A stretch of DNA of 55,361 bases from Acrocarpospora macrocephala. Its GTDB lineage: Bacteria > Actinomycetota > Actinomycetes > Streptosporangiales > Streptosporangiaceae. Positions within the stretch are counted from its first letter, which is position 1. Every line of letters begins with the position of its first letter. Of the stretch, positions 1 through 55,361 are shown in pieces. The stretch lies in the NCBI RefSeq assembly GCF_009687865.1, contig NZ_BLAE01000078.1, positions 1 to 55,361 of the forward strand, written 5' to 3'. The position numbers and the translations under genes are program-made. The notes below the pieces were generated by a model. It did no database searches, was not told the DNA's origin, and saw only the letters and a program-made list of their open reading frames with translations.

Positions 1-1077
1 GGTGGGGAGGGATTCGGCGCGGACCAGGACCAGCAGTTCGGTGGTGACCTTTTTGCTCAGCAGCGCTGACAGGGCGTCGGCTTGGCGGACCCGGAGTGGG
101 CGGTCGTCGTCTTTGCCTTTCGGCCGGGCGTAGGCGGCCAGGAACTCGCGCAGCCGGGCGCCGGCCTCCCGGGGCAGCCGGAACTCCCCCTCCACGCCGC
201 CGGTGCTGGACGGGCGGACCAGCAGGGAACGGGTGGCGTAGTCGGTTTCGGCGTCATCGTCCAGGGTGCCCGGGTCCAGCAGTTCACGCAGGTATCGCCC
301 GGCCTTGAGGATCTCGGCCGGGGAGGCGCTGTCGGCCAGGTCCAGCAGGATCGGCTCGGCCAGCGCCGCCTGCGCGTCGGTCAGGTGGGTGGTGACCTGG
401 CTGATCGCCTCGGCCGACCCCTCGGCGAGAGTACCGCGCGCCAGCCGGTCCCGGACGACAGGCAGGCGGGCCAGCTGGGTGGCCAGCCGGATCAGACGGG
501 ACGCGCCTCCTGCGGTCATGCCCGCCGAGGCACGCAGCCAGGTACCGGTGGAGGCGTGCCCGCCGCTGCCGGCACTCTTGGCCTCCCCGGTGGCGTGGAC
601 GCGTCCCACCCGGGCGGCGATCGCCGAGCTCAACCGGTCCTGGGCGAACAGCAGATCTTCCGTCTCGCCCACGCACAACCCGGCATCCTCGGGCAGGTCG
701 GTCGTCGCAATCCGGGAGGCGAGCTGCCGGAACGCGGCCACCAGCACCCCCGAACCCACCGGCTCGCCCGAGGGCTCCGACCCCGCCGAGCGGCCAGGAT
801 CGGTGGAGCGACCGGCGTCGGCCGAGCGGCCAGGGTCGGTGGAGGGGCCGGTGTCGGTGGAGCGGCTGTGGAGGAACTGATGCCGTGTGTTCTGCTGCCC
901 TGCGTCGCCGTATGTGTCGCTATGGGCGTCGTCGTGGGCGGAACGCTGGGGCGGGACGTAGTCAGGCGGGACGTAGTCAGGGTCCAGCACGGTGCCCTTC
1001 AGGAACGCGGGCAGCTCGCGTCCGCGGACGCCCTTCGCACGGGAGGGATCCCGCACGTCGATCGCAGACCCGAGCAT
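1..1077 (-). CDS. DUF222 / 13E12-repeat family protein, C-terminus cut by window edge
   Basis: An open frame runs from an ATG at 1077 leftwards to base 1 without a stop, giving at least 359 codons. A purine-rich ribosome-binding site (AAGGGGGGAG in gene sense) lies just upstream. Residues 1-110 are polar and contain a short degenerate repeat built on RSTDPGRSADAG. From about residue 115 the chain is alpha-helical and matches the DUF222 pattern: a segment ending in GMTAGGASRL, then helices around LPVVRDRLARGTLAEG and AEAISQV. Proteins of this family usually carry a C-terminal HNH nuclease domain, which would lie outside the window, so nuclease activity is inferred only. They are abundant, often multicopy genes in actinobacteria. 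The opposite strand is also open here but reads as low-complexity Gly/Arg/Pro. Confidence 0.8.
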   Translation of the reverse strand, partial: MLGSAIDVRDPSRAKGVRGRELPAFLKGTVLDPDYVPPDYVPPQRSAHDDAHSDTYGDAGQQNTRHQFLHSRSTDTGPSTDPGRSADAGRSTDPGRSAGSEPSGEPVGSGVLVAAFRQLASRIATTDLPEDAGLCVGETEDLLFAQDRLSSAIAARVGRVHATGEAKSAGSGGHASTGTWLRASAGMTAGGASRLIRLATQLARLPVVRDRLARGTLAEGSAEAISQVTTHLTDAQAALAEPILLDLADSASPAEILKAGRYLRELLDPGTLDDDAETDYATRSLLVRPSSTGGVEGEFRLPREAGARLREFLAAYARPKGKDDDRPLRVRQADALSALLSKKVTTELLVLVRAESLPT

Positions 1078-1562
1078 GAAGGCTCCCCCCTTTCTCTCCG
1101 GCGGATCCGAACAACCACCCTCACGCTATCGGGCGGCTATGACAAAACCTGGCCTTGATCCGCGACAAAACCGCAGGTCACGCTGCCGGTGAAAAGATCT
1201 ACCTACCCGCCACGATCCGAAGATCCATTCGCCACGCCCGATCAGGAGCAGCACACCAACCCACAGACCCTCAACCCGCGAAGAACAGGCCTAGCGGGTG
1301 GCCTCGCCCGTGATCCGCTGGCAGCCAGATCGGCAGCACTGACGACAGGATCAGTGCTGCCGCGTCCACGTTCACCACCGGTGCCTAGTTGGGTCTGAAC
1401 AGGTTCTCGAAAATTCAGATCGCCTTGGACAGGCCATCGACGATGGGCAGGACTATCGGCTACGTCATGGACGAATGGGACGAATAACTGTGCAGGTCGG
1501 GGCCGGGTAACGCCAAGGGCGGCCTCATTGATATCCCCCTGAAGCTAACTTCGAGGAGCGTC
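1078..1562. other. intergenic stretch with a decayed gene fragment
   Basis: This 485-base gap separates the divergent DUF222 gene and the ATPase gene. Its only recognisable content is the permease-gene remnant at 1291-1422, listed separately. The remaining sequence is less GC-biased than its surroundings. It should contain promoters for both flanking genes, but I see no confident -35/-10 pair. The ATPase gene has GAGGAG at 1553-1558, close to its GTG start. Confidence 0.5.
1291..1422 (-). pseudogene. decayed duplicate of the 3' end of the polyamine permease gene
   Basis: These 132 bases align base for base with 4278-4411, the last 40-odd codons of the permease gene, at roughly 84% identity by eye and in the same orientation. 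Read in the permease frame, the fragment carries a Trp-to-TGA change, a Gln-to-TAG change and a 2-base deletion near the end, so it cannot encode a functional tail. Similarity stops abruptly after ATCG at 1422 and at the gene's stop-codon end. It is therefore a displaced or duplicated gene end, and it forms a direct repeat with the intact gene on the other side of the two-gene ATPase cassette. Confidence 0.85.
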
Positions 1563-3887
1563 GTGTCCGAGACCTTGCGTGACCTGGTGACGGCCCGGCT
1601 CGCCGGCTCCTCGCTCGACCCCGCCGCGCAACGGATCATGTTGGAGGCGCTGGGGGAGGACGAGACGGGCCCAAGCCGTCCCATCCGGCGGGCGTACCTG
1701 CAGTCGGTGACGGTCAGTGGGTTTCGCGGCATCGGCCGTACGGCACGCCTCCCGCTCACGCCCCGTCCGGGGTTGACCCTGGTGGTGGGCCGGAACGGCA
1801 GCGGCAAATCCAGCTTCGCCGAAGCCGTGGAGATCGCGCTCACTGGTGACAATGCCCGCTGGAGCTCGAGGTCGGATATCTGGCGGCGGAGCTGGCGCAA
1901 CCTGCACGAGTCTGCGCCTCCGCAGGTTGCGGTGGAGCTGCTGCTGGAGGGCGACACTGAGCCGAGCACGGTATTGCGCGAGTGGACAGGCGAGGACGTG
2001 GGCGATTCCCGCGCTGAGGTGGAGCGGCCGGGCAGCGACCCGGTGCCGCTGGCTGAGCTGGGATGGGCGCCGGATCTGGCGCTGTACCGGCCGTTCCTGT
2101 CCTACTCTGAGCTCGGCCAGATGATCAGCGGCAAGCCGAGCGAAATGTACGACGCGGTCGCGACGATCCTGGGGCTGGAGCTGCTGGCCACCGCCGACAA
2201 GAACCTGCGCGACCGGGCCTCAGACCTGGAGAAGGTGATCAAGCAGGCCGACGCCGAACTGCCCGAGGTGGCGGACCTCGACGACCCGCGGGCCCAGGCG
2301 GCACAAGCCGTACTTCAAGCTAAGAAGAGGGACCTGGACCGTTTGGCCGAGCTGGTCGTGGGTGAGCACACCGTCGATGACGGCGAGCTGGCCCGGCTGC
2401 GGCGGCTGGCGGACCTGTCCGGACCGGACGTGGCTGTGGTCGAGCAGCGGGTGGCACGACTGCGTGCCGCTCTTGCCGCCGCGGAGCAGGTGCGGGGAAC
2501 GTCGGCGGAGGACGCGCGGCGGCGGGCCGAGCTGCTGGAGCGAGCGCTGGCGCACTTCTGCGGACAGGCGTGCCCGGTCTGCGGTGGTGAGCAGCTGGAT
2601 GAGGTGTGGGCTGGGCATGCTCATGACGAGGTGGCCAGACTGCGCGGAGAGGCTGCGGCTGCCGATGACGCGCGCCGGGAGCTGCGGTCCGCGGCACAAG
2701 CTGTACAGGACCTGGTGGAGAATCCGCCCGCCGGCGTGTCCTCCGAGGTGGGGGCGGCATGGGCGGCCTGCCGCACGCTCGACGATCCGGTCGCGCTGGC
2801 GCGGCAGGCGCCCATGGCAGCCATGGCAATGGCGGCCGCCTGCCGGGACGCGCGGGAGCAGGCGGTCAAGCGCTTGGCGGATCTGGACGGGCGGTGGAAG
2901 GAAACCGCGACGGCGCTGGCGGCGTGGCTGACGGTGGCCCGGCGAGCGGAGGCTGGCAGGCCGGAGCTGAAGCAGGTCAAGGCGGCGCGGAAGTGGCTTC
3001 GTGATGTCCACGATGAGCTGCGGGCCGAGCGGATGGCGCCGCTGGGAGAGACGTCCCAGCTGATCTGGAACTTGCTGCGGCAGCAGAGCAACGTGACGCT
3101 CGGGCCGGTCCAGCTCGCCGGTGCGGCCACCCAGCGGCGGGTGGTGATGGACGTGTCGGTGGACGATATCGAGGCGCCCGCGCTGGGGGTGATGAGCCAG
3201 GGTGAGTTGCACGCGCTCGCGCTGACGTTGTTCCTGCCGCGTGCGACGTCACGGCAGAGTCCGTTCAAGTTTTTGGTGATCGACGATCCGGTGCAGTCCA
3301 TGGATCCGGCCAAGGTGGATGGGCTGGCCCGAGTGCTGACGATGATCGCTGAGACCCGGCAGGTGGTCGTGTTCACCCATGACACACGGCTACCTCAGGC
3401 GTTGAAGTATCTGCGGCTGCCGGCGACCGTCGTCGAGGTGGTCCGCAAGGAACGGTCGGTGGTGGAGTTGAAGGAGTCCGACGATCCGGTGGCGCGGGCG
3501 CTGCGGGATGCGCGGGCGCTGGCCAAGCCGGGCAAGGTGCCCGCTGACGTGGTGCGGCACGTGTTGCCGGGACTCTGCCGTACCGCGCTGGAAGCGGCGT
3601 TCCTGGAGGTGGTGTGGCATCGGTTGCTGACCGCTGGGCGGGACCACGGGCTGGTGGAGCGGCAGATCGGCGACGCGCACAAGCTGACCGAGCTGGCCGC
3701 GCTGGCGTTGTTCGGGGACGCCTCGAAGTGGAGTCAGGTGCTGGGGGAGCTGAACCAGCGCTACGGCGGATGGGCGGCGGATCTGGTGGTGTTGTGCAAC
3801 AAGGCCACTCACCAGGCGGTCCGGTTCGACGATGTCGAGGAGTTGGTGCGTCAGACGGGTCGGCTGGCCAAGCTGGTGAGGGCGTGA
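1563..3887 (+). CDS. Rad50/RloC-like ABC ATPase with CPVC hook and C-terminal R-x3-E...H domain
   Basis: A 774-residue SMC/Rad50-type (AAA_23-like) ATPase with a GTG start behind GAGGAG. Walker A is GRNGSGKS at residues 76-83. Charged, coiled-coil-prone arms follow, with a CPVC motif at 337-340 that resembles a zinc hook. The ABC signature (MSQGEL) is near 544-549, and Walker B (FLVIDDP with Asp574-Asp575) precedes a switch-like FTHD. After the ATPase core there is a helical extension of about 130 residues with Arg673-x3-Glu677 and His750. Anticodon nucleases of the PrrC/RloC group combine this kind of ATPase, a hook (RloC) and an Arg/Glu/His active site, so an RNA-cleaving antiphage role is a reasonable inference. 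The Glu-His spacing (73) is longer than in PrrC, so this is not established. The stop overlaps the start of the next gene, indicating coupling. Confidence 0.75.
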   Translation: MSETLRDLVTARLAGSSLDPAAQRIMLEALGEDETGPSRPIRRAYLQSVTVSGFRGIGRTARLPLTPRPGLTLVVGRNGSGKSSFAEAVEIALTGDNARWSSRSDIWRRSWRNLHESAPPQVAVELLLEGDTEPSTVLREWTGEDVGDSRAEVERPGSDPVPLAELGWAPDLALYRPFLSYSELGQMISGKPSEMYDAVATILGLELLATADKNLRDRASDLEKVIKQADAELPEVADLDDPRAQAAQAVLQAKKRDLDRLAELVVGEHTVDDGELARLRRLADLSGPDVAVVEQRVARLRAALAAAEQVRGTSAEDARRRAELLERALAHFCGQACPVCGGEQLDEVWAGHAHDEVARLRGEAAAADDARRELRSAAQAVQDLVENPPAGVSSEVGAAWAACRTLDDPVALARQAPMAAMAMAAACRDAREQAVKRLADLDGRWKETATALAAWLTVARRAEAGRPELKQVKAARKWLRDVHDELRAERMAPLGETSQLIWNLLRQQSNVTLGPVQLAGAATQRRVVMDVSVDDIEAPALGVMSQGELHALALTLFLPRATSRQSPFKFLVIDDPVQSMDPAKVDGLARVLTMIAETRQVVVFTHDTRLPQALKYLRLPATVVEVVRKERSVVELKESDDPVARALRDARALAKPGKVPADVVRHVLPGLCRTALEAAFLEVVWHRLLTAGRDHGLVERQIGDAHKLTELAALALFGDASKWSQVLGELNQRYGGWAADLVVLCNKATHQAVRFDDVEELVRQTGRLAKLVRA

Positions 3888-4231
3888 TGACCGCGCTGGC
3901 GCTGCTGAGCTCGGCCGATCAGCTGCTGGGTCAGACGGTGGGCGTGTGGCCGCGGCCTGCGGCTTTGCTGTTGCGGTTGTCGCTCGAGCATGGCTTGCGG
4001 GAGTACTTTCAGCGCGTCCGGCCCGAGCTGAACAAGTGCACGATGCTGGAGCAGATGCTCTGCCTGGAGGCGTATGCCGGGTCCGGGGTGGCCCGGCAGT
4101 GTGCCATCTTGTGGTCGGGACTGAGCCAGGCGTGTCACTATCACGCCTACGAGTTGTCGCCGACGCCGGGTGAGTTGGGGCGCTGGCGGGAGGAGGTCGC
4201 TGCGGTGCTCAGGCTTCTGGGTACATCGTGA
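3887..4231 (+). CDS. small helical partner of the ATPase, resembling its C-terminal domain
   Basis: A 114-residue protein whose ATG overlaps the TGA of the ATPase gene (ATGA-type coupling), so the two are probably made together. It appears fully alpha-helical and has no signal peptide. Arg30-x3-Glu34 followed by Cys83, His84 and His86 parallels Arg673-x3-Glu677 and Cys744...His750 of the ATPase tail. Surrounding segments align by eye as well: LLLRLSLEHGLREYF against LCRTALEAAFLEVVW, and a helix rich in Leu/Glu before a Trp. I infer a stand-alone HEPN-like or related domain acting as toxin, regulator or dimer partner. I do not recognise a named family, so the function is open. Confidence 0.65.
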   Translation: MTALALLSSADQLLGQTVGVWPRPAALLLRLSLEHGLREYFQRVRPELNKCTMLEQMLCLEAYAGSGVARQCAILWSGLSQACHYHAYELSPTPGELGRWREEVAAVLRLLGTS

Positions 4232-4274
4232 ACTTCTCCTTTTGCGCTGCTCTCGAGAACCGTCCCGCGGGCGG

Positions 4275-5072
4275 CTAATAGCGGGTGGCCTCTCCGCTGA
4301 TCCGCTGGGCCAGCCAGATCGGCAGCACCGACAGCAGGATGAGCGCCGCCGCGACCACGTTCACCACCGGCGCCTGGTTGGGCCGGAACAGGTTCTCGAA
4401 GATCCAGATCGGGAGGGTGCGCACCCCCGCCCCGGCCGTGAACGTGGTCACGATGATCTCGTCGAAGGACAGCGCGAACGCCAGCAGCCCGCCCGCCAGC
4501 AGCGCCGACCGCATCATCGGGAACGTCACCAGGCGGAACGTGGTGAACGTGTCCGCCCCCAGGTCCGCCGACGCCTCCTCAATGGACACCCCGAGCCGCC
4601 GCAGCCGGGCCAGCACGTTGTTGTAGACCGTCACCACGCAGAACGTGGCATGCCCGACGATCACCGTGAACAGCCCGAGCGGCACCCCCAGCACCGAGTG
4701 GAAGGTGTTGCTGAGCGCGATCCCAGTCACGATGCCCGGCAGCGCGATCGGCAGCACGATCAGCAGCGACACCGTCTCCCGGCCGAAGAACGTGTGCCGC
4801 TGCACCGCGAACGCCGCCAGCGTGCCCAGCAGCAGCGCGATCAGCGTCGCCCCCGAGGCGGCCTGCACCGATGTCCACAGCGCCTCGCGCATGCCGGTGG
4901 AACGCCAGGCCGCCGCCCACCAGTCGAAGGTGAAGCCGGGCGGCGGCCAGCCGAACGTGCGGTCGGCGTTGAACGAGTTGAGCACCACCACGGCCAGCGG
5001 CACGTAGATCACGGCCAGCCCGGCCGCGAGGGCCGCCCACAGCGCGGCGCGAGCCGTACGAGACAGGTTCAC
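4275..5072 (-). CDS. potC: polyamine-type ABC transporter permease (PotC-like)
   Basis: A 265-residue inner-membrane permease with about six hydrophobic segments, the length usual for PotC. The EAA-type loop reads EEASADLGADTFTTF, and a typical stretch LSFDEIIVTTF follows. The GTG start at 5072 overlaps the TGA of the upstream permease by four bases (GTGA), which fixes the start; the frame stays open further upstream but loses membrane character. It is the last gene of the binding-protein/permease/ATPase operon. Its 3' end (4278-4411) is repeated as a pseudogene fragment at 1291-1422. Substrate is inferred as spermidine/putrescine or a related amine from family resemblance. Confidence 0.85.
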   Translation of the reverse strand: MNLSRTARAALWAALAAGLAVIYVPLAVVVLNSFNADRTFGWPPPGFTFDWWAAAWRSTGMREALWTSVQAASGATLIALLLGTLAAFAVQRHTFFGRETVSLLIVLPIALPGIVTGIALSNTFHSVLGVPLGLFTVIVGHATFCVVTVYNNVLARLRRLGVSIEEASADLGADTFTTFRLVTFPMMRSALLAGGLLAFALSFDEIIVTTFTAGAGVRTLPIWIFENLFRPNQAPVVNVVAAALILLSVLPIWLAQRISGEATRY

Positions 5073-5902
5073 AGGTTCTCCAGCGCTCCGGTCCGGCGCA
5101 CCGCCGCCAGGTAGACCAGCATGATGACCACCGGCACGGTCGCCACCGCCGCCGCGAACGGCAGGTTGTTGGCCGCGCCGATGTTGTCGTAGACCACGTT
5201 GCCGATCAGCTGCGACCGGCCGCCGACGATCTTCACGGTGATGTAGTCGCCCAGCGACAGCGAGAACGTGAAGATCGATCCGGCGGCGACGGCCGGGAAG
5301 GTGAGCGGCCACACGACCGTGCGGAAGGTCCGCCAGCCGCGCGCGCCCAGATCCCCGGCCGCGTCCAGCAGCGAGTTCGGCAGCCGCTCCAGGCCCGCGT
5401 AGATCGGCAGGATCATGTACGGCAACCACAGGTACGACAACGTGAGCACGGTCGCCCCCAGCCCGTACCCCCAGCCCAGAATGCCGCCGGTGGACAGCAG
5501 CACCCGCCACGCGTACGCCTTGACCAGATACGACGCCCACAGCGGCGTGAGCACCGCGATGACCAGCCAGCGCTGGGCCCTGGGCGAGGCCAGCTTGGCC
5601 ATCGCGAACGCCATCGGGAACGCGACCACCAGATCGATCAGTGTCACCGCCGCCGCGACCCCGAGCGAGCGCAACGCGATCGTCCGATACACCTCACCGG
5701 TGACCAGATCCTCGAAGTTCGCCCAGGTGAACGTCCTGACCAGGTTCCCGGTGAAGGTGTCGGTGGACCAGAACGCGGTCACCAGCAGCGCGGCCAGGGC
5801 GCCCAGATAGGCCAGCCCCAGCCACGCCATCGGCGCCGACAGCAGCAGCGACAGCCGGACCCCGGCGTGCCGGTGCAGGAAGGTCGCCAGTCGCCGCCTC
5901 AC
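5069..5902 (-). CDS. potB: polyamine-type ABC transporter permease (PotB-like)
   Basis: A 277-residue permease with an N-terminal cytoplasmic stretch and about six membrane helices, the first being SAPMAWLGLAYLGALAALL. The EAA loop is DAAGDLGARGWRTF. It pairs with the PotC-like protein to form the membrane channel of an importer. GTG at 5902 is taken as the start because it lies one base after the stop of the binding-protein gene, and an ATG two bases upstream runs straight into a stop. The end overlaps the next permease gene by four bases. Confidence 0.85.
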   Translation of the reverse strand: MRRRLATFLHRHAGVRLSLLLSAPMAWLGLAYLGALAALLVTAFWSTDTFTGNLVRTFTWANFEDLVTGEVYRTIALRSLGVAAAVTLIDLVVAFPMAFAMAKLASPRAQRWLVIAVLTPLWASYLVKAYAWRVLLSTGGILGWGYGLGATVLTLSYLWLPYMILPIYAGLERLPNSLLDAAGDLGARGWRTFRTVVWPLTFPAVAAGSIFTFSLSLGDYITVKIVGGRSQLIGNVVYDNIGAANNLPFAAAVATVPVVIMLVYLAAVRRTGALENL

Positions 5903-5903
5903 A

Positions 5904-7109
5904 TCAGCCCTTGATCTCGGTCCAGGCCCGCGTCCACTCCGCGTAGTCCTTGCAGGTCACGTCGGTGCGCCCGTCCAGGCACTGCGGGATCGGGGTGGTC
6001 CAGTAGTAGACCTTCGAGAAGTACTCCTCGTCGGTGGCGTGGAAGGTGTCGCAGTGCTTCGGGTCGGCCGTCTCCGCGCACGACTTGGCGTTCGACGGCG
6101 CCTCCCCGAACCACTCGGCCACCTGCGCGTTCGCCTTCGGGGAGATGATCCAGTCCAGCCACTTGTAGGCGCAGTTGGGGTTCTTGGCGGCGGCCGCCAC
6201 CATCCAGGTGTCCGACCAGCCGGTCGCGCCCTCCTTGGGCAGCGTCACCTCCACCGGGGCCTTGTCGGCCAGCGCCAGGTTGGCGATGACCTGCCAGGTG
6301 GTGCCCACCACGGTGTCGCCCGCCTTGAAGGCCTGGATCTCCTTGGTGTAGTCCGACCAGTACTCGCCGATGATGCCGCGCTGCTGCTTCAGCAGGTCCA
6401 CCGCCGCGGTGAACTGCTTGTCGTCCAGCGCGTACGGATTCTTGATGCCGAGTTCGGGCTTGGTGGCCATCAGGTAGACGGCCGCGTCCGCGATGTAGAT
6501 CGGCGAGTCGTAGGCGGTCACCGACCCCTTGTACGGCGAGGCGGGGTCGAACACCACCCCCCAGGAGTCGGGCGCCGGGCTGACCTTGTCGGTGCGCCAC
6601 ATCAGCAGGTTCGCGCCCCGGCCGTGCGGCACGCCGTACGAGACGCCGCCGACCGAGTTCCACGGCTTGTCCTTCAGACCGGAGAACACGTCCGCGTAGT
6701 TGGGGATCAGCGAGGTGTTCACCGGGGCCACCGTGCCGGCCGCGATCAGGCGGAGCGAGGCGTCGCCGGAGGCGGAGACGGCGTCGTACTCGCCGGTCTT
6801 CATCAGGTTGACCATCTCGTCGGAGGTGCCCGCGGTCTTGGTGTTGACCTGGCAGCCGGTGCTGCTCTCGAACTCGCTCACCCAGTCGACCTTGGGGTCG
6901 GTGGAGCCGTCCTCCACGTAACCGGCCCAGGCGACCAGGTTGACCTGGCCCTCGCCGGCGCCGAGGGAGGCCAGCGCCTCGATCTTCGGCGGGGTGAAGC
7001 CGCTGACGCCGGGGGCGGGGGCGGCGGTGCCGGTGGGTTCGGTGGAACCGCAGGCGGCGGCTAATGCCAGTGCTGCGACGGCTGCGGCGATACGGGGGGT
7101 TGATCGCAT
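5904..7109 (-). CDS. potD: extracellular polyamine-type solute-binding lipoprotein (PotD-like)
   Basis: A 401-residue type II periplasmic-binding-fold protein. The N-terminus has two charged residues, a hydrophobic run and ALAAAC, a lipobox that would attach it to the outer face of the membrane at Cys20. Recognisable segments include NLVAWAGYVEDG near residue 57 and SDTWMVAAAAKNPN with a downstream YKWLDWI typical of PotD-family proteins. It delivers the ligand to the two permeases downstream. The gene follows the ATPase gene by 15 bases, so the four genes form one operon in the order ATPase, binding protein, permease, permease. Confidence 0.85.
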   Translation of the reverse strand: MRSTPRIAAAVAALALAAACGSTEPTGTAAPAPGVSGFTPPKIEALASLGAGEGQVNLVAWAGYVEDGSTDPKVDWVSEFESSTGCQVNTKTAGTSDEMVNLMKTGEYDAVSASGDASLRLIAAGTVAPVNTSLIPNYADVFSGLKDKPWNSVGGVSYGVPHGRGANLLMWRTDKVSPAPDSWGVVFDPASPYKGSVTAYDSPIYIADAAVYLMATKPELGIKNPYALDDKQFTAAVDLLKQQRGIIGEYWSDYTKEIQAFKAGDTVVGTTWQVIANLALADKAPVEVTLPKEGATGWSDTWMVAAAAKNPNCAYKWLDWIISPKANAQVAEWFGEAPSNAKSCAETADPKHCDTFHATDEEYFSKVYYWTTPIPQCLDGRTDVTCKDYAEWTRAWTEIKG

Positions 7110-7124
7110 ATGAGCTCCTGATAT

Positions 7125-8144
7125 CTAGACGATCGCGAACTCGTGGCGGCGGTGCCACACGAGCCGGACCCTGGTGCCGCGCAGGCCCATCACGTCCATG
7201 GACGAGACCTGCAGGTTCTGCTGGAGGGCGATGAGCCGCCCGCCCGCGTCCAGATCCACCACGAACCGGGTGGCGGGCCCGGCGTAGACGACCTCGGTGA
7301 CCAGGCCGGTGGCGCTGTGCTCGCCGTCCCCGACGGTTTCGTCCGGCGGCGCGACGCGCAGCTTCTCGGGGCGGACGCTGAACGTGCCGTCCTTGCCGAG
7401 CACGGCCTGCGCCGCCTCGCCCGAGATCAGGTTGGAGGTGCCCACGAAACCGGCCACGAACGCGCTGGCCGGTCGCTCGTACACCTCGGCCGGGGTGCCG
7501 ACCTGTTCGACCCGGCCGTGGTTGAACACCGCGACCCGGTCGCTCATGGTCAGCGCCTCCTCCTGGTCGTGGGTGACGAACAGGAACGTGATGCCTACCT
7601 CGCGCTGGATCGCCTTCAGCTCGACCTGCATCTCCTCGCGTAACTTCAGGTCGAGCGCGCCGAGCGGCTCGTCAAGCAGCAGCACCCGGGGGCGGTTGAC
7701 CAGGGCGCGGGCCAGCGCCACGCGCTGCCGCTGGCCGCCGGAGAGCTCGCCGGGCCGCCGTTTGCCGAAGCCCTCCAGGCGGACCGTGGCGAGAGCTTCG
7801 AGGGCTTTCTCGCGGCGGTTGGGGACCTTCTTGACGCGCAGGCCGTACTCGACGTTCTGCAGCACGCTCATGTGCGGGAACAGGGCGTAGTCCTGGAAGA
7901 CGGTGTTCACGTCCCGCTCGAAGGGCGCCAGCCGGGTGACGTCCCGGCCGCCGAGCTCGACGGTTCCGGCGGTGGGGGTCTCGAAACCGGCGATCATCCG
8001 CAGCACGGTGGTCTTGCCGCTGCCCGACGGGCCGAGCATCGCGAAGAACTCGCCGTCCGCGACGCCCAGGTCCACACCCGCGACCGCCTCGACGCTCCCG
8101 AAGCTCTTGCGCAGCCCGCGCAGGGCCACCGCTTGGTCTGCCAT
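7125..8144 (-). CDS. potA: polyamine-type ABC transporter ATPase (PotA-like)
   Basis: A 339-residue ATPase with Walker [10 protein letters not shown], signature [15 protein letters not shown] and Walker [15 protein letters not shown]-terminal region of about 100 residues is consistent with a TOBE_2 regulatory domain. It energises the importer encoded downstream. Two in-frame ATGs exist, at 8156 and 8144. I prefer 8144 (MADQ) because a -10-like TATGTT at 8157-8152 ends seven bases before it, consistent with a leaderless message, and the 8156 ATG would lie inside that hexamer. An inverted repeat overlaps this promoter. Confidence 0.85.
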
Positions 8145-8150
8145 GAAATT

Positions 8151-8172
8151 AAACATATGGTGTTAAATGTTT
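8151..8172. promoter_or_regulatory. inverted repeat over the transporter promoter, probable FadR-type operator
   Basis: AAACAT at 8151-8156 and ATGTTT at 8167-8172 form an inverted repeat with a 10-base spacer. It overlaps the inferred -10 of the minus-strand transporter operon and lies 54 bases before the divergent GntR-family gene. GGTGTTAA also occurs twice, at 8159-8166 and 8200-8207. GntR-family regulators commonly bind such short palindromes next to their own gene, so this is a likely operator for the neighbouring regulator. It is a marked AT-rich patch in GC-rich DNA. Confidence 0.45.
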
Positions 8173-8226
8173 CGCAACAAGACACGATCCGGTATCACAG
8201 GTGTTAACCGCGATGGAGGGAGCCAG

Positions 8227-8952
8227 ATGGAATCGGCGCGTCTGGCCGTCTTCGCGCCGGTGGACAGCACCGCCCGGGTCGAGGCGGTGATCCGCCGCCT
8301 CACCGACGCGATCGCCCTCGGCCTGCTCGCCGACGGCGAGCAACTCCCCAGCGAGGCCGAGCTCGCCGGACAGCTCGGCGTCTCCACCGTCACCCTGCGG
8401 GAGGCCCTGATGGCCCTGCGCCAGCAGGGCATGGTCGAGACCCGCCGGGGCCGCGGCGGCGGCAGCTTCGTCCGCCTCCCCTCCGACCTCGACCTCGGCT
8501 CCCTCCTGCGGGGGTACGCGGTGGAGGAGTTGCGCGATCTCGGCGACCACTACGCGGCCATCGCCGGAGCCGCCGCCCGCCTGGCCGCCCAGCGCGCCCT
8601 CCCCTCCGACCTCGCCCCGCTGCTGCGCTCCCTGGACGAGATGGCCGGAGCCGACTGGGACGGCCGCCTGCGCCGCCTGGACGGCCGCTTCCACGTGGAG
8701 ATCGCCGCCGCCTCCCAGTCCGCGCGACTCACTCAGGAGGAGATCCGGTTACAGGCTGACATCGGACCCTTGCTGTGGCTTTCCCGGGACGAGCACCATG
8801 AGATGGCCAAACGCAATCTGTTCGACCAGCATCGGGCCATCGTCGAGGCCATCAGGGCGGGAGAGGGAGACCAGGCCAGGGAGCTCGCCGAACGCCACGT
8901 GCTGGACGCGGTTGACCACCTCATCGAGCTTCGGCTGCGGCTCCAGGAGTAG
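8227..8952 (+). CDS. FadR-type GntR transcriptional regulator
   Basis: A 241-residue regulator with an N-terminal winged helix; GEQLPSEAELAGQLGVST is the classical GntR helix-turn-helix at residues 38-55. An all-helical FCD ligand-binding domain follows, with conserved Asp and His positions (for example the DGRFHVEIA stretch). The start is set at 8227, where GGAGGGAG precedes the ATG; the frame is open further upstream but without a ribosome-binding site. It is divergent from the polyamine transporter operon and immediately precedes a Cache-domain gene, so it probably controls amine uptake or catabolism with an amine-related ligand. Confidence 0.85.
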   Translation: MESARLAVFAPVDSTARVEAVIRRLTDAIALGLLADGEQLPSEAELAGQLGVSTVTLREALMALRQQGMVETRRGRGGGSFVRLPSDLDLGSLLRGYAVEELRDLGDHYAAIAGAAARLAAQRALPSDLAPLLRSLDEMAGADWDGRLRRLDGRFHVEIAAASQSARLTQEEIRLQADIGPLLWLSRDEHHEMAKRNLFDQHRAIVEAIRAGEGDQARELAERHVLDAVDHLIELRLRLQE

Positions 8953-8956
8953 CGAA

Positions 8957-9679
8957 ATGACCCAACTTCAGGCTGGTCGCCCCGCCGACGTCGTCAACGC
9001 GGCCGTCACCCGCGTCACCGAGGTCGCCGACGAGGTCTTCACCACCCTTCGCGAAGTCCGCACCGCCACCGCCGCCTCCGTGCGCTCGGTCCGGGGCCGT
9101 ACGCCTGTCGCCGCTGACCTGGCCACGCTCCGCCCCCTGCTGTGGAGCCGCCTAGACCCGGGCCGCCTGGGCGCGCTGATCGCCGGAATCGGCTTCATCG
9201 CCGCCCCCGGCCTGCTCGCGGACGCCCCCTGGTATCTGGAGTGGTGGCAGGAGAACCCGTCAGGCCGCCCGGTCCAGCTGTTACGCGACCTCGACCCGTC
9301 CAGCAGCGCCTTCTACGACTACACGCACTGGGACTGGTACACCGGCCCGCTCGCCGGCGCAGAACACACCATCTGCGGACCCTACGTCGACTACCTGTGC
9401 ACCGACGAGTACAGCCTCACCCTGTCGGTCCCCGTGACCGTGGCAGGCGCCTTCATCGGCGTCGCCGCCGCCGACGTGTTCGTCCGCCGCTTCGAGGCCG
9501 CCGTCGACCCCGCCCTCCGCGAGATCCCGGCCCCCGCCCTGCTCACCAACGCCGAAGGCCGCGTGGTGGCCTCCAACACCGCCCGCTGGATCACCGGCTC
9601 GGCCTACCGCGGCGCGCCCGGCTTCACCGCCCACCCGATCGCCGATCTGCCGTTCGCCCTGGTCGCCGCCGACGGCTGA
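8957..9679 (+). CDS. soluble Cache-domain sensory protein
   Basis: A 240-residue protein following the GntR gene by four bases. No signal peptide or membrane helix is visible. The middle carries aromatic-rich Cache/PDC-type features: WYLEWW, DWYTGPL and GPYVDYLCTDEYSLTLSVPV, followed by a GVAAADVF strand like those in Cache domains. Cache domains usually sit outside the membrane on receptors, so a free cytoplasmic one, co-transcribed with a FadR-type regulator and divergent from a polyamine importer, suggests an intracellular amine-binding sensor or chaperone for the pathway. That role is inferred. Confidence 0.65.
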   Translation: MTQLQAGRPADVVNAAVTRVTEVADEVFTTLREVRTATAASVRSVRGRTPVAADLATLRPLLWSRLDPGRLGALIAGIGFIAAPGLLADAPWYLEWWQENPSGRPVQLLRDLDPSSSAFYDYTHWDWYTGPLAGAEHTICGPYVDYLCTDEYSLTLSVPVTVAGAFIGVAAADVFVRRFEAAVDPALREIPAPALLTNAEGRVVASNTARWITGSAYRGAPGFTAHPIADLPFALVAADG

Positions 9680-9736
9680 CCACGCCCGAGGGGACGAACA
9701 CGCTGGTCGGGGCCCCAGATGAGGCAGAATTACGAC

Positions 9737-10084
9737 ATGCCCTTGGACCCGAAGATCGCCGGTAGGTTGAAACGCACCCGGGACGGCCTGGTGGCCGTGG
9801 TCGTGCAGCAGCATGACAGCGGGGAGGTGCTCATGCTGGCCTGGATGGACGACGAGGCACTGCACCGCACGCTGAGCACGGGCCGGGCGACGTACTGGTC
9901 CCGGAGCCGGGGCGAATACTGGGTGAAGGGCGACACGTCGGGACACGTGCAGTGGGTCAAGCACGCCGCGCTCGATTGCGACGGTGACACGATCCTGCTT
10001 CAGGTGGACCAGGTGGGGGCCGCCTGCCACACCGGTGATCGGACCTGCTTCGACGCCACACCCCTGGAAGTGACGATCACATGA
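9737..10084 (+). CDS. hisI: phosphoribosyl-AMP cyclohydrolase
   Basis: A 115-residue enzyme that opens the adenine ring of phosphoribosyl-AMP in the third step of histidine synthesis. The metal-binding signature is present: Asp80, Asp82 and Asp84 (DCDGD), Cys97 in [11 protein letters not shown] and Cys104. The [11 protein letters not shown] segment is also typical. ATG 9737 is chosen over the in-frame ATG at 9719 because family members begin about ten residues before the first strand; a -10-like CAGAAT six bases upstream would allow a leaderless start. The stop overlaps the next gene (ATGA). Confidence 0.92.
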
Positions 10085-10620
10085 ATCCCGCCCGGCGCGT
10101 GATCTCGCTCTGGCTGGCCGTCTGCGCCGCCGGATCGGGGCTCACGCTGCTCGCCGCGAGCCGGGACTGGGCGGTGCTGACCTTCGACGTCACCGCCCCC
10201 AACCTGCCCACCCTGACCCTCACCGGCGGCGAAGTCGCGGCCTCACTCACGCCGGTGGCCCTCGCCGCCCTGGCCGGATCCGTCGCCGTGCTCGCCGCCC
10301 GCGGCGTCTGGCGCTCCGTCCTGGCGGGACTGATCGCCCTGTGCGGCGCGGCGATCGTGCTGGCGTCCCTGCGCGCCTGGGGCGACCTCGCCCCCGAGGG
10401 CAGCGCCGCGGCCACCACCGAGCTCACCCCGTGGCCTCTGGTCGCCGTCGCCGGAGGAGGGCTCCTGATCCTTTCCGGCCTGTACGCGACCCTCCGCGCC
10501 ACCCGATGGGCGAGCCCGGCACGCGGAAGCCGTACCCCGATGAGGCCATCGGGAGAGCGAGAGTTGTGGGACGCTCTGGACGCGGGACTAGACCCGACCG
10601 AATCCGACGAGCATCGTTGA
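10081..10620 (+). CDS. Trp-region conserved membrane protein (TIGR02234-type)
   Basis: A 179-residue membrane protein with about four hydrophobic segments. The first is [20 protein letters not shown], followed by DWAVLTF; that pairing and the location between hisI and trpC match the actinobacterial Trp-associated membrane protein family. Its biochemical role is unknown. The ATG overlaps the hisI stop, so the genes are translationally coupled. The C-terminal tail after residue 145 is charged and probably cytoplasmic. Confidence 0.8.
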
Positions 10621-10738
10621 CAAGCGGGCCACGCCTGGTCACAAATTGTCCACACCTTGAGCGTATTTCCCAAGTAATCAGAGCAAATCGCTAGGCTGCG
10701 CCCCGCACCTCTCACGATGACCGCTAGGAGTCATTCAC

Positions 10739-11305
10739 ATGAGTTACGGGAACCAGCCGGGCGACACCGGGGAGCACGGGGGCCAGCCCGGCTACGGGCA
10801 GCAGCCCGGTTACGGCCAGCAGCCCGGCTACGGGGATCAGGGATACGGTCAGCAGCCGGGCTACGGGCAGCAGCCCGGCTATGGGGCGCAGCAGCCCGGC
10901 TACGACCAGTACGGCCAGCCGCAGCCCGGCTACACCCAGCCCAGCGGCTACGACCAGTCCTACCAGCAGCAGGCTTACCAGCAGCCCGGCTACCAGTACC
11001 AGCAGCCGGGCTACGGCTACCCGCCGTCCAGGCCGACCAACGGGCTCGCGGTCGCGTCCCTGGTGATGGGCATCGTCGGCCTGCTGCTGTGCGGCGTCAC
11101 CAGCATCCTCGGCGCGATCTTCGGGCACATCGCGATGGCGCGGATCAAGGAGAGCGGCGAGGAGGGGCGCGGCATGGCCGTGGCCGGCCTGGTCACCTCC
11201 TACATCACGATCGCCCTGTGGGTCATCCTGTGGCTGGCGTTCGGCGCCGCCATCCTGGCCCTGATCGGCATCGCCGAGACCGCGGACACCAGCTTCAACT
11301 ACTAG
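10739..11305 (+). CDS. DUF4190 membrane protein with Gly/Tyr/Gln/Pro-rich repeat tail
   Basis: A 188-residue protein. Residues 15-95 are a low-complexity series of about ten imperfect QQPGYGQ-type repeats, probably disordered and cytoplasmic. Residues about 98-185 match DUF4190: [16 protein letters not shown], then GHIAMARIK between two membrane segments and [11 protein letters not shown]. Proteins of this type are common membrane-associated small proteins in actinomycetes with unknown function. TAGGAG is about six bases before the ATG. A hairpin after the stop suggests a single-gene transcript. Confidence 0.85.
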
Positions 11306-11313
11306 ATGTCGAG

Positions 11314-11333
11314 GGCCCGCACGGGGGCGGGCC
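11314..11333 (+). terminator. short GC hairpin after the DUF4190 gene
   Basis: GGCCCGC at 11314-11320 pairs with GCGGGCC at 11327-11333 around a six-base loop, just after the DUF4190 stop codon. There is no U-tract, as is common in high-GC actinomycetes. The hairpin overlaps the region where a promoter for the next gene should start. Confidence 0.4.
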
Positions 11334-11337
11334 TGGT

Positions 11338-11343
11338 TAAGCT
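11338..11343 (+). promoter_or_regulatory. -10-like hexamer TAAGCT giving a probable leaderless start
   Basis: TAAGCT ends six bases before the ATG of the DUF2752 gene. No ribosome-binding site fits between them, so the message is probably leaderless. Confidence 0.4.
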
Positions 11344-11349
11344 GTCCGG

Positions 11350-11754
11350 ATGAAGACGGCGACGCGGCGTTTCGCCGTGCCCGCGGGGGTGGCGGCGATC
11401 ACGATCGCGGCCACCGGATACGTCGCCGCCGTCGACCCGAACGCGGCCGGGCACTACCCGGCCTGCCCGTTCCTCGCGGTCAGCGGGTTCTTCTGCCCCG
11501 GCTGCGGCAGCCTGCGCGCCGTGCACGCGCTCGCTCACGGCGACCCGCTCGCGGCCCTGGGCCTCAACCCGCTGTTCACGCTGACCGCGCCCGTGCTGCT
11601 CTACCTGTGGGCCCGCTGGGCGTACGCGGCCTGGACCGGTCGCCGGATGACCACCGTCCTGGCCAGGCCAGTCATCGCGCGCGGTTTCGTCGCGGTGGCG
11701 CTGATCTTCTGGGTCGTACGGAACCTCCCGTTCGGCCGCTATCTCGCGCCGTGA
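11350..11754 (+). CDS. DUF2752 membrane protein
   Basis: A 134-residue protein with three hydrophobic segments. The family signature is clear: CPF near residue 39, FFCPGCGSLRAVHAL at about 49-63, and a later NPLF. DUF2752 proteins are small inner-membrane proteins of unknown function whose paired cysteines may bind metal or act in redox chemistry. The start is supported by the -10-like TAAGCT six bases upstream. Confidence 0.85.
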   Translation: MKTATRRFAVPAGVAAITIAATGYVAAVDPNAAGHYPACPFLAVSGFFCPGCGSLRAVHALAHGDPLAALGLNPLFTLTAPVLLYLWARWAYAAWTGRRMTTVLARPVIARGFVAVALIFWVVRNLPFGRYLAP

Positions 11755-11862
11755 CACGCCCCGGTGGCCGGGCAGGGGCGGCAGGGCCGATACCATCGGC
11801 AGGGCAAGGCGGGTGCGATGCGACGCCCCGCGAGCGCAGTCAATCGGAGGGACCCGGAGTTC

Positions 11863-12680
11863 GTGAGCGTTCTCGACGAGATCATCGAAGGGGTCCGGGA
11901 GGACCTCGCCGAGCGGCAGAAGACCGTGTCGATCGACGAGCTCAAGCAGCGCGCCGGACGTGCGCCCGCCCCCCGTGACGTGCGCGCGGCGCTGGGCGGA
12001 GACCGGGTCTCGGTGATCGCCGAGGTGAAGCGGTCCAGCCCGTCCAAGGGCGCGCTCGCCGCCATCGCCGACCCGGCCGGTCTGGCCGCCGACTACGAGG
12101 CCGGGGGCGCGCACGTGATCAGCGTGCTCACCGAGCGCCGCCGGTTCGGCGGCAGCCTCGACGACCTGGCCGCCGTGCGGGCCAGGGTGGACGTGCCGAT
12201 CCTGCGCAAGGACTTCATCGTCAGCGCCTACCAGCTCTGGGAGGCCCGGGCCTATGGCGCGGACCTGGCGCTGCTGATGGTCGTCTCGCTGGAGCAGGAG
12301 GCGCTGGTCTCGCTGATCGAGCGGGCCGAGTCCATCGGGCTGACGCCGCTGGTCGAGGTGCACACCGAGGACGAGCTGGAGCGGGCCGTCGCCGCGGGCG
12401 CTAAGATCATCGGGGTGAACGCGCGCGACCTCAGGACGCTCCAGGTGGACCGGGACGTCTTCGCCAAGCTGGCCCCGAAGATCCCGGACGGCATCCTCAA
12501 GATCGCCGAATCCGGCGTGCGCGGGCCGCACGACCTGCTCGCCTACGCCCGCGCGGGCGCCGACGCGGTGCTGGTGGGGGAGAGCCTGGTCACCGGCAAG
12601 GACCCGAGGGCCGCGGTCAACGACCTGGTGACCGCGGGCGCGCACCCGTCATCCCGACAGGAACGGCAGCAGGAGAAGCC

Positions 12681-12684
<4 letters not shown>
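11863..12684 (+). CDS. trpC: indole-3-glycerol phosphate synthase
   Basis: A 273-residue TIM-barrel enzyme that closes the indole ring in tryptophan synthesis. Family motifs: [13 protein letters not shown] with the catalytic lysine, [26 protein letters not shown] and IAESGV. The GTG start at 11863 follows CGGAG at seven bases; the open frame extends about 33 codons upstream but without family similarity. The stop overlaps trpB (ATGA), so trpC and trpB are coupled. No trpE, trpD or trpF occurs in this stretch. Confidence 0.95.
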
Positions 12685-13910
<1,226 letters not shown>

Positions 13911-13919
13911 GGCGCCGAT

Positions 13920-14717
13920 ATGACATCTCTTGCCGCGGTCTTCGAGAAGGCCCGATCCGAGGACCGCGCCGCGCTGGTGGGCTACCTGCCCGCCGGGTTC
14001 CCGACCAAGGACGGGGCCGTCGCCGCCGCCTCCGCCATGGTGGACGCGGGCTGCGACGTGATCGAGATCGGCTTGCCGTACTCGGATCCGCTGATGGACG
14101 GGCCGACCATCCAGGACGCGGTGCACCGGTCGCTGAGCAACGGCACCCGGATCGCCGACGTCATGCGCACCGTCGAGGGTGTGGCCAGGACCGGGGCGGC
14201 GACCCTGGTCATGACGTACTGGAACCCCATCGACCAGTACGGCGCGGAGCGTTTCGCGCGGGACCTGGCCAACGCGGGCGGGGTGGGCACGATCACGCCC
14301 GACCTGACGCCGGAAGAGGCCGGGCCGTGGCGGGAGGCCAGCCGGGAGGCGGGCATCGAGACCGTGTTCCTGGTCGCGCCCAGCTCCACCGAGGAGCGCA
14401 TCGGCATCGTCGCCGACTGCTGCACCGGCTTCGTCTACGCGGCCTCGCTGATGGGCGTGACCGGCGCCCGCGAGTCGGTCGGGCTGGCGGCCGAGGGCCT
14501 GGTCAAGCGGACCCGCGCGCACACCACGCTGCCGGTCTGCGTCGGCCTCGGGGTCGGCACCGGCGCCCAGGCCGCCGAAGTGGCCGCGTACGCGGACGGC
14601 GTCATCGTCGGCTCGGCGTTCATCCGGCGGCTGCTCGACGCGCCCGACGAGTCCGCGGGGCTCTTCGCGGTGCGCGAACTCGCGGCCGAACTCGCGGCGG
14701 GATGCCGCCGCCGCTGA
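13920..14717 (+). CDS. trpA: tryptophan synthase alpha subunit
   Basis: A 265-residue TIM-barrel subunit that releases indole from indole-3-glycerol phosphate and passes it to TrpB. The catalytic pair is visible as Glu49 and Asp60 in the IEIGLPYSDPLMDGP segment. YWNPI and the glycine-rich phosphate loop GLGVGTGAQA also match. The gene ends 14 bases before an intrinsic-type terminator, closing the trpCBA unit. Confidence 0.96.
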   Translation: MTSLAAVFEKARSEDRAALVGYLPAGFPTKDGAVAAASAMVDAGCDVIEIGLPYSDPLMDGPTIQDAVHRSLSNGTRIADVMRTVEGVARTGAATLVMTYWNPIDQYGAERFARDLANAGGVGTITPDLTPEEAGPWREASREAGIETVFLVAPSSTEERIGIVADCCTGFVYAASLMGVTGARESVGLAAEGLVKRTRAHTTLPVCVGLGVGTGAQAAEVAAYADGVIVGSAFIRRLLDAPDESAGLFAVRELAAELAAGCRRR

Positions 14718-14730
14718 ACCTGCTTCCGGT

Positions 14731-14763
14731 ACGGCCGATCTCCCTCAGGAGATCGGCCGTTTT
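14731..14763 (+). terminator. intrinsic terminator of the trp operon
   Basis: Arms 14731-14743 and 14748-14760 form a perfect 13-bp stem (ACGGCCGATCTCC and its complement) around CTCA, followed by TTTT. It lies directly after trpA. Confidence 0.85.
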
Positions 14764-14892
14764 GGTGTGATATGCAGGCAATATTCGGCGATCGCTCGCG
14801 GTTTACCGGGCTCTTATCCAGGTCATGGTGAGCTGTCTCTATTAAGTTCGGGACCGGTGACCGCCCACGCGGTCAGGTTAAGGAGTTCTCAC

Positions 14893-15438
14893 GTGGCAGC
14901 GGATATTCCCGCTTCGCGATGGCCACTCTCCGCACAGGGAGCGGTACCCTGGGTGACGACCATCGCCCGGCTCGTGCTCGGTGGCGTGCTCATCGCCGCG
15001 GGCTGGCTCAAGATCGGCACGCCCGCCCTGTCGGTGCAGGCGGTCAAGGCCTACGAGCTCCTGCCGGGCGGGGTCGCCACGGCCGTGGGTTACGGCCTGC
15101 CCATCCTGGAGATCGTGGTCGGAGCGTTGCTTGTCCTGGGCCTGCTCACGCGCGCCTCGGCCGTCGTGGCCGGGCTGCTCATGCTCGCCTTCGTGGCCGG
15201 CATCGCCTCGGCCTGGGCGCGCGGGCTGCGCATCGACTGCGGCTGCTTCGGCGGCGACGGCACGCTCGCGGCCGGGCAGGAGCCCGCCTACCTCAGCGAG
15301 CTGCTCCGCGACGCCGGGCTCGTGCTCTGCGCGGCCTGGGCCGCCTGGTTCCCGCCGGGCCGGTTGGCGCTCGACTCCGCGCTGGGCCTGAGCGACCCGC
15401 CCGATCACCACGACGACAACGAGGAGAACGTTTCATGA
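14893..15438 (+). CDS. MauE/DoxX-like membrane redox protein
   Basis: A 181-residue protein with about four membrane helices resembling the MauE family, which supplies or handles disulfide electrons for partner thioredoxin-like proteins. The loop RIDCGCFGG carries a CxC pair near residue 117 that is characteristic. GTG 14893 is chosen because TAAGGAG precedes it; the frame is open further upstream without that signal. Its stop overlaps the ATG of the DsbA-like gene (ATGA), which argues for a membrane donor/extracellular thiol oxidase pair. Confidence 0.8.
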   Translation: MAADIPASRWPLSAQGAVPWVTTIARLVLGGVLIAAGWLKIGTPALSVQAVKAYELLPGGVATAVGYGLPILEIVVGALLVLGLLTRASAVVAGLLMLAFVAGIASAWARGLRIDCGCFGGDGTLAAGQEPAYLSELLRDAGLVLCAAWAAWFPPGRLALDSALGLSDPPDHHDDNEENVS

Positions 15439-16187
15439 GCAAGGGTGCGCGGGAAGCGTCAGCGCGCGATCGCATCGCGGCGCAGCGGGCCGCCGAACGC
15501 AAGCGGGAGCGGCGCAAGCGCCTGATGGTCATCTCGGCCGTGGGAGTGGTCGCGGTGGCGGCCATCGGTCTCGGCTCCTGGTACGCGGCCTCCCAGGACA
15601 CCGCGGAGACACCCGCGCTCGCCCAGGCCCCGGCCACCGTGAACTCCGACGGCACCGTCACGCTGGCCAAGGCGGGCGTGACCGGGCCGGTGGTGGATGT
15701 GTACGAGGACTTCCAGTGCCCGGCCTGCAAGGCCCTGGAGACCAGCAGCGGATCGACGATCAAGAACCTGGCCGCCGAGGGCAAGGCCAAGGTGGTCTAC
15801 CACCCGGTCTCGATCTTCTCGGCCGAGCCGACCAAGTCCAACTCGATCAGGGCGGGAGCGGCGGCCCGCTGCATCAGCGACGGCAAGCAGTGGCTGGCCT
15901 TCCACGACAAGCTCTTCCAGAACCAGCCGAGCGAGACCGTCGAGGGGTTCGCCCTCAACGACCTGGTGTCCTGGGGCGAGGAGGCCGGTGTCACCGATCC
16001 CGCCTTCCCCGAGTGCGTGACCACGCAGAAGCACGCGGCCGACCAGGAGAGCCAGTCGGCCAGGGTCATGCGCGAGGCGAAGATCACCGGCACCCCAACG
16101 GTGAAGCTGGACGGCAAGGACCTGCCCAACGAGGTCGCCTTCGTCCCCGCCAAACTGCGCGAAGCGGTGCTCGCGGCCGGTCAGTAA
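15435..16187 (+). CDS. membrane-anchored DsbA-like thiol-disulfide oxidoreductase
   Basis: A 250-residue protein: a basic cytoplasmic N-terminus, one membrane anchor (about residues 33-54), then a thioredoxin-fold domain outside the cell. The active site is CPAC in VDVYEDFQCPACKALE, and ITGTPTV provides the cis-proline loop. It probably forms disulfides in exported proteins, working with the coupled MauE-like protein. Oddly, the final 29 codons are repeated three more times in tandem after the stop codon, in the same frame (see repeat at 16101-16496). Confidence 0.85.
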   Translation: MSKGAREASARDRIAAQRAAERKRERRKRLMVISAVGVVAVAAIGLGSWYAASQDTAETPALAQAPATVNSDGTVTLAKAGVTGPVVDVYEDFQCPACKALETSSGSTIKNLAAEGKAKVVYHPVSIFSAEPTKSNSIRAGAAARCISDGKQWLAFHDKLFQNQPSETVEGFALNDLVSWGEEAGVTDPAFPECVTTQKHAADQESQSARVMREAKITGTPTVKLDGKDLPNEVAFVPAKLREAVLAAGQ

Positions 16188-16496
16188 GCCACGTCGTTGG
16201 TGAAGCTGGACGGGATGGACCTGGCCAACGAGGTCGCGTTCGTGCCCGCCAAGTTGCGTGAAGTCGTGGTCGCGGCCGGTCGGTGAGTCACGTCGTTGGT
16301 GAAGCTGGACGGGATGGACCTGGCCAACGAGGTCGCGTTCGTGCCCGCCAAGTTGCGTGAAGTCGTGGTCGCGGCCGGTCGGTGAGTCACGTCGTTGGTG
16401 AAGCTGGACGGGATGGACCTGGCCAACGAGGTCGTCTTCGTGCCCGCCAAGTTGCGTGAAGCGGTACTCGCGGGCGGTCGGCGATCCACGCGTGAG
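16101..16496 (+). repeat. 99-bp tandem repeat made from the 3' end of the DsbA-like gene
   Basis: Four units start at 16101, 16200, 16299 and 16398, a period of exactly 99 bp (33 codons). Unit 1 is the coding end of the DsbA-like gene. Units 2 and 3 are identical to each other. Unit 4 is diverged and has lost its stop. All stay in one frame and each of units 1-3 ends in a single stop codon (TAA, TGA, TGA). The encoded segments (unit 1 VKLDGKDLPNEVAFVPAKLR, units 2-4 VKLDGMDLANEV then A or V, FVPAKLR) are nearly unchanged, while many differences from unit 1 are silent. Confidence 0.95.
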
Positions 16497-16590
16497 AACC
16501 TCGCCCGCGAGGGTCGCGGGTTAGCTTGTGACAGGTCCTTTACGATCGTCCGTACCCGAGCGCGTCGCGGAGGCGGTAGCGTCCTGTGAC

Positions 16591-17631
16591 ATGCCCCTCG
16601 CCTACATCCCCAGCCCGTCTCAGGGGGTCTGGAATCTCGGACCGATCCCCATCCGGGCTTACGCTTTGTGCATCGTGCTCGGCGTCGTCGTCGCCGTCTG
16701 GATCGGCGAGCGCCGCTGGCGGGCCCGTGGCGGCCAGCCCGGCACCATCACCGACCTGGCCGTCTGGGCCGTGCCCTTCGGCCTGGTCGGCGGCCGGCTC
16801 TACCACGTCATCACCGACTGGCAGCTGTATTTCGGGGCGGACGCCCCCAACCAGCCGATCGACGCGCTCTACATCTGGAAGGGCGGTCTCGGTATCTGGG
16901 GTGCCATCGCCCTCGGTGGCGTCGGCGTCTGGATCGCCTGCCGGCGGCGCGGCATCTCGCTGACGGCGGTCGCGGACGCGCTCGCGCCCGGCATCGCCGT
17001 CGCCCAGGGCATCGGGCGCTGGGGCAACTATTTCAACCAGGAGCTGTTCGGCAGCCCGTGCGACTACGCCTGGTGCCTGGAGATCGACCCTGGCCGTCCC
17101 GGCACGGTCCCCGGAGCGGCCACCTACCACCCGACCTTCCTGTACGAGTCGCTCTGGGACTTCGCGCTCGCGGGCGTGCTGATCCTCCTCGGCTCACGCC
17201 TCGCGCTCCGCCACGGCCGCCTCTTCGCGCTGTACGTCGCGGGTTACACGATCGGCCGGTTCTGGATCGAAGGGCTGCGGGTCGACCCGGCGCACGAGAT
17301 CCTGGGCCTGCGGCTGAACCAGTGGACCTCGGTCGTCATCTTCATCGGCGCGATCGCGTACTTCTGGCTGACCAGGAACAAGACCACCGAGGAGATCATC
17401 GTCGCGGGCGACGGCGGGGACGATCCCGCGCATGACCCCGCCCACGGCCCGGAACAGGCGGAAGCCGCCGAACTCGCCACCACCGACGAGGAAGCCAAGG
17501 CCACTGCGAACGCGGAGGCCGCGGAGGACTCCGCGGATCCCCCCAGCTCCTCCGATTCCTCCGATTCTTCGGATATCGATCCCGACAAAGCCACCTCCGG
17601 AGTGTCGGGGGAGGAGGCAGGCGGGCGATGA
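16591..17631 (+). CDS. lgt: prolipoprotein diacylglyceryl transferase
   Basis: A 346-residue inner-membrane enzyme that attaches diacylglycerol to the lipobox cysteine of prolipoproteins. About seven membrane segments are visible. The Lgt signature GRWGNYFNQELFGSP occurs near residues 140-154, with GGRLYHV earlier and RFWIEGLRVDP later. The C-terminal 80 residues are an acidic, Ala/Glu/Asp/Ser-rich tail not needed for catalysis, a common actinobacterial extension. The start ATG 16591 begins the family-typical segment LAYIPSPSQGVW. The stop overlaps the next gene's ATG. Confidence 0.94.
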   Translation: MPLAYIPSPSQGVWNLGPIPIRAYALCIVLGVVVAVWIGERRWRARGGQPGTITDLAVWAVPFGLVGGRLYHVITDWQLYFGADAPNQPIDALYIWKGGLGIWGAIALGGVGVWIACRRRGISLTAVADALAPGIAVAQGIGRWGNYFNQELFGSPCDYAWCLEIDPGRPGTVPGAATYHPTFLYESLWDFALAGVLILLGSRLALRHGRLFALYVAGYTIGRFWIEGLRVDPAHEILGLRLNQWTSVVIFIGAIAYFWLTRNKTTEEIIVAGDGGDDPAHDPAHGPEQAEAAELATTDEEAKATANAEAAEDSADPPSSSDSSDSSDIDPDKATSGVSGEEAGGR

Positions 17632-18101
17632 CGCGCTCGGCCGCCTCCATGGCCGGGGGTGCGTACGTGTCGTTGGCCGGCCGGCGTGAGCCGGCCCAGG
17701 CCGAGATCGGGGTCGAGCGCCATGAGCTCGAACGGCATCCGAAGGACGAGCAGGACGAATTGGCTCAGGTTCACGTAAGCCGCAGCGTCGATCCCACACT
17801 CGCGCGGAGGATTTCGCGCAGTACGGAGAATCCCGCGCTCGTGTGGCAGGTGTCGCGTGGTGCGGAGAATCCCGCGTTCGTGTGGCAGGTGTCGCGTGGT
17901 GCGGAGAATCCCGCGTTCGTGTGGCAGGTGTCGCGTGGTGCGGAGAATCCCGCGCTCGTGCGGAGGGCCTCGTGCGGTGCGGAGAATCCCGCGCTCGTGC
18001 GGAGGATCTCCCGCAATCCGGAAAAGGTGCTCCTGGTCGGCGGGGTCGCCACTGCGCTCACCGGGGGACTCGGCTCGATCATCGGAGTCGGCGGCGTATG
18101 A
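17628..18101 (+). CDS. repeat-containing small membrane-anchored protein coupled to lgt
   Basis: A 157-residue frame whose ATG overlaps the lgt stop and whose TGA overlaps the next gene's ATG, both as ATGA; this double coupling is the main evidence that it is a real gene. Residues about 62-126 are five tandem 13-residue units of the type VSRGAENPAFVWQ, with degenerate units on both sides. The last 26 residues are hydrophobic and glycine-rich (VLLVGGVATALTGGLGSIIG) and could span the membrane. I do not recognise the family. The repeat may be a recent expansion of one ancestral segment. Confidence 0.6.
   Translation: MTRSAASMAGGAYVSLAGRREPAQAEIGVERHELERHPKDEQDELAQVHVSRSVDPTLARRISRSTENPALVWQVSRGAENPAFVWQVSRGAENPAFVWQVSRGAENPALVRRASCGAENPALVRRISRNPEKVLLVGGVATALTGGLGSIIGVGGV
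17811..18005 (+). repeat. 39-bp in-frame tandem repeat, five units
   Basis: Units begin at 17811, 17850, 17889, 17928 and 17967, each 39 bp or 13 codons. Units 2 and 3 are identical. Degenerate copies precede (from 17775) and follow (to about 18044). Unit length is a multiple of three, so copy-number change keeps the reading frame. Confidence 0.92.
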
Positions 18102-18994
18102 CTCCCCGCAAACGACGCCCGGCGGTCCGGCAGGACCGCTGGAGCGATTCTCGCCTGGCCGAACTCGGCCTTACTCCCGTCCAGCAGAAGATCCTGCTCG
18201 GCCTCGGCGGCGTCGCGGCGCTCCTGGTCGTCGGTCTGCTCCTCACCCTCGTCGTCCAGGGCGTCAACGGCACCGCGGCCGGGCCCAGCCAGCTCTCTGC
18301 CGGATCCTCCATCGGCCAGGCCCGCCCGTCCGAATACCAGTCCTGGCCGTCGCTGAAACAGTTCGCCCCCATCGCCGACCGCAACGCCGACGCGAAACCC
18401 CTCACCGCCGAGGAAGTCTTCGCCACCCGCACCCTGAAATCCGGCAAGCAGACGCTGAAGCTCGCCCAGCGCCAGCTGGACAACTCCTGCGCCTCGGTCC
18501 TGTGGGGCGACGAGCTGATCGAACAGGTAGCCGCCGCAGGCTGCACCCAAGCCGTCCGCGGCCTCTACACCACCACGGTCACCACCAGCGCCAACCCCAC
18601 CGCCACACCGAGCGGCACCACCACCGAGCCCACCGAAACCACCGGGTCACCCAGGGCGACCACCCGCACCACCTACATCGCCCAGTACACCCTGCTCAAC
18701 CTCCGCGACGCCGAAGCCGCCAACACCCTGGTCACCACCCTGGAAGCCCTCCACCGCGGCGGCTGGACCCTCCCCCTCAAACCCGACCAGGCCCCCTTCC
18801 AGGGCTACTCCGAATCCAGCGGCCACGCCATGGGCCACTACGTCGGCCTCGTCTGGGTGGCCCGCTCCGACGGCGCCGACCCCGAATCCACCGACGACTT
18901 CGTCACTCTAAGCCTCACCCTCCGAGAAGCAGAGAAGGCCATCTACCGCAGAGTCGTCACAGCAACCGGCGGAACCCCTCCAGCCACTCCGTAA
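18098..18994 (+). CDS. membrane-anchored extracytoplasmic protein, unknown function (paralogue A)
   Basis: A 298-residue protein with a basic cytoplasmic start, one membrane segment at about 32-54 and a long outer domain. The outer part contains KPLTAEEVFATRTL, a Cys in DNSCASVLWG, AAGCTQAVRGLY and a Thr/Pro/Ser-rich linker around residues 168-190, then YTLLNLRDAEAANTLV and HAMGHYVGLVWVA. These blocks recur in the same order in the gene at 19062, so the two are paralogues. The paired cysteines could form a disulfide, which fits the nearby DsbA-like gene. No named family recognised. Confidence 0.7.
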   Translation: MTPRKRRPAVRQDRWSDSRLAELGLTPVQQKILLGLGGVAALLVVGLLLTLVVQGVNGTAAGPSQLSAGSSIGQARPSEYQSWPSLKQFAPIADRNADAKPLTAEEVFATRTLKSGKQTLKLAQRQLDNSCASVLWGDELIEQVAAAGCTQAVRGLYTTTVTTSANPTATPSGTTTEPTETTGSPRATTRTTYIAQYTLLNLRDAEAANTLVTTLEALHRGGWTLPLKPDQAPFQGYSESSGHAMGHYVGLVWVARSDGADPESTDDFVTLSLTLREAEKAIYRRVVTATGGTPPATP

Positions 18995-19047
18995 GTGATC
19001 GTCGCGTCACCGAGGCCGATCCCAGAGTAACTGTCGGGGCGCTTGAG

Positions 19048-19053
19048 TAGGAT
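19048..19053 (+). promoter_or_regulatory. -10-like hexamer TAGGAT before paralogue B
   Basis: TAGGAT ends eight bases before the ATG at 19062, with no ribosome-binding site between; this is consistent with a leaderless or nearly leaderless transcript. Confidence 0.35.
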
Positions 19054-19061
19054 CTGGCGTC

Positions 19062-19646
19062 ATGAGGTGGGCCGGGGTGGTCGTGGCAGGGGCGTTTCTC
19101 GGGGTGGCGTGTTCGGTGGTGGTAGGGGATCCTCGGCCGCAGGTGTTTCGGGCGGAGTCGTCTTCGGCGATCTATGAGGCGATTGTGTCGAGAGAGGTGG
19201 ATCCGGAGCCGTTGGCTGTTGGGGAGGTCTTCGGGAAGGACACGTTGAGCTTTGGGGCCGTGCAGATGAAGCGGGGGCAGTCGTTCGTTTCGGGGAACTG
19301 TGCGGAGGCGGTGTGGGGGAGTCCGCCGTTGCAGGGGTGCACGCAGGTGTTGCGGGCCGTCTACAGCGCGGACGGGGTTTCGGGGCTGTTTGCGATCTTC
19401 AATCTGGCCGATTCCGGGGCGGCGGATCGGCTGGTGCAGGCGTTCAAGAAGGATGCGTTCCTGAAGCTCGCGCCAGGGCAGCCCGTGATCGCCGGGGGTT
19501 CGGCGCAGGGCAGGGCGCTGGGGCATTACGCCGTGGTGAGCTGGGTGGCTGCGGTGGGCGACGAGAAGCCGGACCTCACCGATCCGCTGCTGGCCGTGGA
19601 CTCGGTCAGCCAGTTCCTGCAGACCCGTCTCCTGAAGGCCGGGTAG
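19062..19646 (+). CDS. exported protein, unknown function (paralogue B)
   Basis: A 194-residue protein with a signal-like N-terminus ending in LGVAC, an imperfect lipobox, so it may be a lipoprotein. The mature part aligns with paralogue A: EPLAVGEVFGKDTL, GNCAEAVWG, QGCTQVLRAVY, FAIFNLADSGAADRLV and GHYAVVSWVA. The Thr-rich linker of paralogue A is missing. Codon endings differ sharply: this gene prefers G and T at third positions where its paralogue uses C, which points to different origin or age. It may act outside the cell together with paralogue A. Confidence 0.7.
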   Translation: MRWAGVVVAGAFLGVACSVVVGDPRPQVFRAESSSAIYEAIVSREVDPEPLAVGEVFGKDTLSFGAVQMKRGQSFVSGNCAEAVWGSPPLQGCTQVLRAVYSADGVSGLFAIFNLADSGAADRLVQAFKKDAFLKLAPGQPVIAGGSAQGRALGHYAVVSWVAAVGDEKPDLTDPLLAVDSVSQFLQTRLLKAG

Positions 19647-19718
19647 CGGCAGTCAGCGAGTCCGCCCGCCACTCTCCGAGGCCAGGCGGCAACCGTCAGG
19701 GAGTCCGCCGCCGCTCTG

Positions 19719-21281
19719 TTAAGGGCGGGTAGTGGTCGGCACGGAATCCTCCGCCGCTCCTGAGGGCTGGGACGCGGCAGTCAGGGAGTCCTCCGCCGCG
19801 TGTGGGAGGGCGGCCAGGCGGTGGGCCGGGAGTTCCAGGGTGGTGGCGTCGGCCCAGTCGGGGACCAGGGTTCGGGCCTGTTTCTTGGTGAGGTTCCGGG
19901 CGGAGATGAGGGCTTCGCGCCAGGAGTTGGTGGCTTTGCCGTGGGCGTTGTCGAGGATGCGGCGCGCGATCCTGGCGGGGTCGTGGTCGGGGAGCGGACG
20001 TCGTACCGCGTCGAGGATGGAACCCTCGGCGGTGAGGTCGTAGACGGGGGAGAGCAGGTCGGTGAGGTCGGGGGGTGGGGTGGCGAGGAGGACGCGCACG
20101 TGGCGGGCGCGGGAGGCGAGGAGGACGCGGGGTAGCGCGGCCTCCAGGCCCGGTGGTACGGCGATCGCCACCCGGTCGGGATCGGCGGCGTAGGGCTTGG
20201 CCAGCCAGGTCGACAGGCGGACCCGGGGGAGCTTCGGCAGCAGGTCGCGCGGCCACTCCCCGACCAGCAGCCCGGGAGCGAAGGCCTCGATTCCGGCAAG
20301 GCCCGGCAAATCTTCCTTGGATTGCGCGGACTCCACCGACTGCGGGCCCTGCGTGTAGATCGCGGTGGCCAGCTTGTCCACCCGGGACGCCACCGAGGGC
20401 CAAGTCTTCGTGGTCGGCCGCAACACGTAGAGATCCGCCGCGCTGCCGATCGCCTCCGCCCCGTGATACCTATTGAAATCCGGAAATATCGCCTCAGTCA
20501 GAAGATTGAGATCAGAAAGCGCACCCTGCACCTTCAACGCCAGCATCGGCGTCCGCTCAGAAGCCCCATACGCCAGCAGAATCCGCCCCTGATCACGATC
20601 CCGCAGCCCTTCGGCCGCACGCGCCACGAACAACCCCACCCCCTCCGGCGTGTACGGCGGATCGGTGACCGCCAGATCCGCCCACCCCCGCGCCGACGGC
20701 GGCAACCCCAGCCGCAGATCAGCCCAGAATGTTCGAACCCCCAGCCCCTGGGCATCCACATACTCAAGGATCCGCTCGTCGATGTCGGCCACCGCCACCT
20801 CGACCTCCGGATGGATCATCCGCACCGCCAGCGAGGTCAGATCGTGATCTCCGACACACAGCACCCGCGCTCCGGGCAGCCAGAACCGCTCCCCGAGCAG
20901 CAACGCCCGCCGCACCACCGTGTCCGCCGTGGCCGCCACATGATCGAGCGTGTGCCGCCCCCGGGGCGCCTTGGCGATCAGCTCCCCGATTCGGGCCACC
21001 GTATCCCCATATATGTCCATAAGGTGAGACACAGGGTCCGAAATATTGGATTCAGTGCCAGTGTTGTAGTGTTTAGCCTGATCAGCTGGGATTCGGACGC
21101 GTTCGCCGCGATGCTCAAGGGGGAGCTCGCGGAGCAGCGCCTCGATGGTCCGCCGCGACGTGGCGGTCTCCCGGACCAGATCGGCGAGTGACCACCAGCG
21201 CCCATCCGCGAGGAGGGCGACCGCCCTACGGAGCCGCCTGCCATCCACTCCGGCCTGTGCGAACAGCTCGTCGATAGCCAT
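19719..21281 (-). CDS. bis-aminopropyl spermidine synthase-like protein (BpsA/DUF43 family)
   Basis: A 520-residue protein. An N-terminal winged-helix-like segment (residues 12-60) precedes a Rossmann methyltransferase-like core with VLCVGDHDLTSL at 140-151, VADIDERILEY and DPPYTPEG at 207-214, the motif pair of branched-chain polyamine synthases of the BpsA family. A C-terminal extension of about 190 residues contains SWREALISARNLTKKQAR. ATG 21281 is used because AGGG lies about eight bases upstream; the frame is open 23 codons further. Aminopropyl transfer to spermidine is the known family reaction; here it is inferred. Downstream C-terminal residues are low-complexity. Confidence 0.75.
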   Translation of the reverse strand: MAIDELFAQAGVDGRRLRRAVALLADGRWWSLADLVRETATSRRTIEALLRELPLEHRGERVRIPADQAKHYNTGTESNISDPVSHLMDIYGDTVARIGELIAKAPRGRHTLDHVAATADTVVRRALLLGERFWLPGARVLCVGDHDLTSLAVRMIHPEVEVAVADIDERILEYVDAQGLGVRTFWADLRLGLPPSARGWADLAVTDPPYTPEGVGLFVARAAEGLRDRDQGRILLAYGASERTPMLALKVQGALSDLNLLTEAIFPDFNRYHGAEAIGSAADLYVLRPTTKTWPSVASRVDKLATAIYTQGPQSVESAQSKEDLPGLAGIEAFAPGLLVGEWPRDLLPKLPRVRLSTWLAKPYAADPDRVAIAVPPGLEAALPRVLLASRARHVRVLLATPPPDLTDLLSPVYDLTAEGSILDAVRRPLPDHDPARIARRILDNAHGKATNSWREALISARNLTKKQARTLVPDWADATTLELPAHRLAALPHAAEDSLTAASQPSGAAEDSVPTTTRP

Positions 21282-21440
21282 AACTGAAACCCTATCGGCG
21301 CGCCACCGCCCGAACTCGTCCCCTGAACGCCCAGGCGGGACCATTCGCACACGGTGGGGTAATCTCTACACACCACAACTGCAGCAGGGCCAGCGTCGTC
21401 CCTCTGTCTCCACGCAGAAGATGACGACGGGAGTGATTAC

Positions 21441-24400
21441 ATGCCTGCTGCCCGCCTTGGCCGCCCTGGGGGCTTTCCCGAGCCTCAGGGCCTTTACGAC
21501 CCTGCGAACGAGCACGACGCCTGTGGCGTCGCGATGGTTGCCGACGTGAACGGCCGCCGCAGCTATGACATTGTCGCGAAGGCCCTGACCGCGCTCATCA
21601 ACCTCGATCACCGGGGTGCGCGGGGGAGCGAACCGGAGACCGGAGACGGCGCCGGCATCCTGACGCAGATCCCGGACGCGCTCTACCGGGCCGTCACCCC
21701 GTTCGCGCTGCCCGAAGCGGGGGCGTACGCGGCCGGGATCGCCTTCCTGCCGCACGACGAGCAGGCCCGCGCGGTCGCCATGGGCATGATCGAGGAGATC
21801 GCGGCCGAGGAGAACATCACCGTGCTCGGCTGGCGCGAGGTCCCGGTGGGCACCACGCACGCCGGGCCGAGCGCCCGCGCCGTGATGCCGTCGTTCCGCC
21901 AGCTGTTCGTCAGCTCCGGCGACCTGTCCGGGATCGATCTGGACCGGGCCGCGTTCGCGTTCCGCAAGCGGGCCGAGCACGAGGTGGACGTCTACTTCGC
22001 CTCGCTCTCCTGCCGGACCGTGGTCTACAAGGGCATGCTCACCCCGCAGCAGGTCGAGCCGTTCTTCCCCGACCTGTCCGACGAGCGCTACGTCACCGCG
22101 ATCGCGCTGGTGCACTCCCGGTTCTCCACCAACACCTTCCCGTCCTGGCCGCTGTCCCACCCGTACCGCTACATCGCGCACAACGGGGAGATCAACACGG
22201 TCAAGGGCAACCGCAACTGGATGCGGGCGCGGGAGGCCATGCTCGGCACCGGGCTCATCCCCGGCGACCTGGAGCGGCTGTTCCCGATCTGCGACCCGGA
22301 CGCCTCCGACACCGCCTCCTTCGACGAGACGCTGGAGCTGCTGCACCTGGGCGGCCGGTCGCTGCCGCACGCGGTGCTGATGATGATCCCGGAGGCGTGG
22401 GAGAACCACACCGAGATGGACCCGGCGCGGCGCGCCTTCTACGAGTTCCACTCCACCCTCATGGAGGCCTGGGACGGCCCCGCCTCGATCTCCTTCTCCG
22501 ACGGCACCCTGGTCGGGGCGGTCCTGGACCGCAACGGCCTGCGCCCGGGCCGGTTCTACGTCACCGACGACGGCCTGGTCGTGCTCGCCTCCGAGGCGGG
22601 CGTGCTCGCCGACATCGAGCCGGAGCGGGTGATCCGCAAGGGCCGCCTGCAGCCGGGCAAGATGTTCCTGGTCGACACCGCGCGCGGCCGGATCATCGAG
22701 GACGACGAGATCAAGGCCGAGCTGGCCGCCGCCGAGCCGTACGGGGAGTGGCTGCACGCCGGTCTGGTGCGTTTCGAGGAGCTGCCCGAGCGCGAGCACG
22801 AGCACCCCACCCACGAGGCGCTGGTGAAGCGGCAGCAGACCTTCGGCTACACCGAGGAAGAGCTGCGGATCATCCTCACCCCGATGGCGGTCACCGGGGG
22901 CGAGCCGCTCGGCTCGATGGGCACCGACTCGCCGGTCGCGGTGCTGAGCGAGAAGCCGCGGCTGCTGTTCGACTACTTCAGCCAGCTGTTCGCCCAGGTC
23001 ACCAACCCGCCGCTGGACGCCATCCGGGAGGAGCTGGTCACCTCCCTGCAGTCCACGATCGGTCCTGAGGGCAATCTGCTGGAGCCGGGGGCCGCGTCCT
23101 GCCGCCGCCTGGTCCTGCCGTACCCGGTGATCGACAACGACGAGCTGGCCAAGATCGTCCACATCAACGACGAGGGCGCGCTGCCCGGCTTCCAGCCGTA
23201 CGTGGTCTCCGGCCTGTTCCACGTGGGCGGCGGCGGGGACGCGCTGCTGCGGCGGCTGCGGGAGATCCGCGAGGAGGTCTCCCGGGCGATCGCGGACGGG
23301 GCCAGGATCATCGTCCTGTCCGACCGCGGCTCCTCGGCCGAGAAGGCGCCGATCCCGTCGCTGCTGCTCACCGGCGCGGTGCATCACCACCTGATCAGGG
23401 AGAAGTCCCGCACCCGGGTGGGCCTGGTGATCGAGACCGGCGAGGCCCGCGAGTGCCACCACATGGCCCTCCTGGTCGGGTACGGCGCGAGCGCCATCAA
23501 CCCTTACCTCGCCATCGAGACCGTCGAGGACATGACCGCCACGGGGATGCTCTCGATCGACCCGCGCAAGGCCGTCCGCAACCTGATCAAGGCGTACGGC
23601 AAGGGCGTGCTCAAGGTCATGTCCAAGATGGGCGTCTCCACGGTCGCCTCCTACACCGGCGCGCAGATCTTCGAAGCCCTCGGCCTCGGCCCCGACGTGA
23701 TCGCCGAGTGTTTCACCGGCACCACCTCCCGGCTAGGCGGCGTCGGCTTCGACGTGCTGGCCAGGGAGGCCCAGCAGCGGCACCTGAAGGCGTACCCGAG
23801 GGCGGAGAACGCGCACCGGCGGCTGGAGGTCGGCGGCGAGTACCAGTGGCGGCGCGAGGGCGAGCCGCACCTGTTCAACCCGACCACGGTCTTCAAGCTG
23901 CAGCACGCCACCAGGACCAAGCGCTACGAGATCTTCAAGGAGTACACCTCCCTGGTCGACGGCCAGGCCGAGACCTTGATGACGCTGCGCGGCCTGTTCA
24001 AGCTGCGTCCCGGCACGCCCGTGCCGATCGAGGAGGTCGAGTCGGTCGAGAGCATCGTGCGGCGGTTCTCCACCGGCGCGATGTCGTACGGCTCGATCTC
24101 GATGGAGGCGCACGAGACGCTCGCCATCGCCATGAACCGGCTCGGCGCCAAGTCCAACACCGGCGAGGGCGGCGAGGACCCGGAGCGGCTGCGCGACCCG
24201 GCCCGCCGGTCGGCGATCAAGCAGGTGGCCTCCGGCCGGTTCGGCGTGACTAGCGAATACCTGGTCAACGCCGACGACCTGCAGATCAAGATGGCGCAGG
24301 GCGCCAAGCCCGGCGAGGGCGGCCAGCTGCCCGGCCACAAGGTCTACCCGTGGATCGCCAAGACCCGGCACTCCACCCCCGGCGTCGGCCTCATCTCGCC

Positions 24401-25949
24401 GCCGCCGCACCACGACATCTACTCCATCGAGGACCTGGCCCAGCTCATCCACGACCTGAAGAACTCCAACCCGCTGGCCCGCGTGCACGTCAAGCTGGTC
24501 TCCGAGGTCGGCGTCGGCACGGTCGCGGCGGGCGTCTCCAAGGCGCACGCCGACGTGGTGCTCATCTCCGGCCACGACGGCGGCACCGGCGCCTCCCCGC
24601 TCACCTCGCTCAAGCACGCGGGCGCGCCCTGGGAGCTCGGCCTGGCCGAGACCCAGCAGACGCTGCTGCTCAACGGCCTGCGGGACCGGATCGTGGTGCA
24701 GGCCGACGGCCAGCTCAAGACCGGCAGGGACGTCATCGTCGCCGCCCTGCTCGGCGCCGAGGAGTACGGCTTCGCCACCGCCCCCCTGGTCGTCTCCGGC
24801 TGCGTCATGATGCGCGTCTGCCACCTGGACACCTGCCCGGTCGGCGTGGCCACCCAGAACCCGGAGCTGCGCAAGCGCTTCACCGGCAAGCCCGAGTTCG
24901 TGGTCAACTTCTTCGAGTTCATCGCCCAGGAGGTCCGCGAGTACCTGGCCGAGCTGGGCTACCGCTCGCTGGACGAGATCATCGGCCACGCCGAGCTGCT
25001 CGACACCGACGCGGCCGTGGACCACTGGAAGGCGGCCGGGCTGGACCTGACCCCGATCCTCTACCAGCCGGAGCTGCCCGCGGGCACCCCGCTGCACCAG
25101 GTCGTCGGCCAGGACCACGGCCTGGACCGGGCGCTGGACAACACGCTGATCCAGCTGGCCGAGGGCGCGCTGGAGTTCGGCGAGCGGGTCACCCTGGAGC
25201 TCCCGATCCGGAACGTGAACCGGACCGTCGGCACCATGCTCGGCCACCACGTCACCCGCAGGTGGGGCGGCGCGGGCCTGCCGGACAACACCATCGACGT
25301 GTCGTTCACCGGCTCGGCCGGCAACTCCTTCGGCGCGTTCGTGCCGCGCGGCATCACCCTGCGGCTCACCGGCGACGCCAACGACTACCTGGGCAAGGGC
25401 CTGTCCGGCGGCCGGATCGCGGTCCGCCCGGCCAACGACCTGGACGGCCACATCGTCTCCGGCAACGTCGGCCTCTACGGCGCGACCTCCGGCGAGGCGT
25501 TCATCCGGGGCGTGGTCGGGGAGCGCTTCTGCGTCCGCAACTCCGGCGCCACCGCCGTGGTGGAGGGCGTCGGCGACCACGGCTGCGAGTACATGACCGG
25601 CGGGCGGGCGGTCGTGCTCGGGCCGACCGGGCGCAACTTCGCGGCGGGCATGTCGGGCGGCATCGCGTACGTGCTGGATCTCAACCCGGTCCGGGTCAAC
25701 CGGGAGATGGTGGAGATCGAGGCGCTCACCGACGAGGACTCCGACTTCCTCCGAGAGACCGTCGAGAAGCACCTGGCCGAGACCGGCTCGCCGGTGGCCA
25801 AGGCGCTGCTCACCGACTGGGACGCCGCGCTGGCCCGGTTCGGCAAGATCATGCCCATCGACTACAAGCGGGTGCTGCGCGCCCGCGCGGAGGCCGAAGC
25901 CGAGGGCCGGGACATCGACGAGGCCGTCATGGCCGCTTCGCACGGATAA
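21441..25949 (+). CDS. gltB: glutamate synthase (NADPH) large subunit
   Basis: A 1502-residue enzyme transferring glutamine amide nitrogen to 2-oxoglutarate. The N-terminal amidotransferase nucleophile is Cys28 in [10 protein letters not shown], exposed after propeptide removal. The central domain, the FMN barrel ([29 protein letters not shown]) and the 3Fe-4S cluster cysteines in [18 protein letters not shown] follow. A right-handed beta-helix closes the protein, with glycine-rich SGGRIAV and GGRAVVLG. Length is normal. GGGAG precedes the start ATG. The gene is 13 bases before gltD and shares its operon. Confidence 0.96.
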
Positions 25950-25962
25950 GGGGGGACACTCG

Positions 25963-27429
25963 ATGGCTGACCCGAAGGGGTTTCTCACGCATGACCGGGA
26001 GCTGCCGCAGCGCAGGCCGGTGGACGTCCGGATCCGCGACTGGCGGGAGGTCTACGACGCCTTCCCGGCCGAGAAGCTGACCAGGCAGGCCGCCCGCTGC
26101 ATGGACTGCGGCATCCCGTTCTGCCACAACGGCTGCCCGCTCGGGAACCTCATCCCGGAGTGGAACGACCTGGTCTACCGGGACGACTGGCGGGAGGCGA
26201 TCGAGCGGCTGCACGCCACCAACAACTTCCCCGAGTTCACCGGGCGGCTCTGCCCGGCGCCCTGCGAGATGGCCTGCGTGCTGGGCATCAACGCCGACCC
26301 GGTCGCGATCAAGCGGGTCGAGGTGGAGATCATCGACCGGGCGTTCGCGGAGGGCTGGGTCACGCCGCAGCCGCCGCTGGCCCGTACGGGCAAGAAGGTG
26401 GCCGTGGTCGGCTCGGGCCCGGCCGGGCTCGCGGCCGCCCAGCAGCTCACCCGCGCCGGGCACGACGTGGTGGTGTTCGAGCGCGCCGACGCGATCGGCG
26501 GCCTGCTCAGGTACGGCATCCCCGAGTTCAAGATGGAGAAGCGCAACATCGACCGCCGGATCGAGCAGATGGCGGCCGAGGGCACCGAGTTCCGCACCGG
26601 CGTCAACGTCGGCGTGGACGTCACGGCCGCCCAGCTGCGGGCCGAGTTCGACGCGATCGTGCTGGCCGGCGGCGCGACCGCGTGGCGCGACCTGCCGGTG
26701 CCAGGCCGGGACGCCGAGGGCGTCTACCAGGCGATGGAATACCTGCCGCCCGCCAACAAGGGCTTCGGGGACTCCAGCATCTCGGCGCGCGGCAAGCACG
26801 TCGTGGTGATCGGCGGCGGCGACACCGGCGCCGACTGCATCGGCACCGCGGTCCGGCAGGGCGCGGCCTCCATCACCCAGCTGGAGATCATGCCGAAGCC
26901 GCCCGCCGACCGGCCGGGCTCGCAGCCGTGGCCGACGTTCCCGATGCTGTTCAAGATGGAGAGCGCCCACGAGGAGCTCGCCGAACTGGGCGGCGACCGG
27001 GTGTACGCGGTGTCCACCACCGAGTTCGTCAAGGACGCCGAGGGCCGGCTGGCCGCACTGCGGCTGATCGACGTGGAGGGCCCCGCCGCCGGGTTCAAGC
27101 CGGTGCCGGGGACCGAGCGGGAGATCCCGGCCCAGCTGGTCACGCTGGCGATGGGCTTCCTCGGCCCGGAGAAGGGCGGCCTGCTGACCGAGCTGGCCGA
27201 ACTGTCGGCCGGGGAGTTCTTCGACCCGCGCGGCAACGTGGCGCGCAACAGGTCCTACCAGACCGGGGTGGACGGGGTGTTCGCCGCCGGGGACATGGGA
27301 CGCGGGCAGTCCCTGATCGTCTGGGCGATCGCGGAGGGCCGCTCGGCCGCCGCCGCCGTGGACGAGTACCTGACCGGCCAGACCGCCCTGCCGGTAGCCA
27401 TCCCACCGACAGCCCGGCCGCTAGTCTAA
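25963..27429 (+). CDS. gltD: glutamate synthase small subunit
   Basis: A 488-residue flavoprotein that takes electrons from NAD(P)H and passes them to GltB. Two cysteine clusters for 4Fe-4S centres are present near the N-terminus: CMDCGIPFCHNGCPLGN and LCPAPCE. The FAD-binding VAVVGSGPAGLAAAQQL is near residue 146 and the NADPH-binding VVVIGGGDTGADCIG near 282. GVFAAGDMGRGQSL is the terminal FAD contact. The gene is followed by a strong palindromic terminator. Confidence 0.96.
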   Translation: MADPKGFLTHDRELPQRRPVDVRIRDWREVYDAFPAEKLTRQAARCMDCGIPFCHNGCPLGNLIPEWNDLVYRDDWREAIERLHATNNFPEFTGRLCPAPCEMACVLGINADPVAIKRVEVEIIDRAFAEGWVTPQPPLARTGKKVAVVGSGPAGLAAAQQLTRAGHDVVVFERADAIGGLLRYGIPEFKMEKRNIDRRIEQMAAEGTEFRTGVNVGVDVTAAQLRAEFDAIVLAGGATAWRDLPVPGRDAEGVYQAMEYLPPANKGFGDSSISARGKHVVVIGGGDTGADCIGTAVRQGAASITQLEIMPKPPADRPGSQPWPTFPMLFKMESAHEELAELGGDRVYAVSTTEFVKDAEGRLAALRLIDVEGPAAGFKPVPGTEREIPAQLVTLAMGFLGPEKGGLLTELAELSAGEFFDPRGNVARNRSYQTGVDGVFAAGDMGRGQSLIVWAIAEGRSAAAAVDEYLTGQTALPVAIPPTARPLV

Positions 27430-27440
27430 TATTCCGATAT

Positions 27441-27482
27441 ATACGGCGTCCTGCCTTAAGGCAGGACGCCGTATGCATTTTT
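27441..27482 (+). terminator. perfect 34-nt palindrome terminator after gltBD
   Basis: 27441-27474 is a perfect palindrome: ATACGGCGTCCTGCC, TTAA, then the exact complement of the first arm. TTTTT follows at 27478-27482. This is a textbook intrinsic terminator, and its symmetry would stop transcription in either direction. It sits in an unusually AT-rich spacer. Confidence 0.88.
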
Positions 27483-27509
27483 GCACATATCGTAAATATG
27501 CTGATCGGC

Positions 27510-27538
27510 TTGTAATTATCCGCGACGGGAAGAATGAT
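27510..27538 (+). promoter_or_regulatory. possible promoter of the subtilase gene
   Basis: TTGTAA at 27510-27515 and AATGAT at 27533-27538 are separated by 17 bases and lie 25 bases before the TTG start. Both hexamers are imperfect; the AT-rich setting after the terminator supports a promoter here. Confidence 0.3.
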
Positions 27539-27562
27539 CATATTCCTGTGCGAGGAGGATCG

Positions 27563-29203
27563 TTGAGCAAGCAGCGGCGGGCGGCCCGGTTTCTGGCGCT
27601 CGGGATATCAGCGGCACTGCTGGGTACGGCTTTCGCCGGAGCATCGGCGACAGCGGACCCGCCGGGGGAGTACCTCGTCTTCTACCTGCCCGGCCAGCGG
27701 GACGCCGCCGCCCGGGCGGTGACCGCCAGCGGCGGGTCGGTGACCGGCGAGGAACCCAGGCTCGGCTACCTACTCGCCACGACCGCCGCGCCCGCCCGCG
27801 TGGGCGCCAGCCCGGCCGTCGCCGCCGTCGCCAGGGACCGCAAGATCGGCGCGACCACCCGGGCCCGCTGGGACGGCGACCCGCCGCCCGCGACCGCCAA
27901 GCAGCCCCCGGCCGTCAAGAAGGCCGCCGGGGAACCCCTGGCCTCCCGCCAGTGGGACATGCGGATGATCGGCGCCACCCCCACCGGGTCGTACGCCAAG
28001 CAGCGCGGCAGCCACAAGGTCCTGGTCGGCGTGATAGACACCGGCATCGACGGCAAGCACCCCGACATCGCCCCCAACTTCAACCGCGAGCTCAGCCGCA
28101 ACTTCGTCATCGACCGCCCCAAGGACCCCAACGGCAAGACCTTCGACGGCCCCTGCGAGTACAAGAGCTGCAAGGACCCCGCCGACGTGGACGACGACGG
28201 CCACGGCACGCACGTGGCCAGCACGATCGGCTCCCCGCTGAACGGCGTGGGCATCGGCGGCGTCGCCCCCGGCGTGTCCCTGGTCAACCTGCGAGCTGGC
28301 CACGACGCCGGCTTCTTCTTTCTCAAGCCCACCATGGACGCCCTCACCTACGCGGGCGACAAGGGCATCGACGTGGTCAACATGTCCTTCTACGTCGACC
28401 CGTGGATGTTCAACTGCCCCGCCAACCCCCAGGACAGCCCGGCCGAGCAGAAGGAGCAGCGGGGCATCCTGGAGGGCATGAAGCGGGCGATCGCCTACGC
28501 CCGCGGGCGCGGCGTGACGCTGGTCTCGGCGATCGGCAACAGCGCCCTCGACCTGGGCAAGATCACGGTGGACGGGACCAGCCCCGACTACCCGATCGGC
28601 GCCGAGCGCGAGCGCAAGGTGGACAACTCCTGCCTGAACGTCCCCGCCGAGCTGGACGGCGTCATCTCGGTCACCGCGGTCGGCCCGAGCGGGCGCAAGG
28701 CGATCTACTCCGACTACGGCGTCGAGCAGGCCGACGTGTCCGCGCCCGGCGGCGACCTCGCCGACCCTGTCACCAGGCTCAAGGGCGTGGCCCGCGAGAT
28801 CCTGGCCGCCGCGCCCGCCAAGGCGCTGCGCGCCCAGGAGCTGATCGACAAGCAGGGGCGGCCGATGACCTCCTCGGTGATCAAGAGCTGCGCGGGCGGG
28901 AAGTGCGCGTACTACCAGTATCTGGAGGGCACGTCGATGGCGGCGCCGCACGCCACCGGCGTGGTGGCGCTGCTGGTCGCCCGGTTCGGGAAGCCCGGCA
29001 AGGGCGGGCTTCAGCTGAATCCGGCGACCGCCGAACGGCTGCTGTACTCGACCGCGTCCGCGAAGCCGTGCCCGACGCCCAGGGCGTACCGGTATTCGGC
29101 GAAGAACGTGCAGGTCTGTGAGGGGCTCAAGGCCAAGAACGGGTTCTTCGGGCATGGGGTTGTCAACGCGTTCCGGGCGGTCACGCTACCTAAGGACGCC
29201 TGA
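27563..29203 (+). CDS. secreted subtilisin-like serine protease (S8 family)
   Basis: A 546-residue exported protease. A signal peptide covers about residues 1-34, ending near AGASATA. A propeptide-like segment follows (EYLVFYLPGQ onwards). The catalytic triad is visible as Asp159 in VIDTGIDGKHPD, His214 in GHGTHVAS and Ser458 in GTSMAAPHATGV. The oxyanion asparagine is probably in SAIGNSALD. Several cysteines suggest disulfides. TTG 27563 is chosen because GAGGAGG lies at 27552-27558; upstream in-frame starts would destroy the signal peptide. A hairpin follows the stop. Confidence 0.9.
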   Translation: MSKQRRAARFLALGISAALLGTAFAGASATADPPGEYLVFYLPGQRDAAARAVTASGGSVTGEEPRLGYLLATTAAPARVGASPAVAAVARDRKIGATTRARWDGDPPPATAKQPPAVKKAAGEPLASRQWDMRMIGATPTGSYAKQRGSHKVLVGVIDTGIDGKHPDIAPNFNRELSRNFVIDRPKDPNGKTFDGPCEYKSCKDPADVDDDGHGTHVASTIGSPLNGVGIGGVAPGVSLVNLRAGHDAGFFFLKPTMDALTYAGDKGIDVVNMSFYVDPWMFNCPANPQDSPAEQKEQRGILEGMKRAIAYARGRGVTLVSAIGNSALDLGKITVDGTSPDYPIGAERERKVDNSCLNVPAELDGVISVTAVGPSGRKAIYSDYGVEQADVSAPGGDLADPVTRLKGVAREILAAAPAKALRAQELIDKQGRPMTSSVIKSCAGGKCAYYQYLEGTSMAAPHATGVVALLVARFGKPGKGGLQLNPATAERLLYSTASAKPCPTPRAYRYSAKNVQVCEGLKAKNGFFGHGVVNAFRAVTLPKDA

Positions 29204-29210
29204 GTAGCAG

Positions 29211-29233
29211 GGCGGATCCCCCCGGGATCCGCC
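29211..29233 (+). terminator. hairpin after the subtilase gene
   Basis: GGCGGATCCC at 29211-29220 pairs with GGGATCCGCC at 29224-29233 around a three-base loop. There is no T-tract, but it lies immediately after the stop. Confidence 0.55.
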
Positions 29234-29250
29234 AGGCTTACCGTGGAAGC

Positions 29251-29637
29251 ATGATGTATCGGGCTGTCTGGGAAGTCACGATGGTCGTGCATTTCATCGC
29301 GATCGGCTACATCGCCCTGGGGGGATTCCTCGCCTGGCGCTGGCCACGCCTGATCTGGCCCCATCTGGCCTTCGCCGGCTGGGGCCTGATCCAGCTCACC
29401 GGCCTGGTGGAATGCCCGCTCACCGCGCTGGAGAACTGGGGCCGGCACCACGCCGGAGCCAGCGGCCTGAAACCGGGCGGCTTCATCGACACCTACATCG
29501 AAGGGGTCGTCTACCCGGCCCAGTATGTCTGGCTGGTCCGCTGGGTCGTCATCGCCGCCATCCTGATCTCCTGGGCCGGCGTCGCGCTGCGCCACCGCCG
29601 CGCTCAGCGCGGCATGTCGCACACGTCCACCGCGTAG
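29251..29637 (+). CDS. DUF2784 membrane protein
   Basis: A 128-residue protein with about three to four membrane segments and the DUF2784 pattern: FIAIGYIALGGFLAWRWP, a CPLTALENWGR block near residues 54-64 and FIDTYIEGVVYPAQYV. Function is unknown. Two adjacent ATGs occur (29251 and 29254) behind GGAAG. The last 34 bases overlap the end of the lipoprotein gene on the other strand. Confidence 0.85.
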   Translation: MMYRAVWEVTMVVHFIAIGYIALGGFLAWRWPRLIWPHLAFAGWGLIQLTGLVECPLTALENWGRHHAGASGLKPGGFIDTYIEGVVYPAQYVWLVRWVVIAAILISWAGVALRHRRAQRGMSHTSTA

Positions 29638-30452
29638 TCCAGGAACTTCACCTGCACCGCCTCCGGCGGCACCACGACCATGGTGTACGACTCCCCGCCC
29701 GGCGTGGCCGTGCCCTGCACCGAGAACAGATACGCCTGCTTCGCCTCCGCGAACGCGTGCGGATCGCACCGGGTCGGGGTGACCAGCACCGGAATCTCCA
29801 GGCTCGCCCCGGTGAGCAGGTCCACCGGCTTACGTTTCCCCGACACCGGTTCCAGCCGGTAGTGCGTGGTCCCCAGCAGGTCGTCCACGCTCACCGGCGA
29901 GGAGCCGCGCTTGCGGGTCACGGTGAGCGTGCCGCGCAGGCGGTCGCCGTCCCTGGTCCAAGCCGTCCCGAACGACACGTCCACCGTCTGGGCCAGGATG
30001 AACTGGGCGCATTCGGTGCGCACCAGGCGGGCCAGCAGCGGGTCGGTGGCCGGGATCGGGAACCTGACCTCGCGCGCCGGCTCGTTCCCTGCCCGCAGCC
30101 TCGCCACCACCACGGCGGGCTTCGGCGCCGGGATCGTGGTCGGGTCACAGCGGGCGGGGCCGTACGGGATGGGCAGATCGGTCCGCGGCGTGCGGCCCAG
30201 CGGCATGTCCACCCGGCGGGGTGGCACCGTCTCGAAGGACTCCGACTGGAGCTGCAACTCCTCGAAGAAGAGCGGGAGCGTCCCGGTGTTGGTGACCGCC
30301 ACCTGCATGCGGTGCACCGGCACATCGGAACGCCATTGCTGTAACGAGACCGAAACACCGGTTGGGGGCTCGGTTGATTGGGTAGCCTGTCCACCGCACG
30401 CGATGACGCTCAACAGCGTTGAGACGGCAGCTAACCTCCAGAAACGCCCCAT
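29604..30452 (-). CDS. putative lipoprotein of unknown function
   Basis: A 282-residue exported protein with a signal peptide ending in SVIAC, giving an acylated Cys19. The mature chain is beta-rich and has no recognised domain. The segment VHRMQVAVTNTGTLPLFFEELQL resembles an immunoglobulin-like strand pair, and cysteines occur near residues 108, 153, 237 and 279, so disulfides are possible. It converges on the DUF2784 gene with a 34-base overlap and diverges from pyk. Confidence 0.7.
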   Translation of the reverse strand: MGRFWRLAAVSTLLSVIACGGQATQSTEPPTGVSVSLQQWRSDVPVHRMQVAVTNTGTLPLFFEELQLQSESFETVPPRRVDMPLGRTPRTDLPIPYGPARCDPTTIPAPKPAVVVARLRAGNEPAREVRFPIPATDPLLARLVRTECAQFILAQTVDVSFGTAWTRDGDRLRGTLTVTRKRGSSPVSVDDLLGTTHYRLEPVSGKRKPVDLLTGASLEIPVLVTPTRCDPHAFAEAKQAYLFSVQGTATPGGESYTMVVVPPEAVQVKFLDYAVDVCDMPR

Positions 30453-30548
30453 AGCGGGTAAGGCTAGGACACCTTAGCGATCGCGTGAAGTCACTGACAA
30501 TTAGGCCACAGCAATGGAAGCCGTCACTATCAAGTGGTCTGGACCAAT

Positions 30549-30554
30549 TAGGCT
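30549..30554 (+). promoter_or_regulatory. -10-like TAGGCT, probable leaderless start of pyk
   Basis: TAGGCT ends seven bases before the GTG at 30562. AATTAGGC also occurs 48 bases upstream, at 30499-30506. No convincing -35 hexamer was found. Confidence 0.4.
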
Positions 30555-30561
30555 AGGACTC

Positions 30562-31995
30562 GTGAGTCGTCGAGCAAAGATCGTCTGTACCCTCGGTCCC
30601 GCCACCTCCTCTCCGGAGCGCCTCCGCGAACTGATCGCGGCGGGCATGGACGTGGCGCGATTCAACCTCTCCCACGGCAGTCATGAACTGCACCAGGAGA
30701 TCCTCGACCGGGTGCGTGAAGCGGCCGCCGACTGCGGCCGCGCCGTCGGCGTCCTCGCCGACCTGCAGGGACCAAAGATCCGCGTGGGCAAGTTCGCCTC
30801 CGGGCCGGTGCGGCTCGGCGTCGGCGACGTGCTGACGATCACCACCGAGGACGTGCCGGGTGATCGCGACATGGTCTCCACGACCTACCAGGGCCTGCCC
30901 GGAGACGTCAGCCCAGGGGACACCATCCTGGTCGACGACGGCCGCCTCAACCTGGAGGTGACGGCGGTCGAAGGGCCGCGGGTCACCACCCGGGTGGTGG
31001 TCGGCGGCATGATCTCCGACAACAAGGGCCTCAACCTGCCCGGCGTCGCGGTCAGCGCCCCCGCGCTCACCGAGAAGGACGAGACGGACCTGCGCTGGGC
31101 CCTGCGCACCGGCTTCGACATGATCGCCCTGTCCTTCGTGCGCTCCGCCGAGGACGCCATGATCGTGCACAAGATCATGGACGAGGAGGGGGTCCGCCTC
31201 CCGCTGCTCGCCAAGGTGGAGAAGCCGCAGGCGGTGGACTGCCTGGAGGAGATCATCGACGCCTTCGACGGCGTCATGGTGGCCCGCGGCGACCTCGGTG
31301 TGGAACTGCCGCTAGAGCAGGTGCCCATCGTGCAGCGCCGGATCATCGAGCTGTGCCGGGAGAAGGCGCACCCGGTGATCGTGGCCACCCAGATGCTTGA
31401 CTCGATGATGAACGCCCCCCGCCCCACCCGCGCCGAGGCCTCCGACGTGGCCTACGCGGTGATGGACGGCGCGGACGCGGTCATGCTCTCCGGCGAGACC
31501 TCGGTCGGCAGCTACCCGATCGACTCGGTGGCCACCATGGCGAAGATCGCCACCGCCGCCGAGGGCGCCACCCTGCACGCCACCCACAACCTGGACCGCC
31601 GCCCCGAGACCACCGGCGGCGCCATCGCCCGCGCGGCCGCCGAGGTGGGCGCCATCGTCGGCGCGAAGGCCCTGGTCGCCTTCACCATGTCCGGCGAGAC
31701 CGCCCGCCGGCTGGCCCGCTATCGGTCCCCGATCCCGCTGATCGCCTTCACCTCCAACCCCCAGATCCGCGGCCAGCTGGCCCTGACCTGGGGGGTGCAG
31801 ACCTTCCAGGTCCCGTTCGTGCACCACACCGACGACATGGTCCGCCAGGTGGAGGCCTCGCTGCTCGCCCTGGGCGAGTTCGAAAAGGGTGACAAGATCG
31901 TTATCGTGGCGGGCTCCCCGCCCGGGAGCCACGGCTCCACCAACGCGCTCCGGGTCCACACCATCGGCTCCGCGGTGGCCCACCCGCAAGCCTGA
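30562..31995 (+). CDS. pyk: pyruvate kinase
   Basis: A 477-residue glycolytic enzyme making pyruvate and ATP from phosphoenolpyruvate. It opens with RRAKIVCTLGPATSS, and contains ARFNLSHG, the metal/substrate site region VARGDLGVELP and the signature around ATQMLDSMM. The B domain lies at about residues 70-170. GTG 30562 gives the usual N-terminus; an open frame 16 codons further upstream has no family similarity. The -10-like hexamer seven bases before suggests leaderless translation. A terminator and a tRNA on the other strand follow. Confidence 0.95.
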   Translation: MSRRAKIVCTLGPATSSPERLRELIAAGMDVARFNLSHGSHELHQEILDRVREAAADCGRAVGVLADLQGPKIRVGKFASGPVRLGVGDVLTITTEDVPGDRDMVSTTYQGLPGDVSPGDTILVDDGRLNLEVTAVEGPRVTTRVVVGGMISDNKGLNLPGVAVSAPALTEKDETDLRWALRTGFDMIALSFVRSAEDAMIVHKIMDEEGVRLPLLAKVEKPQAVDCLEEIIDAFDGVMVARGDLGVELPLEQVPIVQRRIIELCREKAHPVIVATQMLDSMMNAPRPTRAEASDVAYAVMDGADAVMLSGETSVGSYPIDSVATMAKIATAAEGATLHATHNLDRRPETTGGAIARAAAEVGAIVGAKALVAFTMSGETARRLARYRSPIPLIAFTSNPQIRGQLALTWGVQTFQVPFVHHTDDMVRQVEASLLALGEFEKGDKIVIVAGSPPGSHGSTNALRVHTIGSAVAHPQA

Positions 31996-32009
31996 CCCCG
32001 GAAACGCCG

Positions 32010-32042
32010 ACGGCCCGCCAGGCAGCGCCAGGCGGGCCGTTT
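32010..32042 (+). terminator. terminator after pyk
   Basis: ACGGCCCGCC at 32010-32019 pairs with GGCGGGCCGT at 32031-32040, with an 11-base loop and TT after. It lies between pyk and the tRNA on the opposite strand, so it may serve both directions. Confidence 0.75.
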
Positions 32043-32045
32043 CCG

Positions 32046-32118
32046 TGCCCTGAGTGGGATTCGAACCCACACTAGATGGTGTTTGAGACCATTTCCTCTG
32101 CCGTTGGGATATCAGGGC
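32046..32118 (-). tRNA. tRNA with anticodon CAA (Leu by codon), short variable arm
   Basis: The minus strand folds into a 73-nt cloverleaf. The acceptor stem GCCCTGA pairs with TCAGGGC, followed by discriminator A. The anticodon arm is ATGGT / CTCAAAC / ACCAT, giving anticodon CAA, which reads UUG (Leu). The T arm is GTGGG / TTCGAAT / CCCAC. The variable region is only five bases (CTAGT), whereas bacterial tRNA-Leu normally has a long variable arm. CCA is not encoded. The D stem is imperfect but contains the GG pair. It is convergent with pyk. Confidence 0.85.
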
Positions 32119-32177
32119 AGACCGCCGTCCGGGATCATGTCGGCCCCCGGGCGTGTTCCTAATGTAGCGGACGTCGG

Positions 32178-32183
32178 TAACCT
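32178..32183 (+). promoter_or_regulatory. -10-like TAACCT before pdtaR
   Basis: TAACCT ends seven bases before GTG 32191 with no ribosome-binding site between, supporting a leaderless transcript. Confidence 0.4.
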
Positions 32184-32190
32184 CTTGTGC

Positions 32191-32778
32191 GTGACTGGAA
32201 CGCAGCGGCGAGTGGTGATCGCGGAAGATGAGGCACTGATCCGCCTCGACCTGAAGGAGATGCTGGAAGAGGACGGCTACGCGGTCGTGGGCGAGGCGGG
32301 CGACGGCGAGACGGCCGTCAAGCTCGCCACCGAGCTCCGCCCCGACCTGGTCATCCTGGATGTGAAGATGCCGGTCCTGGACGGGATCTCGGCGGCCGAG
32401 CAGATCGTGTCCGAGCGGATCGCGCCGTGCCTGATCCTGACCGCGTTCTCCCAGCGCGACCTGGTCGAGCGGGCCAGGGACGCGGGCGCGATGGCCTATC
32501 TGGTGAAGCCGTTCACCAAGGGCGACCTGGTTCCGGCGATCGAGATGGCGGTCAGCAGGCACGAGGAGATCGCGGCCCTGGAGAAGGAGGTCACCACCCT
32601 CTCCGAGCGGCTGGAGACCCGCAAGCTGGTCGAGCGGGCCAAGGGCCTGCTGATGGCGCAGCACGGCTGGACCGAGCCGCAGGCGTTCCGGTGGATCCAG
32701 AAGGCCTCCATGGACCGGCGGCTGAGCATGCGCCAGGTGGCCCAGGCGGTCGTGACGGACGCGGCGGGGCCGTCCTGA
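32191..32778 (+). CDS. pdtaR: ANTAR-domain response regulator (PdtaR-type)
   Basis: A 195-residue cytoplasmic regulator. The receiver domain has the acidic pair in VVIAEDEALIRLD, the phospho-acceptor Asp57 in LVILDVKMPVLDG, a Thr in LILTAFS and Lys in YLVKPFT. A coiled-coil linker leads to a C-terminal ANTAR RNA-binding domain (ERAKGLLMAQHGWTEPQAFRW). ANTAR proteins bind paired hexaloop hairpins in nascent RNA and prevent termination; the partner kinase is usually PdtaS, not in this window. GTG 32191 is supported by the upstream -10-like hexamer. Confidence 0.9.
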   Translation: MTGTQRRVVIAEDEALIRLDLKEMLEEDGYAVVGEAGDGETAVKLATELRPDLVILDVKMPVLDGISAAEQIVSERIAPCLILTAFSQRDLVERARDAGAMAYLVKPFTKGDLVPAIEMAVSRHEEIAALEKEVTTLSERLETRKLVERAKGLLMAQHGWTEPQAFRWIQKASMDRRLSMRQVAQAVVTDAAGPS

Positions 32779-33013
32779 CCTGGATGGTCATGAAACAGGG
32801 CTCATGGGCGATCTTGCGGCTTTCGCCGCTTTCGTCCGCGACGACCCAGGTCAACGGCATCGCAGGGCTAGGTTGAGGACTTATTACGACTCCGCATCCA
32901 AGTGCCGTCAGTTCTGATGCATTCCTGGTCAGAGCAGTGTGGTGTTATGTACGTTTCCACCATTCGATCGGGCTCGCGTCGGCGTGTCCGGGCATGGATG
33001 AAGGAGACACTTC

Positions 33014-34303
33014 ATGATCCGCATTGCCCCCTTTGGGCGCGTGCTGGCGGTCGCCGCGGCGGCCAGTCTCGCGCTCACGGCCTGTGGTGGCGGCGAGGAA
33101 ACCGCTACGCCGGCGTCTTCCGCGCCAGCGGCACCGGCTTCCTCCGCGCCCGCCGCAGCCGCTGGCGACGGCGTGCTCACGATTGGCGCACTGCTGCCGC
33201 AGACCGGTGACCTGGCCTTCCTTGGCCCGCCGGAGTTCGCGGGCGTGAAGCTGGCGGTCAAGGAGATCAACGAGGCCGGTGGCGTCCTCGGCAAGCCGGT
33301 CGTGGAGATCGACACCGACTCCGGCGACACGAAGACCGACATTGCCTCGCAGTCGGTGGACAAGCTGCTGCAGCAGAACACCGACGTGGTGATCGGCGCC
33401 GCCTCCTCCGGTGTGTCCAAGACGGTTATCGACAAGATCACGAACGCCGGTGTGGTGCACTTCTCCCCGGCGAACACCTCGCCTGAGTTCACGACGTACG
33501 CGGACAAGGGTCTCTATTTCCGGACCGCTCCGTCTGACGTGCTCCAGGGCCGGGTCCTCGGCGACCTCATCGTCCAGGACGGCAGCGACACCGTGGCCAT
33601 CCTGAACCGCCAGGACTCCTACGGCAACGGCCTCGCCGACGAGGTCGAGAAGTCGGTGAGCGGCGGTGGCGGCGAGGTCGTGGTCAAGACCGCGTACGAC
33701 CCGGCCGCGGCCGACTTCTCGGCGGACGTCGCGAAGCTCAAGGAGGCCAACCCCAAGGCCATCGCCCTGATCGCGTTCAACGAGACCACGAAGATCATTC
33801 CTGAGCTCAAGAAGCAGGGTCTGGGCCCGGACAAGGTCAAGATCTACTTCGTCGACGGCAACCTCGCCGACTACTCCAAGGACTTCCCGAAGGGCACCCT
33901 GGAGGGCATCAAGGGCACCCTGCCCGGCGCCAAGTCGCCCGACGACTTCCGCCAGAAGCTGCTCGGCGTCGACCCGGCGCTGACGGACTGGAGCTACGCC
34001 CCCGAGTCGTACGACGCCACGATCCTGTCGGCGCTCGCCGCCGAGGCCGCCAAGTCCGACGCCGGCACCGCTGTCGCGAGCAAGCTGATCGACGTCAGCA
34101 AGGGCGGCGAGAAGTGCACCGACTTCGCCGGGTGCCTGGCCCTGCTCAAGGAGGGCAAGGACATCGACTACGACGGCCTGAGCGGCCCGGTCGAGTTCAG
34201 CGACGCCGGTGACCCGTCCGAGGCCACCATCGGCATCTACCAGTACGACGGCGAGAACAAGTACTCCAACATCACCTATCTGTCCGGCAAGGTCGCCGGC
34301 TGA
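33014..34303 (+). CDS. livK: branched-chain amino-acid ABC transporter binding lipoprotein
   Basis: A 429-residue Leu/Ile/Val-type periplasmic-binding-fold protein. The signal peptide ends in LTAC, so it is lipid-anchored at about Cys24, followed by an Ala/Ser/Pro-rich linker. VLTIGALLPQTGDLAFLGPPE is the typical first strand, and GAASSGVSKTVIDKI a ligand-pocket helix. GAAGGAG precedes the ATG. The hairpin after the stop may let this gene be expressed more than the permease genes, a common arrangement for binding proteins. Confidence 0.88.
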   Translation: MIRIAPFGRVLAVAAAASLALTACGGGEETATPASSAPAAPASSAPAAAAGDGVLTIGALLPQTGDLAFLGPPEFAGVKLAVKEINEAGGVLGKPVVEIDTDSGDTKTDIASQSVDKLLQQNTDVVIGAASSGVSKTVIDKITNAGVVHFSPANTSPEFTTYADKGLYFRTAPSDVLQGRVLGDLIVQDGSDTVAILNRQDSYGNGLADEVEKSVSGGGGEVVVKTAYDPAAADFSADVAKLKEANPKAIALIAFNETTKIIPELKKQGLGPDKVKIYFVDGNLADYSKDFPKGTLEGIKGTLPGAKSPDDFRQKLLGVDPALTDWSYAPESYDATILSALAAEAAKSDAGTAVASKLIDVSKGGEKCTDFAGCLALLKEGKDIDYDGLSGPVEFSDAGDPSEATIGIYQYDGENKYSNITYLSGKVAG

Positions 34304-34327
34304 TCCCAGTTCGGCTCGCACAGCCGT

Positions 34328-34363
34328 GAAGAGCCCTGGTCGCAAGGCCGGGGCTCTTCGTTT
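34328..34363 (+). terminator. hairpin between livK and livH, probable attenuating terminator
   Basis: GAAGAGCCC at 34328-34336 pairs with GGGCTCTTC at 34351-34359, followed by GTTT. Its place inside the transporter cluster suggests partial termination. Confidence 0.75.
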
Positions 34364-34531
34364 GGGAGGGTGGGGAGCGGCTAACACGCTCTGGTCACCG
34401 ATTGGTGACGAACGGTCCATAATCGGACCCTGGAGAATATGCTCCGGCCACAACGGCAACAGATACTTGCCGTGTCGCTTTTTCGGGCTGGCTGGGCACA
34501 ACCCGGCCATGACCTAAGTGAGGGAACAGCT

Positions 34532-35821
34532 TTGCGCAGAGCCGTGATCGCGTTCACGGCCTTCCTGGGTGCGCTCTTCATCCTGCTCGCCTCCCCCGCC
34601 TGGGCGGAAGGGGAGTCGCTGAGGGGCACACTCCAAAACCAAGGCCAGCCGGTGAACGGCGTGAAAATCAGCGTGACCTCGGGAGACGGCCAACCCGTCG
34701 GCGAGGCCACCTCCGACGCCGAAGGAAAGTGGGAAGTCCCGGTTCCCGCCGCGGGCAGTTACAAGGTCACCCTGGACCAGGCCACCCTCCCCGCCGGGAC
34801 GGTGCTGAAGTTCAAGGACCGCGCGACGCTGACCGTGCAGGTGTTCGAAGGCAACTATCGCAACGTCCTGTTCGCCCTGGCCAGCGGGGACGCCGCCGGT
34901 GGCGCGACTGAGCCGGACAGCGGCGGTAGTCGCAGCGCCTTCTGGACCAGGGTGGCGCAGCTCGCCTTCGAGGGCCTCAGTCTCGGACTGATCATCGCGC
35001 TGGGCGCGCTGGGGATCTCGTTGATCTTCGGCACCACCGGCCTCACCAACTTCGCCCACGGCGAGTTGCTCACGGTCGGCGCTTTCATCGCGTTCGTCCT
35101 GAACACGACCGTCGGCCTGCACCTGCTGATCGCGACACCACTCGCGGTGATCATCGCGGCCGGGTTCGGCTACGGCCAGGAACGTTTCTTCTGGGGCCCG
35201 CTGCGCAACCGCAAGACCGGCCTGGTGTCGATGATGATCATTTCCATCGGCGTGGCCATGTTCCTGCGCTACCTCCTGCTCTTCCTGTTCGGCGGCGAGA
35301 ACGTCCCCTACGAGCAGTACGTGGCCCAGGACGGCATCGAACTCGGCCCCATCTTCACCACGCCCAAGAGCCTGATCGCGATGGGCATCGAGATCGCGGT
35401 CCTGATCGCCGTCGGCCTGGCCCTCACGTTCACGCGGCTGGGCAAGGCCACCCGGGCGGTGTCCGACAACCCCGCGCTGGCCGCCTCCTCGGGCATCAAC
35501 GTCGACCGGATCGTCAGGATCGTCTGGGCCATGGGCGCCGCGGTCGCGGGCCTCGCCGGGATCATGCTCGGCACCACCCAGATCCTCAACTTCCAGATGG
35601 GCCAGCAGATCCTGCTGCTGATGTTCGCCGGGGTGACCCTGGGCGGCCTCGGCACCGCCTTCGGCGCGCTGGTCGGCTCGCTGGTGGTGGGGATGTTCGT
35701 CCAGATCTCCACGATCTGGATCGCCCCGGAGCTCAAGACCGTCGGCGCGCTCGCCGTGCTCATCCTCGTGCTCCTTGTCAGGCCGCAGGGCATTCTCGGC
35801 CGCCGCGAGCGGATCGGTTAG
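34532..35821 (+). CDS. livH: branched-chain amino-acid ABC permease (LivH-like) with exported Ig-like N-terminal domain
   Basis: A 429-residue protein. Residues 1-28 form a signal peptide (LFILLASPAWA). Residues about 30-110 resemble a carboxypeptidase-regulatory-like beta-sandwich (GTLQNQGQPVNGVKISV, ATSDAEGKWEVPVP). After a linker with PDSGGSRS, the LivH permease begins at about residue 148 with some eight membrane helices; ISLIFGTTGLTNFAHGELLT is the family signature. Ordinary LivH has about 300 residues, so the first 140 are an added domain. TTG 34532 is chosen because GAGGGA is eight bases upstream and it opens the signal peptide. Confidence 0.88.
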   Translation: MRRAVIAFTAFLGALFILLASPAWAEGESLRGTLQNQGQPVNGVKISVTSGDGQPVGEATSDAEGKWEVPVPAAGSYKVTLDQATLPAGTVLKFKDRATLTVQVFEGNYRNVLFALASGDAAGGATEPDSGGSRSAFWTRVAQLAFEGLSLGLIIALGALGISLIFGTTGLTNFAHGELLTVGAFIAFVLNTTVGLHLLIATPLAVIIAAGFGYGQERFFWGPLRNRKTGLVSMMIISIGVAMFLRYLLLFLFGGENVPYEQYVAQDGIELGPIFTTPKSLIAMGIEIAVLIAVGLALTFTRLGKATRAVSDNPALAASSGINVDRIVRIVWAMGAAVAGLAGIMLGTTQILNFQMGQQILLLMFAGVTLGGLGTAFGALVGSLVVGMFVQISTIWIAPELKTVGALAVLILVLLVRPQGILGRRERIG

Positions 35822-35831
35822 GACGAAAGTC

Positions 35832-36818
35832 ATGGACTGGACTCTCATCTTCATCCGGGCCGTCGAAGCCGGAATCGGCACAGAAGCCGTCATCTACGGG
35901 CTCGCCGCGATCGGCCTGAACATCCACTTCGGCTACACCGGGCTCCTCAACTTCGGCCAGGCGGGGTTCCTCGCCGTCGGCGCGTACGGCGTCGCGACCA
36001 CCGTCGCCACCTTCGGGCTGCCGTTCTGGCTGGGCATCGCGGTGGGGCTGGCCGCGGCCGTCCTGTTCGCGCTCCTGCTGGGCATCCCCACCCTGCGCCT
36101 GCGCGCCGACTACCTGGCCATCGTCACCATCGCGGCGGCCGAGATCGTCCGCCTGGTGGTGCGGTCGGTGGCGCTGCAGGACACGTTCGGCGGCACCGAC
36201 GGCCTGGAAGCGTTCTCCGATGACTTCTACGGGATGAACATCTACGCTCCCGGGTCGTACGACATCGGCCCGATCGGCTTCGACCACCGCACCATGTGGG
36301 TGCTCACCGTGGGCTGGGTCCTGGTGGCGATCGCGTGCACGGTCGTCTACCTGGTCATGAAGAGCCCGTGGGGCCGGGTGCTGAAGGCCATCCGCGAGGA
36401 CGAGGACGCGGTGCGCAGCCTCGGCAAGAACGTCTTCTCGTACAAGATGCAGGCCCTGGTCTTCGGCGGCGTCATCGGCGCGCTGGCCGGGTTCCTGTTC
36501 GCGCTCAGCCGGGCCGCCACCCAGCCCGACCTGTTCAGCACCGAGCTGACCTTCTTCGCCTACACCGTGCTCATCCTCGGCGGCGCAGCCCGGGTGCTCG
36601 GCCCGGTGCTCGGCGCGGTGGTCTTCTGGTGCCTGCTGATCCTGGTCAAGACGGGTATGGAAGAGGCCGTCAACCACCAGGTGATCACCTTCATCACGGT
36701 GAACCAGGTGGGCTCGATCAACTACATGCTGGTCGGCCTCGGCCTGATACTCCTGCTGATCTACCGTCCGCAGGGCATCCTCGGCGACAAGAGAGAGATC
36801 GCGCTCGATGCACGCTGA
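35832..36818 (+). CDS. livM: branched-chain amino-acid ABC permease (LivM-like)
   Basis: A 328-residue permease with about eight to ten membrane helices. The motif NIHFGYTGLLNFGQAGFLAVGAYG is characteristic, and RADYLAIVTIAAAEIVRL follows. It pairs with LivH in the membrane. ATG 35832 is ten bases after the livH stop; an open frame further upstream overlaps livH and lacks similarity. The end overlaps livG by 11 bases. Confidence 0.92.
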   Translation: MDWTLIFIRAVEAGIGTEAVIYGLAAIGLNIHFGYTGLLNFGQAGFLAVGAYGVATTVATFGLPFWLGIAVGLAAAVLFALLLGIPTLRLRADYLAIVTIAAAEIVRLVVRSVALQDTFGGTDGLEAFSDDFYGMNIYAPGSYDIGPIGFDHRTMWVLTVGWVLVAIACTVVYLVMKSPWGRVLKAIREDEDAVRSLGKNVFSYKMQALVFGGVIGALAGFLFALSRAATQPDLFSTELTFFAYTVLILGGAARVLGPVLGAVVFWCLLILVKTGMEEAVNHQVITFITVNQVGSINYMLVGLGLILLLIYRPQGILGDKREIALDAR

Positions 36819-37730
36819 AACTGTGAACCGCAAGGCGGAGGCGCTCGCCGCGCTCGCGAGCGTGCCCTCCGAGCCGGGCGCGCCCAAGCCCGACCCCATT
36901 CTCGTGGTGGACAACGTGGTCCGGCGCTTCGGCGGCCTGACCGCCGTCGAGGTCGAGCACGTGGAGGTCCAGCGCGGGTCCATCACGGCGCTGATCGGGC
37001 CCAACGGCGCCGGCAAGACCACCTTCTTCAACCAGCTCACCGGCTTCGACACCGCCGACTCCGGCACCTGGACGTTCAACGGCAAGCCGATGAACGGCGT
37101 CTCCGCGCACCAGGTCGCCCGCCAGGGCATGGTCCGCACGTTCCAGCTCACCAAGGCGCTGTCCAAGCTGACGGTGATGGAGAACATGCGGCTCGGCGCG
37201 CAGAAGCAGCGCGGCGAGAACTTCTTCCGCGCCCTCGTCGCCTCGCTCTGGCAGCCCCAGGAAGACGAGATCACGATTCGGGCCGAGGAACTTCTCGAAC
37301 GCTTCAAACTGGCCGCCAAGCGCGACGACTTCGCCGGCTCGCTCTCCGGCGGGCAGCGCAAGCTGCTGGAGATGGCCAGGGCCCTCATGGTCGGCCCGGA
37401 ACTCGTCATGCTCGACGAGCCCATGGCGGGCGTCAACCCGGCCCTGACCCAGTCCCTGCTGGGCCACGTCAAGGATCTGCGCGAGCAGGGCATGACCGTG
37501 CTGTTCGTCGAGCACGACATGGACATGGTCCGCGACATCAGCGACTGGGTCATCGTGATGGCCCAGGGCGCGGTGATCGCCGAAGGCCCGCCCGACACGA
37601 TCATGGCCGACGCCCGGGTGATCGACGCCTACCTGGGCGCCCACCACGACGCCCCGCTGACCACGGCCGAGGCCGAGGAACAGCTGCACCAGGCCGAGGC
37701 GGAGCTAGAGGCGGAAATCGAGGAGAAGGC

Positions 37731-37734
<4 letters not shown>
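36808..37734 (+). CDS. livG: branched-chain amino-acid ABC ATPase (LivG-like)
   Basis: A 308-residue ATPase with Walker A GPNGAGKTT, signature LSGGQRKLLEMARAL and Walker B LVMLDEPMAGVNP, plus the LivG-type C-terminal helix. The N-terminal 30 residues and the acidic C-terminus (EAELEAEIEEKA) are extra. It overlaps livM by 11 bases and livF by four. Confidence 0.93.
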
Positions 37735-38534
<800 letters not shown>

Positions 38535-38598
38535 TCCGTTGTGAGATAACGCCGACCGCGCCCGTGTGCGCATGTCATATCACGCCCGCGTCATATCC

Positions 38599-38646
38599 GA
38601 GCGGCCCCGCCCGCGGCATCGTCCGCGGCCGGGGCCGCTCGCTTGT
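38599..38646 (+). terminator. terminator of the liv cluster
   Basis: GAGCGGCCCCG at 38599-38609 pairs with CGGGGCCGCTC at 38630-38640; CCGCGG copies inside extend the stem. A T-containing stretch (GCTTGTTT) follows. Confidence 0.75.
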
Positions 38647-38675
38647 TTCAGCTCGAAATTGGATCGGCACCGGCA

Positions 38676-38888
38676 ATGATTGTCCAGATTATCGACCTTC
38701 ATTTAGCCGCTCGTTTAGCGGATGAACTGATTGCGGCGCTTCTCCCGCGAACCCGGGCGGGGGCCTGCTCGCTCGTGGGCAGCTGGTGCGAACGGTGCGG
38801 GGCGGGCACGATTTCCAGGCTGGTCAAGATGTACGTCTGCGTGGGCGCGCCACCCCTCTACGTGTACGGCAGTTGCGGCTCCTGCTAG
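38676..38888 (+). CDS. small Cys-rich protein, candidate modified or secreted peptide
   Basis: A 70-residue frame starting at ATG 38676. Residues 1-29 are helical and amphipathic, ending ALLPRTRAGA; residues 30-70 carry six cysteines (31, 38, 41, 55, 67, 70) and end GSCGSC. The division into a leader-like helix and a Cys-rich core recalls ribosomally made, post-translationally modified peptides or small redox/metal proteins. No clear ribosome-binding site is seen. The lower-GC composition than neighbours and position between a terminator and two tiny membrane ORFs add support. Family not recognised. Confidence 0.4.
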   Translation: MIVQIIDLHLAARLADELIAALLPRTRAGACSLVGSWCERCGAGTISRLVKMYVCVGAPPLYVYGSCGSC

Positions 38889-39013
38889 GGAATTCCCGCC
38901 GGCCGTCTGAGTGCACCAAGAACTAGCCGACAATTTCCGGGCGCACCGGAAATCGAGCTGCCGGTGCGTCCGGATCCGAAAATTCGTCGATTGATTCAGA
39001 GGAGCTCGGTGCC

Positions 39014-39178
39014 ATGATGGTTTTCGTAGTGACACTGCTCGCCCTTGTTCTCTGCGTGACGATCATCAACCTGCTGCTCACGGTGGACGTCATCCGCCAG
39101 CTCAGACTGGGCGGCGGAACGGCCTGGACCGGCATCGAATCCCCCCGTACCAGCCTGCCGGCCGGTTCTCCGTGCTGA
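39014..39178 (+). CDS. small membrane protein, possibly the truncated start of a TlpA-like protein
   Basis: A 54-residue frame with GAGGAG about eight bases before ATG 39014. Residues 3-24 form a membrane helix, followed by DVIRQLR and a C-terminal LPAGSPC. The pattern of one anchor, VIR-x-LR and a Leu-Pro-x-Gly-x-Pro end resembles the N-terminus of TlpA-type thiol proteins as I recall them, with the thioredoxin domain missing; this comparison is weak. The next short frame overlaps its stop. Confidence 0.4.
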   Translation: MMVFVVTLLALVLCVTIINLLLTVDVIRQLRLGGGTAWTGIESPRTSLPAGSPC

Positions 39179-39339
39179 TCGCCACCGGCCTGTGGGCGCG
39201 ACCGATGATCACGGCGGCCGGCTTCCTGCTTGCGATCGTGTTGCCGGTGGTCTTCTCCCAGGTCATCGTCGTGACCCTGGCTCGCGGCCGGGCGGCGGAC
39301 GGCGGGTATGCCCTTCAGCTCTCCGGTTACATGGAATGA
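39172..39339 (+). CDS. short membrane ORF overlapping the previous one
   Basis: A 55-residue frame from GTG 39172, overlapping the preceding stop by seven bases. It encodes one hydrophobic helix (MITAAGFLLAIVLPVVFSQV) and a polar tail. No ribosome-binding site of its own is evident, so coupling to the previous ORF would be needed. It could be a chance frame. Confidence 0.3.
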   Translation: MLIATGLWARPMITAAGFLLAIVLPVVFSQVIVVTLARGRAADGGYALQLSGYME

Positions 39340-39416
39340 GCCCGTGGTCGGACCTTTGGGACCATGCAACGCTTCCCCGGCGGTGCACGTTGTCTACTCG
39401 GTCTCCCCACGGGCTC
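39338..39416. other. 79-nt inverted-repeat-bounded segment, possible structured RNA
   Basis: GAGCCCGTGG at 39338-39347 and CCACGGGCTC at 39407-39416 are perfect complements 59 bases apart. Inside, TGGTC near 39345 and GACCA near 39360 can form a second small stem. This may be a terminator-like or structured RNA in the gap before the thioesterase gene. Confidence 0.3.
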
Positions 39417-39488
39417 TGAGGGGACCACGCTAGCGACCTCTGGGGCTGGTGCGCAAAGAGAGCCGTGAGATTGTTCAGATCATTCAGC

Positions 39489-39893
39489 TCAGGCGTCGCG
39501 GAGCATGCAGGTGAGGCGGGAGGTGCAGACGCGGCGGTCCTGGTCGTCGGTGATGACGATCTCGTAGGTGGCGATGGTGCGCCCGCCGTGCAGCTGGGTG
39601 GCGACGCCGGTGACGTGGCCGGTGGTGGCCGAGCGGTGGTGGGTGGCGCTGATCTCGATGCCGACCGCGATCCGGCCGGTCCCGGCGTGCATGGCGGCGG
39701 CGGTGGACCCGATCGTCTCGGCCAGCACCACCGAGGCGCCGCCGTGCAGCAGCCCGTACGGCTGGGTGTTGCCCCGCACGGGCATCCGCGCCACCACGCG
39801 CTCCGCGGTCGCCTCCACGAACTCGATGCCCATGCGCTCGGGCAGGTGCCCGGTCCCGGCCTCGTTCATCAGTCCGACGAGCTCTTGGGTCAA
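39489..39893 (-). CDS. PaaI-type hot-dog fold thioesterase
   Basis: A 134-residue acyl-CoA thioesterase-like protein. The conserved block LLHGGASVVLAETIGSTAA places Asn/Gly/Glu residues at the typical catalytic loop; IEISATHHRSATTGHVTG is the second family segment. TTG 39893 is chosen because GGAAGGAAGAG lies directly upstream. It diverges from polA, so both promoters share the short gap. Confidence 0.85.
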   Translation of the reverse strand: MTQELVGLMNEAGTGHLPERMGIEFVEATAERVVARMPVRGNTQPYGLLHGGASVVLAETIGSTAAAMHAGTGRIAVGIEISATHHRSATTGHVTGVATQLHGGRTIATYEIVITDDQDRRVCTSRLTCMLRDA

Positions 39894-39932
39894 GGCTCTT
39901 CCTTCCGCAGGTTTTCTGTCGTAGGGGCAGAC

Positions 39933-39938
39933 TAGGCT
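39933..39938 (+). promoter_or_regulatory. -10-like TAGGCT, probable leaderless start of polA
   Basis: TAGGCT ends six bases before the GTG at 39945, with no room for a ribosome-binding site. Confidence 0.4.
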
Positions 39939-39944
39939 GCGGGT

Positions 39945-42626
39945 GTGCCGAAGAACGAAGCCACCCCCACGCGTCCCCGCCTCCTGCTCCTCGACGGGCA
40001 CTCGCTGGCCTACCGGGCGTTCTACGCGCTGAAGGACGCCAACCTCATGACGACCGACGGCCAGCACACCGAGGCGGTGTATGGCTTCACGTCCATGCTG
40101 ACCAACATCCTGCGCGACGAGACGCCGACGCACATCGTGGTCTGCTTCGACCGCAGCGAGCCCACGTTCCGGCACGAGGCGTTCGCCGACTACAAGGCGA
40201 ATCGCTCCGAGACCCCCGAGGACTTCCGCGGCCAGGTCCAGCTGATCTTCGAACTGCTCGACGCGCTGCGCGTCCCGCGCCTGTCGCTGCCCGGCTTCGA
40301 GGCCGACGACCTGATCGCCACGCTGGCCACCCAGGCCGACGCCGAAGGCATGGACGTGCTCATCGTCACCGGCGACCGGGACGCGCTCCAGCTGGTCAAC
40401 GACCGGATCACGGTGCTGATGACCCGCCGCGGCATCAGCGACATGACCCGCTTCACCCCCGAGGCCGTCCGGGAGAAGTATGGGCTGAGCCCGCAGCAGT
40501 ATCCGGACTTCGCGGCCCTGCGCGGCGACCCCAGCGACAACCTGCCCAACATCCCCGGCGTGGGCGAGAAGACCGCGATCAAGTGGATCGTCGACTACGG
40601 CTCGCTGGAGGAGCTGGTCAGGCGGGCCGACGAGGTCAAGGGCAAGGTCGGCGGCATGCTCAGGGAACACCTCGGCCAGGTGATCCACAACAGGATGCTG
40701 ACCGAGCTCAAACGCGACGTGGCCCTGGACGTGCGGCCCGCCGAGCTCACCATGGGCCAGTGGGACCGCGAGAAGATCAACGAGCTGCTCGACTCGCTGC
40801 AGATCCGCGGTGAGCTGCGCGAGCGCCTGTTCAAGACCCTGGGCACCGCCGAGCCGGAGATCGAGGGCGCGGTCCACGTCGAGGTCACCACGCTCGCCCC
40901 CGGCGAGATCGCCGCCTGGCTGGCCGCCCTCCCCGAGGGCCGCGCCGGCCTCGCCTTCCGCGGCGCCTATGGCAGCGGCACCGGCCGCCTCGACGGCATC
41001 GCGATCGCCTCCCCGGACGACTCGGCCGCCTACCTCGACCCCACCCAGCTCACCCCCGAGGACGAGAAGGCCCTGGGCGCCTGGCTGGCCGACGACACCA
41101 AGCCCAAGACCGTGCACGACGCCAAGGGGCCGCTGCTGGCCCTGTGGGCGCACGGGCTGGACCTGCGCGGCCTGACCTGCGACACGGCGCTGGCCGCCTA
41201 CCTGGCGCTGCCCGGCCAGCGGAGCTTCCCGCTGGACGACCTGGTCCTGCGCTACCTGCACCGCGAGCTGAAGGCGGAGGCCGACGGCAACGGCCAGACC
41301 AGCCTGTTCGAGGAGGACGACACCGCTGCCCAGGAGCTGGGCATGCGCGCGCTGGCCGTCCGCGACCTGGCCATCGCGCTGGAGAGCTTCCTGTCCGAGC
41401 GCGGTGGCACCCGCCTGGTGACCGACGTGGAGCTGCCGCTGGTCCGGGTGCTGGCCGAGGTGGAGCAGGCCGGCATCGCCGCCGACCGGGAATACTTCGC
41501 GGCGCTGGAAGCCGAGTTCGCCGCCGCCGTCAAGCAGGCCACCGAGGCCGCGCACGACTCGGTGGGGGAGCAGTTCAACCTGGGCTCACCCAAGCAGCTC
41601 CAGGAGATCCTGTTCGTCAAGCTCAACCTGCCGAAGACGAAGAAGACCAAGACCGGTTACACCACCGACGCCGACGCGCTGGTCTGGCTGGCCGGGCAGA
41701 CCGAGCACGAGCTGCCGACGATCATGCTCAGGCACCGGGACCAGCAGAAGCTGCGCACCACGGTGGAGGGCCTGATCAAGGAGATCGGCGACGACAGCCG
41801 CATCCACACCACCTTCAACCAGATCGTGGCCGCCACCGGGCGGCTGTCCAGCGAGAAGCCCAACCTGCAGAACATCCCGATCAGGACCGCCGAGGGCCGC
41901 CGGATCCGCAAGGGCTTCGTCGTCGGCGCGGGCTACGAGACGCTGCTCACCGCCGACTACAGCCAGATCGAGCTGCGCATCATGGCCGACATGTCCGGCG
42001 ACGCGTCGCTGATCGAGGCGTTCGAGTCCGGCCACGACTTCCACATGGCCACCGCCGCCAAGGTCTTCGACGTCGGCCCGGAGCTGGTCACCGGCGAGAT
42101 GCGCGCCAAGATCAAGGCGATGAACTACGGCCTGGCCTACGGGCTGTCCGACTTCGGGCTGTCCGGCCAGCTGAACATCCCGGTCGCCGAGGCTCGCGCG
42201 CTCAAGGACGGCTACTTCGAGGAGTTCGGCGGCATCCGGGACTACCTGGAGGCCATCGTCGCCCAGGCCCGCAAGGACGGTTACACCCAGACCATCCTCG
42301 GCCGCCGCCGCTACCTGCCCGACCTGACCAGCGACAACCGCCAGCGCCGGGAGATGGCCGAGCGGATGGCGCTCAACGCCCCGATCCAGGGCTCCGCGGC
42401 CGACATCATCAAGGTCGCGATGCTCAACGTGCAGCGCGCCATCGCGGGCATGCGCTCCCGCATGTTGCTCCAGGTCCACGACGAGCTCGTGTTCGAGGTC
42501 GCGCCGGGCGAGCTGGAGGCCCTGCGGGAGGTCGTGGTCGACCAGATGCGCGGGGCGTATGAGCTGCGCGTGCCGCTGGAGGTCTCGGTCGGGGTCGGCA
42601 CCACCTGGGAGGACGCCGGCCATTGA
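39945..42626 (+). CDS. polA: DNA polymerase I
   Basis: An 893-residue repair and Okazaki-fragment polymerase. The 5' nuclease occupies about residues 1-305 (LLLLDGHSLAYRAFYAL, GFEADDLIATLA, GDPSDNLPNIPGVGEKTA). The middle third has the fold of the proofreading domain but lacks the DxE metal ligands (it reads LAFRGAYGSGTGRLDG), so 3'-5' proofreading is probably absent, as in other actinobacterial PolA. The polymerase domain has LLTADYSQIELRIMA, the O-helix KAMNYGLAYGLSDFGL and VHDELVFEV. GTG start; leaderless promoter inferred. Confidence 0.95.
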   Translation: MPKNEATPTRPRLLLLDGHSLAYRAFYALKDANLMTTDGQHTEAVYGFTSMLTNILRDETPTHIVVCFDRSEPTFRHEAFADYKANRSETPEDFRGQVQLIFELLDALRVPRLSLPGFEADDLIATLATQADAEGMDVLIVTGDRDALQLVNDRITVLMTRRGISDMTRFTPEAVREKYGLSPQQYPDFAALRGDPSDNLPNIPGVGEKTAIKWIVDYGSLEELVRRADEVKGKVGGMLREHLGQVIHNRMLTELKRDVALDVRPAELTMGQWDREKINELLDSLQIRGELRERLFKTLGTAEPEIEGAVHVEVTTLAPGEIAAWLAALPEGRAGLAFRGAYGSGTGRLDGIAIASPDDSAAYLDPTQLTPEDEKALGAWLADDTKPKTVHDAKGPLLALWAHGLDLRGLTCDTALAAYLALPGQRSFPLDDLVLRYLHRELKAEADGNGQTSLFEEDDTAAQELGMRALAVRDLAIALESFLSERGGTRLVTDVELPLVRVLAEVEQAGIAADREYFAALEAEFAAAVKQATEAAHDSVGEQFNLGSPKQLQEILFVKLNLPKTKKTKTGYTTDADALVWLAGQTEHELPTIMLRHRDQQKLRTTVEGLIKEIGDDSRIHTTFNQIVAATGRLSSEKPNLQNIPIRTAEGRRIRKGFVVGAGYETLLTADYSQIELRIMADMSGDASLIEAFESGHDFHMATAAKVFDVGPELVTGEMRAKIKAMNYGLAYGLSDFGLSGQLNIPVAEARALKDGYFEEFGGIRDYLEAIVAQARKDGYTQTILGRRRYLPDLTSDNRQRREMAERMALNAPIQGSAADIIKVAMLNVQRAIAGMRSRMLLQVHDELVFEVAPGELEALREVVVDQMRGAYELRVPLEVSVGVGTTWEDAGH

Positions 42627-42738
42627 CCGGGGGATCGGCCCGTTCACCGTGGGATCGCCCGTGTGATTCCGGGCTATCGCGGGTGATGGCCGGGATTGAT
42701 ACCGCGCGCCCCGTGACGGGCGCTAAGGTCGTCTGACT

Positions 42739-43806
42739 GTGCGCAAGCTTGCTGGGGTGACCGCCGTCGCCAACGTGCTCGTCGTGGCGACCGCTCTGGT
42801 CGTCCTCGCGGTGCTGCCCTCGGCCGACGACGAGCAGACGGGCCGGGGCAAGGTCCAGGCGGCGCCCCGATTACCGCAGCCGACGCTGCCGGCCCCCGTG
42901 GCGGCGACCGTCGAGTCGGCCAGGAAGGTCAAGGCCAACGAGCTCGGCAAGGTGCCGGTGCTCATGTATCACCGAATTCTGAAGAAACGTTTGGCGTCCA
43001 TTGACCGAACTCCCGCGCAGCTCAAGAGCGAGCTCGAAAAGCTCGCCACCCGCGGGTTCGTGCCGATCACCGCGGCCGAGTTCGTGGCGGGCGCCATCGA
43101 CATCCCGGCGGGAACCCATCCGGTGGTGCTGACCTTCGATGATGGCAATCCCACACATTTCGCGCTGGACGCGGCGGGTCTGCCGAAAAAGGACACCGCG
43201 GTCGGGATCATCTTCGAGGTGGCGGCCAAGTACCCGGCCTTCCGGCCGGTCGCCACGCTCTGGGTCAACCGCGAGCCGTTCGGGCTGAAGGACGAGGCCG
43301 GGCAGGCGGCGGCGGTGCGCTGGCTGCTGGAGCACGGCTTCGAGGTGGCCAACCACACCTACGGCCACCCGGACCTGCGCCGGCTCACGAACAAGCAGGT
43401 CAGCGAGCAGATCGTCCGGGAGGAGCGGCTGCTCAAGAAGCTCGGCGTGACCTCCTCGACCACCTTCGCGCTGCCGTTCGGGTCCCAGCCGAGGAAGCGG
43501 AGCCTGGCGGTGAAGGGGAGCTGGGACGGGACGTCGTACCAGTTCCAAGGGGTTTTCCTGGCGGGTGCCGAGCCGTCGGTGTCGCCGTTCGACGAGCGCT
43601 TCGACCGGCGGGCCATCCAGCGCATCCAGTCCAACGGGACGGCGGGGGACTGCCGCAAGTGGTGCTCGACGTACTGGCTGGAATGGTTCAAGAAGCACCC
43701 CGGCGAGCTATACACGGCCGACGGAGATCCCGATAGCCTCTCTCTTCCAAAGCAACGCCATGGTGATATAGGTTCAAAGCGGCCTAAAAGGGTCATCGAG
43801 TACTAA
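42739..43806 (+). CDS. secreted or membrane-anchored polysaccharide deacetylase
   Basis: A 355-residue protein with an N-terminal anchor or signal (residues 5-30) and a NodB-type deacetylase domain from about residue 75. VLMYHRI opens the fold, LTFDDGN supplies the metal/catalytic Asp pair, and HTYGHPDL the metal-binding histidines. A predicted cell-wall or exopolysaccharide deacetylase. A basic C-terminal tail follows TADGDPDSL. GTG start, with TAAGGT nine bases upstream as possible -10. The gap to polA shows only a weak hairpin. Confidence 0.85.
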   Translation: MRKLAGVTAVANVLVVATALVVLAVLPSADDEQTGRGKVQAAPRLPQPTLPAPVAATVESARKVKANELGKVPVLMYHRILKKRLASIDRTPAQLKSELEKLATRGFVPITAAEFVAGAIDIPAGTHPVVLTFDDGNPTHFALDAAGLPKKDTAVGIIFEVAAKYPAFRPVATLWVNREPFGLKDEAGQAAAVRWLLEHGFEVANHTYGHPDLRRLTNKQVSEQIVREERLLKKLGVTSSTTFALPFGSQPRKRSLAVKGSWDGTSYQFQGVFLAGAEPSVSPFDERFDRRAIQRIQSNGTAGDCRKWCSTYWLEWFKKHPGELYTADGDPDSLSLPKQRHGDIGSKRPKRVIEY

Positions 43807-43993
43807 GGGACTCGTGTGCCCCTCCGATTGACCAGAACCGTCAGGTCTCATATGCTGATCGCTGCGCTGTGGGCTCGCGCGCGCCTCAAGGGAGCGGGCT
43901 CGCGCTCGCTCATCCCTTCCTCGGTTTGAACGAAACAGGGCCTGCCGCGCTTCGGTCACAACGACATCTGTCCGGTTCGGAGCAATTCCACAC

Positions 43994-45460
43994 ATGACGA
44001 GCAGCACTGAGGCCACCTCGAGCACCCCGCAGGTAGCGGTCAACGACATCGGTTCCGAGGAGGCCTTCCTCGCCGCGATCGACGAGACCATCAAGTACTT
44101 CAACGACGGAGACATCGTTGAAGGCACCGTCGTCAAGGTCGATCGAGACGAGGTCTTGCTCGACATCGGTTACAAGACCGAGGGTGTCATTCCCTCGCGT
44201 GAGCTCTCCATCAAGCACGACGTCGACCCCGCCGACGTCGTCGCCGTGGGTGAGCACGTCGAGGCCCTGGTCCTCCAGAAGGAGGACAAGGAAGGCCGTC
44301 TGATCCTGTCCAAGAAGCGCGCCCAGTACGAGCGCGCCTGGGGCACGATCGAGAAGATCAAGGACGAGGACGGCATCGTCACGGGCACGGTCATCGAGGT
44401 CGTCAAGGGTGGTCTCATCCTCGACATCGGCCTGCGCGGCTTCCTCCCGGCGTCGCTGGTGGAGATGCGCCGCGTGCGCGACCTCCAGCCGTATGTGGGA
44501 CGCGAGCTCGAAGCGAAGATCATAGAGCTGGACAAGAACCGCAACAACGTGGTTCTCTCCCGCCGCGCCTGGCTCGAGCAGACCCAGTCCGAGGTGCGCC
44601 AGACCTTCCTCAACACCCTGCAGAAGGGTCAGGTCCGCAAGGGCGTCGTCTCCTCGATCGTCAACTTCGGCGCCTTCGTGGACCTCGGCGGCGTCGACGG
44701 ACTCGTGCACGTCTCCGAGCTGTCCTGGAAGCACATCGACCACCCGTCCGAGGTCGTCGAGGTCGGCCAGGAGGTCACCGTCGAGGTGCTCGACGTGGAC
44801 ATGGAGCGCGAGCGCGTCTCCCTCTCGCTCAAGGCGACGCAGGAAGACCCGTGGCAGCAGTTCGCGCGCACCCACCAGATCGGGCAGGTCGTGCCCGGCC
44901 GGGTCACCAAGCTGGTGCCGTTCGGCGCGTTCGTCCGCGTCGAGGAGGGCATCGAGGGCCTGGTCCACATCTCCGAGCTGGCCGAGCGCCACGTCGAGAT
45001 CCCCGAGCAGGTCGTCCAGGTCGGCGACGAGATCTTCGTGAAGATCATCGACATCGACCTCGACCGTCGCCGCATCAGCCTGTCGCTCAAGCAGGCCAAC
45101 GAGGGCGCCGGTGTGGACGTCGAGTTCGACCCCACGCTGTACGGCATGGCGGCGACCTACGACGACCAGGGCAACTACATCTACCCCGAGGGCTTCGACG
45201 CCGAGACCGGCGAGTGGCTGGAAGGCTTCGACAAGCAGCGCGAGGAGTGGGAGCGGCAGTATGCCGAGGCCCAGGCTCGCTTCGAGGCCCACAAGACCCA
45301 GGTCGAGAAGGCCCGCGCCGAAGAGGCCGAGGCGAGCGAAGCCGCTCCCTCCAGCTACTCCGGCGAGACCCCGGCTCCGGCCGCTTCGACCGGCGGCGCT
45401 CTCGCCTCCGACGAGGCTCTCGCCGCCCTGCGCGAGAAGCTCGCCGGCGGCCAGAGCTGA
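43994..45460 (+). CDS. rpsA: 30S ribosomal protein S1
   Basis: A 488-residue RNA-binding protein with four S1 repeats at about residues 35-105, 120-190, 205-275 and 292-362. Each ends in a pattern like RISLSLK; GVVSSIVNFGAFVDLGGVDGLVH is the third. The first two are more diverged, as expected. The C-terminus is acidic, Ala/Glu-rich and disordered. It recruits mRNA to the small subunit, though actinobacterial genes with leaderless starts may depend on it less. The 187-base upstream gap contains no other gene. Confidence 0.95.
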   Translation: MTSSTEATSSTPQVAVNDIGSEEAFLAAIDETIKYFNDGDIVEGTVVKVDRDEVLLDIGYKTEGVIPSRELSIKHDVDPADVVAVGEHVEALVLQKEDKEGRLILSKKRAQYERAWGTIEKIKDEDGIVTGTVIEVVKGGLILDIGLRGFLPASLVEMRRVRDLQPYVGRELEAKIIELDKNRNNVVLSRRAWLEQTQSEVRQTFLNTLQKGQVRKGVVSSIVNFGAFVDLGGVDGLVHVSELSWKHIDHPSEVVEVGQEVTVEVLDVDMERERVSLSLKATQEDPWQQFARTHQIGQVVPGRVTKLVPFGAFVRVEEGIEGLVHISELAERHVEIPEQVVQVGDEIFVKIIDIDLDRRRISLSLKQANEGAGVDVEFDPTLYGMAATYDDQGNYIYPEGFDAETGEWLEGFDKQREEWERQYAEAQARFEAHKTQVEKARAEEAEASEAAPSSYSGETPAPAASTGGALASDEALAALREKLAGGQS

Positions 45461-45477
45461 TCACCGCTTCACCTACG

Positions 45478-45507
45478 AAAAGCCCCGCTTCGGCGGGGCT
45501 TTTCTGT
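45478..45507 (+). terminator. intrinsic terminator of rpsA
   Basis: AAAAGCCCCGC (45478-45488), TTCG loop and GCGGGGCTTTT (45493-45503) form a perfect 11-bp stem with a stable tetraloop; more T residues follow. Confidence 0.92.
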
Positions 45508-45599
45508 TTCCTCGGACGCTCATAGCGTTGCTGGGGTTGATCTACTTTGTAAAGCCGCCAGCATCTGTTCCGGTGGGACAGCCGCGCCAGGCTTGCCGA

Positions 45600-45605
45600 T
45601 AGGGT
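45600..45605 (+). promoter_or_regulatory. -10-like TAGGGT before the GNAT gene
   Basis: TAGGGT ends seven bases before GTG 45613. An upstream in-frame GTG at 45604 overlaps this hexamer, so the downstream start is preferred. Confidence 0.4.
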
Positions 45606-45612
45606 GGCGCGC

Positions 45613-46107
45613 GTGCCGGACATTCAGCGGGCCTCGCCCGGGGACGCGGGGGAGATCCTCACCCTGCAGCGTGCCGCCTACGTGAGCGAGGCCCAGCTCT
45701 ATGGGGATCCGTTCATCGCCCCGCTAGTGGAGTCCCTGGAACAGCTCCGCAAGGTGGTGGAGACCTCCGTCGTCCTCGCCGCACGGGACGGCGGCCGGAT
45801 CGTCGGCGCGGTGCGCGGCCGGGTGGCCGAGCCGGGGGAGCAGGGGCGCACCTGCGTCGTCGGGCGGCTGGTCGTCGCCCCCGACCGCCAGGGCCAGGGC
45901 ATCGGCACGGCACTCCTGTCCGCCGTCCACGACGCCGTCCTGGCCGAACACCCCGACGTGCACGCCTTCGACCTGTTCACCGGCCACCTCTCCGGCGGCA
46001 ACCTGCGCCTCTACCGGCGGCAGGGCTACCGGGAGACGCACCGCGAGCGCCTCCAGGACCACCTGACCCTGGTGCATCTACGCCGCCCGGCTAAGCTGCC
46101 GTCGTGA
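45613..46107 (+). CDS. GNAT-family N-acetyltransferase
   Basis: A 164-residue acetyltransferase with the acetyl-CoA loop [16 protein letters not shown] (motif A) and the C-terminal [12 protein letters not shown] block. An N-terminal helical segment [17 protein letters not shown] is typical of the group. Substrate unknown. It overlaps coaE by four bases (GTGA), so the two genes are co-transcribed. Confidence 0.85.
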
Positions 46108-46697
46108 AGATCGGACTAACCGGCGGCATCGGCTCAGGCAAGAGCGAAGTGGCCCGACGCCTGGCCGCCAGAGGCGCCCTCGTCATCGACGCCGACCTCA
46201 TCGCTCGCGAGGTCGTCGAACCAGGCACCCTCGGCCTGGCCGAGATCACCGCCACCTTCGGCGACGCCGTCCTCCGCCCCGACGGCACCCTGGACCGCGA
46301 GTCCCTCGGCAAAATCGTCTTCACCGACCCCGCCCAGCTCAAAGCCCTCAACGCCATCGTCCACCCCAAGGTCGGCGCCCGCGTCACCGAACTCCAGCAG
46401 GCCGCCCCCGCCGACGCCATCGTCGTCTACGACGTCCCCCTCCTCGCCGAGAACGACCTGGCCTCCCTATACGACAAGGTCATCGTCGTGGACGCCGACG
46501 ATGATGTCCGCCTCACCCGCCTGACCCACCTCCGCGGCATGTCCCCCGAGGACGCCCAGGCCAGAATCGCCGCCCAGGCCACCCGCGAGGCCCGCCTGTC
46601 CATCGCCGACATCGTCATCGACAACAACGGCCCCCTCTCCGCTCTCGACGCCCAGGTCGCCGAACTCTGGCACGAACTCACCGATGTAGCCACGTAG
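46104..46697 (+). CDS. coaE: dephospho-CoA kinase
   Basis: A 197-residue enzyme for the last step of coenzyme A synthesis, phosphorylating the 3' hydroxyl of dephospho-CoA. The P-loop [17 protein letters not shown] begins at residue 4; [15 protein letters not shown] and [10 protein letters not shown] are family segments. Some actinobacterial CoaE proteins carry a fused GrpB-like domain; none is present here. GTG overlaps the GNAT stop. Confidence 0.94.
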
Positions 46698-46726
46698 CAA
46701 CTCTTTGTACACCCGAGGCTCCATGT

Positions 46727-46747
46727 TGGTGGTCTCGCGTACCACCA
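46727..46747. promoter_or_regulatory. inverted repeat upstream of the WXG gene
   Basis: TGGTGGT at 46727-46733 and ACCACCA at 46741-46747 form a perfect 7-bp inverted repeat with a 7-base spacer, 14 bases before a -10-like TAGGCT at 46761. Its place suggests a repressor site. Confidence 0.35.
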
Positions 46748-46783
46748 CGGTCCAACTGGCTAGGCTCTGGACCAGGAGGCGCT

Positions 46784-48544
46784 GTGGCCGAGTTCATGGG
46801 GATGGACCCAGCTGGGGTGCAAGACTTGATCCGGCGGCTGGAAACAGGCAAGAGCGTACTGGCGGGGGTGCGCCCAGGCCTTGAGTCCGCCATCGCCGAA
46901 GCTGGTCCGGATTGGGCCGGTGTGGGCGGTGCCACGGCGATGCATCGGACTTGGGCGTTCTTCCACGATTCGCAGGCGGATCTACGCTGGCGGCTGGAGG
47001 TCCTTCAGCAGGTGCTGCCTGATCGCCCCTTTGGCCCGACCAAGGTGGACATGCCGTTCGCCAACCAGGCGGAGGCCGCAGCAGCGGGGAAGCGGGCAGG
47101 CGCGGAACTGGCCGGCGCGCTGGCCGTGCATCAGCGGGAGGACACGCTCCATTCGTGGGCGAAGGTGGAGGCGGCGCTGGCCGCCGCCGGAGGCAAGGCT
47201 CGTGATCCCGCCTACGCGGCGGCCTTCCTCGGTGCGCTGGACGGAGCCGACACCATCCACACGATCTTCAATACCTGGATGGACATTCACGCCGCGGGTC
47301 AGCGCGGCCTGCCGCCGGAGATCTGGGAGACGGCGGAGGAGTCGCTGGGAGCGCTGGCCGCAGCCTTCGCCGCCGCCGAGGGCACAGGCAACCTTCCGGC
47401 GGGCTGGCGTGAGGACATACTCCGCGCCGATCCCGCCACCCTGTCGGCCATGGTGGGGCTGGCTCGCACCTCAACCGCCTTTCTCAACGAGGTCGGCCGC
47501 CGCCAGTTCAGTTCCCCGGGCACGGGTTCTGCGCCTCTCCTGATGGGGCCGGACTGGAACAGCGTCCTGGTGGCTCGCGCCTTCACCGCGAATCCCGCGG
47601 CCCTGCAGAGGCTCCTGGCCGAGCACAAGGAGATCGCCGGGAGACTGCTGCGACCGCAACTGGTCAACGGCGCGGGCACCACCGAGTTCTCCCGGCTGCT
47701 GGCCGCGGCTCTGGATCGGGCACTGGCCCTGGACACGGGTTCGGCGGCTCTGCGCGAGCAGGCCTTGATCAATCTGATCAAGGGGGTTGGTTACCAGGGG
47801 ACAGAAGAGGTTTCAGGTCATTTCGCGACGTTCGAGGACTCCCCGCTCTCCCCAGTGCTGGCCAAGCGTCTGATCCCATATCTGGGTGAGCTGGCACGGG
47901 GTCAGGCATCCGTTGATCCGGACAATCTGGTAAAGCCACCGACCGGGAGGTGGCGGGACCTGGACGTGGACACGGCCGCCCGTTTCGTCGGCGCCCTCAT
48001 GCAGAATCCCGACACTACGGACACGCTGCGCGCGGCTTTCCGGGCGTACGCCCAGGATTTGAACATCGGGCAGGCGCATCCCTACAGCCCCGATCCGGCC
48101 GAGCGTGCCACGTTCACGCGGTTGAGCGCGGAGGCGTCGGGGCTGGCCAACCTCCTGCTGGGCGGCTCCGCGTACGCGGAGTTCAACGACGACGAGTTCA
48201 TCGACGCCGTCGCCGACGCGGCACTGCTCCCCGTCAATTACGGCATCGCCAAAGCGTCGGTGAACGCCACCCCGCTGACCAGCGCCACAGTTGACCATGA
48301 AAGCTCCGGATACAAGGACGGCATGGTCGAGATCATCAAGAATCGGCTCGACGTGAAGACTCCGGAAACGGCCCGCGTCATGACCGATGACCTGGTCGAC
48401 GCGCAGATGGCGATATTGATCAACTCCTTGGAGGCGAACAAGCAGGAACCACTCACCGCGGCGGACGCCAGCCAGGTCAAAAGCGCGTTCCGGGGGAGAC
48501 TCTTTTCCGCTCTGACAAAAGCTCTTGAGGTCAGAGGAGGTTAG
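46784..48544 (+). CDS. large WXG-motif protein, putative type VII secretion substrate or regulator
   Basis: A 586-residue, mainly helical protein. The N-terminal 100 residues look like a WXG100 unit, with Trp44-Ala-Gly46 in PDWAGVGG between two helices. The rest contains no catalytic motif I recognise; FLNEVGRRQF and ANLLLGGSAYAEFNDDEF are notable. The architecture resembles actinobacterial proteins with an ESX-type N-terminus and a long helical tail (possibly the DUF6571 group, from memory). GTG start behind AGGAGG. The following WXG gene begins five bases after its stop. Confidence 0.6.
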   Translation: MAEFMGMDPAGVQDLIRRLETGKSVLAGVRPGLESAIAEAGPDWAGVGGATAMHRTWAFFHDSQADLRWRLEVLQQVLPDRPFGPTKVDMPFANQAEAAAAGKRAGAELAGALAVHQREDTLHSWAKVEAALAAAGGKARDPAYAAAFLGALDGADTIHTIFNTWMDIHAAGQRGLPPEIWETAEESLGALAAAFAAAEGTGNLPAGWREDILRADPATLSAMVGLARTSTAFLNEVGRRQFSSPGTGSAPLLMGPDWNSVLVARAFTANPAALQRLLAEHKEIAGRLLRPQLVNGAGTTEFSRLLAAALDRALALDTGSAALREQALINLIKGVGYQGTEEVSGHFATFEDSPLSPVLAKRLIPYLGELARGQASVDPDNLVKPPTGRWRDLDVDTAARFVGALMQNPDTTDTLRAAFRAYAQDLNIGQAHPYSPDPAERATFTRLSAEASGLANLLLGGSAYAEFNDDEFIDAVADAALLPVNYGIAKASVNATPLTSATVDHESSGYKDGMVEIIKNRLDVKTPETARVMTDDLVDAQMAILINSLEANKQEPLTAADASQVKSAFRGRLFSALTKALEVRGG

Positions 48545-48548
48545 GGCC

Positions 48549-48836
48549 GTGGATGAGGTTCGCCGGGTTCTTCAACAGGCCGCCGAGGTGGAGGCGCTCG
48601 CCGTGGTCTTTGACAGATACGCGGCCCAGCTTGCGGAGACGTTCCAGAGAATTCCCACCGCCAGAGGGGAGAGCATGCGCTATTGGACGGGTCCGGCCGC
48701 GCTGAGATTCGCCGACCAGAGCCGGGTGCTCGATAACGGTATCGGCGAACTCGTTCACGCGTGCCAGACCACGGCCCGGAATCTTCGCCGCCGCGCCGGA
48801 CAGTTACGCGACAGCGCCATAAGAGTTCCGTCCTGA
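48549..48836 (+). CDS. small WXG100-like protein
   Basis: A 95-residue helical-hairpin-type protein with Trp46-Thr-Gly48 (YWTGPAALRF) at the turn, the hallmark of WXG100 proteins exported by type VII secretion. GTG 48549 is eight bases after GGAGG, which lies in the end of the previous gene. It is probably the heterodimer or chaperone partner of the larger WXG protein. No secretion ATPase is in the window. Confidence 0.65.
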   Translation: MDEVRRVLQQAAEVEALAVVFDRYAAQLAETFQRIPTARGESMRYWTGPAALRFADQSRVLDNGIGELVHACQTTARNLRRRAGQLRDSAIRVPS

Positions 48837-48847
48837 CCGGGGCCCAT

Positions 48848-49330
48848 TCATTCCCCGGCTTCGAAGCAGTCGGTTTTTCCCACGATACGAATATTCGGCT
48901 CCGGGGAGGTCCGGGCCGAGACGATGAAAGTGACCGCGGCTTCGGCGTTGCGTACCACGACCACGGACAGTTCGTCGTCGAAGAGGTCGAGGGGAGCGAC
49001 GACCTCCTCGTATTCCAGCGCGGCGAGACCGCTGCGGATCAATCCGGCGGCGGCGCCGGGCGACTGCTGGCCGGGCCGCGCGAAGTTGCCCTGGGCGCGG
49101 AAGAAGCGCTGTCTGGATCCGGGCGCACATTCGCTGTCGGAATCCTTTTCGGCCTTCTCGGTGACCTGAAACACGCCGGCGTCCCTGACGAAAGCTGACG
49201 CGAGTAGTTTGCCGGCGTCGCCGACCAGGCTGTGACTCGCCGATGAGATAGTTGGTTCAGCTGACCCGGAACACCCCGCCAGGGTGACGAAACAAACTCC
49301 GGCCGCGGCGATTTTGGAAGCCAGCTTCAC
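48848..49330 (-). CDS. small lipoprotein of unknown function
   Basis: A 160-residue exported protein with a signal peptide ending LAGC (acylated Cys20). The mature part contains ALEYEEVVAPLDLFDDELSVVVV and two further cysteines near residues 68 and 155, possibly a disulfide. It converges on the WXG pair, ending 12 bases past the small WXG gene. GTG start at 49330. No domain recognised. Confidence 0.7.
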   Translation of the reverse strand: MKLASKIAAAGVCFVTLAGCSGSAEPTISSASHSLVGDAGKLLASAFVRDAGVFQVTEKAEKDSDSECAPGSRQRFFRAQGNFARPGQQSPGAAAGLIRSGLAALEYEEVVAPLDLFDDELSVVVVRNAEAAVTFIVSARTSPEPNIRIVGKTDCFEAGE

Positions 49331-49382
49331 GCTTCGGACACTACCCGAATCGCCGTGAACCTCAGCCGGATTCGATAAATGA

Positions 49383-49416
49383 GTACGGCTCCCGCGAAAA
49401 CACGCGGGAGCCGTAC
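49383..49416 (-). terminator. perfect hairpin terminator after the Spo0M-like gene
   Basis: GTACGGCTCCCGCG at 49383-49396 and CGCGGGAGCCGTAC at 49403-49416 form a perfect 14-bp stem. On the minus strand it follows the Spo0M-like gene and is followed by a T-rich stretch. Confidence 0.8.
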
Positions 49417-49427
49417 CGGAGAAAGGG

Positions 49428-50201
49428 TTAGAACCAGCCGCGGCGTTGGGCCATGGACTGGAGGCCGGCGGCGAGGGCCTGTTCGGCGGCGGCGGGGTTG
49501 CCGTTCAGGGGGACGGTGAAGCGGTTGTAGACGTCGTGGCCGGAGGAGATGAAGCCGCCGCGCTTGTCGGCTTCGAGGATGACGTCCATGGAGTGCGGGC
49601 CGGTGATGAAGGTCAGTTCCAGGGCCTGGAAGTGGCGGCTCCACTGCGGTCCGGCGTAGTACTCGATCTCCTGGTAGAACGGCATGTGCGAGCCCTGCAG
49701 GGTGCCGCGCTCCAGGTCGGCCTTGCTGAACCGGAAGCCCATCCGGTCCAGCGCGGTGATCAGATGTTCCTGGATCGGCAGCGGGTTCACGAACAGCGGG
49801 TCCAGGTCGCCCTTGTCGAGGGCGCCGGCCAGCGAGAGCTCGGTCGCGACGCCGAGCGTCATGCCGCGCAGCGGATGCCCGCCGATGGCGCTGATCGGCG
49901 TCTCCCACGGCACCGGGATCTGGAACGGCTGCGCGTGCGCCGCGTTCGGCTGGAGGTGGAAGGGGCCGGCGACCTGCTGGCGGAGGAAGCTGTGGGTCTG
50001 CTTGTATTCGCTGTCGCCGCTCTCGACCTCGACCACCGCGGTGAAGTCGATGAAGATGCCTTCGACCTTGTAGTCGCTGGCGCCGCCGCGGAAGTTGACG
50101 GTGCCGACGAGGGTCTCACCCGGCCGGACGGTGGAGGACTGCAGGACGGTGTCGACCTCGACACCGGCGCCGAACGCGGCCATGAGCTTGCGGAAGACCA
50201 T
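49428..50201 (-). CDS. Spo0M-like (SpoOM / arrestin-fold) protein
   Basis: A 257-residue cytoplasmic protein with the Spo0M pattern: FGAGVEVDTVLQSSTVRPGE at the N-terminus, a beta-sandwich middle (IPVPWETPISAIGG) and a conserved C-terminal segment. Spo0M in Bacillus affects sporulation onset; in actinomycetes the role is open. AAGGAG is nine bases before ATG 50201. The gene is last of a three-gene operon with two SPFH proteins, which suggests a role at a membrane platform. Confidence 0.85.
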   Translation of the reverse strand: MVFRKLMAAFGAGVEVDTVLQSSTVRPGETLVGTVNFRGGASDYKVEGIFIDFTAVVEVESGDSEYKQTHSFLRQQVAGPFHLQPNAAHAQPFQIPVPWETPISAIGGHPLRGMTLGVATELSLAGALDKGDLDPLFVNPLPIQEHLITALDRMGFRFSKADLERGTLQGSHMPFYQEIEYYAGPQWSRHFQALELTFITGPHSMDVILEADKRGGFISSGHDVYNRFTVPLNGNPAAAEQALAAGLQSMAQRRGWF

Positions 50202-50247
50202 TTTCTGTGGCTCCTTGAAGGGGGACGTCGGATTTCTCAACGGCCGG

Positions 50248-51465
50248 TCAGGCCGGGGGGTTCCCCAGCCCGAGCCGGGGAAGCAGTTGGGCGAGCAGGA
50301 GTGCCGACGCCGGGTCGCCGCCTTCCGAGGTGCGGATGACGAGCGGCGTCGGCGCGTTCTCCGCCAGTTTGGCACCGACGTCGAGCCGCCGCCGGGCGAG
50401 TTCGTACCGCAGGACGGCCCGGTTGTCCCGATAGGAGGCGGCCAGCCGCCGGAGCGCCGTGGCCTCGTTCTCGGCGGCGGTCAGCTCGGCCCGCCCGCGC
50501 GCCTCGATCTCCCAGCGCACCCGCTGGGCCTCGGTCTCCTGCTCTTCGAGCATCCGGGCGACATCCTTGCGCGCGGTGTTCTGCGCCGCTTTGACCTCGA
50601 CGAGCCGGGCGTCGCGGGTCTTCTTGGCCCGTTCGATCTCCATCAGCAGCGTGTCGATCCGCCGCTTCCTGGTGAGTTCCCATTCCCGCTCGTACGCCGA
50701 GAGTTCCTTGGCGACCTTCTCCCGCGTGGCCAGATGCTGCTGGTAGGTGTCGGGAAGTTGCACGTCGGGGATGTTCGCCCCGGTGACGCGCACGCCGTAC
50801 CGGCCGAGCTGGCGGTTGAGGGACTCCTGCACGTCGCCCACGTCGGACCCGCGCAGGTCGTAGGCGCGCTCGGTGGTGACCCGCCGGGACCGCTGCCGGA
50901 TCGCGTCCTGTACGGCGCTGCTGAGCACCAGGTCGAAGTTGCCCGCCCCGATCGTCCGGACGAACGCCACCGGATCGACGATCCGGAACTTGAGGAAGAA
51001 CTCTATCGACTTCAGCGGCACGTTCTCGGCCGTCGGGCAGGCGATGATGGGCGCCGTGTACGGGATCTCGGTGGAGGTGTCCACGACCGCGTCGACCCGG
51101 TCCCACGGCAGCCACAGGTAGTGGCGTCCCGGCGGGAGGTTGCCGGAGATCGCGCCCCAGCGGCTGCGCACGCCGGTGGTGCCTTCCTCGATCTCGATGA
51201 TGGCCCGCCGCCACAGCCACACCACGGCGGCCAGCAGGACCGCGAGCGCGGCGCCCGCGGCCAGGGGGCGCAGGGTCTCGCCGCTCATGGCGGCCGTGCC
51301 GGCCAGATACAGGGCGAGCAGGAGCAGCCCCACCCAGGCGTACCCGCGCCGGTCCTTCGGGATCACCACGGGCACCAGCTGCCCGCGCTCGCCGCCGCGC
51401 AGCAGTTGCCGGATGTCCGACCAGGACGCCAGCGATTCCTTGATCTTGGAGGATTCGCGGCTCAT
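50248..51465 (-). CDS. SPFH-domain membrane protein B
   Basis: A 405-residue protein with two membrane segments at about residues 45-85 and an SPFH (stomatin/flotillin-like) domain from about 90: EEGTTGVRSRWGAI, WDRVDAVVDTSTEIPYTAP and NVPLKSIEFFLKFRI. A charged coiled-coil follows (residues 230-340). The C-terminus is Leu/Pro-rich. The start overlaps the previous gene's stop (ATGA). It is the second of two related SPFH genes, implying a hetero-oligomeric ring or raft-like assembly. Confidence 0.82.
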   Translation of the reverse strand: MSRESSKIKESLASWSDIRQLLRGGERGQLVPVVIPKDRRGYAWVGLLLLALYLAGTAAMSGETLRPLAAGAALAVLLAAVVWLWRRAIIEIEEGTTGVRSRWGAISGNLPPGRHYLWLPWDRVDAVVDTSTEIPYTAPIIACPTAENVPLKSIEFFLKFRIVDPVAFVRTIGAGNFDLVLSSAVQDAIRQRSRRVTTERAYDLRGSDVGDVQESLNRQLGRYGVRVTGANIPDVQLPDTYQQHLATREKVAKELSAYEREWELTRKRRIDTLLMEIERAKKTRDARLVEVKAAQNTARKDVARMLEEQETEAQRVRWEIEARGRAELTAAENEATALRRLAASYRDNRAVLRYELARRRLDVGAKLAENAPTPLVIRTSEGGDPASALLLAQLLPRLGLGNPPA

Positions 51466-52970
51466 CGCTTCAGCCCTTCGATCTCGGCCTGCCGGCCGTC
51501 CACGCGTGCCTGGATGGCGCCGAGCCTGGCCTGGATGTCGGCCATGTCGGCGTCGGTGAACAGGGGGGCCTCGCCGGTGCCGACCAGCTCCCCGGCGAGC
51601 GCCAGGAAGTTGATCTCCTGGGCGTCGCCGACCTGCACGACCTGCGGCAGCCGCGCGGCCACCGACTCCAGCTTGTCCAGCACGTCCTGCTGGTAGCGGT
51701 AGTCGAGGATCTCGGGGGCCTCGGCGCTGCTCAGCGCCCGGATGTCGAGCGCCTGCGCCTCCAGCAGGGCCGCGGTGGCCTTGGCGGTGCTCTCCGCCTC
51801 GATCAGGCGCTGCCGCGCCTGCGCCGTCGCCCGGTGCGACTCGCGTTCCAGCGCGGTGTCCATCTGGGCCTGGTACGTGGCGATCTCGGCCTGGATTCCG
51901 GACAAAGTCTCGTGGAGCGCGGCCAGTTCCCTGGTGAGGTCGCCCTCGTTCTGTTCCTTGCGCAGCTGGAGTTCGTACTCGTAGGTGTAGGCCTCCTTGG
52001 CCACCCGGACCATCTCGGGGGCGGCCAGGTCCATGCGGTATTCCTGGCTGGACGGCTCGGCGTGGGTGATGTTGACGTCGGTCATCCGTACGGCGGGCAG
52101 GAACTGCTGGTTGAGGTTGTCCAGCATGCCCTGGGTGCTCTCGCCGACCAGGTCGTAGATGTCCTCGGCCCGCTGGGAGTAGATGAGGCTGCGGGTGACC
52201 TCGCTGATCGCGTTCTGCAGCTTGGACTGGAAGCCGCCGACCGAGCCGAGCACGAAGATGAACTCGGCCGGGTCCTCGATCCGGAACTGCAGGAACAGAT
52301 CTACCGAAGCTTTGACACCCTGCTGGGTGGGCGCTTCCCTGATGGGCGCGTTGAAGGGGTATTCCCTGGTCGTGTTGACGATGTAGCTGACCCGCTTCCA
52401 CGGGCTGAACAGGGTCACCCGGCCGGGTTCCGCGACCTGGACGAGCTTGCCGAACTTGGTGATCAGCGCCCGGCAGCCCTCCGGGACCATGACCACGCTG
52501 CGCCGCCACCACAGGAACAGCGCCGCCAGCGCGAGCACGGCCCAGTAGTGCGGGCCGAACAGGCCGTCCAGGTCGAGGCCGAGCCCGGACAGGCCGACCC
52601 CGCCGAGACCGATCGCGGCCAGCCCGGCCAGCCCGAATAGCTGGAACACCAGCCAGCCGGTGCCGGACTTGGGAATGACGACGGGGGAGATCACGTGCGT
52701 CGCGCCGCCGCCGGGGGCCTGGCCCTCGAAGCTGCGGTTGACGATCTCGTTGGCCTCGGTCAGCTGGGCGCTGCGGGCTTCAAGGGAGGTGCCCGCGGCG
52801 ACGTTCTCCAGGCGGGCGTCGAGGAAGTCGCGCGGATCGAGGCGGAACGCGGTCGATTCGGCGTAGTCGCCGACGGCCGCCAGCACGGTCTGGCGCGGAT
52901 CACCGCCCGCCGCGACCGTCTGTGCCACCTCCATGACCTTCTGGGCGGCGCCCTGATAGGGACTCGACAT
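51462..52970 (-). CDS. SPFH-domain membrane protein A
   Basis: A 502-residue protein with an N-terminal cytoplasmic region of about 110 residues, two membrane segments near 112-160, an SPFH domain from about 165 ([18 protein letters not shown], then [19 protein letters not shown]) and a long coiled-coil from about 320. It resembles its downstream neighbour in domain order. ATG 52970 is chosen because AGGAG lies just upstream and the in-frame alternative at 52982 would bury that site. It is the first gene of the SPFH-SPFH-Spo0M operon and diverges from uvrB. Confidence 0.82.
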
Positions 52971-53079
52971 CACGCTCCTCAATTTTTACCCCGACCTGGA
53001 ATTCAGATGATTCCGGACCGTATCGGGGCGGACTTGATGATCGCTTGCAAGCGGCTGCGGAAATGTCGGTGGGGGCGCG

Positions 53080-53085
53080 TAGGTT
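53080..53085 (+). promoter_or_regulatory. -10-like TAGGTT before uvrB
   Basis: TAGGTT ends eight bases before GTG 53094. GGAAG between them could be a weak ribosome-binding site, so leaderless status is uncertain. Confidence 0.3.
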
Positions 53086-53093
53086 ATGGAAGC

Positions 53094-55205
53094 GTGAGGC
53101 CGGTTACAGATTTGCAGCGCAAGGTGGCGCCTTTCGAGGTGATCACGGAGATGAAGCCGTCCGGTGACCAGCCGACCGCGATCGCGGAGCTGGAGCGCCG
53201 GGTTAGGGCTGAGGCCAAGGACAATGTGTTGCTGGGCGCCACCGGCACGGGCAAGACGGCGACGGTCGCCTGGCTGATCGAGCGCCTGCAGCGGCCCGCC
53301 CTGGTCATGCAGCCCAACAAGACGCTGGCCGCCCAGTTCGCCAACGAGCTGCGCGAGATGCTGCCCAACAACGCGGTCGAATACTTCGTCTCCTACTACG
53401 ACTACTACCAGCCTGAGGCTTACGTCCCGCAGAGCGACACCTACATCGAGAAGGACTCCTCGGTCAACGAGGAGGTCGAGCGGCTGCGCCACTCGGCCAC
53501 CAACTCGCTGCTGACCCGCCGCGACACGGTCGTGGTGGCCTCGGTGTCCTGCATCTACGGTCTTGGCACGCCGCAGGAATATGTGGACCGGATGCTCCGC
53601 CTGAAAGTGGGGCAGGAGATCGAGCGCGACCGGCTGCTGCGGCGCCTGGTCGACATGCAGTACGCGCGGAACGATCTCGCCTTCACCCGGGGAACCTTCC
53701 GCGTGCGCGGCGACACCATCGAGATCATCCCGATGTATGAGGAACTCGCCGTCCGGATCGAGATGTTCGGCGACGAGATCGAGAAGCTGGCCACCCTGCA
53801 TCCGCTGACCGGCGAGGTGGTGACCGAGGATCAGGAGCTCTACATCTTCCCGGCGTCGCACTACGTGGCGGGCCCGGAGCGGATGGAGCGGGCGATCAAC
53901 GGGATCGAGGCGGAGCTGGCCGAATGCCTGGCCACGCTGGAGCAGCAGGGCAAGCTGCTGGAGGCGCAGCGGCTGCGGATGCGCACGACGTATGACATCG
54001 AGATGATGCGCCAGGTCGGCACCTGCGCCGGGATCGAGAACTACTCGCTGCACATCGACGGCCGGGAGCGCGGGTCCGCGCCGAACACGCTGCTGGACTA
54101 CTTCCCCGAGGATTTCCTGCTCGTGCTGGACGAGTCCCACCAGACCGTGCCCCAGATCGGGGCCATGTACGAGGGGGACGCGTCCCGCAAACGCACGCTG
54201 GTCGAGCACGGGTTCCGGCTGCCGTCGGCGATGGACAACCGGCCGCTCAAGTGGGAGGAATTCCTGGAGCGGATCGGGCAGACCGTCTACCTGTCGGCCA
54301 CCCCCGGCCCGTTCGAGCTCGGCCGGTCCGGCGGCGACGTGGTCGAGCAGGTCATCCGGCCCACCGGCCTGGTCGACCCGGAGATCGTCATCAAGCCCAC
54401 CAAGGGCCAGATCGACGACCTGATGGAGGAGATCAGGACCAGGGCCGACAAGGACGAGCGGGTTCTGGTCACCACGCTGACCAAGAAGATGTCCGAGGAC
54501 CTGACCGACTACCTGCTGGAGAACGGCATCCGGGTGCGTTACCTGCACAGCGAGGTCGACACCCTGCGCCGGATCGAGCTCCTGCGCGAGCTGCGCTCCG
54601 GCGAGTTCGACGTGCTCGTCGGCATCAACCTGCTCCGGGAGGGCCTCGACCTGCCCGAGGTGTCCCTGGTGGCGATCCTGGACGCCGACAAGGAGGGCTT
54701 CCTGCGCTCCGGCACCTCGCTCATCCAGACCATCGGCCGCGCCGCCCGGAACGTCTCCGGCCAGGTGCACATGTATGCCGACCGGATCACCCCGAGCATG
54801 GAATCGGCCATCGACGAGACCAACCGCCGCCGGGCCAAGCAGGTCGCCTACAACGAGGCCAACGGCATCGACCCGACCCCGCTCCGCAAGAAGATCGCCG
54901 ACATCCTGGACTCGCTCAACCGCGAGGACGCCGACACCGCCGAACTCCTCGGTGGCGGCGGCCGCCAGCAGTCCCGCGGCAAGGCCCCCGTCCCCGGCCT
55001 CTCCTCCCGCCAGACCGGCCAGCACGCCAAGGCCATCGTCGGCGAAATGCCCCGCGCCCAACTGGAGTCCCTGGTCGAATCCCTGACCGCCCAAATGCAC
55101 TCCGCCGCCGCCGACCTCCAGTTCGAGGTAGCCGCCCGCCTCCGCGACGAAATCAAGGAACTCAAACGCGAAGTCCGCGACATGCGCACAGCAGGCGTCA
55201 GTTAG
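53094..55205 (+). CDS. uvrB: excinuclease ABC subunit B
   Basis: A 703-residue DNA-damage recognition helicase of nucleotide excision repair. Walker A GATGTGKT is at residues 48-55; the beta-hairpin region [20 protein letters not shown] inserts into DNA; DEAD-like [10 protein letters not shown] and the helicase motifs [13 protein letters not shown] and QTIGRAARN follow. The C-terminal UVR motif that binds UvrC is at about 665-700 ([18 protein letters not shown]). GTG 53094 gives the usual N-terminus ([12 protein letters not shown]). An open frame far upstream is antisense to the SPFH gene and is not used. Confidence 0.96.
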
Positions 55206-55361
55206 AGACGTTCTCGTTCACGTGTTCGACAGGCGCGTGGATTAGGGGCGTTCTAGTTCGCGTGCCTCAGTTCGACAGGCGCGTGGATGGGGTGATCGAT
55301 CGCAGAACCCTCCCGAGGAGTTCCGGCTGATCCCGCCAGGCACTGGCAATGCGGCGAACAG
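55206..55361. other. downstream of uvrB, no gene; contains a short direct repeat
   Basis: The final 156 bases contain no convincing frame. A near-repeat occurs at 55209-55242 and 55249-55288: CGTTCTCGTTCACGTG then TTCGACAGGCGCGTGGAT, with a six-base insertion in the second copy. No clear terminator was found for uvrB. Confidence 0.55.

Follow-up and report, generated by a model that had tools for sequence, protein, structure and literature searches.

A two-gene ATPase cassette between direct repeats of a potC-like gene end in Acrocarpospora macrocephala: probable insertion by homologous recombination

In Acrocarpospora macrocephala, a pair of genes for a large ATPase and a small partner protein lies between two copies of the 3' end of a potC-like permease gene. 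The question that this locus raises is how the pair came to be there. Integrative elements that enter the 3' ends of genes leave direct repeats, a restored gene end, a displaced original and four types of junction, and a preliminary description of this DNA, made from the letters alone, had read the layout in that sense, with movement of a cassette by recombination as its alternative. The window analysed here is the whole stretch of 55,361 nucleotides, with which contig C78 begins; the genome (G000) has 12.1 Mb in 166 contigs.

The repeat and the layout of the locus

The features are listed below; the 3' end of potC is called the tail, and X and Y are the spacers on either side of the cassette.

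1-1077, minus strand: 5' part of a DUF222 gene (Pfam PF02720, E 4.7e-12); contig C78 starts inside it
1079-1290, no strand: conserved region upstream of DUF222, whose final 112 bp also adjoin potC in G004:C5
1291-1422, minus strand: displaced original potC 3' end of about 131 bp (DUF222-tail-Y junction), decayed, with in-frame stops and a deletion
1331-1362, no strand: perfect inverted repeat within the remnant, 12-bp arms and 8-bp spacer; related copies exist
1423-1461, no strand: spacer Y, whose start is common to G004:C101 beside its potC-tail copy
1462-4231, plus strand: cassette block, 89% to Planotetraspora sp. A-T 1434 (G062:C69)
1563-3887, plus strand: Rad50/SMC-like ATPase of 774 aa (Pfam SMC_N E 4e-15, AAA_21, AAA_23; structure model)
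3887-4231, plus strand: ATPase partner of 114 aa, predicted HEPN-like fold (no Pfam match; structure model)
4232-4274, no strand: spacer X, from partner to potC, weakly similar to G004:C101
4275-4411, minus strand: restored potC 3' end, an allele ending in Tyr and TAG and without the DUF222 junction (comparison with relatives)
4275-5072, minus strand: intact potC-like permease gene of 265 aa (best NCBIfam match PotC, 160 bits, below the cut-off of 326)

The two tail copies, at about 1291-1422 and about 4279-4411, have the same orientation and are 86.5% identical over 133 columns (E 3e-40), and an ungapped comparison also recovers the repeat (1291-1422 / 4279-4411). Their last identical bases are CAGATCG, at 1422 and 4411. 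Read in the potC frame, the remnant contains one TGA and one TAG, and it carries a 2-base deletion (GCTGG--CAGCC) relative to the intact end, which confirms the two nonsense changes and the deletion described earlier. The potC reading frame beside the insert is intact (265 codons) and ends in a TAG at 4275-4277, preceded by Tyr.

Between the copies lie the ATPase gene and the partner gene, the ATG of the latter, at 3887, overlapping the stop codon of the former, and its own stop ending at 4231. Planotetraspora sp. A-T 1434 has the closest relative of the cassette: it is about 89% identical over 1462-4231, with a gap in the ATPase, and stands at an unrelated place with no potC tail. The block in common with this relative leaves 39 bp of Y and 43 bp of X on its two sides, and the statement that the pair exactly fills the gap therefore calls for a qualification. 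That the pair occurs elsewhere without the repeat speaks against the original proposal only as regards the repeat being part of the pair.

We also considered whether such a repeat is a property of the gene pair. Flanks of up to 3 kb on each side (shorter in a few) were compared in 93 loci, made up of 79 kept from a scan of one genome per species (at least 563 confirmed stretches), 13 from the family and the window itself, at least two places being counted twice (L149/L207 and L151/L181). A same-strand repeat between the flanks was found in 8 of the 93, counting the window, and it is both tight and strong in the window alone (E 4e-41), which argues that this repeat is not due to chance. As a property of the pair the repeat is rejected: the only 7 other loci with any repeat have mostly paralogues or short matches, these being McrB- and McrC-like paralogues, named by eye, at L229 and L221, short repeats at L202, L204, L212 and L218, and 51 nt at 76% at L209.

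Relatives, junctions and marker sites

The genus comparison covered five genomes, the window's own (G000) and four others (G001-G004). In G001, G002 and G003, potC and an ABC exporter gene are convergent, their ends lie within about 20 bp of each other, and neither DUF222 sequence nor a cassette separates them. In G004:C5, the final 112 bp of the region upstream of DUF222 lie directly against an intact potC, whose stop codon arises at the junction exactly as it does in the window remnant. In G001-G003 the site is without the insert. Because the junction of the remnant with the DUF222 upstream region also flanks an intact potC in G004:C5, the remnant at 1291-1422 is the former potC end, still where it used to be, and the earlier view of it as a displaced and decaying original, with the end of potC restored, is supported. 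The present end of potC reads one codon further than an end of the remnant type (Tyr, then TAG) and is adjoined by X rather than by the DUF222 junction; judged by this comparison it is a different allele, without that junction. A third tail copy, in G000:C69, is decayed, spans 122 residues and is joined to another DUF222 copy.

The other side of the locus appears to lie on a second contig. Contig C24 ends 264 bp past a stretch matching the ABC exporter gene, which is the neighbour of potC in the relatives (the G004 copy matches Pfam ABC_membrane and ABC_tran), and the sequence at its end aligns with the 3' region in other copies of DUF222, so that the other end of the DUF222 gene probably closes C24. 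Since C24 runs from the exporter match into the DUF222 3'-region match, and C78 opens inside DUF222, the order is likely to be exporter, DUF222, potC remnant, cassette, potC, the join of C24 to C78 being itself inferred. The gene beside the remnant belongs to the DUF222 family by its match to PF02720. The idea that DUF222 is a clean mobile unit whose ends are fixed was considered and rejected, its upstream boundary varying among the 18 places compared; the available portion of PMC10589994 mentions DUF222 only as a repeat class.

G004 holds a further arrangement on contig C101, at a locus other than potC, where DUF222 is followed by some 45 bp of tail, some 100 bp with X-like sequence at the far end, a 131-bp tail, and then Y. 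It presents an X-tail-Y junction without cassette cargo. The similarity of its Y to that of the window has a score reached by 0 of 2000 shuffles, and that of X is weak, 16 of 2000 shuffles being as good. G004 has a listed contamination of 7%, although the sole strong G004 match to the aldehyde-dehydrogenase gene of C101 is on C101 itself. All four types of junction are thus seen: DUF222-tail-potC in G004:C5, X-tail-Y in G004:C101, and DUF222-tail-Y and X-tail-potC in the window. A potC end carried on a circle, or in a tandem repeat, would be expected to yield these products on crossing over with the resident potC.

The place of such a crossover can be sought in the sites at which the alleles differ. 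G004:C5 and C101 differ at 16 aligned tail positions (4293-4385). Seven of these show the same state in both window copies, and at 4383 the remnant fits neither G004 sequence. At the remaining eight sites the window copies differ, each matching C5 or C101, and seven of them fit a single switch between 4297 and 4341; site 4371 contradicts it. In a second test, the G000:C69 copy was taken as a record of the resident potC allele. Within 4293-4422, at two-state sites where the window differs from G004:C5, C69 sides with G004:C5 at 8 of 10 (site 4326 has three states), whereas within 4497-4620 it sides with the window at 7 of 9 such differences. The Fisher p value for this change of haplotype, 0.023, is optimistic because the sites cluster, and the seven sites at which C69 agrees with the window comprise two that are derived and shared (4557 and 4566), four changes found in G004 only, and 4497, which is common to G004 and G003. 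Since C69 agrees with G004:C5 up to 4422 and with the window further upstream, the intact potC end looks foreign, and the foreign-looking stretch reaches 4422 or beyond. With one crossover at 4297-4341, sites 4371 and 4416-4422 should have resident states, which they do not show. More than one exchange is therefore likely, five marker sites (probably two events) being at odds with one clean crossover; 4371 and 4416-4422 would be accounted for by a further exchange, or by the import of an allele in which the cassette already stood between tails.

How the cassette may have been inserted

The reading that fits best, and which we hold to be probable, is that foreign DNA carrying the cassette and a truncated potC end recombined homologously with the resident potC. 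The incoming DNA would have had the two-gene cassette next to a truncated 3' end of a related potC, 131 bp long, with its broken inner end joined to Y. A circle or tandem repeat bearing X-tail-Y would then have crossed over once with the resident DUF222-tail-potC, leaving one hybrid tail beside DUF222, where it decayed, while the other hybrid tail supplied potC with a working end. We infer that the incoming DNA was circular, that ordinary recombination was responsible, and that at least one further exchange of allele took place within potC. The repeat duplicates the end of the resident gene itself, as single-crossover insertion of DNA with a truncated homologous end would lead one to expect. 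Recombination is also favoured by the sites without an insert in G001-G003 and by the unrelated, tail-free position of the nearest cassette. Against a single-crossover insertion stand site 4371, the non-resident states at 4416-4422, the weak match of X, the lack of a cassette in G004:C101, the listed contamination of G004, and the result for LigD_N, which was found in 0 of 5 genus genomes (in the same search, 1 of 14 control genomes gave a match). In favour of it, Ku, a protein of end joining, was found in 5 of 5.

An experimental counterpart is available in E. coli (PMC3240628). As far as the available part of that report goes, linear cut DNA with one homologous end was introduced, and the authors conclude that it was trimmed, recircularised and integrated by a single crossing-over; a duplication was detected by PCR in 56 of 60 clones, and 14 that were sequenced had gene-end duplications of 109-950 bp. 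The present locus resembles the case as described there in that foreign DNA is flanked by one complete and one shortened copy of the same gene end, in a repeat (131 bp) that falls within that range, and in the lack of a dedicated recombinase. It differs in being natural, old and decayed, in the exchange between diverged alleles, and in that a sister species has a copy of the junction at a different locus.

The same four junctions can be read as attB, attP, attL and attR of a site-specific integrative element whose integrase was lost or acts in trans. The 3' end of potC would then be its attB and the palindrome at 1331-1362 its core, and G004:C101 would be attP or the relic of a tandem element. 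The locus has the direct repeats, restored end, displaced original and four junction types of elements that use gene 3' ends, the perfect 12-8-12 inverted repeat lies inside the switch interval, and in G004 one tail copy (C101a) stops, and a fragment on C7 starts, at the left arm of the palindrome. Perfect 12-8-12 palindromes occur at five places in the window and at none in ten simulated windows. However, the palindrome is imperfect in intact potC copies, the homology runs about 60 bp beyond the putative core, which such an element does not need, and site 4371 and the cluster 4416-4422 do not fit. Pfam found no recombinase in either cassette gene, and 10 further frames read from the insert had no Pfam match at all; the lack of an integrase noted earlier is borne out, and an integrase is not needed to explain the insertion. 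Reuse of the site by other cassettes was looked for in 200 family genomes (strong matches being those at E 1e-10 or better, with at most 4 candidates scored per genome). Tail matches of any kind were found in 113 and strong ones in 48, and more than one strong copy was present only in G000 and G004 (2 of 48), so that in this sample the potC 3' end is rejected as a hot spot of repeated integration. A scan of 10 gene-pair loci found no tRNA targets. We regard such an element as unlikely, and as quite improbable its bolder form, in which a minimal defence cassette that needs no integrase of its own has the potC 3' end for its true attachment site (with X-tail-Y as attP and the 12-8-12 repeat as core) and is moved in and out by a host or helper recombinase that leaves scattered tail fragments in G000 and G004. 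With no integrase found, no recurrent site in the sample, and the pair elsewhere without the repeat (G062), a dedicated integrative element is not supported, and the alternative offered in the preliminary description, movement of a cassette by recombination, is to be preferred.

The marker sites bear on two further explanations. In a relative, the cassette may already have had a potC tail on each side, and an ordinary double crossover may then have moved the whole allele into G000, with the left exchange in the DUF222-side tail and the right one in potC between 4422 and 4557. This would account for the C69 haplotype switch and for the native outer half of the remnant, and it is compatible with a single-crossover insertion having occurred in the donor. 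It seems to us an unlikely origin: it needs an earlier event to create the repeat, the upstream resident signal comes mainly from the two shared derived sites, and no donor was found among the 5 genus genomes. No clear donor genus for the imported potC end emerged among 30 loci. Alternatively, the potC end was duplicated locally in tandem and the cassette entered between the copies later. Tail fragments of varied length are scattered in G000 and G004, which shows that the segment does get duplicated; yet the two copies differ in outer flanks and alleles, both flank types recur in G004, and two unrelated events are required, which makes this very improbable. If homologous recombination is the correct reading, the four junction types in two sister species show a way in which a transporter gene can take up a defence-type pair at its end, no integrase being needed and its own reading frame staying open.

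The gene pair, its predicted function and its surroundings

The partner gene lies directly downstream of the ATPase gene in 92 of the 93 loci, the exception being L219, and on this evidence the two form a conserved two-gene system. ATPase relatives were found at E 1e-30 in 92 of 297 family genomes, many matching only about the first 640 residues, and the last 134 residues of the ATPase itself have no Pfam match above cut-off. The ATPase model has a pLDDT of 87, and its fold matches include SMC/Rad50 heads and Lamassu chains. Its PADLOC matches, which are partial, are to mad3 (E 1.5e-19) and LmuB (E 1.9e-19). The partner matches no Pfam and no PADLOC family. Its model (pLDDT 94) has as best PDB folds the HEPN structures 2q00, 2hsb and 1ufb, with probabilities of 0.99-1.00, a TM score of about 0.7 and weak E values of 0.1-0.4. 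Of 37 aligned partners, 13 carry the motif RX4HXY and 32 have H.Y at this place. In the window partner, Gln replaces the Arg of the Rx4-6H motif; the HEPN survey (PMC3710099), in its available part, includes a HEPN family without this Arg.

The pair is probably an ATPase-HEPN defence module, in which the ATPase would act as a sensor controlling a HEPN-fold effector in phage defence. In PrrC and RloC, as described in the same part of that survey, a Rad50-like ATPase controls a HEPN RNase, PrrC standing beside a restriction system. The present pair resembles them, so far as described there, in combining a Rad50-like ATPase with a HEPN fold and in that some of its relatives adjoin restriction genes. 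It differs in having the HEPN-like fold on a separate gene rather than fused to the ATPase, in the Gln of the window partner, and in being known here from sequence and models. The ATPase also resembles Lamassu LmuB and other SMC-like defence ATPases, with Lamassu chains among its fold matches; unlike in those systems, the partner is outside the PADLOC families and the ATPase matches are partial. Neither the two-gene system nor the insertion at potC turned up in the literature searched.

No match to the gene pair was found on phages at E 1e-10, and three plasmid records match at E 1e-30. By eye, 20 regions upstream of the ATPase showed no conserved third small gene. Among 119 proteins scanned as nearest neighbours of 77 loci, with proteins longer than 900 aa, or beyond a limit on total length, set aside, there are 8 N6 methylases, 4 GmrSD and 2 McrBC proteins by Pfam, and 9 match the defence model mad2. 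These counts are no more than suggestive of a defence context. A conserved pair of Rad50-like ATPase and predicted HEPN-fold protein, common in actinobacteria and sometimes beside restriction genes, is put forward as a testable candidate for defence. The window cassette has as its own neighbours the DUF222 and potC genes.

The DUF222 family and the DUF222-potC junction

In the window's own genome (G000) and in the sister species (G004), the DUF222 genes make up a family of dispersed repeats, and the region upstream of them is conserved among the copies. The G000 copies are as follows.

DUF222 copies in G000
Contigs C35, C14, C21, C57, C33, C7, C38, C110, C61 and C69; loci L076-L083, L089 and L009

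Several copies of the family have one flanking stretch in common, which, judged by its motif, may be a transposase end. At G000:C69:62999-63357 (L009, L002) a degraded piece of the potC 3' end, 122 residues in extent, adjoins a further DUF222 copy; the DUF222-potC junction as such is duplicated to this second place.

An isolated potC-tail fragment

A lone potC-tail fragment of 52 bp is found in the sister species at G004:C7:287320-287371 (L090 5321-5372), starting approximately where C101a, one of the potC-tail copies on G004:C101, ends.

Relatives of the gene pair

In a Frankia alni bin (L209), the ATPase-partner pair is flanked by a direct repeat (51 nt, 76%), separated from the pair by gaps of ~270 bp and 4 bp.

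Direct repeat copies in L209
7498-7548, upstream copy, containing the arms CCGCGGAAC/GTTCCGCGG
10604-10654, second copy

In the Planotetraspora ATPase gene, residues ~304-382 are missing (L149 8253-8283) and the coding sequence is divided over two reading frames.
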